Shown in pieces: positions 1-64,000 of a stretch of DNA of 64,000 bases. The position numbers and the translations under genes were made by a program. The number at the start of each line of letters is the position of its first letter. Position 1 is the first letter of the stretch. The notes beneath the pieces are model-generated. The model was not told the DNA's origin, ran no database searches, and saw only the letters and a list, made by a program, of their open reading frames with translations. Source of the stretch: Atherinomorus stipes (Eukaryota; Chordata; Actinopteri; Atheriniformes; Atherinidae). The DNA lies in contig JALJCO010009062.1 in the NCBI GenBank assembly GCA_023101725.1, positions 1 to 64,000 of the forward strand, given 5' to 3'.

Positions 1-932
1 GATACTACCATATATCAGATACTAGCAGGTATTAGATACTACCATACCATCAGATACTAGCTAGGTATTAACTGATACCAATATATGCAGATACTGTGAG
101 GTATTAGATACTACCATACATCAGATACTAGCAGGTATTAGATACTACCATATATCAGATACTCAGCCAGAGGTATTCAGATATCTGGCTACCATATATC
201 AGATACTAGCAGGTATTAGATACTACCATATATCAGATACTAGCAGGTATTAGATACTACCATATATCAGATACTAGCAGGTATTAGATACTACCATATA
301 TCAGATACCAGCAGGTATTAGATACTACCATATATCAGATACTAGCAGGTATTAGATACTACCATATATCAGATACTAGCAGGTATTAGATACTACCATA
401 CATCAGATACTAGCAGGTATTAGATACTACCATATATCAGATACTAGCAGGTATTAGATACTACCATAACTATCAGATACTAGCAGGTATACAGATACTA
501 CCATACATCAGATACTACCAGGTATATAAATACTACCATACATCAGATACTAGCAGGTATTAGATACTACCATACATCAGATACTAGCAGGTATTAGATA
601 CTACCATACATCAGATACTAGCAGGTATCTAGATACTACCATATATCAGATACTAGCAGGTATTAGATACTACCATATATCAGATACTAGCAGGTAATAA
701 ATACTACCATACATTAGATACTAGCAGGTATTAGATACTAGCATATATCAGATACTAGCAGGTAATAAATACTACCATACATCAGATACTAGCAGGTATT
801 AGATACTACCATATATCAGATACTAGCAGGTATTAGATACTATATACCATCAGATACTAGCAGGTATTAGAATCTACCATATATCAGATACTAGCAGGTA
901 TTAAATACTACCATATATCAGATACTAGCAGA
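1..932. repeat. 34-bp GATAC-rich minisatellite
   Basis: Tandem array of a unit of about 34 bp made of two related halves, one reading cagatactagcaggtatta and one gatactaccatatat. About 27 units are visible and the array begins outside the window. Most variation is single-base (tatatc/tacatc), with a few indels near 60-180 and 700-900. No coding potential; an ordinary satellite-like array. Confidence 0.95.
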
Positions 933-1140
933 CATATTATCAGCAGCTTCAAAGTAAGTCAGTCTGTAGCAGCAGCAGCTGCACCATAGTCACATGACTG
1001 AAAGGAATGCTGGGAAATGAAGTTTCTCTCCAGGGTACACAGGGACTTTTAGACATGCTGGACTGATGCTAATGGAACAAGAGCTCTTGAGATTTCTTGC
1101 GTCGTGACAAAGTAGATTTTTTTTGTAAAATCTCACAAGA
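933..1140. other. Short stretch without recognised features
   Basis: Unique-looking sequence after the minisatellite. The part around 1086-1140 (agatttcttgcg, aaaatctcacaagatt) resembles 4995-5055 and probably belongs to a decayed dispersed repeat. Confidence 0.4.
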
Positions 1141-1717
1141 TTAATTTTTTTAATTTCGATGTAAAACCAATACCGATATTTTCTGATATCATATTTTAAT
1201 TCTTATTTTATCGGATATCCCCAACATATACAATATATTTGGGATATAGGCCTATATCCCCTTAAACCTGAACGGAGACCGCCCCCCCCCCCCCATTCAT
1301 CCTTCATCCTATGTGCTTAAAACAAAAAATCTTCTTCTTTTAAAAATTTTTTACTTATTTAAAACTTTAAAACTACAGTTCTTTTTTGTGTGTTTTGAGA
1401 GAGCTGTCACGCGTATGAAACCAATATCCCCTGTTTTTGGGTATTGTTTTTTTTTTCTCAGGAGGAAGAAAATCCAGAGGTGGTTCTAGGATATAAAGCA
1501 CGTATTTTATATAGTTTTGTTTGTCATTACTGTCATTAAATCTGACTTGTTATACATAAACACAAGTTGAGGTAATTTTTCTAATTTTGCACAAGGAATG
1601 AATATTACATCATTTATTTTTCAGCTTTAATATCAGTATCAATATCGGTTATAAGCCACATGAGTTTTAAAATATCGGCGTATCGGATATCGGCCAAAAT
1701 TCCAAATATTTGCATCC

Positions 1718-1721
<4 letters not shown>
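1140..1721. mobile_element. Decayed hAT-type element, 3' end
   Basis: The right end reads toward tatcggatatcggccaaa and terminates at tgcatccca near 1718. This is the style of fish hAT elements with TAGGGATGCA termini. Its interior (ccaatatcccctgtttttgg near 1421-1440) recurs in the same orientation at 63977-63999, where an intact TAGGGATGCA start is present. The left end is not defined. A poly-C run lies at 1281-1294. No transposase is visible. Confidence 0.6.
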
Positions 1722-1757
<36 letters not shown>

Positions 1758-1769
1758 TGTATATATATG

Positions 1770-1819
<50 letters not shown>
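1719..1819. repeat. (AT)n microsatellite
   Basis: About 100 bp of alternating AT with scattered ACATATATGT interruptions, directly after the hAT terminus. The apparent 78-residue reading frame over it, rich in Tyr-Ile, is an artefact. Confidence 0.97.
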
Positions 1820-1822
<3 letters not shown>

Positions 1823-3070
1823 CACCTTTCAAAAAATAATGGTTATGCAATCAAGTACCAACTGTGGTGTGAATCATGTGACTAAAAGAGACAGAGAGGA
1901 AATCTAGAATACCTAAAAGCTGTATTTGGCAGTATAATGCCATCGATATTGATGTGAGAACTTAATAACCAAAATCACATATCAAAAAAAGCATGAAAAT
2001 GGAAGATATCAGTTCTTAAAATAAACTCTTATGAGCTATTTTTGTTGCTAGCATTATATTTGTCCAGACAAATGTACTTTTAGTAGTACCAGGCATTAAA
2101 ATGAACAAAAAATATGAGAAAACAAGGGTGGTTTCTTCATTTTTTCCATGACTGTATATGAGTAAAAAAATAATTATAATTAAATATATGTAGATATATA
2201 TTTATTATGTTATTATATAAAAATTAATAAATAGAATTTTATCATTAAGCTAAAGTTTTTCCAGCAGTGTGGTTTATAGCTGTAGCGTTGAGTTATGATA
2301 TAAGCAGAAGCAGAAAAGATTTACAGTCAGGATGTAAAATATGGCCTCAGATTAAACTGCAACTGTCAGTAATCTCCTTAAGGATGTTGTAAACTGGAGA
2401 GACTGCCTAAGAAATAAGAAAAGCAAAGTCATGCATTTAGCTGTCATGTGTTATCTCAGCTTAAAGGAGTTTTCTCTCGGCATTTTATTTAAATCTAAAC
2501 ACTTTTATTTCTCCAAAGCAATGCATTTTCATTCAAGAGAAGGAGGGAAAAGAGGTTGATGCCCAGTGACTGAAGAGAAAGAATAAAAGTCTTGAGTAGT
2601 TTGCACATAAACTTGCAGTTGGAACTGTCATGTTCTCCGCATCATTTATGTGGTTGTGTTCATTTGCAGCATCTTTCATGCTGAAACCAGCGTAACACGC
2701 CGCGTGCTCCAGCGTCTGTGGAAGTAAAGCAGATGTAAAGAAACACATAATGGAATTAGTGAGCTTTTCTGCAGCATTTAAGCTCGGAACAGTAAACTCC
2801 AGCATCATCCGTTCACAAACATCTGTGTGTCACAGTCTTTGCATCATCAGGTTAAAACGCGTTTTGCTTTCATGATGAAAGGAAAAGTTACAGGGATGTA
2901 TCGGGGTGCAGAGATAAAGACGATGATGACATCAAACAGAGAGAAGTTTGGAAGTTATAACAAGTCCAAGTTATCTAAGAAATAAAAATAACATTTCAAA
3001 ACTATGATACTTTTACTAACACGTAGAAAAGCAGAATTAACATCAGTTCAGTGCTACAAAGGAACTAAAT
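1820..3070. other. No recognised features
   Basis: AT-rich sequence. Short frames here, such as the 91-codon one on the minus strand at 2533-2808, show no domain, signal or splice context I can recognise. I see no repeat longer than a few units. Confidence 0.5.
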
Positions 3071-3073
3071 GCA

Positions 3074-3376
3074 CTTAAATTCAAAGATCTTGTAGACCTT
3101 AAAACAGCGCAACTCATGTACAGCGTTACCCATGAGAAAGTTCCTGACAGTATCCGGGGGTTGTTTCAGGTGAGGGAAAGTAATTACGGCCTGCGGGGAT
3201 TATGGATATTTAAAAAACAAGCAGTGAGAACAAACTTGAAACTTCACAGCCCGACAGTTTGTGGAGTTCATTTATGGAATAATTTGAGCAATTCAATGAA
3301 ATCCCGTTTAACAGTTAATAAGTTTAAGAAACTGTTCAGAAATGATAAACGTCACAGGTGTAAGATGGAAATATGA
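3074..3376 (+). pseudogene. Non-LTR retrotransposon polymerase, C-terminal fragment
   Basis: An open frame of about 100 codons gives the typical tail of fish LINE ORF2 proteins: a VDLKTAQLMY-like helix, the RESNYGLRG turn, FKKQAVRTNLK, a GVHLWNNL block and a closing KFKKLFRN. The tail follows the reverse-transcriptase domain in full-length elements, and that domain is absent here, so the copy is 5' truncated as LINE copies usually are. No start codon is needed; the first ATG at 3116 is internal. Clade assignment (jockey/CR1-like) is inferred. Confidence 0.75.
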
Positions 3377-3925
3377 TGTTTCATCCAGTCTTCTGTTTTG
3401 GTTTTATCCATTTTATTATTTTCTTTCTCTTTGCGGAACATGAATGTTTGCCTGTTCTCGTCATTGATAGGCACAGGACTACATTATGGGTTTTTTTGTT
3501 GATGTTGTTTTGTTTTTGTTTGCTTTATTGTTGTTTTACTTCTCATATATTGTTCTGTAGTTCAGTGAATACTGTATATATTTCAATTTAGAAAAGTTTA
3601 ATTAGTTATAGGGAGCAGGCCTCGAAAAGTTTTTACTTCTGCCTGCTGCATTTTGGGACTGAATGGTTAATGGTTAATATGTGAGACGTATGAGGGAAAT
3701 GGGAGAAGAGAGAGGAAAAAGCAGACTAACCTTTCTGTCTTGTTACTTTGTTGATGCTATTAAGCTGTTTGTGTTGTCTTTATTTTTGCTTTTTATCTTT
3801 TTTTTCTTTTCAATGCTTTGTGTGTTTATTTGTTGATCCTCTTTACTTTTTTGATTCAATTTATCTTCTATATTTTATTTTTATGATTATGTTCAGAATA
3901 AAGTAGAAAAAAGAAGAAGCTGATG
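3074..3925 (+). mobile_element. 5'-truncated LINE copy with 3' UTR
   Basis: Coding tail to 3376, then a T-rich 3' UTR including ctcgaaaagtttttacttct and cctgctgcattttggg, ending near ttcagaataaagtag (3893-3908) with an A-rich end. The AATAAA at 3897-3902 is a plausible polyadenylation signal. The second open frame at 3373-3591 is UTR and not a gene. Confidence 0.7.
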
Positions 3926-5100
3926 ATGACGGAGATAAATATGTCAACCATCAACTTTGTATTCCATCCATCAAAGTCACATGTTCCTGCGTCATCACGT
4001 GTTCATGTATTTATATCATGTTGCTGGAGTATTATTACTCTGAAATGTAACATTGGTTTTTATCGCATCAGTCGTCCTCACAATTATTAATGCCCTTTAA
4101 TTAAAGGAGGAAAAAAAAATCAGTTGTCAGTGAAATAAGTTGAAATTGACTGAATTGATAATAAATAAAAATTCTATGAAAATCATGACGTTGATTCTGA
4201 ATTGTGGTTCAACAGAAATATTAAAAACAAACACACCAAAAATAAAACAAGTAAACAAGCATGATGGAGCTCCGAAGCTAAATTGTTGAGACAATCACAG
4301 CAATCAGGTGTTTCTGTAACGTCCAATCAGACGTCTGCACCTGCTGACAGGTATGTTGGTCCATGTTCATGGGAAAGCTGCTCTAATGTGTCTGAGATAG
4401 TTTTGATGGTTTGATTTATATATATATTATTTTCTACATAAATTAATAATATTTTATTTCCAAATTATAATTTTGTGAATTTTTATTTATTATTATTTTT
4501 TTAGTTTCGTGTTATTTGAATTCTATTGTGAATTTGCCTTTTCTTTAGTTGGAGTATGAATAATTGTAGTGATATAACTGAATTTGATTTAGATGTTAGT
4601 AATACTATTCTTAAATAAGTTATATGAACTTTGACTGCAAATCGCCAGATAACTTATTTACTTAAATTGAATAATTAAAATGAGTCTATAGAAATTAGTG
4701 ATGTTGAGGAAGCAGGTTTCCCACAATGCAGTTCACTCTAACAAAATTAGATAATCCACAGAATAAAACTTTGCGCCTTTACTTTGGAAGTTAGAACCAC
4801 CCAGTACTCTTTAGATGCATTTTTTGTTTTACTTTATTTATTGGGTTGATTGACAGCTCTGTTCACATGTGTATTTTTCATCATCCAGGCCAAAAGGTGT
4901 CACATTTTCTCGTTTAATTTTTTTTTATCTTCTGGTCTCCATATCGACTTGATCAGTGATAATATTTTCACCATAGTTGAAGTTTGTTCTGTTCTCGCAA
5001 GATTTCACGAAAACCTGCGAGATTTCTTGACAACAATTAAATCTTGCGAGATTTCAATAGTAAAATAGATTGATACTGCGTTTTTGAATATAAATATGAT
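3926..5100. other. No clear features; decayed repeat near the end
   Basis: AT-rich and mostly unique. The stretch 4985-5060 (tctcgcaagatttc, gcgagatttctt, cttgcgagatttc) carries three copies of a GCGAGATTT-like motif also seen at 1086-1135, probably part of an old transposon. Confidence 0.4.
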
Positions 5101-5319
5101 ATTGGTGTATGAAAATGTTGCGATATTTCAGTGTATTGATCTTTTTTCCCACCCCTGCCAGCTGTTTGGGGTAACTCGCCTCTAAAATAAGAAGGTAAAC
5201 TGGTTTGGAAGCAGTTTGGGGTCTCCCATGTTAACAGCAGCTTCCTTTCCCCAATCGCAATATCTCAGCGAGACGTAATAATTTCCTGTTATCGGCTCGA
5301 TAATTATCATGCATCCCTA
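5100..5319. mobile_element. hAT-type terminal fragments
   Basis: Two terminus-like signatures: ttttttcccacccct ending at 5157, and gttatcggctcgataattat followed by catgcatccct ending at 5318. The second matches the right end of the complete hAT copy at 10138-11509. Opposite termini were not found, so these are solo or truncated ends. Confidence 0.5.
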
Positions 5320-5711
5320 CTTTGACTCCTTTGGAAGATACCAGGACGGCGCATGCAGCAGTTCAGCTGAGCGAGCAGCTCGCCACTTAGACGCCACCAA
5401 ACTGAAAACTTTGAACCTCTGAACATCGGGGCGTTAAGAAAACCTCCCAATAACTAACGGAGAGTTCATTCTGAACTCACAGGACAATAGTCCACATTTG
5501 TTCCTTCATTCGATTATTGGTGAAATGAAGGAGGTTTGGTGCAGATAACGTCTTACAGAGACGCTGGCCCGTCTGTCCCATTATACAGATGCACGCTGAA
5601 GATTTGACTTAATCTAAATATCTTCTGAAGGAGTCAAAGTGATCCAGAAACTTTACTGGTGAGTAAATGCATGTAGAAATAAGGTTCAGGTTAAAAAAGA
5701 AAGTTATCCTT

Positions 5712-6550
5712 TTAAAGGTGCCATGACATCAAATTTCACTTTTCTGGGGTTTTGGGTGTATAATATGATCTATTGTGCACTGATGAGGCCATGTGAATGT
5801 CCAGAGTGAGAATCAAAGTTCCTGTTTATGGTCTGTCAGCTTTGTCTCTCTGCTCAGAAACAGTTGAATCAGACAGCAGCTTATCATTCTACGTAGTTCT
5901 ATCATTCTACATAGTTCCATCATTCTACGTAGTTCTATCATTCTACGTAATTTAATTGCTCCAATAAGAGCACACTATCAAGTAAACAGCGCCCCCTCCC
6001 CCCCCCCCCCCCCCTCTCTCTCTCCTAACGGTTTATGCACCGTCCGCTCCCCCTCCCCTCCCTGTCTGATTCAGCTTTGTGTATGGAGCTAGTAGTAACT
6101 TCTCTGCAGTCAGGTCTGGGTTTTCAGACAAATGGATTTAAAAGAAAACTTCTGCAGCAACACTGAGGGAGGGGGCCACAACCTTGTCATTACCTGTAAG
6201 TTTATTTATTTTCTAAATGCTGTCTTGTCTGATAAACGTAGCTCACACTGTCTGAAGTGCCCATGTTGCTAGCAGTTAGCCTTTAGCAAACTCCGACCGC
6301 AGCTTGACCTAGATTCTCCAAATAAGGTCATAGCCAAATAAGGTGTAGCCAATCAAAATGAAGTCAACGTGGTCTCCGGGTAAAGCTCCATATCATCACC
6401 GGACCCAACTGTATTACTGAGGAAGTGAGGTCTGGCGTTTCAAACAATACTCCGCTGTAAAAAATGCAGTTTTTTTCTTTGGAGTATTTACATATGCAGT
6501 AATGCCAACAACATAAACTAGTTTTTAACTGTTATGTCATCACTCTTTAA
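5712..6550. mobile_element. TTAA-flanked MITE
   Basis: Left end TTAAAGGTGCCATGACAT. Right end, read in reverse complement, TTAAAGAGTGATGACATAAC. TTAA lies at both tips (5712-5715, 6547-6550). About 840 bp, no coding capacity. TTAA duplication with TTAAAGG tips fits the piggyBac-like/T2 group of vertebrate MITEs. A poly-C/CT tract sits at 5996-6023. Confidence 0.6.
5884..5950. repeat. 18-bp tandem repeat with TACGTA cores
   Basis: Just over three units of atcattctacgtagttct inside the TTAA element. The second unit has TACATA in place of TACGTA. Confidence 0.85.
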
Positions 6551-7835
6551 GACCTAGTGAGGACTGGGATCATTTTCCTTTAAATGCAAGAGGGAGTACT
6601 GTCTTTTTCAAACAACTGAATATGCTGACCAACATGTTTCCATCATATTTAGTAGGGAAACACAAACACATATGACGGTTTTATAAGCAGTTACTAATGA
6701 GAGATAAAAACGGTGCTGTTCTCAGTGCACTCAGCAGGGTAAATTGTAAAAAACAAAGCTGAAATGCCTGAAATCTGTTTCTTTTCACACCTGCTTTGGT
6801 TTAGATGAGGTCATGGTGGGCAGATGTCCAAACTTCAGCTTGAGAGCTGCAGAGTCCAGTGATTCTCAAACGGTGGGGCAGACATCCCAAACAGCGAGTA
6901 CTGAGGCATCGCGTGGGGTCGCGCATGACTGGCGTGCAAAGAGCAGAGTTGTAAAGTTGAATAAACCTGCCTCATGCAGGAAAAATGAGGCAGAGAGAGG
7001 ACTCTCAGACTTCCAGGGCTGTCGGGGGTTTTAGGAGAAAGAAACCAGAAGGACAGAAGAAACATGACTGACAGGCGGAAAGAGGAAACAGACAACGCAT
7101 CAGTCAGAGGAAAACCGCAGCTTACCGTTAGATGTCTCTGAACGTGACGGGGGGGTGTAGATGTTTTAGGGACATAGTGGTGTTGTGGTCCTGCATCTCG
7201 TGGCTGTTCTGTGTTCGGTTTGAACTCATGAAGCAGTTCTGAACCAAAGAGGCGCTCTGGCACAGGCAGCACCCAAAAGTCTGATCCAAGCCCCTGTTTA
7301 AGGCCACACTTTGACATTTCATTTATTCTATACAAATTTAGTAAGTAAATATAATTATGTTTATTTTTCATGGACATAAAGTAAAATAATGTCCCATTCA
7401 ACTCAATTTCAATGAGTTTGATGGATTTGTTTACATATTTCCCATCATGCATTGTGGTAATCTCTGTTCTTTGCTTTAGGGGGTTAAATATCTATGCAAT
7501 CCCACGACTGTCTCCAGTCTGTGAGATATCTCATAATGACAGCCTTACTTTATGTAATAGGTGGGCTTGACTGCATAAAAATGTCAGGAGCCTGGCGACT
7601 AATGACAATTTTGGTCAATTTGGCATCTTTTAAAATCTTTGACTGATCTCCTCATAAAAACCTTTATCCCCAATTAATTTGTTTAAATCGAGTCAAATGA
7701 ACACAAAACACTTACATTAAGCCAGTGTAAATTCCCTAACTCCGCTGAACTACATGATTTTATGTTGAAATAACAAAAATCATTTAATTTATTAAACGTA
7801 ATTATTTCCAATTGAAGCAATTAAATAAAAATGTG
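6551..7835. other. Mostly featureless; solo hAT terminus at about 6855
   Basis: The segment from 6855 (cagtgattctcaaacggtgg) looks like a hAT terminus of the CAGTGNTTCTCAA type, but no matching opposite end was found. A 205-codon frame on the minus strand at 6835-7452 spans this terminus, has no recognisable domain, and is probably fortuitous. Confidence 0.4.
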
Positions 7836-7837
7836 TT

Positions 7838-7955
7838 GAACCAGGCTGTAAACATGTTTATTTCTGCTGTAAACATGTTTATTCCTGCTATAAACATGTT
7901 TATTTCTGCTGTAAACATGTTTATTCCTGCTGTTTGCATGTTTATTTCTGCTGAG
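7838..7955. repeat. Inverted TAAACATGTTTA array
   Basis: Five units of 21 bp reading ctgtaaacatgtttatttct. This is the reverse complement of the array at 8146-8672. Both arrays are bounded on the outside by the same flank (gaaccaggctg here, cagtctggttc at 8670-8680), so the two form a large imperfect inverted repeat separated by about 190 bp. Confidence 0.9.
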
Positions 7956-8009
7956 AAGTTAGCCTATTTAACGTGGGAGTCTATGATTATTGACCAAGCA
8001 ACAACGTCT

Positions 8010-9200
8010 GGTGGCCAACTGTGAAGCCACCCGGAAGTCCAAAATACAGCATTTGTACTACATTACTACAAAAGCAACACTCTTCATCAGCTAGGGGCTG
8101 CAAAACAGAGCAAATCTCCGTAGAATAGACCAACTTCACAGCAGGAATAAACATGTTTACAGCAGGATAAACATGTTTACAGCAGAATAAACATGTTTAC
8201 AGCAGGAATAAACATGTTTGCAGCAGAAATAAACATGTTTACAGCAGAAATAAACATGTTTACAGCAGGATAAACATGTTTACAGCAGAAATAAACATGT
8301 TTACAGCAGGAATAAACATGTTTACAGTAGAATAAACATATTTACAGCAGAAATAAACATGTTCACAGCAGAATAAACATGTTTACAGCAGGATAAACAT
8401 GTTTACAGCAGAATAAACGTGCACAGCAGGATAAACATGTTTACAGCAGAAATAAACATGTTTACAGCAGAATAAACATGTTTACAGCAGGAATAAACAT
8501 GTTTACAGCAGAAATAAACATGTTTACAGCAGGAATAAACATGTTTACAGCAGAATAAACATGTTTACAGCAGAAATAAACATGTTTACAGCAGGATAAA
8601 CATGTTTACAGCAGAAATAAACATGTTTACAGCAGGAATAAACATGTTTACAGCAGAAATAAACATGTTTACAGTCTGGTTCAAACATCATTTTAGAATT
8701 AATAGGTCAAGTTTACCGTCATGTCAACTGTGAGGGGGTGAATTTTTTTTATAACTCATCTGCGTAGTTGTCATTTTATCTTGAAATTACACATAATTAA
8801 GGGCGTGTCCTTTTGATTGACAGGTGTCAGACTGGCGGCTAACAGCTAGCTCCCTGTTTGCTCTTTGGAAGGCCTCAGCCTATAGCAGAGAAGCACAACT
8901 GCGGTTTTTAGCAGCTAGCAGCACGTCCAAGTGTACCTTACCTTCAGCCCACCAATTAGGGGGCTAATGTTTGTTAGCTCCTGTTAGTTTCAAGCTAGCT
9001 CAGTTAGCATTTAGCCCAGAGTCGTTGGCTGTCAATCATTTGCCCTGAAGCTCTGCTTTGCCCGTTTTGTATTTCTGGGAGTGACGACACGCGTGGCATA
9101 GATGGCAGCAGTGGGAACCACCTGGCTTCACTTTCAGCTCTTCAGAAGCCGACGGTGACGTAGCGGAAGCTTCGTCCCGTTTTTAACGGTCTATGGGATT
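8010..9200 (+). mobile_element. Dispersed element copy 1 carrying a minisatellite
   Basis: Shares three landmarks in the same order with 15298-16427: a start near tggtggccaactgtgaag, a central 20-21 bp array, and a right part with tctggttcaaacatcatttt, gcgtgtccttttgattgaca, ctagctcc and a terminal ggtgacgta...aacggtctatgg. No protein-coding capacity. The class is unresolved, since neither clear terminal inverted repeats nor a target duplication could be fixed. Confidence 0.7.
8146..8672 (+). repeat. 20-21 bp array of TAAACATGTTTAC (about 26 units)
   Basis: Unit agcaggaataaacatgtttac with length variants of 20 and 21 bp (ggat/gaat/gaaat/ggaat). The core TAAACATGTTTA is a perfect palindrome. 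Nearly every unit contains TGTTTAC, the forkhead (FOX) consensus, and AAACATGTTT, which fits the p53 half-site pattern RRRCWWGYYY. Three or four units are degenerate (near 8325, 8360, 8410). Transcription-factor binding is inferred from motif match only. Confidence 0.95.
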
Positions 9201-10137
9201 GACCTATTTCCACCCGCCCCTCGTGGATGAGGGGTGAACTGCAATTCCCAGCACTTTTCAGCACTTTGCTGCTTGATTTCACCCCAGAACAGGTGGTCTA
9301 CATGGATTTATCATGAAGATTAAACTGATTGCAGTCATTTCAGCTGGAGGCTCTGCAGCTTTGAGAAGACTGTTTTCTGTTTCACCTCCAAGAAAACGCC
9401 TCCAGCAGGCGTTCTCTGTGTCCTCCGTCTCCCCAGGACACAACATGTCTGTGACACGTGGCTCAGACAAGCAGACGTTTCCTGGGGAGGGGGCTGCACG
9501 CTGCTGAATGCTGGGCAGAAGGTCCATGAGACCCGTGCAGCTGTACGAGCGTGTGTGTGTGTGTCTGCATCCTCATTTTATTCCTGCTTATTCTTTACAG
9601 CATGAGTCTGGCAGAGTGGTTTCCTAGAGAATGGGAGGAAATGATGACGGGCTGGACATGTGGGTGGAGCTCATTACCACAGATCCCCACTTACTGAATG
9701 AGGAAGGAGTTTAGATTAAAACCTCATGCTGAATTCTCCATTTTCCAGCAGATTAGATGTTAATGAATCAGGATTCTGGAGACGAGCTTTTGTAGCTGAG
9801 TGAAATCAAACTTGGTGAGGAGGAGGGCATAACGTGGAAACATCATGCCCGGTGACTCAGTTTCTGCTGCAGAGGGTGAGCAGCTCCTCAGGGCTCACCT
9901 ACACTGCTGGCCATCACAGCATGCCCCCCCCACTACGACACAGGTATATTCTGAAAGTAATGGTTGCATCCTTAGCTTCTGATTCCGTCTGAGCTGAGAA
10001 GCAGACACTGGAAGTGAAGACAGGACGACTAAACCACTCGAACATCACAACACAGCTCGCTTCAGTGAGGATGATGAAGAACATAAAAGGGATTCTTTCT
10101 TAAACAAGCATCCTGTCTCAGCTGTTATCATTTCATT
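9201..10137. other. No recognised features
   Basis: Mostly unique sequence with a short (GT)n at 9548-9563. The overlapping frames at 9279-9527 on both strands have no domain signature. Confidence 0.45.
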
Positions 10138-10344
10138 TAGGGATGCACGATAACATTTAAAAAAACGATAACTGATCAATTTCAGCTCCTCAGAGGACAG
10201 ACACGTCTATACTTCTTAATTATGATGTTTAGGCTAGGAAAGGGCGTATTGATACCTTGGAGTCGATACTTCGATACCAGCCTAACAAAATATCGGAATC
10301 GATACTTTTTTGAGTATTGTGATACCAGTGTGCAGATACAAACG

Positions 10345-11010
10345 TGCAATTAAAAAAAAAAAAACTTTTTAACACCAGCCTGAGACAGAACAGAGTTCCT
10401 GTGCTGTGGAAAACATCCTGTCTTGTTCCTGTCCCTAAAAAACCACAACCAGCTGAACCAAATGACTACAGACCAGAACCAGAACCAGGACCAGAACCAG
10501 ATGACTACAGACCAGAACCAGAACCAGGACCAGAACCAATGACTACAGACCAGTTGCTCTGACATCTCACATCATGAAAGTCCTGGAGAGACTCTTACTG
10601 GCTCACCTCAACAAGCAAGTGAACACCTTTCAGGACCCATTACAGTTCACATATCGTAATGGGCTTGGGGTTGAAGACGCCATCATCTTCCTGCTTCAGA
10701 GAGCCCACTCTCATCTGGACCAGTCAGGCAGCACTTTGAGGGTCATGTTCTTTGACTTTTCAAGTGCATTTAATACTATTCAGCTGCTTTGCTATGTCAG
10801 AAGCTCCATAACTTCCAGGTGGATCCTCCACAACCACCTGGATTTACGACTACCTGACTAACAGACCACAGTTTGTGAGACTGAAAGGTTGTGTGTCTGA
10901 GATGGTGGTCAGCAGCACTGGAGCACCACAAGGAACTGTACTCTCACCATTCCTCTTTACACTGTACACCTCAGACTTCCAGTACAACTCTGATCCTGTC
11001 ATCTGCAGAA
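10345..11010 (+). pseudogene. Non-LTR reverse transcriptase, internal fragment (broken)
   Basis: The frame includes WKTSCLVPVPKKP, then TSHIMKVLERLLLAHL, FQDPLQFTYRNGLGVEDAI and VMFFDFSSAFNTI, which is RT motif A with its catalytic Asp. After a frameshift near 10800-10835 a second frame gives YLTNRPQFVRL and STGAPQGTVLSPFLF, which is motif B. Motif C (the Asp-Asp box) is missing because similarity stops near 11007. The fragment lacks both ends, so it has also lost the 3' tail. An internal duplication (10461-10550) expands the loop before TSHIMK. Clade is probably CR1/L2/Rex-like. Confidence 0.85.
10461..10552 (+). repeat. About 40-bp duplication inside the RT frame
   Basis: Two copies of a block starting atgactacagaccagaacca followed by gaaccaggaccagaacca. 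The duplication encodes repeated Asp-Tyr-Arg-Pro-Glu-Pro-Glu-Pro-Gly. Other fish LINEs have a single NDYRPVALTSH stretch at this point. The block itself contains six-base ccagaa sub-repeats. Confidence 0.85.
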
Positions 11011-11509
11011 ATACCACCTGAATTTACTTATGGATCCTAAAGATTGGTGAGATAAAGGAGCGGCTGTGCGTGGAAACTACAGTATATCATTCCCGGATGG
11101 GACAGATGTGGTCTGACAGTATTCTCACGGTGTGGCACGTATAATTTATGCTCCTACATCTAAGGGGACCTTTTTCAAATAGAAATGCCGTCTGATTGCA
11201 GGGAAAGCTGCTGCTCTCCAAAACAAAGCCAGATAAGCTAACATAGCCTGGAACAAAACCAGCTCCCTCCCAGGTTATGTTCACAGCAGATGTTTCTGGG
11301 TAAACTTATCTAGATAGCCTTTTAGAACATGAACCCAGAGTTACCGTTTAATCCGGGTAAACATGCAGCCCCCTTGGTCTCATAATGTGAGCCGAGCACT
11401 GTCGTGCTGACAAAAATAATGTTATCGGGGCAAGTGGTCATGATATCGGACTTATTAGAATGATGTAATAGTTTCATGTTATCGGCCCGATAATTATCAT
11501 GCACCCATA

Positions 11510-11661
11510 ATTTAATTCATTTCAAGACATAACATAGTATACACACACAGACACATCCCATTGACCCTGAGGAGCTGCATCTGGGAATAATCTTTAAAGA
11601 ATATTAAGAATTGCTCTATTAATGGGACTTAAATAGCTATTAGATAAGCAGCGTTTGTGCC
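11510..11661. other. Short spacer
   Basis: Unique sequence between two transposons; nothing recognised. Confidence 0.5.
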
Positions 11662-12575
11662 TTAAAGGAACAGTACACCCACTGAATGATGTAACTTTAT
11701 CTTCCACTTCCCCTCATGGTGAGAAAGACTCTGGAGCACTTTTTTAATATCTCAAATGCAGCCGGCGATCAGGAAGGCTTCTCGTTTCCCCCAACTTTCA
11801 TATAATGGAGTTCACCGGGGTCCGAGCCAAAAAGGTCCATAAAAGTCCACAAAAACTTGTCAATATTCCTCCATACTGCTCGTCCAATGTAATCCAAGTG
11901 TCCTGAGTGGGTAGCGTCCAGAATTTATTCAAAACCACATCATTTACTATACTTTTAGAGCCAAAACAGTACTACATCTTACTTCTGCAAAGCACGCATA
12001 AGTGCATTCACGAAACTATGGAAGCTTCTGTGTTCAGAGCCTACTCTGCTGATAATGTAAGCATAGAAGAAGAAATTCACTGTTTACATTGTGCTAAGAG
12101 CGACAGAGCTGCAGACAAACAGGGACAAACACAAGAGGGTCCAAGAGGGGTTGATATTGATTTAAAACAAAGAAAGAAAGAAAAATAGAACGTGCGATCT
12201 CGTCTGCTGCAGTTTCTGTAGATTCATGAACACGCATCGGTGTGCTTGCAGGAGATGTGATGTAGTACTGTTCAGGCTCTAAAAGTATAGTAAATGATGT
12301 GGTTTCCAGTAAATTTTGGACACTACGCACTCAGGACACTTGGATTACATTGGACGAGCAGTATGGAGGAATATTGACACGTTTTTGTGGACTTTTATGG
12401 ACCTTTTTGGCTCGGACCCCGGCGAACTCCATTATATGAAAGTTGGGGGAAACGAGAAGCCTTCCTGATCGCCGGCTGCATTTGAGATATTAAAAAAGTG
12501 CTCCAGAGTCTTGCTCACCATGAGGGGAAGTGGAAGATAACGTTACATCATTCTGTGGGTGTACTATTCCTTTAA
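11662..12575. mobile_element. 914-bp foldback TTAA element, copy 1
   Basis: Begins TTAAAGGAACAGTACACCCA and ends GGGTGTACTATTCCTTTAA, with TTAA at both tips. The inverted similarity extends far inward: arms of roughly 365 bp (11662-12030 and 12205-12575) are near-complementary, for example ctgctcgtccaatgtaatcc at 11877 against ggattacattggacgagcag. The central loop of about 175 bp contains ttgatttaaaacaaagaaag. TTAAAGGRR tips with TTAA duplication are the hallmark described for vertebrate T2-type MITEs. Frames over the arms (11907-12188 plus, 12094-12330 minus) mirror each other and are not genes. Confidence 0.9.
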
Positions 12576-13353
12576 GAAGAAACATCTTGAAAAAAATAAT
12601 TAAAGACTGCGTCTTAATTGTCTCGTCCCGCGGCCAGAATGACGAGCATTACCTGACCTTATAGTCTTCGTCATCAATCAGTGAGCCCAGTCACTCTGCA
12701 GCGAGATCACTCAGAGCTGAACTAATCGGTGATCTCACCGGAAAGTGGAGTGGTAGCAGGTTCACGTCCGCACCGTCGCTCACACTGACATGACAATATG
12801 CAGCGTGTTGCAGAACAAGGTTAATCAAGGTTAATTAACCCAGTTTGGAGAATATGTATGGATAAATCTGAGCCGCTGCATCAGCCATCTTTGTATGCTA
12901 ATTTACAATCTTTAATTTGGTTCCAGACTTCAATATTACATTTGCATTTGATATCTGTTCCGTACAGCAGCCGTGCTAAATGTGCTAATAAAACTTTATG
13001 AATAATGACGACTAATTAAAATGAAAAAAAGAATCTAATTTAGCTGAGGGGAAGTAAATAAGATGGCAAAGACAGAGCGGTTTGAATGTGTTACTCATCA
13101 TCTTTAGTTTCTATAGAATAGAATATTGGGTTAAACTACTAAACAGCAGTGGGACTGAAGTGTGTCACAAAGGAGCGTAATTATATGTGACTGTCACTGC
13201 ATCAGGGCAGAGATTAGGCCTTCACGTCATGTCTAAATTACATTTGCAGAGTGCAACACACCATTAGTGAAGTCAGTTGTTCAGAGGTTGTGACCTGCTG
13301 TTGCGTCCATCAGTTGTCACATGAACGAATCCAGGTTTAGCTGCTCTGTGATG
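12576..13353. other. No recognised features
   Basis: Unique AT-rich sequence with no repeat structure, terminal repeats or coding signal seen. Confidence 0.45.
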
Positions 13354-13841
13354 CAAGGTTGTTATAGTTCACTGAAACTAACGAAAAATGAAAACTAAAA
13401 TTGAAAAAAAAAACATTTTCATTAACTTAAATAAAAACAAAAACGGCTGTTTTAAAAAAAAAAAAAAACGGTATCTAACTGAAACTGTGTTGTGTCTTTA
13501 CAAAACTAATTAAAACTAAATTTGTTTTATACGTAAGCTATTTATCTATTTCTGTGTAATCTATTTACTTTGCTCTACTGCTTTTAGTTCGAGTGACTTT
13601 CTGATGATTTTGAATGTCACACCAGACAAATACCTATAATTTATATAAAAAAACAACCAAAAACTAAAATTAACACTGAAACCAATAAAAACTAAACTAA
13701 AACTAAGCATTTTCCAAAAAATAAAACTGATAAAAGCTTACAAACCTGCTAAAAAACTGAAACTAAGTGAATTTAAAAACAAAAAGTCAAAATTGAATAA
13801 AAACTGAAACTAATTAAAAATCCCAAACGGTTATAACCTTG
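13354..13841. mobile_element. hAT-type MITE, A-rich
   Basis: Ends CAAGGTTGTTATAGTT and, inverted, CAAGGTTATAACCGTT. Flanked by a perfect 8-bp target duplication CTGTGATG (13346-13353 and 13842-13849). The interior is dominated by aaactaaaac-type repeats, as in a very common teleost MITE. No coding capacity. Confidence 0.85.
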
Positions 13842-13849
13842 CTGTGATG

Positions 13850-14655
13850 TAGTGGAGGACATCGTAGAGGAGGATGCTTCATCTGATCTGTGGCACAATT
13901 CAGTTTTCTCTTTGTTTTCTCTCTGTTATGTATTTAGCTCATCTGTTCTTAACCACTGCAACTATTAGTGCAGAGAAAAATTCAGTGTTTTCCTTTTCTT
14001 CTCAAACATGCCTGTGAATGTGATAATCCAGCATGTCCAATTTCGTGTCCTCTGTTCCATTAATACGGATGGATATAAACATGGAAACAATAGAAAACAA
14101 GGGTGGGTGTGAAGTTTGGATCTGATCAGCATGAAGCTGAACGCAGGTGGTTTTAAACTGCTGAGAGGCGCATGATAAGTGTTGCTATCCATCTGCTTAC
14201 AGGAGTATCTTAATTAAAGCTTGTAGAGTTTGATAATCTGAGACATAGAAATGCCTTCATGATGTGGAAAAGCTAAATTACAACAGGAAGAACTTCCTCC
14301 TGCTCTCTTAATGCTGAAATGAATAATCATCCATATTCATTCTGACTACACTTTGTCGCATCGGGAAAATCTGTTTTAATGATCCAAACATGAGAGATTG
14401 AAAAGAATCTCCAATGAACTGAGTGAGGTTTCAGAGTCTAATGCCGAGTTTCCACCGAACGATTTTCACCGTCTCAGACTGTAGACTGGAAGTCTTTAGT
14501 AAATCTCAGGAGTTTTACTGGAGTCACCTCGTGGCCTTGATCGTTAAGATTCAGAAGGTAATCTGCCCGTTTATATCAGTCTTTTCCTCGTCTTCTTGCA
14601 ATTAAACAATCCAAATCCAAAATCCAAAATCCAGGATCCAAAGTAAATTTGGATC
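13850..14655. other. No recognised features
   Basis: Unique sequence. At 14606-14655 there is a short run of near-identical words (aatccaaatccaaaatccaa, ggatcc twice) just upstream of the LINE fragment. Confidence 0.4.
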
Positions 14656-14659
14656 CTGC

Positions 14660-15010
14660 ACAGACAAAGTTAAGATAATGTTGTTTAAATCATATTGCAC
14701 AAGTTTATATACAGCTCATCTTTGGTTCAGTTTTAAAAAAAGAAGCATGCAGAGGCTGCATGTGGCCTACAATGATTCTCTATGGGTACTGCTTAGGAGG
14801 CCGAGATGGTCTAGTGCCAGTGAGGTGTTTGTCTCAGCTGGAGTGAGCACGTTACAGGCCGTGCGGCGTAAGCTAATGTACAGTTTTATCCGTCGCCTTA
14901 GCGTGTCTACAAATCAAGTAGTGGTGTCGTTAGTTGATGTTACTTTTAGTAGTGTCCGCTATCAGTCCTCATTATGGAAGTACTGGTATAGCTGTCTTTT
15001 GTGTATTTAA
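14660..15010 (+). pseudogene. Non-LTR retrotransposon ORF2, C-terminal fragment
   Basis: An open frame of about 117 codons contains KIMLFKSYCTSLYTAHLW, MQRLHVAYNDSLWVLL, RRPRWSSASEVFVSAGV, LQAVRRKLMYSFIRRL and VRYQSSLWKYW. This is the post-RT region shared by many fish LINE ORF2 proteins. The reverse-transcriptase core is missing, so the copy is 5' truncated. The frame is intact to its stop, suggesting a fairly young insertion. Confidence 0.8.
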
Positions 15011-15124
15011 CTGTCTCTTGTTATTATGTGTCCTGGGGCTGTTTGTTTGTATGTTTATTTATATGTTTTTATGATATTTTTGGACTGCAAGTCTGTAATA
15101 AAGTTGAATTGAATTGAATTGAAT
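14660..15124 (+). mobile_element. LINE 3' end with (TTGAA)n tail
   Basis: Coding tail to 15010, a 90-bp 3' UTR containing tggactgcaagtctgtaata, and a short microsatellite tail gttgaattgaattgaattga at 15103-15123. A short tandem tail in place of poly(A) is typical of several non-LTR clades. Confidence 0.8.
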
Positions 15125-15297
15125 AATATCAAACGTGTTTAATTTTATCACCAGTCGCAGTGACGCAACACAATCACCCACCAACAGCTGGATGATCTCT
15201 GACAGCAGCGGAAACAGAAACGACCTCCAGAACCGTTAATACTCAGAGTTGCATCTTACGTTGACCAGAGCCATAGAAACACAGAGTTGCAAACATG

Positions 15298-16427
15298 CAG
15301 CAACCTCCAGTGGCCAACTATGAGGCAACCTGGAGGAAGTCAATATTTATAATTCTCCCTTGATCCACTAGAGGCTGCAGAACAGAACAAATCCCCATAA
15401 ACTCCCATGTTAAAAACACCAGCTTCACAGCAGAAATACATGTTTACTGGAGAAATGAATATGTTTACAGGAGAAATAAACATGTTTACTGTAGAAATAA
15501 ACATGTTTACTGGAGAAATAAATATGTTTACTGGAGAAAAAAACATGTTTACAGTAGAAATAAATATGTTTACAGGAGAAATAAATATGTTTACAGGAGA
15601 AATAAACATGTTTACAGCAGTAATAAACATGTTTACTGGAGAAAAAAACATGTTTACTGTAGAAATTAATATGTTTACAGGAGAAATAAACATGTTTACA
15701 GCAGTAATAAACATGTTTACTGGAGAAATAAATATGTTTACTGGAGAAATAAACATGTTTACTGGAGAAATAAACATGTTTACAGGAGAAATAAACATGT
15801 TTACAGCAGTAATATGTTTACTGCAGAATTAAACATGTTTACAGCAAAATAAAAATGCTTACAATCTGGTTCAAACATCATTTTATGTTTAATAGGTTTA
15901 TCTTCATGTCAATTGTGAGGGGGGTGAATTTTTTTATAACTCATCCGTTTAGATGTTATTTAATCTTGAAATAACACATAATTAAAAGCGTGTCCTTTTG
16001 ATTGACATGTGGCAGACCGGAAGCCCGGCTGCCGACCGGTGGCTAACAGTTAGCTCCTTGCTAGCTCTCAGTAAAGTCTCAGCTTGTAGCAGAGCAGCAT
16101 GACGGTGTTTTTTTAGTCAGATAATAGTCTCAGTGTGTCTTACCTTTATCCCGCCACTTAGGAGGCTAATCTTCGTTAGTTCTGCTAAGTTTCGAGTTAG
16201 CTCGGTTAGCGTTCAGCCCAGAGTACGTCAGCTGTCAATCATTTGCCCCGCGGTCGGAGCGGCCTTGCCTTTGCCCATTTCAGTATTTTCCGGGAGTGAC
16301 GACACATGTGACACGGAAAGATGGCGACGGTGGGACACGCCCACCTGGCTTCACTTTTAGTTCTTCAGAAACCAACCGGTGACGTAGGGTTAGGGAAGGT
16401 CCGTCCCTCTCTGGTAACGGTCTATGG
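15298..16427 (+). mobile_element. Dispersed element copy 2 carrying a minisatellite
   Basis: Second copy of the element at 8010-9200: left part with ccagtggccaactatgagg and ctagaggctgcagaaca, central array, then tctggttcaaacatcatttt, gcgtgtccttttgattgaca, and terminal ggtgacgtag...ggtaacggtctatgg. Its right end abuts the hAT MITE at 16428, whose upstream target duplication gtctatgg (16420-16427) lies in this element. The hAT element therefore inserted into it. Confidence 0.7.
15432..15850 (+). repeat. 21-bp ATGTTTAC array (about 20 units)
   Basis: Unit tggagaaataaacatgtttac, variants aggag/tgtag/agcag and aaac/aaat. Unit length is almost strictly 21 bp, a multiple of three, so both strands stay open (141 and 152 codons; Met-Phe-Thr-Gly-Glu-Ile-Asn on plus). 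The frames are artefacts. Every unit keeps TGTTTAC, even where the palindrome is broken by AATATG. Confidence 0.95.
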
Positions 16428-17016
16428 CAGGGGTCTGCAACCTGCAGCTCTCTGGACCTTCCACAATGGCTCAATAACACTGACTGAAAATGATAAAGAA
16501 CTGAGTGATATTCAAAAATATAGATGATAACAAATGTAGCTTTTGCAGGTTTTCAGAGAAATAATTGCAGTTCACTTTTACAAAAGTACCAGTGATTTTT
16601 TGTGTCTGCATCTGTTTCTCTTCTCATTAGTTTGGAAATTCTGATCTTCTTCTGCAACACACGGTCTCAGAAGAGCAAAATCCCAGAAGGGAAAATGGAA
16701 CTATCCCTTTTTTTGGCAAAGGTTTTATTGTATGTTAGGTTTTGTACAGAAGAGGATTGGGGCCACTGAAGAAAAATTAATTTCAAAACATTTTCTCAAA
16801 GAAAAAAAAAAAGTTTTGTTTTCCAAAACGTAAAAGTCAAAATAAAAGTGTGGTTCTTTAAAAATGGCAATGAATTTCATAAAGTAAGTATTTATCAAAA
16901 ATTACAAGTTTTCTTTTTTAAGAAAGGCTAAGAAACATTTTTGGCTCTGGACAACTGTTATTTAGCTGGGTTGAGGCAAAAATGTCTCTTTGGACCGTCA
17001 AGGTTGGAGACACCTG
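16428..17016. mobile_element. hAT MITE (589 bp)
   Basis: Left end CAGGGGTCTGCAACCTGC; right end in reverse complement CAGGTGTCTCCAACCTTG. Flanking octamers gtctatgg (16420-16427) and gtcaatga (17017-17024) agree at six of eight positions, as expected for an aged hAT duplication. No transposase. Confidence 0.8.
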
Positions 17017-17545
17017 GTCAATGAGGAGCGCTCACGGTTAAATGAAATGAATGAGAAAATGAAAATGGAAAATAGTTTATTCATTCCAGGAGGGAAATTC
17101 AACATTAAAGAAGAGTAAGCAACACGTGCTTTCACGTCAGTTTCCAAAACTCTCCAAAACCATCAGAGAAAGTGTAGTAGAACGGTCCGAAAACTCACTA
17201 AATGTAGCGACAAAGTCGCTCAGGTGATAGCACTAAGCCAGACAGCTCCCACACCAGGACCCAGTCTACCACCAGACATGCAGATATTTCAGATTACTGA
17301 TGGAAAGATGTTTTATTCCCCCTCCCCCCAACCCCCAACCCCCACCGTACAAATCAGCTCCAACACTGAATGGGATTCATGTAAAAAAGTTCATTTTGAT
17401 CAACTACAGGCTAAATATTATTAAGTAGGCCTCCTCTTCGAGGACAACCGTACCTCCCCATGAGGTTCTGACAGGTAATAATTAACTTTGATATTATAAT
17501 TATTAATAAGGAACGCAACACCAACGTGCCAATCATTCACCCTCT
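17017..17545. other. No clear features
   Basis: Contains aaatagtttattcattccag followed by gagggaaattcaac (17070-17105), a common fish repeat tail also seen at 58825-58855. The rest appears unique. Confidence 0.4.
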
Positions 17546-17792
17546 GAGAGGGACGCAACTGCAGTCACGGTACGTCGTCATATATCCAATCCACGCCAGA
17601 AGTCCCAATCGGAAGTTTGTTCTCCATGTAACTTACTAAAATCTAACCCTAACCACCTGACTGCACCATACGCATCTGTTTGCAGGCCGCAGATAGTTAC
17701 TCTTGGTGGTATTTAACTAGCTTCCACATGAGACTTCCTGTATGGATTGGATGTATGGTGCCCCCTTTGTCAGTCATTGTAACTGCAGTTAG
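17546..17792. repeat. Imperfect inverted repeat (foldback)
   Basis: Arm catatatccaatccacgcca (17579-17598) with gaagtc following pairs with gacttcctgtatggattgga (17731-17750). Outer parts also match (caactgcagt at about 17549, aactgcagtt at about 17781). Probably a decayed MITE. Confidence 0.55.
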
Positions 17793-19702
17793 GTACTCTT
17801 GCACCTTCCTGGACAGAGAGTCAGCATGAAGCTGATAAGGAGACATCAGGTTCCTCCTACAGCAGGTTTTCATAGACTGTTGGACAGAAAGAAGTTGTGC
17901 CGACAAATGACCCTGACGTATGAAGAACTTAAAAACTAAGAATAAAAAGCCTCTCCTACAGCTGCAAAACCAGCAGGAGACTGTGAGGCGACAGTTTGCT
18001 TATCGAGCTCCACGCTGGCCTCGTCTTAGAAGTCCCAGTGTGGCTGGATGCTGAGAGATGAGGGATGCATGCGCACACGAGGCCAGAAAACCTCCAGCTT
18101 CCCAATCACCACACAGCCTGAACCCGTTCCCATAAAACTATGTCTGCTGTCTGCTTTCACGGAGCGTCCCTGCTGTAATTCAGCCTATATCTGATCCTCA
18201 GAGTGGATATCCACAGCACCTACACACACGCAGGGGGGGGGGGACTCGACCTGCGGCAGCACCAGAGCCTGTTTACCACCCACTTTTCTCTCATTTGTTG
18301 CTTTTAAAGTTTTGTTTTAACTCTTCAGACTCCCGTTCAGCCGCACAGCGACTGAGTGTCACATGCTGGTGTTTGAATACGGTTTGCATGAAGGCTGGGG
18401 AGGGAGGTTCGGTGGTTTGTGCTGCGGTCTGACGCGCTGCGTTGCAGCTGCAGCCCTTTCTGTTTATGAAAAATAGCGTTTTCAAGGTAAAGCTGAAGTT
18501 TCTCCTGCAGTCAATAAAGAAAAACACACTAATGATTTCTCCACCTGAGTGAACTCTGGAATAATCTGGCCGTTTGGTTCTGCTACATGTTGCTTCCTGA
18601 TACGTCCTTGAATAGATGTGAGCAGGATGAAAACAGTGATTTATTCTCCGTGTTTATTAAGAGCTCAGGTTTTTCCTCCTCTGTGTTTGAAGACATTTCA
18701 CATCCTGCTTGTTTTCTGTGTTTTTTCCAGACTTGGAGAACTTCAAGACTCACAGAAGAAGCTCCGTTTCTGTGCGGGAGGGTCAGGGTGTGGTTCTCCT
18801 GTGCGGTCCACCCCCTCATTCTGGAGGTAAAACTCTTTTCTGACAGCTATCAGAGCAAACGTGGCTTTTCTGCCACACTGAAAATCAGAAGTTTGCTGTG
18901 TGTTGTTGCAAAAGCAAGACTGGTTTCCACAGTCAAACCTGCGTTTCCCAGTACACTGTACAAAACCAAACTACTTATTTGTCATTTTTATATATTTTTC
19001 TTAAATAAGGTGAGTAAATTCTTTATAAAGTTGAAGTGATTCAATCCTTTATCTTGTTGAGATAACTTTAGATGATTCGTGCTTCCATAAATGCAGCTGA
19101 GGGCACCTTGAAGATGACATGCTTGTTCAGTTTCATGTCAGCTTGACAGTACTGTGAATACATGTTAGAAGCCAGCAGCAAACAAAAGGTCACAGCAGTT
19201 TTATGTGTGTATGGTTCATGTTAAAGACACTCTGATGAAAATCCTGTTTTTCATGCTGTTTACGTGCTCATGTGACATTTTTCTCAAACTTGCGGACATA
19301 TGTTTAAAAAACTAAACTCAAAATTGCATTTCTGAGTATTTCTGCATTCAAATAATCATGAACCGATGGCAGGCTCTTTTATAATTTATTCAGTCACCAT
19401 ATAGCAGATGTATCAGTCTTAACATTTAAAATCACAATGACGGAAAAGGTTCAGGCTGAAGCATGAGCTTATATTGCCTATCCTACAACAAAATTCCTAA
19501 CTTAATCCACCAAATGAAGGAAGGAAGAGAAAACAACTAACTAAAAATTAAAATAACAAAAAAAATAGAGGGATGGAATACAGATTCTCAATCTGAGGAA
19601 GCAGTAGTTGAGAAAATGTAAAACATGTAAGACATACAGCTGGATAAACTAAAAAACTCAACTTAAAACTTGTGTGAATCTGAAATGTGAAGTTAGACAA
19701 AC
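17793..19702. other. No recognised features
   Basis: A poly-G run at 18233-18243. The 150-codon frame at 18587-19039 and overlapping short frames have no recognisable domain. Splice-like motifs are not convincing. This is one of the better candidates for unique host sequence, but I cannot identify an exon. Confidence 0.4.
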
Positions 19703-20005
19703 TTAGGGTGCATTCAGAAAGCATAATCGGCGGGTCTCGGCCCGTTTGGGGACTAGGCTCGGCTGGGGGCGGGGGCGGTCTTCCAGACCGAGATCACGCT
19801 CACATTTCACCGTAGCCAAAACTTTAGAATAATGTTCCCGAGGACAAGACGAACAACGAACAAGAAGGTTCTCACAACTCCCGTTTCCTCCACAACACCA
19901 CATTGTTGTTGTGCAAACGTACGAGGAGCTGGATTTGCTTTCATCAGACCAAACATCGACTAAAGCTTTTACTTCCTCGTAACTCCACGTCTGACCACGA
20001 GCCAT
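19703..20005 (-). pseudogene. Harbinger SANT/Myb-like protein, N-terminal remnant
   Basis: From an ATG at 20005 (minus strand) the frame begins MARGQTWSYEEVKALVDVWS, the start of the SANT/trihelix-like DNA-binding domain that Harbinger elements encode beside their transposase. Tryptophans at residues 7 and 19 match the first-helix tryptophans of the family. After about residue 25 the similarity ends and the frame runs into non-homologous sequence, indicating an internal deletion. A related domain start occurs at 62793. Confidence 0.7.
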
Positions 20006-20784
20006 CTTTAGAAGTACTGCCGTCCCACACGTGTGTTTGTTGTTGTACACACTCAAACATAGAGGTACGAGACAGGAACATTTCTGTACCTGCAGGTAGA
20101 TTTTTTACAAATATTCTCTCAAAAGTACAATATTGGTCTTTATGAGGCCAGAAGTACCTATATACTATGAAAAAGGGTCCAAAGTAATATAAAGTACAAA
20201 TTTGTACCATTTCAATCCTAAGGGTACCTGCAGCATTGAAAACTGTGTGTAGCTTGTACAATAACTATAAATAGCAGTACTTCTAAGTAGTAGTATAATT
20301 ATAGTTATATTATGATTTTCATAATAACCATAGTAATCATAGTAATAATTATATGTATAATTATATATGTGTTTTGCCTAATATTTTATATAATAATTAT
20401 TCATTTATTATTAGCATCTTTGATTGTTGTCACAATCTCTATTTTATTGACTTTTATTCATCATCTTTAATTGGTTTAATTGTACTTTATTAACTCATAC
20501 AGCTTGATAAGGTACAAAAATGGACCAGGACCGAAGGAACAGAAATGTATAGTGTTTACCCACAATGCCATGCTAAACCAAATGCAGGAAGCAGCAATTC
20601 TGTAGTCCACTTCGTGTATTTGGTTCACTTGAATCGGACCGTGACCTGCGTTTGTAGGCGGACTCAGTCCGCTTGTCTGTTCCAGGATCAGGGTCCGTTT
20701 CTGCATTCACAACTCCCCCAAATAAAGCGGACTTTCCCTGCAAACAGACCCTGATTCAAACCAAACAGCTTTGTGAATGCGCCC
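19706..20784 (-). mobile_element. PIF/Harbinger-like element with nested MITE
   Basis: Ends GGGTGCATTCAGAAAGC and, inverted, GGGCGCATTCACAAAGC. Flanks TTA (19703-19705) and TGA (20785-20787) are close to the TWA duplication of Harbinger elements. Inside on the minus strand lies the start of a SANT/Myb-like accessory protein. A Tc1-type MITE (20049-20549) is inserted upstream of that frame. The transposase gene is absent. Confidence 0.75.
20049..20549. mobile_element. Tc1/mariner-type MITE, 3'-truncated copy
   Basis: Nearly identical over about 490 bp to 40600-41090. The left end CACACTCAAACATAGAGGTA follows TA. The copy stops at acagaaatgta, about 60 bp before where the right end should be. 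Nested in the Harbinger element. Confidence 0.85.
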
Positions 20785-21329
20785 TGAAACTCACTTTTTC
20801 AGCTCAAAGACACAAGATGTGAGTAAATCTGAATATCCGCCCTAACTTTGGGTTTTACACAACTAAGTTGATTTAAAGGGACTAGAGGCAGGAATTGGAA
20901 AAGAATAAACAAGCACGTCCAGTTTTTTTTTAATACTTATGGGTGATGAAGCATTAAAAAACAAAAAGAAGCCCACCCACGTCTCTCTCTGTTGCCTTGA
21001 ACAAGCTGTGTGCGGCATAATGCGCTGCGATTCGGTGGCAGAATTTCTGCGGACGTGACGTTAAACGACGCTGCATCCGCATGCCCGACAGTTTTCATAC
21101 AGGAAGGAGACGGTCGCGGTGGATTCAAACACTGTAAGCGATAGTTCTGGATTCTTCTGCCGTCAGCAAACGATCCAGATCAACTGAAAGACACTAAAAA
21201 GTGGAACTACGAAGAAAAAGACTTTATCAGCGTAGCAAACAACGTTATAGCTTCAGTTTGTGCTCGGCTTGGCTCGTGGCTGCAGTTACCTGCAGCACCA
21301 GTATCGAGTTTCGTTTCTTAATCTCCCCT
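20785..21329. other. No confirmed features
   Basis: Contains gactagaggcaggaattgga (20880-20899), which has an inverted partner ccaattcctgctttgg at 21759-21774, but that would overlap the next element rather than enclose it. Confidence 0.35.
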
Positions 21330-21946
21330 TTAAAGCTCGGGTTGGCAATGTTGGAAAAACAGCTCGAGCATGCAGCATTTAATAAAAAACGCCACCAGAA
21401 ACCACGCCCTCAGAGCCCAGGGATGTGTGCGCCGATGTTTTACAGGCAGGTTAACCGATAACAGCAGATGGATAGCTCGTTAGCATGCTAGTAAACTGCT
21501 GACAAACCACCTTTCTAAAAGCTTGAATCCACTCACCTCCAACTCCTGCGTGTGTGCAAACGTCAACGCCTCCGAGACTTCATCCTCATCTGTTGTTTTG
21601 GTTTGTTTTTTCGCGCTGCAGCAGCTAGCGGTCCGTTAGCTAGATTTGTTTACAGTGAGCGGCACACAGGGGGGGTCACGTGGGGACGGTGAGAGGGGAG
21701 GGACAGAAACGAGACATAAAAGCATCCATTTGTTCTTTCTATATGTTGCAAATGACCAATTCCTGCTTTGGGTGTGAATGTTGGGAGTTGGTCAGAGTTT
21801 TCACAGACCTGCAGCTCTCACAGAGGTCTGACTGTTTCCTTCCTTTTTATGAACACATGATGTGCTGATGCTGTCAGGATGGAAGGACCAGTTCACCCAG
21901 TATAACAGAAAGTGTTTCTGAGCAGGATTACCAACTCTGGCTTTAA
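21330..21946. mobile_element. TTAA-flanked MITE
   Basis: Left end TTAAAGCTCGGGTTGGCAAT; right end inverted TTAAAGCCAGAGTTGGTAAT. TTAA at both tips (21330-21333, 21943-21946). 617 bp, no coding capacity. The tip differs from the TTAAAGG tip of the neighbouring families. Confidence 0.75.
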
Positions 21947-24900
21947 CTCACAAAGCTTTGCAGCTTGTTGCTTTATTTTTTAAGTTCGCTCAAATTTTGG
22001 GGTCTTTATTCCCATTGTTGTGTTCGGAAATGCAGCTTCTATGATGACGAAAATGTTGGACATTCAATATGTGACAGCGTGAGTCTCCTGTGTTGACTCA
22101 GTCACGCATTTCTAAATCTGTTGTAGATGTACCATAACAAGATATTTATCATGTTTTTAATAAAGGTTCAAATATATATGCTTATTATTATTAGAGCAAT
22201 CCCCCCAAACAACAGTTTTTATTTATTTATTTATTTATTTATTTTTAAGTAATACTGTCCAGAATACTTTTTGGATAAGCCTCAAATTTTGAGATACCTC
22301 CAACACTTAAAGGCTTCGAAAAAACAAGAAGTCCATCAAACTGGACTAAAAAACACAACGACATGGAAACAGGAAACCATGGTGATAGAAAATACTTCCT
22401 TATAAAGAACCGTAATAATGACACGGAGGTTTAATCAGCTCTGATGGGATTAACTAACAGCGTTATTTCCAGTAACAGGAATCAAACTAATTACTGTGTC
22501 CATCTCTACAACGGCGTTACGTTACTGATGATAAAATGCAACGTGTTATTATAATTAAGCACACTGCAGCTGTCTTCATCTGACTGGGGCTAATGGGGGG
22601 GGGGGTCTGCGTGAGTAATGGTGACTGGCAAAGGAGGCAGACACACACAGAGTGTGTGTAGGAGTCTGATTTTATTCCATGAATTATACGTGTGATATAA
22701 ATGTGTTGGTGATGATCTCATAATATATTTTTATATGATGTTATTCATGTTTATCAGCCACATTTTACTAATTAGTCTGTTAAAAGCAGGTGGATTTGGT
22801 TTAGTTATTGAATAAATAAACCTAAAATGATCATTACACTGATACAGTGTTAAATATGAATGGACCCTGGACCAGTTTGGACTGAAAACTTGGCCCCATC
22901 ATGAAAAGGTTGAGACCCCCTGGTTTATAATCAATGTTAAAACCACAAATCTGACTCATCCAACATGTTCAGCCTTTGTTAGAAATATTGTAGATCTCTA
23001 AATATTAACAGTTGTAGCAGTTGAATACTTTGAGCAGGACGGGATGAGAATGGATGAGAAGTCCGTCTGTGGACTGAAGGATTTCTGAGGGATTCTCTCA
23101 TTGTTCATTGTGATTCTGCTGTCGGCGGCCGGACGCTCGGTCCGCTTGGATGAGGACATTGTGCTTCAGTTTTTGGCAGTTGGATTAAATTGTTTCACAG
23201 TCCCACAGCATTTATTCATTGTTGTCTGGTCTCAAGCTGAAGGCTGACAAAGCCTCAATAAGGTACAATTTGCTTTCTGTCCAAGAGCTAAATGAGGAGA
23301 TCAGTGCCACGATGTGTTCGTTTGGTATAAAAGCTACAGTGCTACGCAGGCTTTTTCCAGCATTTGACATTTATAACATATTAAAGCCCTCTTAGATTCA
23401 ATAATGTGGCTTATTTCTGAAACTAAATACCCTACGAGGACATGGTGTCAGAAACTAGACCACATCCTTCACTTTTTTCACACCTCCTCAACAAACAAAA
23501 ATTTAAATTAGACCTGAATGAATGTCAAGATCATGTTATTAGAAAAAAAAAAAACATTTTCATCACGTGTGCTACAATGTGGTCCGTTTTCATTAAAGAA
23601 CTTGATCTAAAACATACTTGGACATATTTTGAACAGAGGCAGGACTCCACTGATAAAATTAATCTAATTAATTATAGGCTTTGCAGTTGATTAATTTAGA
23701 TTAATCGCATTACAAAAATTGCCCCAAAAAGTAACATTTTCTTTATTTAAATAGATTTTCGGGACAACTGAATCAAATAACAGACATAGACTTTAATACT
23801 GTAAACTGTAAAAGATGAGCTTTTTATGCAGCATTTCAAGTAGAAAAGTTACTTTGATGCCAATATTTTTACTTTAGTGACGCCTCAAACGTCTGATCCG
23901 CTGTTTACTTCTATGAAACAACTACAACACTGAGAAAAGTTTTTATGGCAAAATAATTATTTACAAGCTTTAAAAGCCACAACATTTCACAGACAAAAGA
24001 GCGACAAAGTAAACCAATCGACTAGTGATTATATTCAGCTACATGACACGGTGTTCTGGTGAAATACGTTTCCTTTCAAATTGAACTTCTGACATCCTGT
24101 ATCAGCCCGGTTTATTAGTGAGGAGACAAGTGTCTGGAGGGGGTTGTTCACGGGCCTGAGGATGCCTGACATATTGGTATTATTTCCCCGTTGGTCTTAA
24201 AAACCAACCCTAATTGGATTACTTCAGCACAAATTGGCAGATATGAAAAGAGGCAGAGAAGCAACTTTTCATAGAAGAGAAAACAAAGACGCGTCAGCTG
24301 AACTTCCAAATAAATGAAAAAAAATCTAAATTGTTATCAGACTTTCCACCAGGTAAAACCCAGGAGGGTACAAGCTCCCAACAATTAGGCTGAAATCAAT
24401 TCCAGGCACGCAGCCTTTCCACTGGCAGACCAGCATATAAATCAGTGATATCTGTTTGGTGGCTGTCAGCTGGAGGAACGTAATCAAAGCAGCTGCTGCA
24501 CTTAGCTGCCCCAGTAAGAAAAGAGAGAAATCTGTAAAAGGACACATCTGCTGCAATTACAGAGACGATACAGAGTTCTGCTGGAAATCTACCACATGAC
24601 CGAGACACAGCATGATCACAGTCATGTGCATCTGCATATCAGACACAAGTAAAAAGCCTGATTCAAGACAACCACTTTCTTATGTTCAGGGTTTTTAGTT
24701 AAAAGTGAGAGCTGCAACGTTTTTATCAAAACAATGAATGCATCTACAGAACGACTACAGAGGTGCAGAATAAAAGTATTATTTAACTATTATAGAAATA
24801 ACTGTATTATTTACTTTGACCGGTTCAAAATAAAAAAAATATTTACAACTGTACATCTATGCTAATTCTGCACCATTAGCATTAGCTCAGGAGATGCTAG

Positions 24901-25160
24901 CTCGATTGCTCTGTGTAGAAATAGTATCTTTTTTGTGTTAAATTCCTTAAGAATAGGCGTAACCATCAACAAAAGAGGGGGCTTCAAGTCAACAAAAAAT
25001 GAAGCATGAATGAAAAATGAAAACTTTAGGTTTTGTCTGTACGTGCACTTTTAGTAAGGATCCTGCGCACAGTTTTAAAAATAAGACCGCTGATGTGAAA
25101 AAGACAGAAATAACACATCACTTATGCTCTGGCAATGTTGACATGAAGTCAACAAAAATG
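21947..25160. other. No gene seen; minor repeats only
   Basis: A (TTTA)n microsatellite at 22215-22246, a poly-G run at 22596-22606, a solo hAT-like end (ggttgagaccccctgg, 22908-22923) and a TE-like block at 23690-23760 (tagattaatcgcattac). The remainder looks unique. Small frames at 24326-24608 have no recognisable domain. Confidence 0.45.
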
Positions 25161-25887
25161 GAACAAAAATCGTCCATAAAAGTCAAAAAAAAAACGTGTC
25201 AATATTCCTCCATACTGCTCGTCCAACATAATCCAAGTGTTCTGAGTGGGTAGCGTCCAGAATTTACTGGAAACCACATCATTTAATATATTTTTATAAC
25301 TTAAACAGTAGAACATCTAACTGCCACAAAGCAAACCCTGCGAGTTCATGACACTACGGAAGCCGCGACAGATAAGATCACGCGTTCTCTTTTTCTTTCT
25401 TTCTTTCTTTTAAATCAATATCCTACCGCTCTTGTGTTTGCCAGCTCGTTCGCTCTTAGCACAATGTAAACAGCTAATTTCTTCTTCTATGCTTGCATTA
25501 TCGGCAGAGTAGGCGCTGAACGCAGCGGCTTCCGTAGTGTCGTGAACTTGCATGAATGCGCAAAAAGAAAGTGCAATGTTCTACTGTTCAGGCTATAAAA
25601 ATCTAGTAAATGATGTGGTTTCCAGTAAATTCTGGACGCTACCCACTCAGGACACTTGGATTACATTGGACGAGCAGTATGGAGGAATATTGACAAGTTT
25701 TTGTGGACTTTTATGGACCTTTTTGGTTCAGTGGTGAACTCCATTATATGAAAGTTGGGGGAAAACGAAAACCTGTCCGATGTCCGGCTGCATTTGAGAT
25801 ATCAAAAAAGTGCTCGAGAGTCTTGCTCAGCATGAGGATGAGGAGAAGATGAAGGATCATCATTCTGTGGGTGTACTATTCCTTTAA
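25160..25887. mobile_element. Foldback TTAA element, copy 2 (5' truncated)
   Basis: Matches the 11662-12575 element. The right arm is complete to CCTTTAA with TTAA at 25884-25887. The left arm starts only at the equivalent of about 11825 (gtccataaaagtc), so roughly 160 bp of the left arm is missing. The inner stem is also present: atgacactacggaagccgcg against gcggcttccgtagtgtcgtg. The loop carries a (TTTC)n run at 25388-25410. Confidence 0.85.
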
Positions 25888-26501
25888 ACTTTCTTTCAGC
25901 ACAAGATTATACTTCATTTTTTCACTAAACAACTGAACAGTTTGGTTTTATTTGTATTAGTTACAAAACTGCATGTCATTTTTCCTCTGTGCTTGGCCTG
26001 AAGCGCACACAGGAAGCAGAAAACACATTCCCCCATCACTGTTTCATCACTTCACTCAGAATGGATCGTAGTAATGTGCCCAGCTATAGCCTGAAGCGCA
26101 TATAAACACACCTGTCTCCAGGTGAGAGGATTGCTAAACCAAGCATCTGCTGACATCCTGCAGACAGAGATACAACAGGAATATTTTCACCAGTAAGACG
26201 AAAACTCGCAGTTTTTTGGTGATGAACTGTAAAACTGTAAAATTGGACAGTATTTAACTGTAATATCAACTTTAAATACTGTAAAATTTGTTTATGCACA
26301 GTACACCACTGTAGACTACATTGGACTGTCCTGTACTGTCAACCAAGATACAGAAGTTTAATTGCCCGCAAAGAACTGAAAAATGACTAAATAGTATGTC
26401 TATTTTTTCTTAATTTTGTGTTCTAACCAATTCCACCTGAAAGTGGCAACACATTTAAATATTAGACAAAGATAACATAAGTAAACACAAAATGCAGTTT
26501 T
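25888..26501. other. No recognised features
   Basis: AT-rich unique sequence. A run of gtaaaactgtaaa-like words at 26220-26340 gives weak internal repetition. Confidence 0.4.
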
Positions 26502-26503
26502 TA

Positions 26504-27549
26504 AATGGAGGATTTTATTAGTAAGGGAGGAAAAAATCCAAACTTAAATAGCCCTGTGTGAAAAAGTGATCTTCCCCTAAACCTAATAACTGGTTGTTCC
26601 ACCTTAGCAGCAACAACTGCATCAAGCGTTTGTGATAACTGGCAGTGAGTCTTCTGCAGCGCTGTGGAGGAATTTTGTTCCACTCATCTTTGCAGAATTG
26701 TTGTAATTCAGCCACATTGGAGGCTTTTCCAGCATGAACCGCCTTTTTAAGGTCATGCCACAGCATCTCAATGGGATTCAGGTGGGGACTTTGACTAGGC
26801 CACTCCAAAGTCTTCATGTTGTTGTTCTTAAGCCATTCAGAGGTGGACTTGCTGGTGTGTTCTGGATCATTGTTCTGCTGCAGAACCCAAGTGTGCTTCA
26901 GCTTGAGGTCACCAACAGATGGCCGGACTTTCTCCTTCAGGATTTTTTGGTAGAAGCAGAATTCATGGTTCCATTTACCACAGCAAGTCTTCCAGGTCCT
27001 GAAGCAGCAAAACAGCCCCAGACCATCACACTAAAACCACCATATTTTACTGTTGCTATGATGTTCCTTTTCTGAAATGCCGTGTTACTTTTACGCCAGA
27101 TGTAATGGGACCTACACCTTCCAGAAAGTTCCACTTTTGTCTCATCAGTCCACAGAGTATTTTCCCAAAAGTCTTGGGGATCATCAAGATGCTTTCTGGC
27201 TAAACTGAGACGAGCCTTTATGTTCTTTCTGCTCAGCAGTGGTTTGATCTTGGAACTCTGCCATGCAGCCATTTTTGCCCCCCAGTCTCTTTCTGATGGT
27301 GGAGTCATGAACACTGACCTTCATTGAGGCAAGTGAGGCCTGCAATTCTGGGTCACGTTGGTCGGCCCCTCCTGGGAAGGTTCACCACTGTTCCATGTTT
27401 TCACCATTTGTGGATAATGGCTCCCACTGTGGTTCTCTGGAGTAAACCACAGTTAATTTATGTTTTAACAAGGGGGCAATCACTTTTTCACAAAGGGCCA
27501 TGAAGGTTTCCCCCCCCCCCCCCCCCCCTTGTTACTAAAAATCTTCATT
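26504..27549 (-). mobile_element. Tc1-like transposon, internally deleted
   Basis: Long terminal inverted repeats of about 75 bp: aatggaggattttattagta at the left against ctaaaaatcttcatt at the right, both continuing into tgtgaaaaagtgat / atcactttttcaca. TA dinucleotides at both outer edges (26502-26503, 27550-27551). At 1046 bp it is shorter than autonomous Tc1 elements (about 1.6 kb). The region coding for the N-terminal helix-turn-helix is missing between about 27330 and 27450. A poly-C run of about 18 lies at 27511-27528. Confidence 0.9.
26518..27314 (-). pseudogene. Tc1-family DDE transposase, broken
   Basis: The minus-strand frame from 27314 shows LARKHLDDPQDFWENTLWTD, with the first catalytic Asp in TDETKVE, then GGFSVMVWGCF and LAVVNGTMNS. 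A frameshift near 26940 moves the reading to the frame ending at 26518, with EWPSQSPHLNPIEMLWHDL carrying the catalytic Glu. The second catalytic position, normally the first Asp of QQDNDPKHT, reads QQNNDPEHT. The spacing from that residue to Glu is 34, so this is a DD34E protein with Asp changed to Asn. The N-terminal DNA-binding domain is deleted, so it cannot act as a transposase. Confidence 0.9.
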
Positions 27550-27551
27550 TA

Positions 27552-28887
27552 AAAACTACCCTGCTTTGCGGCACCCTCTGTTCTGTGCACCATGAGTTAA
27601 GTGTTTAATCCCATGACTCCCCCGATTATTGCTCTGATTATCGTTAATTGTAGCCTGGACAGTGCTTCACTCAATTTCATTTAAAAGCAATAAAAACAAA
27701 CAACTCTTTAAGTGAGTTGGCTCATTAAAAAGCTGGAAGAATCAGCTTGTTAGCACTTATTAATCCATCAAAATGAACAATTTTGTGTTGCAGTTTACAA
27801 GTCTTGCAGGTGTTTCACACAAACTTTACAGGAACACATATTCTGCCTTCGTAGCTGCAAACATAGTAGCTGAGGTTTTGTTGTTTTATTTGTCGGCATT
27901 GAACTGAAAGGTCAATTCTGTTTGCAGTGTTTTGATTCTAAATAGTTTTGAAGGACTCACACAAAGTTAGAAAAAATAAGAAACATGGGATAAATTAGCA
28001 CCTGGATGCTGATAGAATGAGAAAGCTGTTAAAAGTCAACTTTGGTGGGTTTGTATTTCATCTCTAACAGAAGCTCCTATCACCGTTAGCTACTCACTTT
28101 TCTCGCCTTTTTGCATTAACAGATGCAGTAAAACCTAATATTTTGAAGTGTCTCTGATTTAGAGCTGCCTCTCTTACTCCAAAATGGTTCAACATTGGTT
28201 CACAATCTGTACAAGTATGTTTTAGATCAAGCTCTTTCATGAGAATGGATCAGACCCATTTTAAAACAACTGGCTGCCGGTCCTTACCGTAAATATCTTC
28301 ACACGACAGTGCAGGTTTATTTTCAGCACATTCAATCGCTCATTCAGAGCAGAGTAGAAAAACATCAAATGGAGATTCGGCAGGCTTAACCCACACATCC
28401 TGGCCAGACTGTTGGCACCAGACACACATCAATACACACCAAGCTGTCCGTTAGAGGATCAGAGTATTTAAAATGGCTGCAATGAAAAGCAATCACTCAG
28501 CGGGCGAAGAGCCACGGGCTGCGCCAGAACTGTTTTTCTTTGTTGACCTGATCTGCTGCTTTGTTGCAGCTAAATGACACATCTTTTCTGTGGATGGTAA
28601 TCTGACTGTGCAGATTGGGCTATTGCATCATGATGAAATCAAACTGAAAATGTATTTAGGGTAGACCACCTATTGACACGAAGCTTGTTGAGAGCAAATT
28701 TGCATCTGGAATCACATGCAGTTCGATTAGCCTGGAGGGTTGTGAGTCCTATTATTCATAAGCCAGTGTTTTTTTTTTTTTTTTAATCATTGTACAGTGT
28801 AAGTGTAATATTTTGTCTTTTTTGTAGTAATTAGCTTCGGCTGCTTGGTAATATTCTACAGGTTAGAATATCTCATATGTCTCTTAA
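27552..28887. other. No recognised features
   Basis: Mostly unique. A poly-T run at 28769-28785. No terminal repeats or coding signal found. Confidence 0.4.
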
Positions 28888-30744
28888 GGCGAGGCACGGC
28901 AGGCGAAAACCCTGTTTTTTCATCACCTGGTCAATATTGAGATTTTAGTTTTTTTCCCTCCTTCAACATGTTTTCTTTGGGGCTAGCGTAAAAAAGGAAA
29001 ACTTCAAAAATCAACATTTTAGGAGTTTATTTCATGATACTTTGATGCACCCGGATCCTCAAAATGCAGCTAAAGTTGGTGTTTTTAAACGGAGCGCAGC
29101 ACCGTGGTGCTCGTCTGAACTCTGTCGTGTCTGGTATCGTTGGAAACGTCTCTTTTTCCTGAACCATGTCATCTTAACCAAACGTGATCGGAGCAGCGAG
29201 AATTTAATGCTAAGCCCAGGCTCTCGTTGGCTGATCTTAATTTTGAGCAATGTCATTGGTTTACATTGGTCATGTGACACGGTACAGCCTCTTCCCGTCT
29301 GAGCTTCGCGGAAGTTATGAAGTTAAAATACTGAAAGAAACGCTTTCAAAGTGTTTTTTAGAGAGAGAGACGAGCGCGTTCATCTTTAGGAGACAACAGG
29401 ACGTCACAATTACAGCAATCAGCGGGTAAAATATACGTGAGTTCGTCGCCACAAAGCTGTCAATCACAGCAGCAGCATGTTGTCAACTGTTTACTGCAGC
29501 ACAGTGTCTCATAACAGGCGCTGCACGTTTGAATCAGCTGATCAGAGAATGAATTTGCCCTAATATAACAAACATAAACCAGAGGCAGGATTCAGAAGGA
29601 GATGAGGGAATAAAATCCTGATTTTACAGCAGTTTGCTTCTGAAGTGCCTCTGTGAAGCAGATCTCTGCAGACTGACTGCATCCATCCTCCCCTCTCCTC
29701 CTCCGGATGCAACAAGACATGATGTCGCCTTTACATAAATGTGCACATTCTCTTAGCCCATGAATTAAAATTTAAAAATGAAGCCCTTAAAAAAAGAGTA
29801 AAGTTTTGTGAATCGCTGCACGTCTCCTCAAACCTATAACTCATCATGATAAAAAGAGGAGATAAATCTTTCCATCTTGGATATGATGATATAGATGTTC
29901 TGCATGTTTATTTCTATTCATTTTACTGGGTCTGATGTCTGTAAATAGTGGTTTATTACAAACATGTTCTGAATTTTACATCCATATATCTGCAGGTGAT
30001 TTTCTCAGGTCGTCTGCAGCCGTAGATGTGAGAACGTGTGACAGTGATGCTGAGATTGTGTCCAGATGAAGCTCCTACACATGCTGTGTTAAACATTTAT
30101 CAGTTTTTATGAGCTATAAATGTTCTGCTTAGTTGTTCTCATGAATCTGATTGGATCTGATGTCTGTAAATAATTTTATAGAACAAAAATGTGGAGAATT
30201 TTACATTCTAAAACTTTAAAAGCTCTCAAAATGAGTTTTTTCTTTTACTCTGGGTAAAAAATCTCCACTTCAGCAGCACTTACAGAAACCAACCTTTCAG
30301 GTTTGCTCCTGACTGTTTTCTTAAAGTTTTTACAGAAGGATTTTTTTATATCTCATTCACAGCCTGACTTATAGAACATTCCATCCCAAAAATATGCCAA
30401 AAAATGAGTTTTCTCTGGTTGTTGACAGTACTGTATATTGTAAATTGTGAAATGATCTATAGAGATATCCAAAATCCCCTCTGTAAAAACGTTTGACTTT
30501 AATATGGGAACAAAATTCTAAAGAAACTTTGAACCTGGTTTAATCCCGTGTTTAGTTTTTTTTTTTTTAGAAATGTATGAAAATTCGCACATTTTTGGCT
30601 ATATAACACCTAATTTGCATATCTAAACATAAATTTTCAGAAAACTTGCAATACAAAGAATGATTGCCCTAATGTGAGGAATAAACCAGGAAATTTTTGT
30701 GGTGATACCAGTTAGTTTCCCTGTTTGCCTGGAGTGTCTCGCCC
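28888..30744. mobile_element. 1.86-kb element with decayed terminal inverted repeats
   Basis: The left end GGCGAGGCACGGCAGGCGAA and the right end in reverse complement GGCGAGACACTCCAGGCAAA align at most positions and continue into CCCTG/CAGGG. Both are flanked by a TAA trinucleotide (28885-28887 and about 30745-30747). The interior has only short frames (for example 29042-29302) with no recognisable transposase. Superfamily not assigned. Confidence 0.55.
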
Positions 30745-31900
30745 TAACATAGTGTACAGGTACAAATAATAAACAAAAGATGCATTTCAACTGGTAGAAC
30801 TAATTCATGCTGTATGAAAAAACCCATGAAATCAATAATTGATGCAGGACTTTAAATGCAGTCATTCAGATCATGTTTGAAATTATTATGATGAATTTGT
30901 CTGTTTATGTGATTAGAAAACCATATATCGGACGGTTGTGTAAAAGGCTGCTGTGCCTCAGAGGGAAAGCTCTTTCAATCTTTACTTGGGGCATAAAATC
31001 AGGAAGAAGCTCTGTCATCAATCTCATTTGTATTCTTTTATTGCAAATCTGTTTGGCCTTAACGTTGATGTGCAATGCTGTATGGTGTGCCACATGAATA
31101 AAAAACAAGATGACAAATGAGAAAAGGGGACAACAAAAAACTGCGAATCCAGGATGTGAAGAAATGTAAAGATTTGCAGGCCTCCCACACAGGGAATGAA
31201 AAATGATGAAGCAACACAATTTTGTGTTCAGGAAATGTATAAAAATGCTTATTAAAGTGGCTATTTTAGCTAACAAGAAAAATGATTTCTTGTCCTTGCA
31301 ATTTTCAGATGGTCAAAATTAGTTATTTCTTTACTGTTTTTGTGGAGTTCAAACTTTAAGCAATTCTAGTTTTAAAAGCTGCAGTCATGACCACTTTATC
31401 AGCCACTTAAATGTCTAATCAGCCAATCATATGGCAGCAACTCAACACATGTAGTCATGGAGACGTGATGAAGATGATAGAAAGGCAACAGGAAGTCAGA
31501 TCAGCACTGGTTCCAACAGAAGTATGCAGACTAACATCTCTGAACACAGAACACGTCCAACCTGGAAGCAGATGGACTCCAGCAGCAGAAACCAGAGCGG
31601 GTGCCCCTCCTGTCAGCTAAGAACAGGAAGCTGAGGTGGAACGGGGGGTACTATCCAGCTGCAGCCCCGAAGCAGAAGCCCCCGACGTGACAGGAGCCTC
31701 TGCTGTGACGGAAGCAGACCAAACAGCTGGTTCTTTCGCTGTTATATTATCGTCATACATGGGCTCGGAGGTCCTTTTGGGACTTTTTTACGTACAGTTC
31801 TTGCAATCTGGCAATCTGGATTTTCATGAGAAATTAGACTTAAATTTCCTGTTTGGTCAATCTCAACAAACAGCAGCGTCAAGCCCTAATGGTTGCACAG
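30745..31900. other. No recognised features
   Basis: Unique sequence. The 123-codon minus frame at 30905-31276 and the plus frame at 31636-31938 have no recognisable domain. Confidence 0.4.
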
Positions 31901-31904
31901 TTGT

Positions 31905-32400
31905 GACTTTGAAGGAACGTTCCGCGAATGTTACTTAAACGTCCCCTAAAGGTTGCATTATATAACTGTGGCAAGGTACGCAACTGAGGGCCCAGGCGGG
32001 CTTTGAACCCCAGACTCCCGGGTGAAAGTCATGCACGCTGACCAGTCAGCCAAAGGGACGTCCCTGTGGCCAAGTAGCCAGCGCACGATCAGTCGGAGGC
32101 ATAGTGACAGGACCGTCAACTGCCACATAACCTTTAGGGGACGTCCAGATAAAATTCTGCGACCGGTCCTTAAAAGTTGCTGGGAAGTTTGCAGTGCGAC
32201 CTTCAGCTAACGTTGCCGGAACGTTGCAGAAACGTTCACTGTGCGACCTTCACCGAACGTTGCCGTAACGTCAGCTGCAAACGGTCCCGCAACCTTTCGA
32301 AAACTTTCCATGACGACGCTGCCTGCTGTTGGTGGTGAATGTTCCTGCGACCTTCATGCAACGTTCGGGGAACGTTTGTGGAACGTTCCTCTGTTAGCTG
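31905..32400. repeat. AACGTT-rich imperfect repeat cluster
   Basis: Loose repetition of aacgttcc/ggaacgtt, gcgaccttc (32197, 32245, 32348) and cgttgcng words, as in a common teleost dispersed repeat. The cluster is interrupted by the 161-bp tRNA-like element at 31967-32127. The 16-bp word ACGTCCCCTAAAGGTT (31939-31954) and its exact reverse complement (32129-32144) flank that element. Confidence 0.65.
31967..32127 (-). mobile_element. tRNA-like element with TG...CA termini, copy 1
   Basis: 161 bp starting TGTGGCAAGG and ending CAACTGCCACA (7-bp terminal inversion TGTGGCA/TGCCACA), flanked by the 4-bp direct repeat TAAC (31963-31966, 32128-32131). On the minus strand it contains an A-box-like TGGCTGACTGG (32042-32052) and a B-box-like GGTTCAAAGCC (31999-32009), about 43 bp apart, in a tRNA-like context (gactggtcagcgtgcatgac, gcctgggccc). 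The T and acceptor stems pair imperfectly, so it is tRNA-derived and not a tRNA gene. Copy 2 is at 34598-34756. Confidence 0.75.
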
Positions 32401-34555
32401 GAATGTCTGGTGGGTAAATTTATTTACAGTTTTTCTCAATTGCTAAAACACTATTTTTGAAATGTCCCCTCACTGTTTCACAACTTTAAACACTGATCCC
32501 AAAACTCAAACTACTTTCCCTAAACCTCTGCTTTTTGCTGCAAAAGGAAGTTATCGACTCAAAACAGCATCACCTGGCCTTAAAAAGCGACACTATTGTC
32601 ACACAATACAGCAAAATGTAGAACACTACAGAGCAATCAGGAAACACTAACAGAGTTCTCAGAACATCATGCTGTCATCATGCTTTTTTTTTTTTTTTTT
32701 TTTTTTCATCAGGCCAAATCCATCATGTCACAACACAGAGAACTCACAACATGAAGTAGCAGAAAAGCACTCGGAGAGCGCAGAGCTCCGCCATTTCTCC
32801 GTTTCCAACATCTTTGCACTCACTGTCATTTGCACGATGATTCTTTGTAAATCACCTGCAAACCGTTGTTCAGCCCCTCACACAAAATTCTAGATTGAAC
32901 GGGCAAATTGCTGAACTCAAATTTGGATCTTTGTAGACCCGACCCTGAATGTACAACCAGATCTGCCCACTCAGGACTTGAGGAAATGACACACATTCAG
33001 TCATTTGCAGTCACACTCCTTGACACTCCTTAGGCTTGGAGGAGCCGTTCTCAGCGGGCTCCAACGTCGACTGACAGCCGATAATAAGTGAATAATGACT
33101 GTCAGAACACTCTTCCTTCCACATTAGGCCCTTATCACATTTTAATTAAATTTTGCATGCAGGTGGCACATTGAAGAAAACACCCCTGTGCATCTGATCC
33201 ACAGCCATGTGTTCACGGACCTTTGCATATAATGGTAGGACCCTCAGTGAAGGCGCCGGTGGGTTTCCACCTGCCAGAGGGGCCCTCAGAGGACACATTA
33301 TGCATGGCAGACAGCTGTCCTGTCTGGTGTTTGCAGCATGGGCTCGCTCATGCAGAAAGACACGATCGGACAGGACGAGCTCGGTAAAGGCTGGGCATGC
33401 TGATAGAGACAGCAAATACGAAATAAACACGGACTAATGGAAATGTGTTAATGTGCTACTGACAGGAAAATGTCCATCTATCATCTTTAACTCTAAACCG
33501 TGCAGCACAGAGGCCAGAAGCTTTGTTTAATGTAAATGTGCTATGCTGTGTTTGGCAGGTCAGTCTAATGAGAAGAAAGATGCTAAACCCTTTTATATTA
33601 GTCGGCTTTTTGTGAAGAATAAATATGATGTGGATTAGAGGGAAATGTGGGAACTATCAGGGCTGGCTGGACTCACTAATCCAGGCAGTCAACATTGTGC
33701 TGATCTGTAAACACAGATGCAGCAGGTCATTCAGTAATGACTGAAGCAAATTAATGTAAGGGTCATAAACAAGCAGATCTGCCGTTTATCAAGCGCTTGT
33801 GATTTAATAACAACAGGGTCTGGCCAGAGACGTGACTGCGACCCCGCTCGCCCATTTCAGCCTCGTTTCCTGGCTCTGGTCTGCAGACCGTTTATCTGGT
33901 GTCATCATTTAATAAACTCTCGGAGATGCGCTGTTAAACTTTAGTCTTCAGCTTAATGACAAAAACAACTTTAATTATCCCAGAGATAAATATCTAATAA
34001 TTACAAATTACAAATGATTTATAACAAACAAAATTAAAAACAAATTAAATGGCGCACCCCTCATTATTTGTCATGGTCAAGCCTCAAAACACCAGATTTA
34101 GGAGATTATCAAGTTATTGAGGCCTCATATGCAGTTATTTCAAAACATAGCAAACTTACCTGTTTCTGTTAAATCCTGTTGTTTAGTAGAAACAAAAGGC
34201 TCATAAATATATACAGCCTCTAAAAGCAAGACCGTACAACATGTGGAAATGTGTCGAATGTCCGGCAGGAACCAGACAAGAACACCTCGGCCGTTCCTCA
34301 ATCCGCATACTTTTTTTTTCCCTTCAAATTTTATTTACAAAAAGACAATACATAATAACAAACGTGCTCGAGGAGAGATGATCAAAATACAAGTATAAAA
34401 AGATAAAACAGATTTACAAATCATATTGCTCACATAAAGCTTTGAGTTTCATAGCTTTAGAGTTTGTGCAAAGTTTTAAAGAGTCCAGAAAACAACTTAA
34501 ATAAGCTTTGATACAGCAAGATTTGGTTTCTGTTTTGTAAACTTGCTATCAATCC
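32401..34555. other. Mostly featureless; one solo transposon end
   Basis: The segment ttacagtttttctcaattgc followed by taaaacactatttttgaaat at 32423-32462 matches, inverted, 46570-46636 (gcaattgaaaaaccctgtaa). It is likely one end of a TA-flanked DNA transposon family; no opposite end was found. A poly-T run lies at 32683-32706. The rest looks unique. Confidence 0.45.
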
Positions 34556-35686
34556 GCGTACTTGTGTACTTGCGTGCTTGTGTACTTGCGTACTTGGTGT
34601 GGCAGGACGAAGGAGGGCCCAGGCGGGAATTGAACCACAGACTCCCGGGTGAGAATCATGCGCGCTAACCAGTCAGCCAAAGGGACATCCTCTTGGCCAA
34701 GTAGCCAGGGAACATGAACACTCGGAGGCATAGTGACAGGACTGTCAACTGCCACATTGGGTACATGCGTACTTGCGTCCTTGTGTACTTGCGTACTTGT
34801 GGACTTGCGTACTTGGGTACATGTGTACTTGCGTGATTGTGTACTTGCGTCCTTGTGTACTTGCGTACTTGTGGACTTGCGTACTTGGGTACATGCGTAC
34901 TTGCGTGCTTGTGTACTTGCGTACTTGCGTACTTGTGGACTTGCGTACTTGTGGACTTGCGTACTTGGGTACATGCGTACTTGCGTGCTTGTGTACTTGC
35001 GTACTTGTGGACTTGCGTACTTGTGGACTTGCGTGCTTGTGTACTTGCATACTTGTGTGCTTGTGTACTTGCGTACTTGTGTACTTGCGTACTTGTGGAC
35101 TTGCGTACTTGGGTACATGCGTACTTGCGTGCTTGTGTACTTGCGTACTTGCGTACTTGCGTACTTGTGGACTTGCGTACTTGTGGACTTGCGTACTTGG
35201 GTACATGCGTACTTGCGTGCTTGTGTACTTGCGTACTTGCGTACTTGTGGACTTGCGTACTTGTGGACTTGCGTGCTTGTGTACTTGCGTACTTGCGTGC
35301 TTGTGTACTTGCGTGCTTGCGTGCTTGTGTACTTGCGTACTTGCGTGATTGTGTACTTGCGTTCTTGTGTACTTGCGTACTTGCGTACTTGCATGCTTGT
35401 GTACTTGCGTACTTGCATGCTTGTGTACTTGCGTACTAGAGTACGTCGTCTGTGCGTACGACTTGTGGACTTGCGTACTTGCATGCTTGTGTACTGGGGT
35501 ACATGCGTACTTGCGTGCTTGTGTACTTGCGTACTTGCGTACTTGTGGACTTGCGTACTTGTGGACTTGCGTGCTTGTGTACTTGCGTACTTGCGTGCTT
35601 GTGTACTTGCGTGCTTGCGTGATTGTGTACTTGCGTACTTGTGTACTTGCGTACTTGCGTACTTGCGTGCTTGTGGACTCGTGAAA
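34556..35686. repeat. 8-bp GTACTTGC minisatellite
   Basis: An array of about 1.1 kb built on GTACTTGC with variants GTACTTGT, GGACTTGC, GTACTTGG, GTACATGC and GTGCTTGT, organised in higher-order blocks of five to eight units. It is split by a 159-bp tRNA-like element at 34598-34756. A unit of 8 bp without stops leaves several frames open on both strands (up to 385 codons plus, 315 minus; Cys-Val-Leu-Ala-Tyr-Leu-Arg-Thr, or Ser-Thr-Gln-Val-Arg-Lys-Tyr-Thr). These frames are artefacts. Confidence 0.95.
34598..34756 (-). mobile_element. tRNA-like element with TG...CA termini, copy 2
   Basis: 159 bp, TGTGGCAGGACG to CAACTGCCACA, an 8-bp terminal inversion (TGTGGCAG/CTGCCACA). Flanked by TTGG on both sides (34594-34597, 34757-34760), inside the GTACTTGC array. 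On the minus strand: A-box-like TGGCTGACTGG (34669-34679) and B-box GGTTCAATTCC (34626-34636), one base from the GGTTCGANTCC consensus. Because flanks differ completely from copy 1, the shared segment fixes the boundaries exactly. It could be a solo LTR of a very short LTR element, or a MITE or SINE hybrid. Confidence 0.8.
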
Positions 35687-36715
35687 CATCATCCGCAGTC
35701 CGGTTATGTTCTGTTAAAAAGTTCGCTTCTCAGCAAGTACGCTGGAAATCCCCGCATGAGAACTTCCTCTGCAACATTGTACCGAGCAGCATCAGAGGAG
35801 GCTCGTGCGTACTCGGCCAGATATAAATCCCAGCATGCACCTGCACACGCGCAGCGTTTGGGAGCCTCCTCCTCACTCCTCCGCCTCTAACAGCCAAACC
35901 TGAGCATCATTTCTGTTCGCTATTGTCGTTCTTGGCCTTTTGTCTGCAGCTCTTCCTCCTGTTTTCCTCTCACAGCTGTTTTTGATAACATGATTATGAT
36001 TAACTCACCTGATTGCCCATTTGGATTAATATGCTTCTGTACTGGAAGCAAATATAACTTACATGAAACAAAAACATCCACTCAGTATGATTGTTTTGCA
36101 GCAGTTATTTTGATTGTTTTTATTTGTTTCAGTACAATTAAAAGCTGCACTAAAGTCTACAAAAAGAACTCTGGTGTACGCTTGAGCAGGCGAAAACTGT
36201 TTTGAGACCATGTCAAGCAGTTAGCGCAGCATTGCCAGCACCTCTTTCCCTCTTCCAGTAGTTTCATGCACACTGTCGGCGACGCTGATTATATTTTTGT
36301 AAATTTTGTTCTTTACTTGTTTCCATGATTGTCTTGTGCTGCTGGGGTTGCATCTGAAAATAATGTGGTTATGAGGTCACAAATGCAGAAAACATGAACT
36401 TATGAAGCCACGCCCACCCATGCCATCATGGTGAAGAGTTACACGTGCAGACATGAGCCTGGAAACATCTATATGGACAGTGTGAGAAGGAAATCCACTG
36501 AGGAAGCTGTAATGATGAAGTGACACTAGTGTTCAGTGTCCGATATTGTTCCATGATTGGACAATCGCACGGACCTGCGCATCAACAGTCGGCCATTTTC
36601 TGCCAGCATTCCTTCCTGCTGTTGCCGCGGCGACTGTGTTGCCTCTGGTCTGGATGATGTTCCTGAATCCTTCATATTCCTCACGTATCATCGTCTGCTT
36701 CTCCATGGTGAAATA
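35687..36715. other. No recognised features
   Basis: Unique sequence after the minisatellite; no domain, RNA gene or terminal repeat seen. Confidence 0.4.
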
Positions 36716-37640
36716 CAGGGGTTCGACAATGAAACTGAAACACCTGCCATTTTAGTGTGGGAGGTTTCATGGCTGAATTGGACCAGCCTGGTGGCAAATC
36801 TTCATTTATCTTTAGCAGAATTAAATGTGCACCTCAGCTCTCCTGTTTCCACCAGAACTGTCCATCGGGAGCTCCACAGGGTAAATATACACGGCCGGGC
36901 TGCTATAGCCAAACCTTTGGTCACTCGTGCCAATGCCAAATGTTGGTTTCAATGGTGCAAGGAGCACAAATCTTGGGCTGTGGACAATGTGAAACATGTA
37001 TTGTTCTCTGATGAGTCCACCTTTACTGTTTTCCCCACATCTGGGAGAGTTTTCGGTGTAGAGAAGCCCCAAAGAACTGTACCACCCAGATTGTTGCATG
37101 GCCAGAGTGAAGCATGGGGGTGGATCAGTGATGGTTTGGGCGGCCATATCATGGCACTCACTTGGCCCAATACTTGTGCTAGATGGGCGTGTCACTGCCA
37201 AAGACTACTGAACCATTCTGGAGGACCATGTGCATCCAATGGTTCAAACATTGTATCCTGAAGGCGGTGCAGTGTATCAGGATGACAATGCAAAAATACA
37301 CACAGCAAGACTGATGAAAGATTGGTTTGATGAACATGAAAGTGAAGTTGAACATCTCCCATGGCCTGCAAAGTCACCAGATCTGAATATTATTGAGCCA
37401 CTTTGGGGAGTTTTGGAGGAGCGAGTCAAGAAACGTTTTCCTCCACCAGCATCACGTAGTGACCTGGCCACTATTCTGCAGAAGTATGGCTTAAAATCCC
37501 TCTGACCACTGTTCAGGACTTGTATGTGTCATTTCCAAGACGAATTGTCGCTGTATTGGCTGCAGAAGGAGACCCCACACCATACTAATAAATAATTATG
37601 GTCTAAAACCAAGTGTTTCAGTTTCATTGTCTAACCCCTG
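36716..37640 (+). mobile_element. Tc1/mariner element, DD36E type, deleted
   Basis: Terminal inverted repeats of about 32 bp: CAGGGGTTCGACAATGAAAC at the left against CAGGGGTTAGACAATGAAAC (inverted right end), with TA on both outer edges (36714-36715, 37641-37642). 925 bp, against about 1.2-1.6 kb for intact relatives; the 5' part coding for the first helix-turn-helix is missing. A hAT element is inserted directly at its right border. Confidence 0.9.
36770..37505 (+). pseudogene. Tc1/mariner transposase with DD36E spacing, broken
   Basis: The first frame shows the second DNA-binding helix region VSTRTVHRELHRVNIHGRAA, ANAKCWFQWCKEHKSWAVD and HVLFSDESTFTVFP (first catalytic Asp). The protein then needs a frame change near 37100 and passes an in-frame TGA near 37206. 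The frame beginning near 37230 supplies GGAVYQDDNAKIHTA (second Asp) and SPDLNIIEPLWG (Glu). Counting from the second Asp of QDDN to Glu gives 36 intervening residues. DD36E is the spacing reported for the Incomer group of vertebrate Tc1/mariner elements; assignment to it is inferred. Inactive: N-terminus lost, frameshift and stop. Confidence 0.88.
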
Positions 37641-37643
37641 TAT

Positions 37644-37767
37644 TAGGGATGCACCGATGCATCGGCTGGACATCGGTATCGGCCGATGTTTGCCTTGTTA
37701 ACTGCCATCGGCCATCGGCCAATAGAAATGACATTCGCCGATGGCAGTGGCCGATTACTATATAGCC

Positions 37768-37825
<58 letters not shown>

Positions 37826-38432
37826 GATTTACATGTGTCATCAACACTGTTCTTAAGAAAAACTCTTTTTTCCCCCTCTTTTTTGGGCAGATGGGGGGGG
37901 GGGGGGGGGGGGGGGGAGATACTGGTAGAAGGCATCCACGCACTTTCCCCAGTAGAGAAACGAAGACGGCGGCGGTCGTGTGGCAATATTTTACCGTTTC
38001 AGAAAAAGATCAGAGTTACGCAGTTTGCAGTACATGCTCCACAAATATTTTTTATTGGGCCATGAAAATAATCTTCTCACCGAGTATGTTTTTGTTTATT
38101 AGGCTAAAACCACTCAATTTTGTTGGGCAACATACTGAAGCATTCTTTTTGTGATTATCAGTCCCAGGTCTTTGAAAAGTTTTCAGAAAAGAGCTTGTTA
38201 TAACTAATGTCAACCACAAAGTGACATTAAAGGTTGTTTCTGTTTCATAAATTGGTCTGATTGAATTTGTGCTCATTCAAGGATAGACTGATTAAGAACT
38301 GAAAGACTTGTAAATTTCTGTGGCACAAAGGAAGTAATAAATAAAAATAGAAAACATCGGCCATCGGCCGAGTTATTATGTTAAACATTGGTATCGGTAT
38401 CGGCCCAGACTTTCACAATCGGTGCATCCCTA
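37644..38432 (+). mobile_element. hAT element with BED-finger remnant
   Basis: Perfect-looking termini TAGGGATGCACCGAT and ATCGGTGCATCCCTA, and a perfect 8-bp target duplication CCCTGTAT (37636-37643, 38433-38440). The left duplication includes the last bases and the TA flank of the DD36E element, so this hAT copy inserted at that exact junction and is younger. 789 bp, non-autonomous. Contains an (AT)n tract (37774-37823) and a G-run of about 24 (37893-37916). Sub-terminal repeats of atcggccatcggcc occur at both ends. Confidence 0.93.
37891..38066 (+). pseudogene. BED-type zinc finger remnant of hAT transposase
   Basis: A frame downstream of the G-run reads KTAAVVWQYFTVSEKDQSYA then VCSTCSTNIFY. 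This has the aromatic VWxYF start and the Cys-x2-Cys pair of the BED finger found at the N-terminus of hAT transposases; the later His pair is not reached. The upstream Met and glycine run come from the homopolymer and are not original coding sequence. The rest of the transposase is deleted. Confidence 0.75.
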
Positions 38433-38440
38433 CCCTGTAT

Positions 38441-38652
38441 GTCGCTCTCTGTTTGTCCATGTCTGCGATTGGTCAGACGCTTCAAACCCCACCCCTTTTA
38501 TATGAGCGTGCACTAATCAAGATTGGAAAACCCTGGGTTGAGTTACCGAGTTGATAACCAGCTTCGTAGTACTGTTTATCAAGATGGTGCATGTCTGGTT
38601 AAACAGAGAAATCCCGGCTCTGTTAATCCAGCTTCGTAGAATAGGCCCCAGT
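38441..38652. other. Spacer before hairpin
   Basis: Resumes the flank of the DD36E element; no feature recognised. Confidence 0.4.
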
Positions 38653-38826
38653 TGTGTTGTGGAGTCAACTAGTCTTTTCCATGTCATGTATTTGTTCTGC
38701 CCAGCGACTAAACCAGGTGAGTCCAATCAGCCCTGTTTAATTCATTGTGCTGATTGGACTCACCTGGTTCAGTGACTGGACAGAACAAATTCATGACATG
38801 GAAAGACTTGTTGACCCCACAATTCC
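38653..38826. repeat. 78-bp-arm hairpin (near palindrome)
   Basis: The arm from gagtcaactagtcttttcca through ccaggtgagtccaatcagc (38653-38731) pairs with gctgattggactcacctggt through tggaaagacttgttgac (38749-38826). The loop is about 17 nt. Mismatches are few, and the inner 20 bp around accaggtgagtccaatcagc is perfect. No terminal duplication identified. Confidence 0.85.
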
Positions 38827-40597
38827 CACCTCTGGTATCACACACAAACTGTGTGACGATGAGCAATTTCAAGCTTTTGCTTTGGCCCGCTTGTGTCCCA
38901 GAATTAAACCCTAATATCTGCGGGATTTTCTGAGCAGAGACAATGTCAGCTGCAGACAGCTGGATGGGGTAGCGACTGTTCAAACCCAGATCAGACAGTA
39001 CTGCCGCTCCATGAGGAGGCTTAATGTGGCTGTTATTGGTGCCAGTAACGGACATGCTTTTTCCTATCAACAGGATGCTTTGTTTCTTCTTCATTTGTTT
39101 TCATATGAGCGCTGTGATTAGTTTCTTCATGTCCCACAGCTTGATGAGAGGATGAGAATCCTACTTACTTTCTCCTGCAGCTGTTTTACTACCATGCCAT
39201 AAACCTGTCAGATTTTTGTTTGAAGTTTGTTTTTGCCAGAATGAATTTGCCAACTTCAAAACAAAGTTTGCTGCCAAAAAACCCAAAATGTGCAGCTTTT
39301 CAAAACTAAGCTTAAAAATATAAGTACAAATTTAAGCGTGCAAGAGTACAGTTATAGATAATAAAGCATTTAATCCAGTGAGCTGATGGGAGTTATGCAG
39401 TCTGCACAGATTGTCCCCTGGAGACAACAGCAACTCACAATTGCATTCAAAGAATATGCAAGTTCTTGTCATGAGAGCAATCCCTAGCCTGATGTACATG
39501 TATTTTCTATCACAGGAATGGACGAAGTGTGTCCTCGAGGACCGCTGTACTGCTGATTTTGGATGTTTCCTGTGGCAGATCAGATTCAGATTAATGGCTC
39601 AACATGCTTGGGCTGAACTTGACAACAGGCTCTTAAGGAAACCCATTCAATTTGAATCAGATGTCTCAGAGCAGAGAAACATCTAAAACCTGCAGGACCT
39701 CCAGGACTTTGATAGAAGCGACAGGTTGCGTTGCTGAACTGTAAACACATGACTTTGCTCTGCAAGTGTAGCTCACAAAGCAAAGCTACACTTACAAAGC
39801 TGCCTCTGCAAAAGGATGGTACAGCTGTTCAGAGGTGCTAATCATTCAATCGCTCGACAAACTGATTGCTGCTACGTCAATCATCAAGCCTCCTCGCTCG
39901 CAAACTCTCAACTCCAAACAATGAAAAACCACCACATAGTCATTATAAACACAATCACATCACATTTAGAGTTAAAACATGTTGTAGTGTTCTCTTTCTC
40001 ACAGAGCGGACGGGCCGCTTCACCTACGGATGGCCATTGCTACAACAAAAAATAGAGCGACAGAAAGCTACAAATGCTACAGTATATTTAAACAGCCCCG
40101 TATAAAAACAATGTCAGAAAGCAGGTGGGCTAAGGGCGCCTAAATAGCTAACCGCAGCCACTAGTGGTGTAGTCACGACCACACTACCACGACCAGGGGC
40201 GGAGACTAAGATATTTTACAAGACTGGGACTGTGTTGGGCCTAGTTCACATGGAGCTGAAGCCGGTTCAGGTGTGAAACCGATCCGGGGGAAAGGTTTCA
40301 CCATCCCCATGAAACCGCTGTAGTACGTCCTACAAGGCTGTGGGTGGCGCTATGATGATTAAAGTGTGACACTCCAAACCTAGAACAAGACAGCGCAAAT
40401 AAAGACTCACCACGTCGCTGGAAATCAACAAAGGAAGAGCAGAAAGGCAGAGATGGCCGAGGATTTACGAGGCGAACGCGAACGTTTTCTACATGCTCGA
40501 AAACAGTCGCTCACCGACGCCATTGTTGTCGTGAATTTTTTTTCAATGAAATTTATTGTTGTGAATGACACCAACACGTGTTGTCTCACTGACATCA
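38827..40597. other. No recognised gene
   Basis: Short frames only. The 128-codon minus frame at 38708-39094 overlaps the hairpin and has no recognisable domain. The sequence at 40230-40600 has some transposon-like character but no paired ends. Confidence 0.4.
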
Positions 40598-40599
40598 TA

Positions 40600-41155
40600 C
40601 ACACTCAAAAATAGAGGTACGAGACAGGAACATTTCTGTACCTGTAGGTAGATTTTTTTTACAAATGTTCTCTCAAAAGTACAATATTGGTCTTTATGAG
40701 ACCAGAAGTACCTATATACTATGAAAAAAGGGTCCAAAGTAATAGAAAGTACACATTTGTACCATTTCAACCCTAAGGGTACCTGCAGCATTGAAAAATG
40801 TGTGTAGCTTGTACAATAACTATAAATAGCAGTACTTCTAAACAGTAGTATAATTATAGTTATTATATTATGATTTTCATAATAATCATAGTAATAATTA
40901 TACAATATTATATTATATATTATATAATAATTATTCATTTATTATTAGCATCTTTGATTGTTGTCATAATCTCTATTTTATTGACTTTTATTCCTCATCT
41001 TTAATTGGTTTAATTGTACTTTATTAACTCATACAGCTTGATAAGGTACAAAAATGGACCATGAAGGTACAGAAATGTCTTTCAGAAAGGAACCCCCCCA
41101 GCAACAAACTTTGTCCCCTTTTAAGTAGAAATTGGTACCTCTATTTTTGAGTGTG
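40600..41155. mobile_element. Tc1/mariner-type MITE, complete copy
   Basis: Termini CACACTCAAAAATAGAGGTA and, inverted, the same sequence (ccaatttctact follows inward on the right), with TA at each edge (40598-40599, 41156-41157). 556 bp, no coding capacity. A truncated, highly similar copy lies at 20049-20549. Confidence 0.92.
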
Positions 41156-41157
41156 TA

Positions 41158-43493
41158 TCCATCATTTCGGAGCAATTATGCAGCCCTAATCTTGATTGAA
41201 TCTGAGATATCGACAAACATCAAATTACAATCCACTGTATCAGTACTGTATGATATTGTATTGTGATCAAACCAGTGATTTATGGCCCTGTTACATAATG
41301 CGACTGGCTCCATTGTGAATTTTGTTCACATACTTGCTCGTGTACTGGGCTTGTTCCAGATCCAGCTGGAGGCACATTAGAGAATTCAAATTTGTAGGAT
41401 GTGAGCAAGACCTTTGGTATGACAACAGTAGAGGAGGTTAGCATAAAAATCATAAAAACAGCACCATCGGTCATGAGTCAGAGTAGAAGGAAAGGCTCAA
41501 AGGCTGACCTGCAAAAAAACAGCAGCTTCTTACACAAAACAGTTCTTTTAAAGAAAGAAAAGTGCATTCTAGCCTTACTGTGTAGGATAATGAGTGTTTT
41601 AAACCTCATCCAACATGTTTTTAACCATAACCTGGTAACACTGTCACCAAACCCCACCAGGAAACGAGAAAACTGTTCTATAAAAGTACCATCTGGTTGG
41701 CGACTACATTTAACCTGTTGGTATTTTAGCATAGCGCCCATGGGACGCCATGCATTTTTCATAAATAAATATGTATTTTGCTCAGTGTACATTCTAAGTA
41801 CCTCCTCGTTTTACACCATTGGAAACCTGAGATTCTTGAGATTTCAATGATCTAAACCATTTATAAGATACACATAAAATTAATCAGTTTCACTGTATTT
41901 AGACCCCTATTATTCAGTACCAGTGGTAGTTGGGGGGGGGGGGGGGCTCAACCATGTTTGTACTCATAACGGTTGAAGAACAGCTTAAGATTTACTTGGT
42001 GTGCTTTTTTCAGGCGTTTTGGGTGAAAAGTTAAAGAGAAAGAGTAGCATTTACAGCTGGGTGTGAAAAATGCATCATCCCAAAGCTGCACGGAGATCCC
42101 CCCCCCCCCCATACCCCCCCACCACCAACCCACCCTTACCCACCATCTGTCTGAAATTTGGGGTTGTTTCATGGCCTGAATGATCAAGGGAAAGGACACG
42201 ATTATTTCAAATCCTGGATTAGTGAATCGTGACATTTAGCGGAGGTAATGTAAATCCCCATGTGGCACGTTGGAGTCTTCATTTGAACTTACGGAAAGTG
42301 ACAGTTTTTTTTTTTAATCCATAGATGTGGCATTTACATTCTTGTGTAAATTTTCTGTTTATTTATTTATTTTTTAAAATGGCAGCCCGTTTGATCCGGA
42401 CTCTGATGCTTCATCAGATGTGTAGCAGCGGCGTTCCAGTATGAACCAGAATAACCATCAAATCTTCACTTCCCCGTCAAATCAAACATGCTGGCACTCT
42501 CCTGAAAACACCTTCAGACAGGTGACAGGCTTTAATCTCTACAGACACCATGAGGAAGGACATGTTTATTCCTGCGGTGTTTTTTTATCATTATTTAAAG
42601 AAATGTGGCTCATGGTTTTCATCTTTTTTTTTCCAGCTAGAGATTACTCTGCCTTTAATCTGATTAGCAGATGACACATTTCACAGTCTCCACAAGTAAT
42701 CTTCTTTTGCAATCCCATATTCAATCATATTACTCCCTCCTCATCTGTCTGGGGACTCTCTGGAATGATACCACATGTTAGAGCCGTCCCGAGCTCGTGG
42801 AGTTTTCTCCTCGAGCTTTGACATAACGTAGAAGTTCCCTCGTAGCTGAAAACAAACTTCAGACGAGCAGCAAACATGACAGCAGCATGAAATGGGATAT
42901 GCTGTATTTTCTGAGAGTGCCGCCGTGGATTGATTGGAGTTTCTAATCACGTACAAAAAGGTCGCGGAGGAGTGTGAGCGAGCACACATGCATTTCCCGG
43001 AGGACGTGTGAGTGGCATGCTTCCTAAATCTCCCTTTAAGCCCCTTAAAGTTTAGAGTAACACACCAGCGTGGTTATTGTTGCTGCAGGAGTGTGTGCAG
43101 TGTGTGCGTCTGCGCTGTAACGTTAGCGAGGAGCGCTGGCGTGCTCATCTCTGTCAGCCAGCATGTAAAACCACCATCACAACGCTTTTCCTTTGTGTCC
43201 GTTGCCATGATGTCACGGTCAGATGGCGTGTCCTCAAGTTCCACCGCGCTGCTGCATAAACACAAATCCCTCAGTGCATGTGGGAATATCATCCCAGAAG
43301 AAATGTGTCGTCACCTGCTGTGCAAAATATCCCCAAACAACTGTGTAAAACAGGACAGCCGGGTCTACGCATGATGCTCGCTGAGCCGCGCGCTGAACGG
43401 CAGCTTTGGTTCCTCACAGGTGACAGCAAAGCATCAGCGGTGACAAAGAGTTCTGCCTCATGTGCTATGGTTTGTTTTTTATGCAGAAAATCC
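41158..43493. other. No gene recognised; hAT-like end and homopolymers
   Basis: At 41170-41190 gcaattatgcagccctaat resembles a hAT end of the TTAGGGCTGCA type, and sits directly beside the MITE. Homopolymers: poly-G 41932-41946, poly-C 42099-42110. Frames at 41401-41850 (plus, 149 codons) and 43012-43374 have no recognisable domain. Confidence 0.45.
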
Positions 43494-44232
43494 ACGTAAT
43501 CCCAGTCAGCATCAGAACCTTTAATCCCAGTCAGCATCTAGAACCTTTAATCCCTGTCAGCATCAGAACCTTTAATCCCAGTCAGCATCAGAACCTTTAA
43601 TCCCTGTTAGCATCAGAACCTTTAATCCCAGTCAGCATCAGAACCTTTAATCCCAGTCAGCATCAGAACCTTTAATCCCAGTCAGCATCTAGAACCTTTA
43701 ATCCCAGTCAGCGTCCAGAACCTTTAATCCCTGTCAGCATCAGAAACTTTAATCCCAGTCAGCATCAGAACCTTTAATCCCAGTCAGTATCAGAACCTTT
43801 AATCCATGTCAGCATCAGAACATGTAATCCCAGTCAGCATCAGAACATTTAATCCCAAACAGCATCAGAACCTTTAATCCCAGTAAGTATCAGAATCTTT
43901 AATCCCAGTTAGCATCCAGAACCTTTAATCCCAGTCAGTATCAGAACCTTTAATCCCAGTCAGCATCAGAATCTTTAATCCCAGTTAGCGTCCAGAACCT
44001 TTAATCCCAGTCAGTAACAGAACCTTTAATCCCAGTCAGCATCAGAACCTTTAATCCCAGTTAGCATCCAGAACCTTTAATCCCAGTCAGTATCAGAACA
44101 TTTAATCCCAGTCAGTATCAGAACCTTTAATCCCAGTCAGCATCAGAACCTTTATTCCCAGTCAGTATCAGAACCTTTAATCCCAGTCAGCATCAGAACC
44201 TTTAATCCCAGTATCAGAACCTTTAATCCCAT
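43494..44232. repeat. 25-bp minisatellite (about 29 units)
   Basis: Unit cagcatcagaacctttaatc with ccagt following; variants cagtatc, tagcatcca and cagcatcta. Frame-disrupting length changes and stops (taa in each unit) prevent any long frame. Confidence 0.95.
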
Positions 44233-45220
44233 CATGTTACATGTGAAATCCTGAACTCGTCCTCACACAGACACGCATTGACTTAATCGTTGCTTATTAC
44301 ACAACAATCTGTGCATAATCTACACTAAACAGCATGCATAGAGCAGGTTTGTGTTGCGCAGTCCTAGACTCCGTATACGGGACAGAAACGTTAGGATCGG
44401 TCGTTGTGGGTCAGACTGATTACAGTCTGCTCTCACATTAATAACCAGATGTTTCTACCTCCAAATAATTAACGTGCTTTAATTTCTGCAAGGAAACCAT
44501 CTCTGGCTGATTCAGCTGGATCTGCAGCTGACTCCAGGCAGGAGCATGCAATATTTACTCTAAGTGCACTTTCCCCCAATTCAGTTCAGGCTGAGGGCTG
44601 CTTAAAAGGAATCAGCTATGGCAGCAAGGACAATTACCTTCTGAGCATTTCTAAATGAAATACGCTGGGACAGGGGTGGAAGCAGACTACGAGCTGGTTC
44701 CTTCAAACACAAAAGCCAACAAGTTCACCCTTTCAAACCATCATAATGTATAAGACATCAACTCATACCATTAGGTCTGATTATTCATGTCATTCTGTAA
44801 AGAACCCCCCCTTCAAGACGCAGAGGGGAAATACAATCTATATTTAAACATCAAAGAAAACATTATATCCAAATGTTTCCTCAAAGAGGCCAAAACTGCT
44901 CGTTTGGACTGGGTTGAGTCGTCTTCGTTGGTTCAGACTGAAAAAAGTCTCGCGTGTTAATCCCATCGTGTGGGTTGCATAGGTTTAACACATACTCAGC
45001 AGTCATGTAACTTTACCAACTCCTGGTTGGGTTTACCTACAGACTTGCCTTGATGAGGGGGATTATGTCAGAGATTTTTTTTAACCCTTTATTGACTGCA
45101 ATAGAAATGGCCCGTCTCTGCCTGCTCTGGTACTTTTGTGCATAGTGGGGTCGTTTCTTCGGTTATGCTCAAGGTCATGGACATCAATGACAGAAATAAC
45201 TGACAATGCTCTTGAAAGAA
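44233..45220. other. No recognised features
   Basis: Unique sequence; no repeats or coding signal seen. Confidence 0.4.
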
Positions 45221-45278
45221 TACCATAAAAAGGGGGGGAAAGGGGGGGGGGGGGAGAAAAAAGAAAAGGGAAAAAAAA

Positions 45279-45310
<32 letters not shown>

Positions 45311-45352
45311 AGGAAAAAAAAAGAAAAAAAAGAAAAAAAAAAAAAAAGGGGG

Positions 45353-45399
<47 letters not shown>

Positions 45400-45656
45400 A
45401 AGAGGGAAGAAAAGGGGAAAAAAAAAAGGGAAAGGGGGAGGGGAAAAAAAAAAAAAAAAAAAAAAAGAAAAAAGACAACCCAAGGAAAAAAAAAAAAAAA
45501 AAAAAAAGAGGAAAAAGAGAGAAAGACGAAGAAAAAAAAAAAAAAAAAAAAAAGGAAAAGGAAAAAAAGAAAAGGGGAAAAAAGAACAAGAAAAAAAAAG
45601 AAAAAGAAAAAAAAGAGCAAAAGGAACCAAAAAAAAAAAAAAAAAAAGGCCAAAAT
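45221..45656. repeat. Homopurine A/G tract
   Basis: About 435 bp almost entirely A with G blocks on the plus strand, broken by only a few pyrimidines (gacaaccc near 45474, single C or T elsewhere). Long Lys/Gly frames on plus and Phe/Pro frames on minus (up to 203 codons) are artefacts. Sequencing or assembly error is likely in such a tract. Confidence 0.95.
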
Positions 45657-47910
45657 ATGAAAAATACACAAAAATCTGAATTGTTTTCTCACATCTTGCT
45701 AACAAAAAAAAAACAGTGATCCAAAACATTTCAAAATGTACAAAATTAAGATAAATACTTCTTAACACTTTACAGGTTATTGCAACCATATACATTCCTT
45801 TAATCCTAAAAATAAAGACATTTTTTCTGCTGTGGTGTCATTTGATGGGAGTATTTCTAGGTGCTTTACCTGGAATATCTATAATGTAAAAAAAAAAAAG
45901 GTTCTTTACCGTTTTGAGGCTGAAATAAAATTCAGGATTAAAAAAAAAAAAAACTACTAAATGAACATACAAAAACTATATAAATGCAGAAAAGTATTGA
46001 ATAATTATTAGGTATCTTCAATCTATGTATTTTGAGTGTAAATTTTAAATTCTTTGTTTTTAATCAGGTTATTTTATTGAATTTATTCAGTTTCATTTGT
46101 ACAGACACTGTATGTGCTGTAGTTTGTGATATAAGCAGATCCTGTAGGCCTATAAATAAGTCAAAGGTCAAACTATCTGTCTTGAACGATGGAACAACAA
46201 TGCAGAGAGAGCTTTGCTGTAGCCTCTTCCATGTGTGATGACTGTACTTTCCTTTGATGTACTATACAATACTGCATCCACAGCAGCAACAGATTTATTC
46301 AGGATTTACAGTAAAATAGTTTTGGTTCCCTTATTGCTTGTGTCGACTTCTATTTGCATGTTATTTTCGCTCTTATATGGCATCATATATATGGAGCAAA
46401 TCAATAAAAACAAAAGATTTTTAGCTTTAGATCAACAGTGTGTAAATAATATACACAAGTATGTGATAAAATGAGAAATGTGTTTACAATATTTTGAATT
46501 CTGCGTTTCATTTTGCAGTATAGGGGCCTTTTTGCATTTTGTGTGAGCAATAACTGGATTTGTGTGTAAAGTTTTGAGAAATAGACAAAGAGATTTGAAA
46601 ATGTGTGTAAGCAATTGAAAAACCCTGTAAGCTCCACAGCGGCTGCAAACGTTCTATTTCATTTGTCTAGAGTATATCCCTCGTGTTAAGAGGTGGTGCT
46701 GTGGTGATTTTTATTGAATTCAACAGTGAGAACTAAACCCGCTGTCCTCACTGCTCATGGAAATGATTCTGAATCAGACGTGTGCGTCCAGTATCGTCCC
46801 TCTCAGAAGCTTCAAGTTTGCACCTGCTTTTCAGACGTACTAAAATAGATGCAAAAAACCAGCAAGACAATGCGTCTCACGGTTGATAAATCACCTTGCA
46901 AATGCTAAATTAATATATTTACATTTTCTCCTCCCATCACGCACTATTGCGTGTAAACACTCCACATTGCATATTCATAGCAGAAAAAGTAAATGTATAA
47001 GAGGCGCTATTAAGCACGTTTTAAAGACCGAACCCTTTTTGGATGCTGTTAATAGATCAGTTTGTACATTTTTTTGGCGTGTGCAGTGAGATAGCTCATG
47101 TTTTTATACACACAAACCTTTGATTGATCCGGCCCTAAAACACAAACAAGAAAAAGACAAAAATACACTAAAAGAAATTGAGAGATTAAGATGTGATTGA
47201 AGGAGTTAGAAAGATAGAAACTTTGCTAAAAAGAAGACTGCACTGAAATTATGTGTTGGTGTGTTCAGCAACATCAGTGGTTGGTGGAGCGCTCTCCGGA
47301 GACCGACTTTCATTAGTGTTATTATTTTCAGATGATGTTGCTGGTGGTTAAAAAGTACCTGGTGGCTGCCTCACGTAGCCGGCAGTCTCACGAGTGCAGG
47401 ACCGCTGAGGATTGGTCTCGTCCCACAGCTTTCCATTTCACCTGTTGAAAGAATGATGCAAGCCCGAGTCCCTGCTCCTGCCGCAGCATTACAGGTTGCA
47501 TAGATGTTGCAATCTTCTTCCTCTCCTTCAGGGAGAAGATGTGAGAGTCAAAACATTTGCAATTCTCAGATATACACATCTTTTTACTGATTTCATTGCT
47601 TTGACGTTTTACTTACTGCGACAAGGAACAAAGCTTTGTTCATTTCTTATCAGTTATTCCATAAATCGACGGAAAATTAAGAAATATTCTTAAGTTTTTG
47701 CTTATTAGTTATTATGTTGGTAATAATTAAGCAATTATTTTCTTTAATCCATTTCCAGAGAAGCATCTTACGCCACATCAGCAACATGACACCGTAGGCA
47801 TCATAAAACATTTCAAAGTCTACAGCAGTTAATTTTGCACCATCACAGTTTCAGGAAAGTTAAGAAGATGAACTGCAAAAATAAAAACAGGAGATGCTGA
47901 AAAAAATCAC
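45657..47910. other. No gene; one solo transposon end
   Basis: 46400-46636 ends in gcaattgaaaaaccctgtaa and is related in inverted orientation to 32423-32462. Poly-A runs occur near 45890 and 45940. Nothing else is recognised. Confidence 0.45.
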
Positions 47911-48055
47911 CAGGGTTCCCACGTATCCTGGAAAACCTGGAAAATGACTGAACATTTTTCCAGTCATGGAAAACACATGGAAAATGAGAAAAAGAGTTAA
48001 ATGTCCTGGAAAAGCTTGAGTTGTCCTGGAAAATGATTTTTCCTTCTTGTCCCCG
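47911..48055. mobile_element. Solo hAT-like end with CCTGGAAAA repeats
   Basis: Starts CAGGGTTCCCACGTATCCTG and is followed by repeated cctggaaaa/catggaaaa words, a familiar teleost DNA-transposon end. No partner end found before the adjoining LINE fragment. Confidence 0.55.
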
Positions 48056-48059
48056 CTTC

Positions 48060-48420
48060 ATGACCTGCAGGTCCTACAGATTTTCAGGTTCAGGACCTCC
48101 TGACCCAGTATGAACCCACCAGACCCCTCAGGTTACCTGGATCTGGTCTTTTATCAGCTCCAGAGTCAGAACCAGACCTGGAGAAGCTGCGTTCAGCTTC
48201 TATGCTCCACATGTCTGGAACAAACTCCCAGAACGTCTCAGATCAGCTGAAACAGTTTATTTACATCCAGGTTGAAGACCCACCTGTTCTCAGCTGTTTT
48301 CATATCCGCACCGTTTTCGTTTGAGATCTGATGTTCTCAAATCATCTAGCATTGTTTCCTGCTCTCTGCTGTAATGCTTTTAATGTTTTATGAAGAACAC
48401 TTTGAATTGTTCTAAACTTG
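48060..48420 (+). pseudogene. LINE ORF2 C-terminal tail and 3' end
   Basis: The frame near 48166-48275 reads VRTRPGEAAFSFYAPHVWNK then LPERLRSAET, the conserved tail of L2/CR1/Rex-like ORF2 proteins; a frameshift follows before KTHLFS. The 3' UTR has tgtaatgcttttaatgtttt followed by atgaagaacactttgaattg, the typical end of these elements. 5' truncated and frameshifted. Confidence 0.75.
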
Positions 48421-48934
48421 CGTAAGAACAAATTCCAGACATGACGATTTTTGTGAACGCCACAATCTTTGTGAAAAGTAGGAACTGAGAACAGATTTGT
48501 TTGGATGAACGGCTGCTGAATGAGGCCCAATGATCACAAACACAGCAGCAACATGATGAATCACGGTGCTGCAATGTTGCAGTCAAATCCAGACCTCAAC
48601 CTGACACAAACGCTGTGTTTGGACATTTAGCAACAACAGTAGTCTTGTTTTTAATGTCTGCGTCTGGTTAGATAAAGGTTAAATAAAATAAATAATAAAT
48701 TTAGAGAGCCGTGCAAGTAGCCAACCCAGGCTCTGAAGGATTGCAGGAGAGAAGCAGAGATCATTAACATGTAATTGCATATTTAAAATGAAACATGTTT
48801 CAGATTATAAGCAGCAGACTGAGTTTAAGGAGTTCATTTGCAAAGACAGATCTCTGGATTTTCATTATGCGGTGCAGAATTAATGCAGCTTTTATTTTTA
48901 CTGTATATTCTAACATCATGTGTATGATCTACCT
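48421..48934. other. No recognised features
   Basis: Short A-rich aataaaataaataataaat at 48681-48699 could be a retroelement tail. Otherwise unique. Confidence 0.35.
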
Positions 48935-49735
48935 CAGAGGTGTCACTCATTTTAGTTCAGGGGCCACATATGTCACAATTTCATCTCAAGTGGGCCGGAC
49001 CGGGAAAATGATCAGACAATCACTTATAAATAACAAAAACCACAAATGTTTCCTTTTATCTATCAAGATGTTTATATACGATGAACTTTCTATTAGAGAG
49101 AAAACATATATTTTGAGGAACGGAGTGGTTTAAAATATTTTGTTATATTTTTTCTTTGTTCATTTTATGTATTAATTTCAGTCAACATTTTATTGTTTAT
49201 GTGACAAAATATTCATATACATTTTAATATAAACTCATAAACATGAATTTATAATCTTAATTTTCCCTTGAAACTTCCCAAATATGGAATATTTTTAATA
49301 TATGAATTTTTATATTTTACTTTTATTGTTATCATTATTATCAAGTCATTCAAATACTATACTACATGTTCATTATAACTTACAGATCATAATGGATGTA
49401 CAAAATCACTTACTGTAATATTGAATGACGGGAATCTGGAACTAAAAAACACAATTTTTCACATTATGATTGGGGACTTTTCAAGAGAAATAAGATTTCC
49501 ACATGTGTGAAGTAATCCTGATCTCATCATATAAACTGAGGTCAGATCTGTAAAGTATATATTGAAATACTTTATATTTAGACTTTTAAAAAGATTCCAA
49601 GCTCTGCTGGACCAATCAGAAACTAGAGTTTGTTTTATTGTTTTAAATGTGACATTTAATAATTCACCTCGCGGGCCAGACTGGACCCTCTGGCGGGCCG
49701 GTTTCGGCCCCCGGGCCTTACGTTTGACACCCATG
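48935..49735. mobile_element. hAT MITE (801 bp)
   Basis: Termini CAGAGGTGTCACTCATTTTA and, inverted, CATGGGTGTCAAACGTAAGG. Octamers ATCTACCT (48927-48934) and ATTTACCT (49736-49743) form an 8-bp duplication with one mismatch. Both ends carry the gggccnnnnnnnggcc-style blocks of this very common vertebrate hAT class. No transposase. Confidence 0.88.
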
Positions 49736-49743
49736 ATTTACCT

Positions 49744-50995
49744 GCTCCAGAGTGGCCCAGTCAGGTCCGGATCCAGCTGAAAGGCAGGGCAGGGTGCTGC
49801 ATTCATGCCCCCACTAACCCAATCACCGGCCAGTGCTGCCAGAATTAAATGCTAATTACTGTCTGCAGACATGAAGGAGGGAGGACGGATGAAGACTTCC
49901 CCGTCAGAGTGTTCCCCTCTTTTGTTTGTTATTGTTTTTTAACCAAGCTGCCTCAGAAATGTTTGTTTCTCCCAAATGTGCAGTCCCCCCCCCCCCTGTC
50001 TGTCACTGTGGATCAGACACAGCGAGACGTGCTGAGAGGCTGTCATTGTCTGTCTTTTTCAAAGCCAAGCGCATTAACAGGCTGGCAGCGTGACCCGGCC
50101 GCGCTCTCTCCACCGCACGATTACTGTGTTTAGTTGTGTACCCGGTGCCTCTGACCTCTATTTTCTAATGGGGAGAGACCTTTAAGGGGCACTCAAGACT
50201 GAAAGACACTTGTGCGTCTCCACTAACAGTTTTATTTTATAAGAGAGAGAGTGTGTGTGTTGTCCCCGTTTGTCCTCCCACCCGAGGCAGTGAGAGCACC
50301 GAGCATGTGCATCCTGTCTGGTCCTGTAAAGGAAAGAGTGGATCACAAGGTTCTTGGAGCCTGGAGGAGATATAAAAGAACTGCACTCAGTGGGCCTTCG
50401 TAGAGGAACACGAGGCTAAAAGACGGGTCTCTAACTCAACTCTTTTTAAAGTGAGCGTTTCAAGATATTTGAAGGCATCCTCTCCTAAAGGCAGGGTAGA
50501 TGATGTTTTCCAGGAGCACTTTTTTACCATTTTGCTTAAAGTCTTCTTCACACCCCGATTGCAGACAATAAATTAAATGATCTGACACAAAAATAAGAAT
50601 ATTTAGTCAACTGTGGAACAGACCGGACTGAAAAAGCCATCCAATGACATTGTAACGGCCCGTGCTTATTGATTGAATGATTATATATCCATCAAACTCG
50701 ACTGCTGTTTGTCTGCTGCGCGCTCGCCGTGAGCGTCTTACAGTGCACATGAACATGGCTGCTTTTTTATGCAGTTGAATGCTCTTAAAATCCACCAGAA
50801 AGAAAAAAGAAATGGATGTGGATGAAGTCATGGAGGTGTTGGTGTTTGCAGTGAGGATGTTTTACACCACAGAAGAAGATGGAGATGAGATGACTGTAAC
50901 TTTTAAGAAATCATGGTTCCTCTGCTGTTTACTGGAAGGCTAACAAGCTAGCCACTCGCCTGTTCTCGGTTATCTTTGCGGACAACCATCGGCGC
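49744..50995. other. No recognised features
   Basis: Poly-C 49984-49996 and a short (GT)n at 50252-50261. No domain in the short frames. Confidence 0.4.
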
Positions 50996-51613
50996 CAACC
51001 TGATCTCACAAAAATTTGTGACATGAGCACGAACAGTTTTACGTCTGTTCCTCCAGAGCTGCTGTCATGCAACTTGGCTCGTTACGTCTGCAAAACTGAA
51101 TGACAGCACAAAGTAATTCAGATGACGTTGAGCAAGAAATGCCTCTAACAGCTGCATGAAGCAGCTCTGGAGGAACAGATGAGGACACAGAGCAGGTGTC
51201 CGTCATGCAGAAGTCGGGGAGATGGATTCCAGGTTTCTCCAGGCAACATGCAGCCAACAAACCTAAAAGGATTTAGGCTCCGTCAGAATGAGAAGAACTG
51301 TGGATCGCACATATAAACTGAGAGGATGTTAAAAGCGTAATATAGTCTGTATTTTTGTGCAAAAACGACCCAATATGGGTGTGATTTTTTTAGAGGACTT
51401 GTTGGTTTTACATTGCACAGTTTTACGTGTCATCAGCACGTAATTTGAAGCAGAAAAATTTGTGTCTGGGGACACAAAAAGCTTCCCCATTCACTTAACA
51501 TTGTGCAGCTTTACGTGTCAGTGACACGTAATTTGAAGCAGTTACGTGTCGGGGACACGAATATGAGTAAAACTGTTCGTGCTCATGTCACGTATTTTTG
51601 TGAGATCAGGTTG
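50996..51613. mobile_element. hAT-type foldback MITE
   Basis: Termini CAACCTGATCTCACAAAAAT and, inverted, CAACCTGATCTCACAAAAAT; inverted similarity runs about 48 bp through gacatgagcacgaacagttt. Perfect 8-bp target duplication ATCGGCGC (50988-50995, 51614-51621). A second, inner hairpin pairs tgttcctccagagctgct (51045-51062) with cagctctggaggaacag (51163-51179). Internal tandem-like blocks of ttacgtgtcagtgacacgta occur at 51430-51560. Confidence 0.92.
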
Positions 51614-51711
51614 ATCGGCGCACACGTTCCTGTTCTGGAGGCGTGGTTTCAGGTGGGTGTATTTTTTTAAATGTCGTTTGCTCAAACCGTTTTTCCAGGA
51701 TCCTCAACTGT

Positions 51712-52415
51712 CTCAGTCCTGATAGGACAGAGGTTTAGGGGTCTCCCAGCCCTGATAGGACAGAGGGGTAGGGGTCTCCCAGCCCTGATAGGACAGAGGG
51801 GTAGGGGTGTCTCAGTCCTGATAGGACAGAGGGGTAGGGGTCTCCCAGTCCTGATAGGACAGAGGAGTAGGGGTGTCTCAGTCCTGATAGGACAGAGGGG
51901 TAGGGGTCTCCCAGCCCTGATAGGACAGAGGAGTAGGGGTCTCCCAGCCCTGATAGGACAGAGGAGTAGGGGTCTCCCAGTCCTGATAGGACAGAGGAGT
52001 AGGGGTCTCCCAGTCCTGATAGGACAGAGGGGTAGGGGTCTCCCAGCCCTGATAGGACAGGGGAGTAGGGATGTCTCAGTCCTGATAGGACAGAGGGGTA
52101 GGGGTGTCCCAGCCCTGATAGGACAGAGGGGTAGGGGTGTCTTAGCCCTGATAGGACAGAGGGGTAGGGGTCTCCCAGCCCTGATAGGACAGAGGAGTAG
52201 GGGTCTCCCAGCCCTGATAGGACAGAGGAGTAGGGGTCTCCCAGTCCTGATAGGACAGAGGGGTAGGGGTCTCCCAGCCCTGATAGGACAGAGAGGTAGG
52301 GATGTCTCCATCCTGTTAGGACAGAGGAGTAGGGGTCTCCCAGCCCTGATAGGACAGAGGAGTATGGGTCTCCCAGTCCTGATAGGACAGAGGGGTAGGG
52401 GTGTCTCCGTCCTCT
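51712..52415. repeat. 33-bp minisatellite (about 21 units)
   Basis: Unit gtctcccagccctgatagga followed by cagaggggtaggg. 33 bp is 11 codons without a stop on either strand, giving a 288-codon plus frame (Leu-Ile-Gly-Gln-Arg-Gly-Arg-Gly) and a 261-codon minus frame. Neither is a gene: no composition or homology beyond the repeat. Confidence 0.95.
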
Positions 52416-54248
52416 TTCTCCCTGTCATTTTGGTATACCACATGATTGGATTTCTGCATGTTGACATCTGCAGAAAATCTTCTGTTCTGCATCTCGTGCT
52501 TCTCGTTCAGGAAGTTTCAGTTAAGACGTTACAGTAAGTCAGCAACGATGTTGCACCTACAGGACTAATCAGTGACTTTCTATCCTCAGCTGCCTTTGGA
52601 GCTCTTGTTCTGCCGTATTCACGCTCCTTTGTGTGACTGAATGGTAAAAGTAGTTCATGTTGTATCCTATAACCATGTTTTACCCTGTTTGACACAAAGC
52701 CAGCATCCGTTCCTGTAATCAGACATTATTACGCTTAGTAAAGTGCACCTTTATTTACTTATTCATTTTTTTCAGCATGCCCACATCCCACTCTTTTGTA
52801 ATGGAACATGCTTATTGTTCTGAGAGTGCACCCCCTACATGTGCATTAATATCAAGTGAACCAGCCAGCTGTTACCGGTCATATATTATAAGGCCATGAC
52901 ATCCTGATGGAACATAAAAATTCCACGACTCTTTTGTTTTGACAGATGGCAGCTTTGTTTGCTGGCAAAAACAATATATTTTGTTGTTGTTTTCCAGGCT
53001 TGTCATAATGGTTGACTGTTCAAATGAATATGTATCGCATGGAGCCGGAGGAATATAGCACAGCCCCACCCTAGGGGACAGCGTTAGTGTCTGGCTCAGT
53101 TGTGGGATGGCAGCAGAAGGATGAGAAGCAGACCAGGGTCTGTATTGTGTAGAAATTAATCGCATTACAAGAAACAAAAACATGACTTGCTCAAGCTGCT
53201 GTTGATGTCACTGACTGTAACAGTCACAATCATTCATGGTTGTTCTTTAGCTAGGGCTTGTTTCGTTCTCATCTAATACAATTATTTTATTCTACCTGAA
53301 CTCGCATCAAGTGCTCTTCTCATCATTAGTGACCCTTAAAATGCTGCAGACTATTTAAAATGAACACTTCAGTAGCGAATGAGACTAAAATGTCCTGATA
53401 TAATTGAAGCTGTACAGTTCTCAGTGACATGAGCTGTACATATTTCACATGGAAGCAAGTTCAGTTGTTGCATTTTTAAGTACATGATGAAATGAATATG
53501 GCGTAATGCCGATTCACCCACAAAGGTCGCTTTATTCATGCTGTTCTGAATATACTTGTGTTGCCGAGTGTGGGTGTGATGTTGAGTATTTACCCACCAG
53601 GCAGGGATGGACCATTGAAATTTAAAATTGCAATAGAAAAAAATCGGTAAATCTCAGACACTGCATTCATTTTGACCATTTTTATTTATGCTTTCTTGGG
53701 ATGTTGGGATAATGAAGGTGTGATCTTCTTACACATTCAGAGACACTGTCGTGAAATGGTGGTACAAATGTAACAGCTGCCATGTATGTGGACCCACTGT
53801 GGGTAGATATAAACTGCTCATTCTAAGATAATAAAAACATAACAGAGTACGTGATCTTACCTTTTGTGAATCGGGTATCAAGGTGGGATCCAGTTTCACA
53901 CCTAAATATGCAATGCTGGATCATTCATTTGGTGCTGGAAAAGTCAAAGAAGGAGGACAGCTGGAGCCACTGGCTTTTAAAACATGACCTCGGTTTTTTT
54001 TGTATTAAAAATGAGGAAATTTAGTGTCATACATCCCCTGATATCACTGAGACAATGAAGGAGTGGCTGAACAGGACCACTATTCTTTAAAGGAAAACGG
54101 ACTTGACAGACATTGGCATATACAGTAAGTAAAAGGGCATGCTATGTTTTCTTATAAAATATATATATGTAGCAGCAAATATAGACAGAATAGAAGAGGA
54201 CCAAGAATGGAGCCCTGGGGCATGCAGTAAAATCAGCATGTATGTTAT
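52416..54248. other. No recognised gene
   Basis: AT-rich. attaatcgcattacaagaaa at 53156-53175 and agaggaccaagaatggagcc at 54195-54214 resemble fragments of fish dispersed repeats. No structure can be delimited. Confidence 0.4.
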
Positions 54249-54469
54249 TTAAAGGAGAACAGCGCAAGTGCCCTCTTTTTTCCAGAAGTTCGCCCCCTCT
54301 GGTAACAAGTGGAAGTGACGTTTAATGTCGTTCACAAGCACGAGCTGCTTGAACTGCGTTGATCTCTAATTTAACTCACATTACACTCAGTCTGAGCCCA
54401 GAGTTAGAGACACGATGTCTACTGAAGTAAAAAAGTTATAAATCTGCAAGTTTAAATGTTTACTGATTT

Positions 54470-54592
54470 TATTTTATTTTTTATTTGTGTTCCCCTCCCC
54501 CACTTGCCAGGCCGGCATTGCAAATAAGAATCTTGTTCTTAATGTCTTTACCAGGTTAAGTAAAAGTTAAATAAAAAAGATAAATAAAAAGT
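54470..54592 (+). mobile_element. LINE 3'-UTR fragment
   Basis: ttgcaaataagaatcttgtt followed by cttaatgtctttaccaggtt and aagtaaaagttaaataaaaa: the canonical end of L2/CR1-like fish LINEs. No coding part. Confidence 0.7.
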
Positions 54593-55135
54593 TGTTCACG
54601 GTTTGATCGTTGAGTAAACTGACGGACTGTATGCTAACTTGTAGTTTGTAGTTCAAATATCTAAATTCAGGTTGAGATCACGATTACCTTATAAAATTAC
54701 AGCATCAACTATATTTAACAAGTGGCTGGAGTGTATGTTTTCCCCGGGAACAGTCACATGGCTGTCATACTGCTACTTTTACATGCTAAAAACTTAGCAT
54801 TGCAACATTCTGCATCCTTATTTCCGTCATTCATCACATTTACCTTGTTAGTGAGAAGAAAGACAACTGTGGGTCCTGTTTTATTCCCAGACTGGATCGG
54901 AGCTCCCTCCTATTAAAAAAATAAAGAAAAAAAGCTGCTCGGTTGTTTACTCCCGTCTTACTCCGGTGTCGGTGTTGTGCTAAAAAACGCCCCCCTGCTA
55001 TGGGGACCGGTCAGACTCCAGTTTGGTTCTCTTCGTCTCATAAGAAAACTTTTCTTCTTCATCTTCCTGGAGTCTGAGTTGGGGTCTGAGAGGCTCCTGT
55101 TCTCCATCTTTTAGCAGCAGCAGTGTTGTCTCAAC

Positions 55136-55351
55136 ATGCGCGGACCTGCAATGGCTGATTACACGACACTGGTGCAGCCAGACGGACGAGAACGAGCAGC
55201 TCGTCTCATAAGCGCCCCCTTGACGCTTTGTGCCCGAAACTCTCGCATTGAGCATTTGGAAACAGTATTAGAGACCATCGCAGTGAAGAAAGATCAGCTC
55301 ATTCTACACATCAGGCAGCTGTTAGATCATGTGGAGGAAAGAAAAGAATAG
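55136..55351 (+). other. Unidentified 71-codon frame inside the TTAA element
   Basis: Starts MRGPAMADYTTLVQPDGR. The C-terminal half is amphipathic (IEHLETVLETIAVKKDQLIL, then HIRQLLDHVEERKE), compatible with a coiled coil. No family recognised. It could be a captured exon, or chance in a GC-richer patch of the element. Confidence 0.25.
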
Positions 55352-55451
55352 TGTTTGACATTTAAACTTGCACAATGCACCTTTAAATAAAATATCACGT
55401 CACTTTCTGACTCCAAGTTAGATACCTTCACCACTCTGTACTCTCTCACTA

Positions 55452-56052
55452 GCTGTGTTTCCATTACCCCGAGAATGATGTAAAACCTAAATATTGCACT
55501 AAAAACCTGGTACCTGAAAAGACCAAAATTTAGAAAAATCTCTCAAATATTGCTAAAAAAAAGTGTTTTTCAGGTATGTCAGTGTAGAAGTGTAATGCAA
55601 AAGTGTAATAGAAGCACTTTTCTCACAACAGACATGACGAAGGGGAGCAAAAAACATGTACATCCTTCTTAATGATGATGATTATGATCATTTAAAAGCA
55701 TTAACTTTTCAATCAGAGCGATCTGGAAGCGACACGAATCTGAAAAAGGCCTTAATTCAGCGAGAGGAGTTCAATTTGGAAAGCAACATGCAGACATTGT
55801 GCAAGTTCTTGACGCATTGGTAACGACTGGTCACGAGTTAAATTTGTCATTTCTACACATTTGTAATGCATTAGTTATCTCCAACTTTATCTCCAAACTG
55901 TCGTCTCCTGATGAGGACAGTAGAAACAGCAGTAGCTGCACAATGCTAAATGTTCTCCATCTCCAACCTAAGTTAAGTGGAGTCTTGTGACATGGGTTTT
56001 TACCAAAATTATGGCTTATGCGCTAAACACACATTCAATGGAAACACCTGCA
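55452..56052. mobile_element. DNA transposon with GTGTTTCCATT termini
   Basis: Left end GCTGTGTTTCCATTACCC; right end inverted GCAGGTGTTTCCATTGAA. A common fish DNA-transposon signature, probably Harbinger- or hAT-derived. No clear target duplication and no transposase. It abuts the next element by two bases. Confidence 0.6.
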
Positions 56053-56066
56053 AATTGCAACTGTAC

Positions 56067-56689
56067 AGGGGCGCCTGCAGAAATTTCTTTAAGGAGCAGG
56101 GTAGCCAAGGGTTATGAAAGGATAACTTTTGTTTCTTTCAACTTTGACCTTATTTCCAGGAACTCACACATGTTTTTACTCACCAGTAACATTTCTGCAT
56201 CAGTCCGACTCCTTTGGGCGCTACTGTAGTCAGACTAGTCGTAGAACCGCGTACATAATATAATGGACGTGAAGGAAGCCGAATGAATTGGCCTCTATAT
56301 AAGAGGCCTCTATATCTACAGCCAAACTAAGGCTGAGTAGGTGCTAATGTGAAAGAGGTATTAGGAACTGGTTGGGGCAGTTCAGGATGGCACCCTCCTG
56401 GATGAATTAGCATAAAGACCGAGTTAATTAGGAGTGACAGACCTGTGGGGGACTATGGCAAAGAACAATGGCAGAAAATGGTAGGTCTGGTGTAACATCT
56501 TTTATTTATTTTATTTTTATTAGCTTATAAAGATTTTGATATTCAGATATAAGTAAAGGATGCTGAGTCGTGTTAATAGTTTATAAAAATTGATCTAAAT
56601 AAAAAAATATAATTTTTGATGGGGTGGCCAGTGGGTTGGCCAGCTTCTTGTTCAAGGGGGGCCATGGCCACCCCTGGGGGCGCCATTGT
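56067..56689. mobile_element. Putative DNA transposon with GGGGCGCC ends
   Basis: Bounded by direct repeats ttgcaactgtac (56055-56066) and ttgtaactgtac (56686-56697), of which AACTGTAC is identical. ACAGGGGCGCCTGCAG at the left resembles ACAATGGCGCCCCCAG inverted at the right. Class unassigned. Confidence 0.5.
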
Positions 56690-56697
56690 AACTGTAC

Positions 56698-57524
56698 TTT
56701 GTTGAAATTTCATAAATATTGCTTTTACGTTGGGAAAAACTGTGATGGAAAGGCAGCAACTCATAGAAGAGGCCGGTTGACCCAAAACATGGTGTTTTTC
56801 TTTTTTTTTTTTCTTTTTGTTTGTTTTTTAGCACACCCATAAAACATCTTCCATATACATGTTAATTTATTCAGCTGGGACCCAGTGTTTAGTTTGTCCC
56901 TTCAAGGCTACCATGGTGACATTTAGAGCAACGTGGTAAAGGGCAAGTTGGGGAAACACAGCATCTGATAAACTCAGGAAAAATTATAGAACATGAGTCT
57001 TCTTTTTAAGTCATCTTACACGAACAAAATGATCCATTTTCGTAAGAGAACTTGTATTTTTTAATGGGCCCAAAATACAAAATCTTGCTGTTACCTTTTT
57101 TGCATTGACTATGTTGTCCTGAATGATGTACCTTTGTAAATGCAGAACTCACATCCCAATAAGTGATTAAATAGATATTAAGTGTCTCAGTGCTTTCTGT
57201 ATGTTATGTCTATGTCGAAGGTACAGGAACTGTTAGTCCATCCTGTAAGACCCAACCCATTTGTCCACAGTCCTTTCTCTTTTCTTCTTAAGATTCCCTT
57301 GTGACTTATTAGGGGCAGGATAGTCATGATAAGGGTTAGAATGAAGTGAATGACAATGTTATTACAAATATGACGCTTCTGAATTTCTGTCATTAGAGCA
57401 CCCAGATCAGGACATATCAGAGACTCCAAATTTAAGAGAAGGCTTTGGAAATATCTCACTTTATACTGGCTATTTCTGAGATATTTTATAAATTTCCCAA
57501 ATAGCAAATACATCTGGGCCACAT
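56698..57524. other. No recognised features
   Basis: Poly-T stretch near 56792-56830. The 116-codon minus frame at 57187-57537 has no recognisable domain. Confidence 0.4.
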
Positions 57525-58370
57525 TAAGGCAGCACAATGGTGGAAAAAAACTTGCGATAGGTGATAACAGTGTTGAGACTCACAATGACGATATATTTCA
57601 CGATAAATAAAACACTTGTTAATGTATCTTTTTTCATGTTAAGCTTCACTGTTGTTTTAAAAATGTCTTCCCCGTGCTTTTCCACTGCAACCTTTCCTCT
57701 TTCTGTTTCTCTATTTTTAGACTCCCTTTTCAAAAGTACAACAAATGAACTGATTTATTGAAATAATCCACTCATTAGCTGCTTTCAGACTTGCGTTGCA
57801 GTACATGTGCGGTAAAGTCCATCCGCTCTTTAACTGGACTCTCTTTTTAAACATGTCGCTTCCTCGCGAGCTTGTTGCGCCCCGGTCATGTTCAGACATC
57901 AGGAAACGTTGCAGATAAGCCAACACAGCCACGCTCTCCCTTCAACTCTGTCCGGAACATTTTCTTGTGCGTTCTGCCAAGACAACGAGCCGTTACGTTT
58001 CCGTTCTCATGACATTGAGACCAGCCGGTACATGTCTGCGACATCTCCGAGGTAAAAGACCGGGGGTCTCATTTATAAAACTGTGCGCAGGATCTATACT
58101 AAAAGTGTACGTGCGCCAAAAACCCAAAGTTTGCTTACGCCGAAAAATATTCAGATTTATAAAACCGGGCGTACGCAAAAATCCAAGCAATTTCCCCTTT
58201 ATAAATCACACTCTCCTTGGATGTTTGCGCAGGTGAATTTGGCTCATATCCCGCCTCCTACACGCCCAATTTCTACCATGAAGGGTCAATGCAAAGCACC
58301 TCATGGATATTTTTTGCATATAAATAAGCCAGCTGTTCTGAGGCATTTAAACTTGATCGTGGCGACTGAG

Positions 58371-58615
58371 AAGACGAGAAAACGCAGTTTCATGGAGAAT
58401 GAAGTGGAGGAGCTTGTTGGTGAGGTGAAACGTTGAAAGAACGTTATATTTGGACTTCACAGTGGAATCGCAGATAAACAGAAGTGACAGCACGTTGCTG
58501 CAGCGGTGAATGAACACAACAGCTGCTGCACACCGGAGCGCGTTGTGGTCAAAAACTGCGCACTGGGATTAAACAGATTCGGCGGGTCGGTCGAGTCCAG
58601 TTTAACACACAGATC
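58371..58615 (+). pseudogene. Harbinger Myb/NAIF1-like DNA-binding domain, broken
   Basis: The frame shows TRKRSFMENEVEELVGEVKR, a stop, then KNVIFGLHSGIADKQK, a stop, and HVAAAVNEHN, followed by RVVVKN. The order (basic lead, F-x-E-x-EVEELV helix, K-N-V-I-F-G, then A-VN) follows the Myb_DNA-bind_5/NAIF1-like domain that Harbinger elements carry as their second protein. Two stops plus interruption by the hAT-like insertion at 58616 make it non-functional. Confidence 0.65.
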
Positions 58616-59230
58616 CAGGAGTTCCCAAACTTTCTGAGCTACGACCCCCCCCCAGATACCAGGCGTTGTTGTTCCTGACCCCCGCAACAGCTGAGCCCTT
58701 TATTGTGCGACATTTCAGATTATCCTGCAGCATCTACATGTGAGGCTGGAAAACTGTCAGAATCTTCATGAATTAGGGGGTTAATGGGTGTTTGGTGGAT
58801 TATTCATGAAATTAAATTAAAAATACTTTATTAATCCCAGAAGGGAAATTCAATGTTTGTAATACTGTTTTTTTTTTTTTTACAATATAACATCTATCTA
58901 ACATAATATAAAAAGTACAAGTGCAACAATAATCATACATATGTTCACAACTTTTATGATAATAAAAAAAAAAACAACTTAGCTGACCAAGATATGAGAC
59001 GGGGCTTTTGCAAGATATTGCTAAATTGCCATTTTTATTATGAGTTAGGCTCTAATTTATTTATTAGAAAATGAATGTGTTTATATTCCTACAGATTAAT
59101 CTCCCTGCATTAACAGATTTATTTTGACAACCCTAAAAATTCTAAATGTATTTAGTTTACAGCGATTACAATCGTCTGGCGACCCTCTGAAATGATCTAA
59201 GAATCCCCAGTTCGGGAAGGTTGCTCAGGG
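58616..59230. mobile_element. hAT-like fragment nested in Harbinger
   Basis: The left end CAGGAGTTCCCAAACTTTCT followed by gagctacgacc is the typical start of hAT elements of the CAGNGGTTCCCAAAC type. The right part has ctggcgaccctctga and ccccagttcgggaag (59177-59219), the inverted counterpart. The exact right tip and target duplication are unclear. Contains tactttattaatcccagaag (58823-58842), a separate repeat tail. Confidence 0.6.
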
Positions 59231-60500
59231 GAATCTATCGGCATCAGTCAGTAATCATGGCCCAAGGGATATTGGTGGTTTCTAAAAACTCTCTCCATCT
59301 TTATCCTCTTCTTTCCATGATCTTCCAGCAGTGCAGCGCGTCCGTTGTGAAGCATTATGTACGAGTGTCACCGTTTCCTCAGTATTTACAATCAGCCTCC
59401 ACACCTTGTTACAGGTAACCTACCAATAACTGTCATCCTATATAATTGAAGCTGCAGCCTACTGTAGCTCTCTTTAATGAGGCTGATGGATCGTACAGCT
59501 TAATCCAGGAACAGACGGGGGTTTACGATGGTCTCCAGTCTGATATGATGGTTAAATGCATGATTGTGGCTTCAGCTCATCATCTTACCAGCGGTGCCGC
59601 CAGTTTCCCGTCTCCAAAATGTTCGTGCGCAAGGTTCAGAGTTTGCGTACAGGTGCGCACATTTTCCCGTCAGGTTTGTTTTTATAAATCTGAAACTTTG
59701 CGTGGAAAATTACTTACGCCATTTTCAGGCCCTGTTTTGTGCGTAAGCAAGCTTTATAAATGAGGCCCCGGAACGTTTGTCTGAATGCAAATGTTATAAA
59801 GGAGAAAGTCCCACTATTCCCGCTTTCCAGTGCAGGTCTGGAAGGAGCTAGAAAGATTCAGCGATGGCGAGATGCCGCCTGCCGCTGAAACTCCGGAGTC
59901 TGACCCAGTCGTTGAGGTCGGGGCTTTCACAATGTTGGCCATCATGGTGATGCAGACCTGTTGCTCTTCATGCAAATCTCTGCTGGCTAACACTTGTAAT
60001 CCAGGAGCTGGTTTTCAGTGCTCCAGGAAGTAGACGGTCTCCAAACACCAAGTTTTCGGTTGGACGTGTTCAGTGAGGAAACGCAGTGAAACTCATGAAG
60101 GTTCTGCTGCGACCAGACCTGCGTCTGTCTCACGTCGTCTTTCTTACAACTGAAGTAGCTCCGAATTGTCAACGTACTGTTTTTAAGTGCTTCCACATCT
60201 ACATTCCCTCCACTTTCCCCGCAGCCTCCTGCCACCACGCTGCTCATTCCACGTGCTCCTGCCAGACAAGGGAAGGAGGAGGAGGGTGGGGGCGCTTTTA
60301 AGACAGTAAAAGCCCACTGATTGGCCGTTGACAGAGCGCAAGAACCGCAACTGGAATATCACGTCACTTTCTTAAAATATTAGTAAACATAAACGCTTCT
60401 AGATATCGCCTTTTAGGCCGTCTTTGCGATGTGTACATCGTACGGGCCAATATTGCCATGAAGGTAAATGTTCTATATATTGTGCAGCCCTAGCCCACAT

Positions 60501-61461
60501 TTGGGCTTGATCCAGGACACTCTGTGCATATGACCCAGTTACTAGCCAGACATTGTTTGCTATCTGGATATTTATCTCCATACTTACTGAAGAACATGTC
60601 TGACAGTATGCACTTCCTTCTTCAGAAGCACTAACTTGATTAAATCATTTCCTTTTCATCCCATCATTAAGTATGTGGACGTATATTAGGTTAACTCCTC
60701 TCCATCTCTGTCTTTGTGCTCTATCGTTGCATCATCACAAACCTTTCTGGGCTTGATCTTATCTCTGTGAAGAGAAGGGCATGTTTAACTTGCACATCTT
60801 GTTCACTGTTTGAATATTCATTTAAGTCCGTCTTTTAAAGCCGCTCCTTCATTTCCCTCTGTGAGTGCAGCAGCTTATTCATCCTGGCTGCTGCAAAGTG
60901 ATCCTTAACCAAGAGAGGAACCACGAAGAACCCTTACGGGGCCTCTCTTTTGCGGATCATGTGTTGGATGACAGATGAAACAGACTCTAGAGGAAACAGA
61001 AGATTTACAAACACTTCAACAGCAAGATTATTGCAATGTCGGAAACATTTGTAAGATCAGTTTTCAGACTTTGGCCCATGAGGGTGTAGTTCATTTACAA
61101 AAGACTGCGATGTTACCATGGCAGTGACTGTATTGCTCCAAAATAGCCCAATTCTTTATCCAGTTTATGTTGAAATGTCTTCCTTTTATACTACATAGCT
61201 CTGTAACCCATAAAATCAATGCCCTGGATAATTTAGTAAAGACCATTCAGCCAGCTGTGAGAAACATCTCATTATGTTTTTGGTCTCTCGGGTATTCTGC
61301 AGCTCGTGGTGCACCATGTAGTGATATGGGCTTTACACATAGAACAAGAGCAGGTGCAGCCATAGCTCACAACCACTGAAGAGGAAACAAACACAAACAA
61401 CACACCTTATCCTGCCTTGAAGTGTCCCCTCGTCCCCACGGACATCTGCTTTGCCATCTCT
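60501..61461. other. No recognised features
   Basis: Unique sequence; no repeats or coding domain seen. Confidence 0.4.
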
Positions 61462-62338
61462 GGCCCCGTTTACACTGCCATTAAAAGTGGCCCATGTCTG
61501 ATCGCTTTGCTCTCCAGTGACACAGATCGGATATTTTCTTGCCACTGTAAACACTGCAAACCGCATCAAATCTGACTTTTCACATCACATTTGGCCCACA
61601 TCAGGAGGTTAAGCACAATCTGACCTGTATCTGATCTTTTCAAATGCACCCGCAGTCTAAACAGCCATGTGACCTGTATCGGATATGTATCTGACTTTGA
61701 TGTCATCTTCGGGCGACATACGTTGTTTGTGTGCGCTGGGAAAGAAGCCAGTGCTGTCATGTTTGGTCGGGTGGCTAAAAGCTAGCTGCTCCTGCTACGT
61801 GTTAACTGCTTCTCATCAAGGATCTTAGTGACGGACTTTGCAGGTTCCAAACCAGTTCAGCTTTTATGTTTGGAGGCCAGACAGGCGATGAAATACTGGG
61901 CATGCGTGGAAATATGTATACAACGTTAAACAACCAAACTGAATGCTCCGATCTACGGTTGCGATCTGCCAGAAAACCCAAAAAAGAGGAAGGTTGAACA
62001 ACCAAACCGAAAAGATGGCGGCAAGTGCGAATGGGCGAACAGGTACGAGCAGTAAACATTCAACCCTGTACGGCGCCATTGTTGTTGTGATGCTGAGTGG
62101 AGCGCATGCGTGTTTAGAGGCGAAGCTATGACACATGCGTGTGAGAAAGAAAAATGCGGTCAGAGCTTAAAGATGGAACCACGAAAACGGCGTTTCAAAA
62201 TCTTCCCACTCTGAAGGCTTGATAAAAAAAAAGATCATTTACAGACCCCGAAAAGCCGGCTTCGTATGGATGAGAGGATGATTTGGTGGAAAAATTATTG
62301 AATTTTGTCCAGAGCTTGACTTCGTGTGGACGGGACCT
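61462..62338. mobile_element. DNA transposon with GGCCCCGTTTACAC termini
   Basis: Left end GGCCCCGTTTACACTGCC; right end inverted AGGTCCCGTCCACACGAAG. An internal direct repeat of gttaaacaaccaaactgaat (61925-61944) and gttgaacaaccaaaccgaaa (61993-62012). No transposase. Superfamily uncertain (hAT or Harbinger). Confidence 0.6.
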
Positions 62339-62792
62339 AAAAGATTGACTTTTTTAGATCAGATTTTCTCCAGTGGGACTAAACAGTATCAAAATGATTG
62401 ATAATTAAAAAAAAAAAAAAGATATTTGTGGGAAATTAAGTGGAAAAAAATCCCCTAATTTCCATGTTAATGACAAGAGAATAGATTTTAAAAATTGCTG
62501 ATACTTTTAGGGCCCTTTCACACCAGGGCTTTAAATGGACCAGAGTTTGTTTCCTCGGATAGTACGCTTCGTTTGGGCAGGTGTGAAAGCTCATCCGACC
62601 TCTGGTGCGGACAAAACATGTGAACTCTGGTCCACCTGAAAACGTGGGTCTCAGTTTGCTTGCAGGCGTATGCAGGGTGAAGCTAACCGGACCGAACACA
62701 GGACCGAATGTACGTAGTGACGCAATACGCAATGCAAACGCAGTGCATGTAAGGTAGAGGAGGTGCAGCGCGCACCCCAAACCAAAATAAAC

Positions 62793-62972
62793 ATGGTGAG
62801 AGGACAGACGTGGACAGACGTGGACAGACGTGGACAGACGTGGACAGACGTGGACAGACATGGACAGACGTGGACAGACGTGGACAGACATAGAGCTGAG
62901 AGCTCTCCTTGTAATGTGGTCAGATGACCGTATAAACCAGCTGCTGACATCCACTCAACTCGTCCTCTACTA
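62793..62972 (+). pseudogene. Harbinger SANT/Myb-like protein start, repeat-disrupted
   Basis: From the ATG at 62793 the frame begins MVRGQTWTD, the same start as MARGQTWS in the element at 19706-20784. The tggacagacg codons are then repeated as a 10-bp array. After the array, in another frame, the domain resumes as TDIELRALLVMWSDDRINQL then LTSTQLVLY. Because 10 is not a multiple of three, the expansion shifts the frame; the ATG frame stops at TGA near 62925. Both the family tryptophans and the WSDDR motif are visible. Confidence 0.75.
62803..62890. repeat. 10-bp tandem array inside a transposon gene
   Basis: Almost nine copies of gacagacgtg (two or three with gacagacatg), starting exactly within the codons for Gly-Gln-Thr-Trp-Thr-Asp. 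Confidence 0.95.
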
Positions 62973-63762
62973 AAGTCACGTATTCGGAACAATAATACAA
63001 CGTATCTAATCTATTATTTAGCTTGATTCTGCATCTCTACAGCCCATTAGTCCTTACGTGATGTTTATTGTTGCTATAAGCAACAGTTGACATAAGCAGT
63101 TGCTAGCTAGCTTAGCTCAATTGTATGAAAAACAATAACCCATAAATTAACAATTTTGCATTTTAAAGCAAAATCAGACCACAACTCCAAACAGTTTCAG
63201 TCCTTAAACTCTGAGCTCAGATGTTGTCACATGTTAGATTGTCAAAGTTAGAAAATGAACAGAGTCGATACCTGAGCAGCTATGCTAGCATCACAGGAAC
63301 AGTCGCGTTCACCAACGTTGCAGTGTTCCCTACAATAACGTGACGAAGCGCAATACAAGACGACCAGTCCACCGCCGTTTGTAATCTGTGAGTTTACATA
63401 CGTTCCCCGTCGTTGTCATAGCAACGCCAACAACTCGTAGTCTCGGGCCAGTCTCCTCCGATGCCGCCTCTCTTTTATTTGAGACACTATGAACAGCTCC
63501 GTGCCTCGCTGCCTTACCAGCCGCTCATACTGCTAATGCTGCTCAGAAAGTTCGGAGCGCATCATAATTCACAGTGTGAAAGCCGAACTGAAACGAATGA
63601 TTACTGCAACAATGCTGCAACTTCCGGCTCACCAATCCGACCTGGTCCGCTTGGTCAGGTGTGAAAGCGACCTTAGTTTCATTATGTCATGGAAATTCAA
63701 CACAGTTATTCCGTAAAGAAAAGCTACTAAAACCTACAAATGTTGTGTATATACTTAAAATT

Positions 63763-64000
63763 TAGGGATGCATGACATAATCGGCCCCCTATCAGTATCA
63801 GCCTATATCGGCCTCAAAACTGAGTATCAGACACCACCGATATTTAACCGATATTTAACCTATCAGGCTGCCAAAAAAACATGAGAAAAAGTTCTTCAAA
63901 AACTTCTTTTTTATAGACAGTTTCTTTTAGGATGTTCTGTGTGAACAGAGTTTATACTCAGTCATTAGTGTAAATAACCAAATATCCCCTGTTTTTGGGT
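63763..64000 (+). mobile_element. hAT element, 5' part (runs off the window)
   Basis: Starts TAGGGATGCATGACATAATC with sub-terminal atcggcc and tatcggcct repeats. The last 30 bases (aaatatcccctgtttttggg) match the interior of the decayed copy at 1140-1721. The remainder lies outside the window. Confidence 0.75.

Follow-up and report, generated by a model that had tools for sequence, protein, structure and literature searches.

Two copies of a unit about 160 bp long lie in the 64-kb window (the whole stretch of DNA analyzed here), and each is very probably a solo LTR left by a TRIM of the Helenus type. Such elements are miniature LTR retrotransposons without coding sequence whose LTR holds a tRNA-derived internal Pol III promoter. 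Observed directly are the two copies, their sharp edges, their ends, their 4-bp duplications, an empty site, paired A and B boxes, and a partial likeness to tRNA. Helenus (TRIMp3) denotes TRIMs whose LTRs resemble tRNA and which occur in fungi, animals, and plants (Kojima 2024, PMC10886601). A first-pass annotation of the sequence had offered two readings, solo LTRs of a tRNA-based analogue of Cassandra or a MITE that had captured a tRNA; the former is the better supported of the two and corresponds to the published class Helenus. The novelty that the annotation implied falls away because Kojima already reports such elements in fish (PMC10886601).

Copy 1 (31967..32127, minus strand) is a solo-LTR-like unit of 161 bp and copy 2 (34598..34756, minus strand) one of 159 bp, both with TGTGGCA...TGCCACA ends and both with the tRNA-like strand on the minus strand. 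In a global alignment with 6 gap columns, 138 of 157 aligned bases are identical, and the 19 that differ divide into 10 transitions and 9 transversions. Agreement is 8 to 10 of 10 bases in the four ungapped 10-bp bins examined inside the ends and falls to 1 to 3 of 10 in eight ungapped 10-bp bins outside them; similarity thus ends at the called edges, and the two sharply bounded copies of 159 to 161 bp stand as first annotated. TG...CA, a general feature of LTR ends, is present in both copies. The earlier description of LTR-like ends therefore holds for TGTGGCA...TGCCACA, with the correction that the inverted ends span just 7 to 8 bp.

A blastn search with both units as queries found no third copy in the 64-kb window; after the two units themselves, the strongest hits came from a palindrome inside the units and from matches of 11 to 17 bp at chance level. 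Between 25000 and 45000, the repeat finder listed no other unit pair like copies 1 and 2, and no two-LTR pair adjoins either copy. Relatives were also sought in larger collections. Three patterns matched 0 stretches in the viral contig collection; one 19-bp pattern matched 3 bacterial or archaeal stretches in the genome contig collection, with about 3.7 expected by chance at equal base frequencies.

The window holds several other repeats and remnants of mobile elements. Tc1-like transposase remnants lie at 26518-27320 (minus strand) and 36557-37261 (plus strand), with matches to DDE_3 and HTH_Tnp_Tc3_2 (one match below the Pfam cut-off), and a reverse transcriptase remnant (RVT_1, 3e-10) lies at 10505-10861 (plus strand). 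These remnants are in keeping with fish DNA, although they are no proof of it. A 34-bp tandem array of 26.8 copies occupies the window edge (1-931). A second array, with 20.9 copies of 33 bp (51714-52402), is spanned by 288 codons open from stop to stop (51671-52537, plus strand) with IGQRGRGLP-like repeats. An inverted repeat of 127 bp, 93% complementary with a spacing of 259 bp, is found at 25190-25316/25576-25702 and is a possible MITE; another, at 38676-38804, has 56-bp arms that are 91% complementary and 17 bp apart. A KIYLQVQKCSCLVPL stretch is common, by eye, to two open frames (19703-20104 and 40543-40938, both minus strand), which therefore represent one repeat family present twice.

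At the called ends of the two units, the longest flank duplication is 4 bp in both copies: TAAC at copy 1 (31963..31966 on the left, 32128..32131 on the right) and TTGG at copy 2 (34594..34597 on the left, 34757..34760 on the right). Copy 2 interrupts a tandem array of TTGCGTACTTGTGTAC-like units (34556..35679), which supplies an empty-site control. When the copy 2 flanks are joined and one TTGG is taken out, the 24-mer across the junction recurs without mismatch at four further positions within the interrupted array (34877, 34957, 35101, and 35189). Along all of its 76 bp, the joined site shows a match of up to 96% to the array. The insertion at copy 2 is exactly the 159-bp unit plus the 4-bp duplication. 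Joining the flanks of copy 1 restores an imperfect palindrome of 41 bp that is 87.8% self-complementary.

Duplication length by itself is weak evidence. When the ends were slid freely by up to 30 bp, a 4-bp flank repeat was present in 19 of 3721 start/end pairs for copy 1 and in 55 of 3721 for copy 2, which lies within the tandem array. What makes the duplications convincing is that they coincide exactly with the edges common to the two copies, together with the evidence of the empty sites. Copy 1 would also allow a 5-bp duplication, ATAAC, if the final A of the unit is included; copy 2 excludes this length. The 4-bp flanking repeats of the first-pass annotation, TAAC and TTGG, are accordingly borne out in two of two copies, with the empty site of copy 2 present in the array. 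The surroundings of copy 1 (31900-32420) are rich in AACGTTCC and GAACGTT and contain several imperfect inverted repeats. Copy 1 occupies the loop of the palindrome GTCCCCTAAAGGTT...AACCTTTAGGGGAC, which is perhaps a fold-back element that was the insertion target.

On the minus strand of both copies, an A-box-like motif, TGGCTGACTGG (32042..32052 in copy 1; 34669..34679 in copy 2), is followed by a B-box-like motif containing GGTTCAA, namely GGTTCAAAGCC in copy 1 (31999..32009) and GGTTCAATTCC in copy 2 (34626..34636). The start-to-start spacing is 43 bp in each, in agreement with the spacing of about 43 bp originally annotated. On both strands of the 64 kb, the pair occurs at 2 places, copy 1 and copy 2. 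In 100 first-order Markov windows it was matched 2 times with a strict pattern and 6 times with a loose one, and in shuffled units it appeared in 8 and 9 of 20000.

About 55 bp of each unit resembles part of a tRNA, from D arm to T arm, on the minus strand. The comparison was made by local alignment with nine human tRNAs. Asp-GTC was the best of the nine in both copies, with scores of 40 and 42, and the best-of-nine score was equalled by 4 of 3000 dinucleotide shuffles for copy 1 and 1 of 3000 for copy 2; the opposite strand reached best scores of just 24 and 20. Under stricter scoring (300 shuffles per tRNA), all shuffles were exceeded by Asp in copy 1 and by Gly and Asp in copy 2, while the other 15 of 18 tRNA comparisons did not beat every shuffle. 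Human tRNA-Val-CAC was at background in both comparisons, with 12 and 13 under the stricter scoring (null means 14) and 20 and 22 in the 3000-shuffle comparison.

An intact tRNA gene was rejected as an explanation: ARAGORN found 0 tRNA genes in the window, Rfam gave no tRNA match at its gathering score and none at E values up to 10 in 31900-34800, and no cloverleaf was recognised. Because the alignment likeness exceeds shuffles and neither ARAGORN nor Rfam reports a tRNA, the stretch looks tRNA-derived, yet would not make a tRNA. The tRNA-like context first annotated is thus upheld by alignment, but as a partial likeness that neither program recognises as a tRNA.

Neither unit contains TATAAA or AATAAA on the minus strand, which is what a promoter of a type other than Pol II would predict, and for this reason the most probable promoter, putatively for Pol III, consists of the A and B boxes. 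TTTT, the Pol III terminator, is likewise absent from both units on the strand that would be transcribed (minus). Its absence argues against a scheme simply carried over from Cassandra, and termination would have to take place elsewhere or at a weaker signal. Even a transcript that extends beyond the 3' LTR might support strand transfer, since it would include the repeated part.

In both units, the predicted folding is stronger than that of most dinucleotide shuffles (z of -3.36 for copy 1 and -2.32 for copy 2; in each case, 1 of 200 shuffles did equally well). In the fold predicted for both copies, the A-box region pairs with the sequence just upstream to form a long hairpin. Between the two copies, 0 of 50 consensus pairs changed on both sides; with covariation absent, the A-box hairpin was set aside as a curiosity.

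Taken together, the TG...CA ends, the 4-bp duplications, and the lack of a tail point to insertion by the integrase of an LTR retrotransposon. On the minus strand, the unit ends in TGTGG, which agrees with TGTNR, the pattern given for Gypsy LTR retrotransposons (PMC2836005), and resembles the CsRN1 motif TGTGGYG (PMC3601003). In the cycle proposed for a Helenus-type element, Pol III would initiate in the 5' LTR (the window's minus strand), a few bases ahead of the A box, and the transcript would pass through a short interior and on into the 3' LTR. An autonomous element, probably Gypsy-type, would supply the reverse transcriptase that copies the RNA and the integrase that inserts the DNA; the cut made at insertion, staggered by 4 bp, would give the TG...CA ends and the 4-bp duplication. 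Later LTR-LTR recombination would drop the interior and leave the solo LTRs now seen. Pol III activity, the two-LTR parent, the Gypsy partner, and the recombination are all parts of this cycle that we infer. Several points stand against the Helenus reading: the copies examined (n = 2, both single units) show neither a two-LTR arrangement nor a primer-binding site or polypurine tract, both lack TTTT on the minus strand, human tRNA-Val-CAC scores at background, and Rfam gives no tRNA match.

Among the alternatives, the units are unlikely to be MITEs, that is, short DNA transposons that captured part of a tRNA and were mobilised by a Ginger-like transposase, which generates duplications of 4 bp at elements with TGTNR ends. 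The 4-bp duplications together with TGTGG...CCACA fit the TGTNR pattern of Ginger (PMC2836005), and copies 1 and 2 are both single units, as such an origin would allow. However, Ginger1 is described with inverted repeats of 40 to 270 bp and duplications of CCGG or CCGT/ACGG, and Ginger2 with inverted repeats of 50 to 180 bp and a target preference of RTATAY (PMC2836005), whereas the inverted ends here extend for 7 to 8 bp rather than forming long inverted repeats. Moreover, the two sites carry duplications of TAAC and TTGG, and their six-base surroundings, ATAACC and CTTGGG (by eye), do not fit RTATAY. The long inverted repeats and other targets of Ginger weaken the captured-tRNA MITE that the first-pass annotation had put forward beside the solo LTR.

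It is very unlikely that the 160-bp unit is itself what moves. In that case it would be a minimal, LTR-like substrate for an integrase, transcribed by Pol III and inserted singly with duplications of 4 bp, and the genome would contain no parent with two LTRs. An element of this kind would be a retroviral-type-integrase MITE or SINE hybrid, and the idea is kept because both copies are single and no two-LTR copy was found.

There is an even slimmer chance that the units are terminal pieces of a larger element, or LTRs from a conventional protein-coding LTR retrotransposon that resemble tRNA by chance. Partial tRNA likeness occurs in many LTRs ("not a few" hold stretches like part of a tRNA; PMC10886601), and an LTR of a longer coding element is possible. 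Against a piece of something larger, the two copies lose their similarity at the same edges on both sides, and the empty site identifies the unit as the complete insertion; against chance, the box pair and the tRNA likeness exceed shuffles. A tRNA-derived SINE inserted by LINE machinery is the least likely reading, although a length of about 160 bp and A and B boxes within a partly tRNA-like stretch would suit one. Such SINEs have a tRNA head at the 5' end, an A-rich or simple-repeat tail, and variable, longer duplications, whereas here the boxes begin about 75 bp from the unit's end and not near the 5' end, the ends are inverted TG...CA, a tail of either type is found at neither edge, and the duplications are exactly 4 bp in two of two copies.

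Solo LTRs of a Helenus-type TRIM are thus the preferred reading, and the window provides an independent, sequence-only sighting of them with a clean empty site. It contributes no new principle. Helenus-type elements confuse the annotation of SINEs, tRNA genes, and LTRs, and they raise the question, also in fish, of whether Pol III truly transcribes an LTR retrotransposon (PMC10886601). For later work on Helenus or TRIMp3, PMC10886601 was the only relevant paper among the matches listed; no tRNA-like LTR is described in the available sections of PMC3532108.

Compared with known systems, the units share with the plant TRIM Cassandra, whose LTR is 5S rRNA-derived, and with the nemertean element Ajax, also 5S, a small-RNA Pol III promoter within the LTR of a miniature LTR element (PMC10886601). 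Both of those carry 5S rRNA, whereas the units here are tRNA-like; Ajax has 5-bp duplications and these units 4-bp ones, and the Pol III terminators conserved in the Cassandra LTR have no TTTT counterpart here (PMC10886601). A Cassandra-type, 5S rRNA-derived LTR was ranked lower, with no Rfam match in the units. Ginger1 and Ginger2 are alike in TGTNR ends and 4-bp duplications but differ in their long inverted repeats and other targets (PMC2836005). The tRNA-derived SINEs are alike in carrying A and B boxes in a tRNA-like stretch but differ in head-tail order, tail, and duplication type.

Helenus elements consist of two LTRs with a short interior, the full element measuring 311 to 1263 bp, and recombination between the LTRs leaves single units with intact duplications; solo LTRs are stated for fungal families (PMC10886601). 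The two-LTR form, primer-binding site, and polypurine tract were not seen for the two single units here, which have no interior; a further difference is the best-scoring tRNA, which is Asp-GTC here versus the human tRNA-Val-CAC aligned with fish Helenus according to a figure legend (PMC10886601). Animal Helenus elements have 4-bp duplications, as do two of two units here, and primer-binding regions common to Gypsy elements (PMC10886601). Box A (TRGCY/YGG) and box B (GGTTC) are kept in Helenus (PMC10886601), and a tRNA-derived stretch with both boxes lies in the LTR of both units. Every Helenus feature tested, by comparison with the published description, is present in the units. The fish hosts of Helenus include zebrafish, carp, goldfish, catfish, milkfish, sterlet, paddlefish, and coelacanth (PMC10886601). 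The units resemble these elements further in that no functional tRNA is recognised and in their fish host, above all families such as LTR-11_DR, which is represented in zebrafish by 5575 LTRs and 2618 interiors (PMC10886601).
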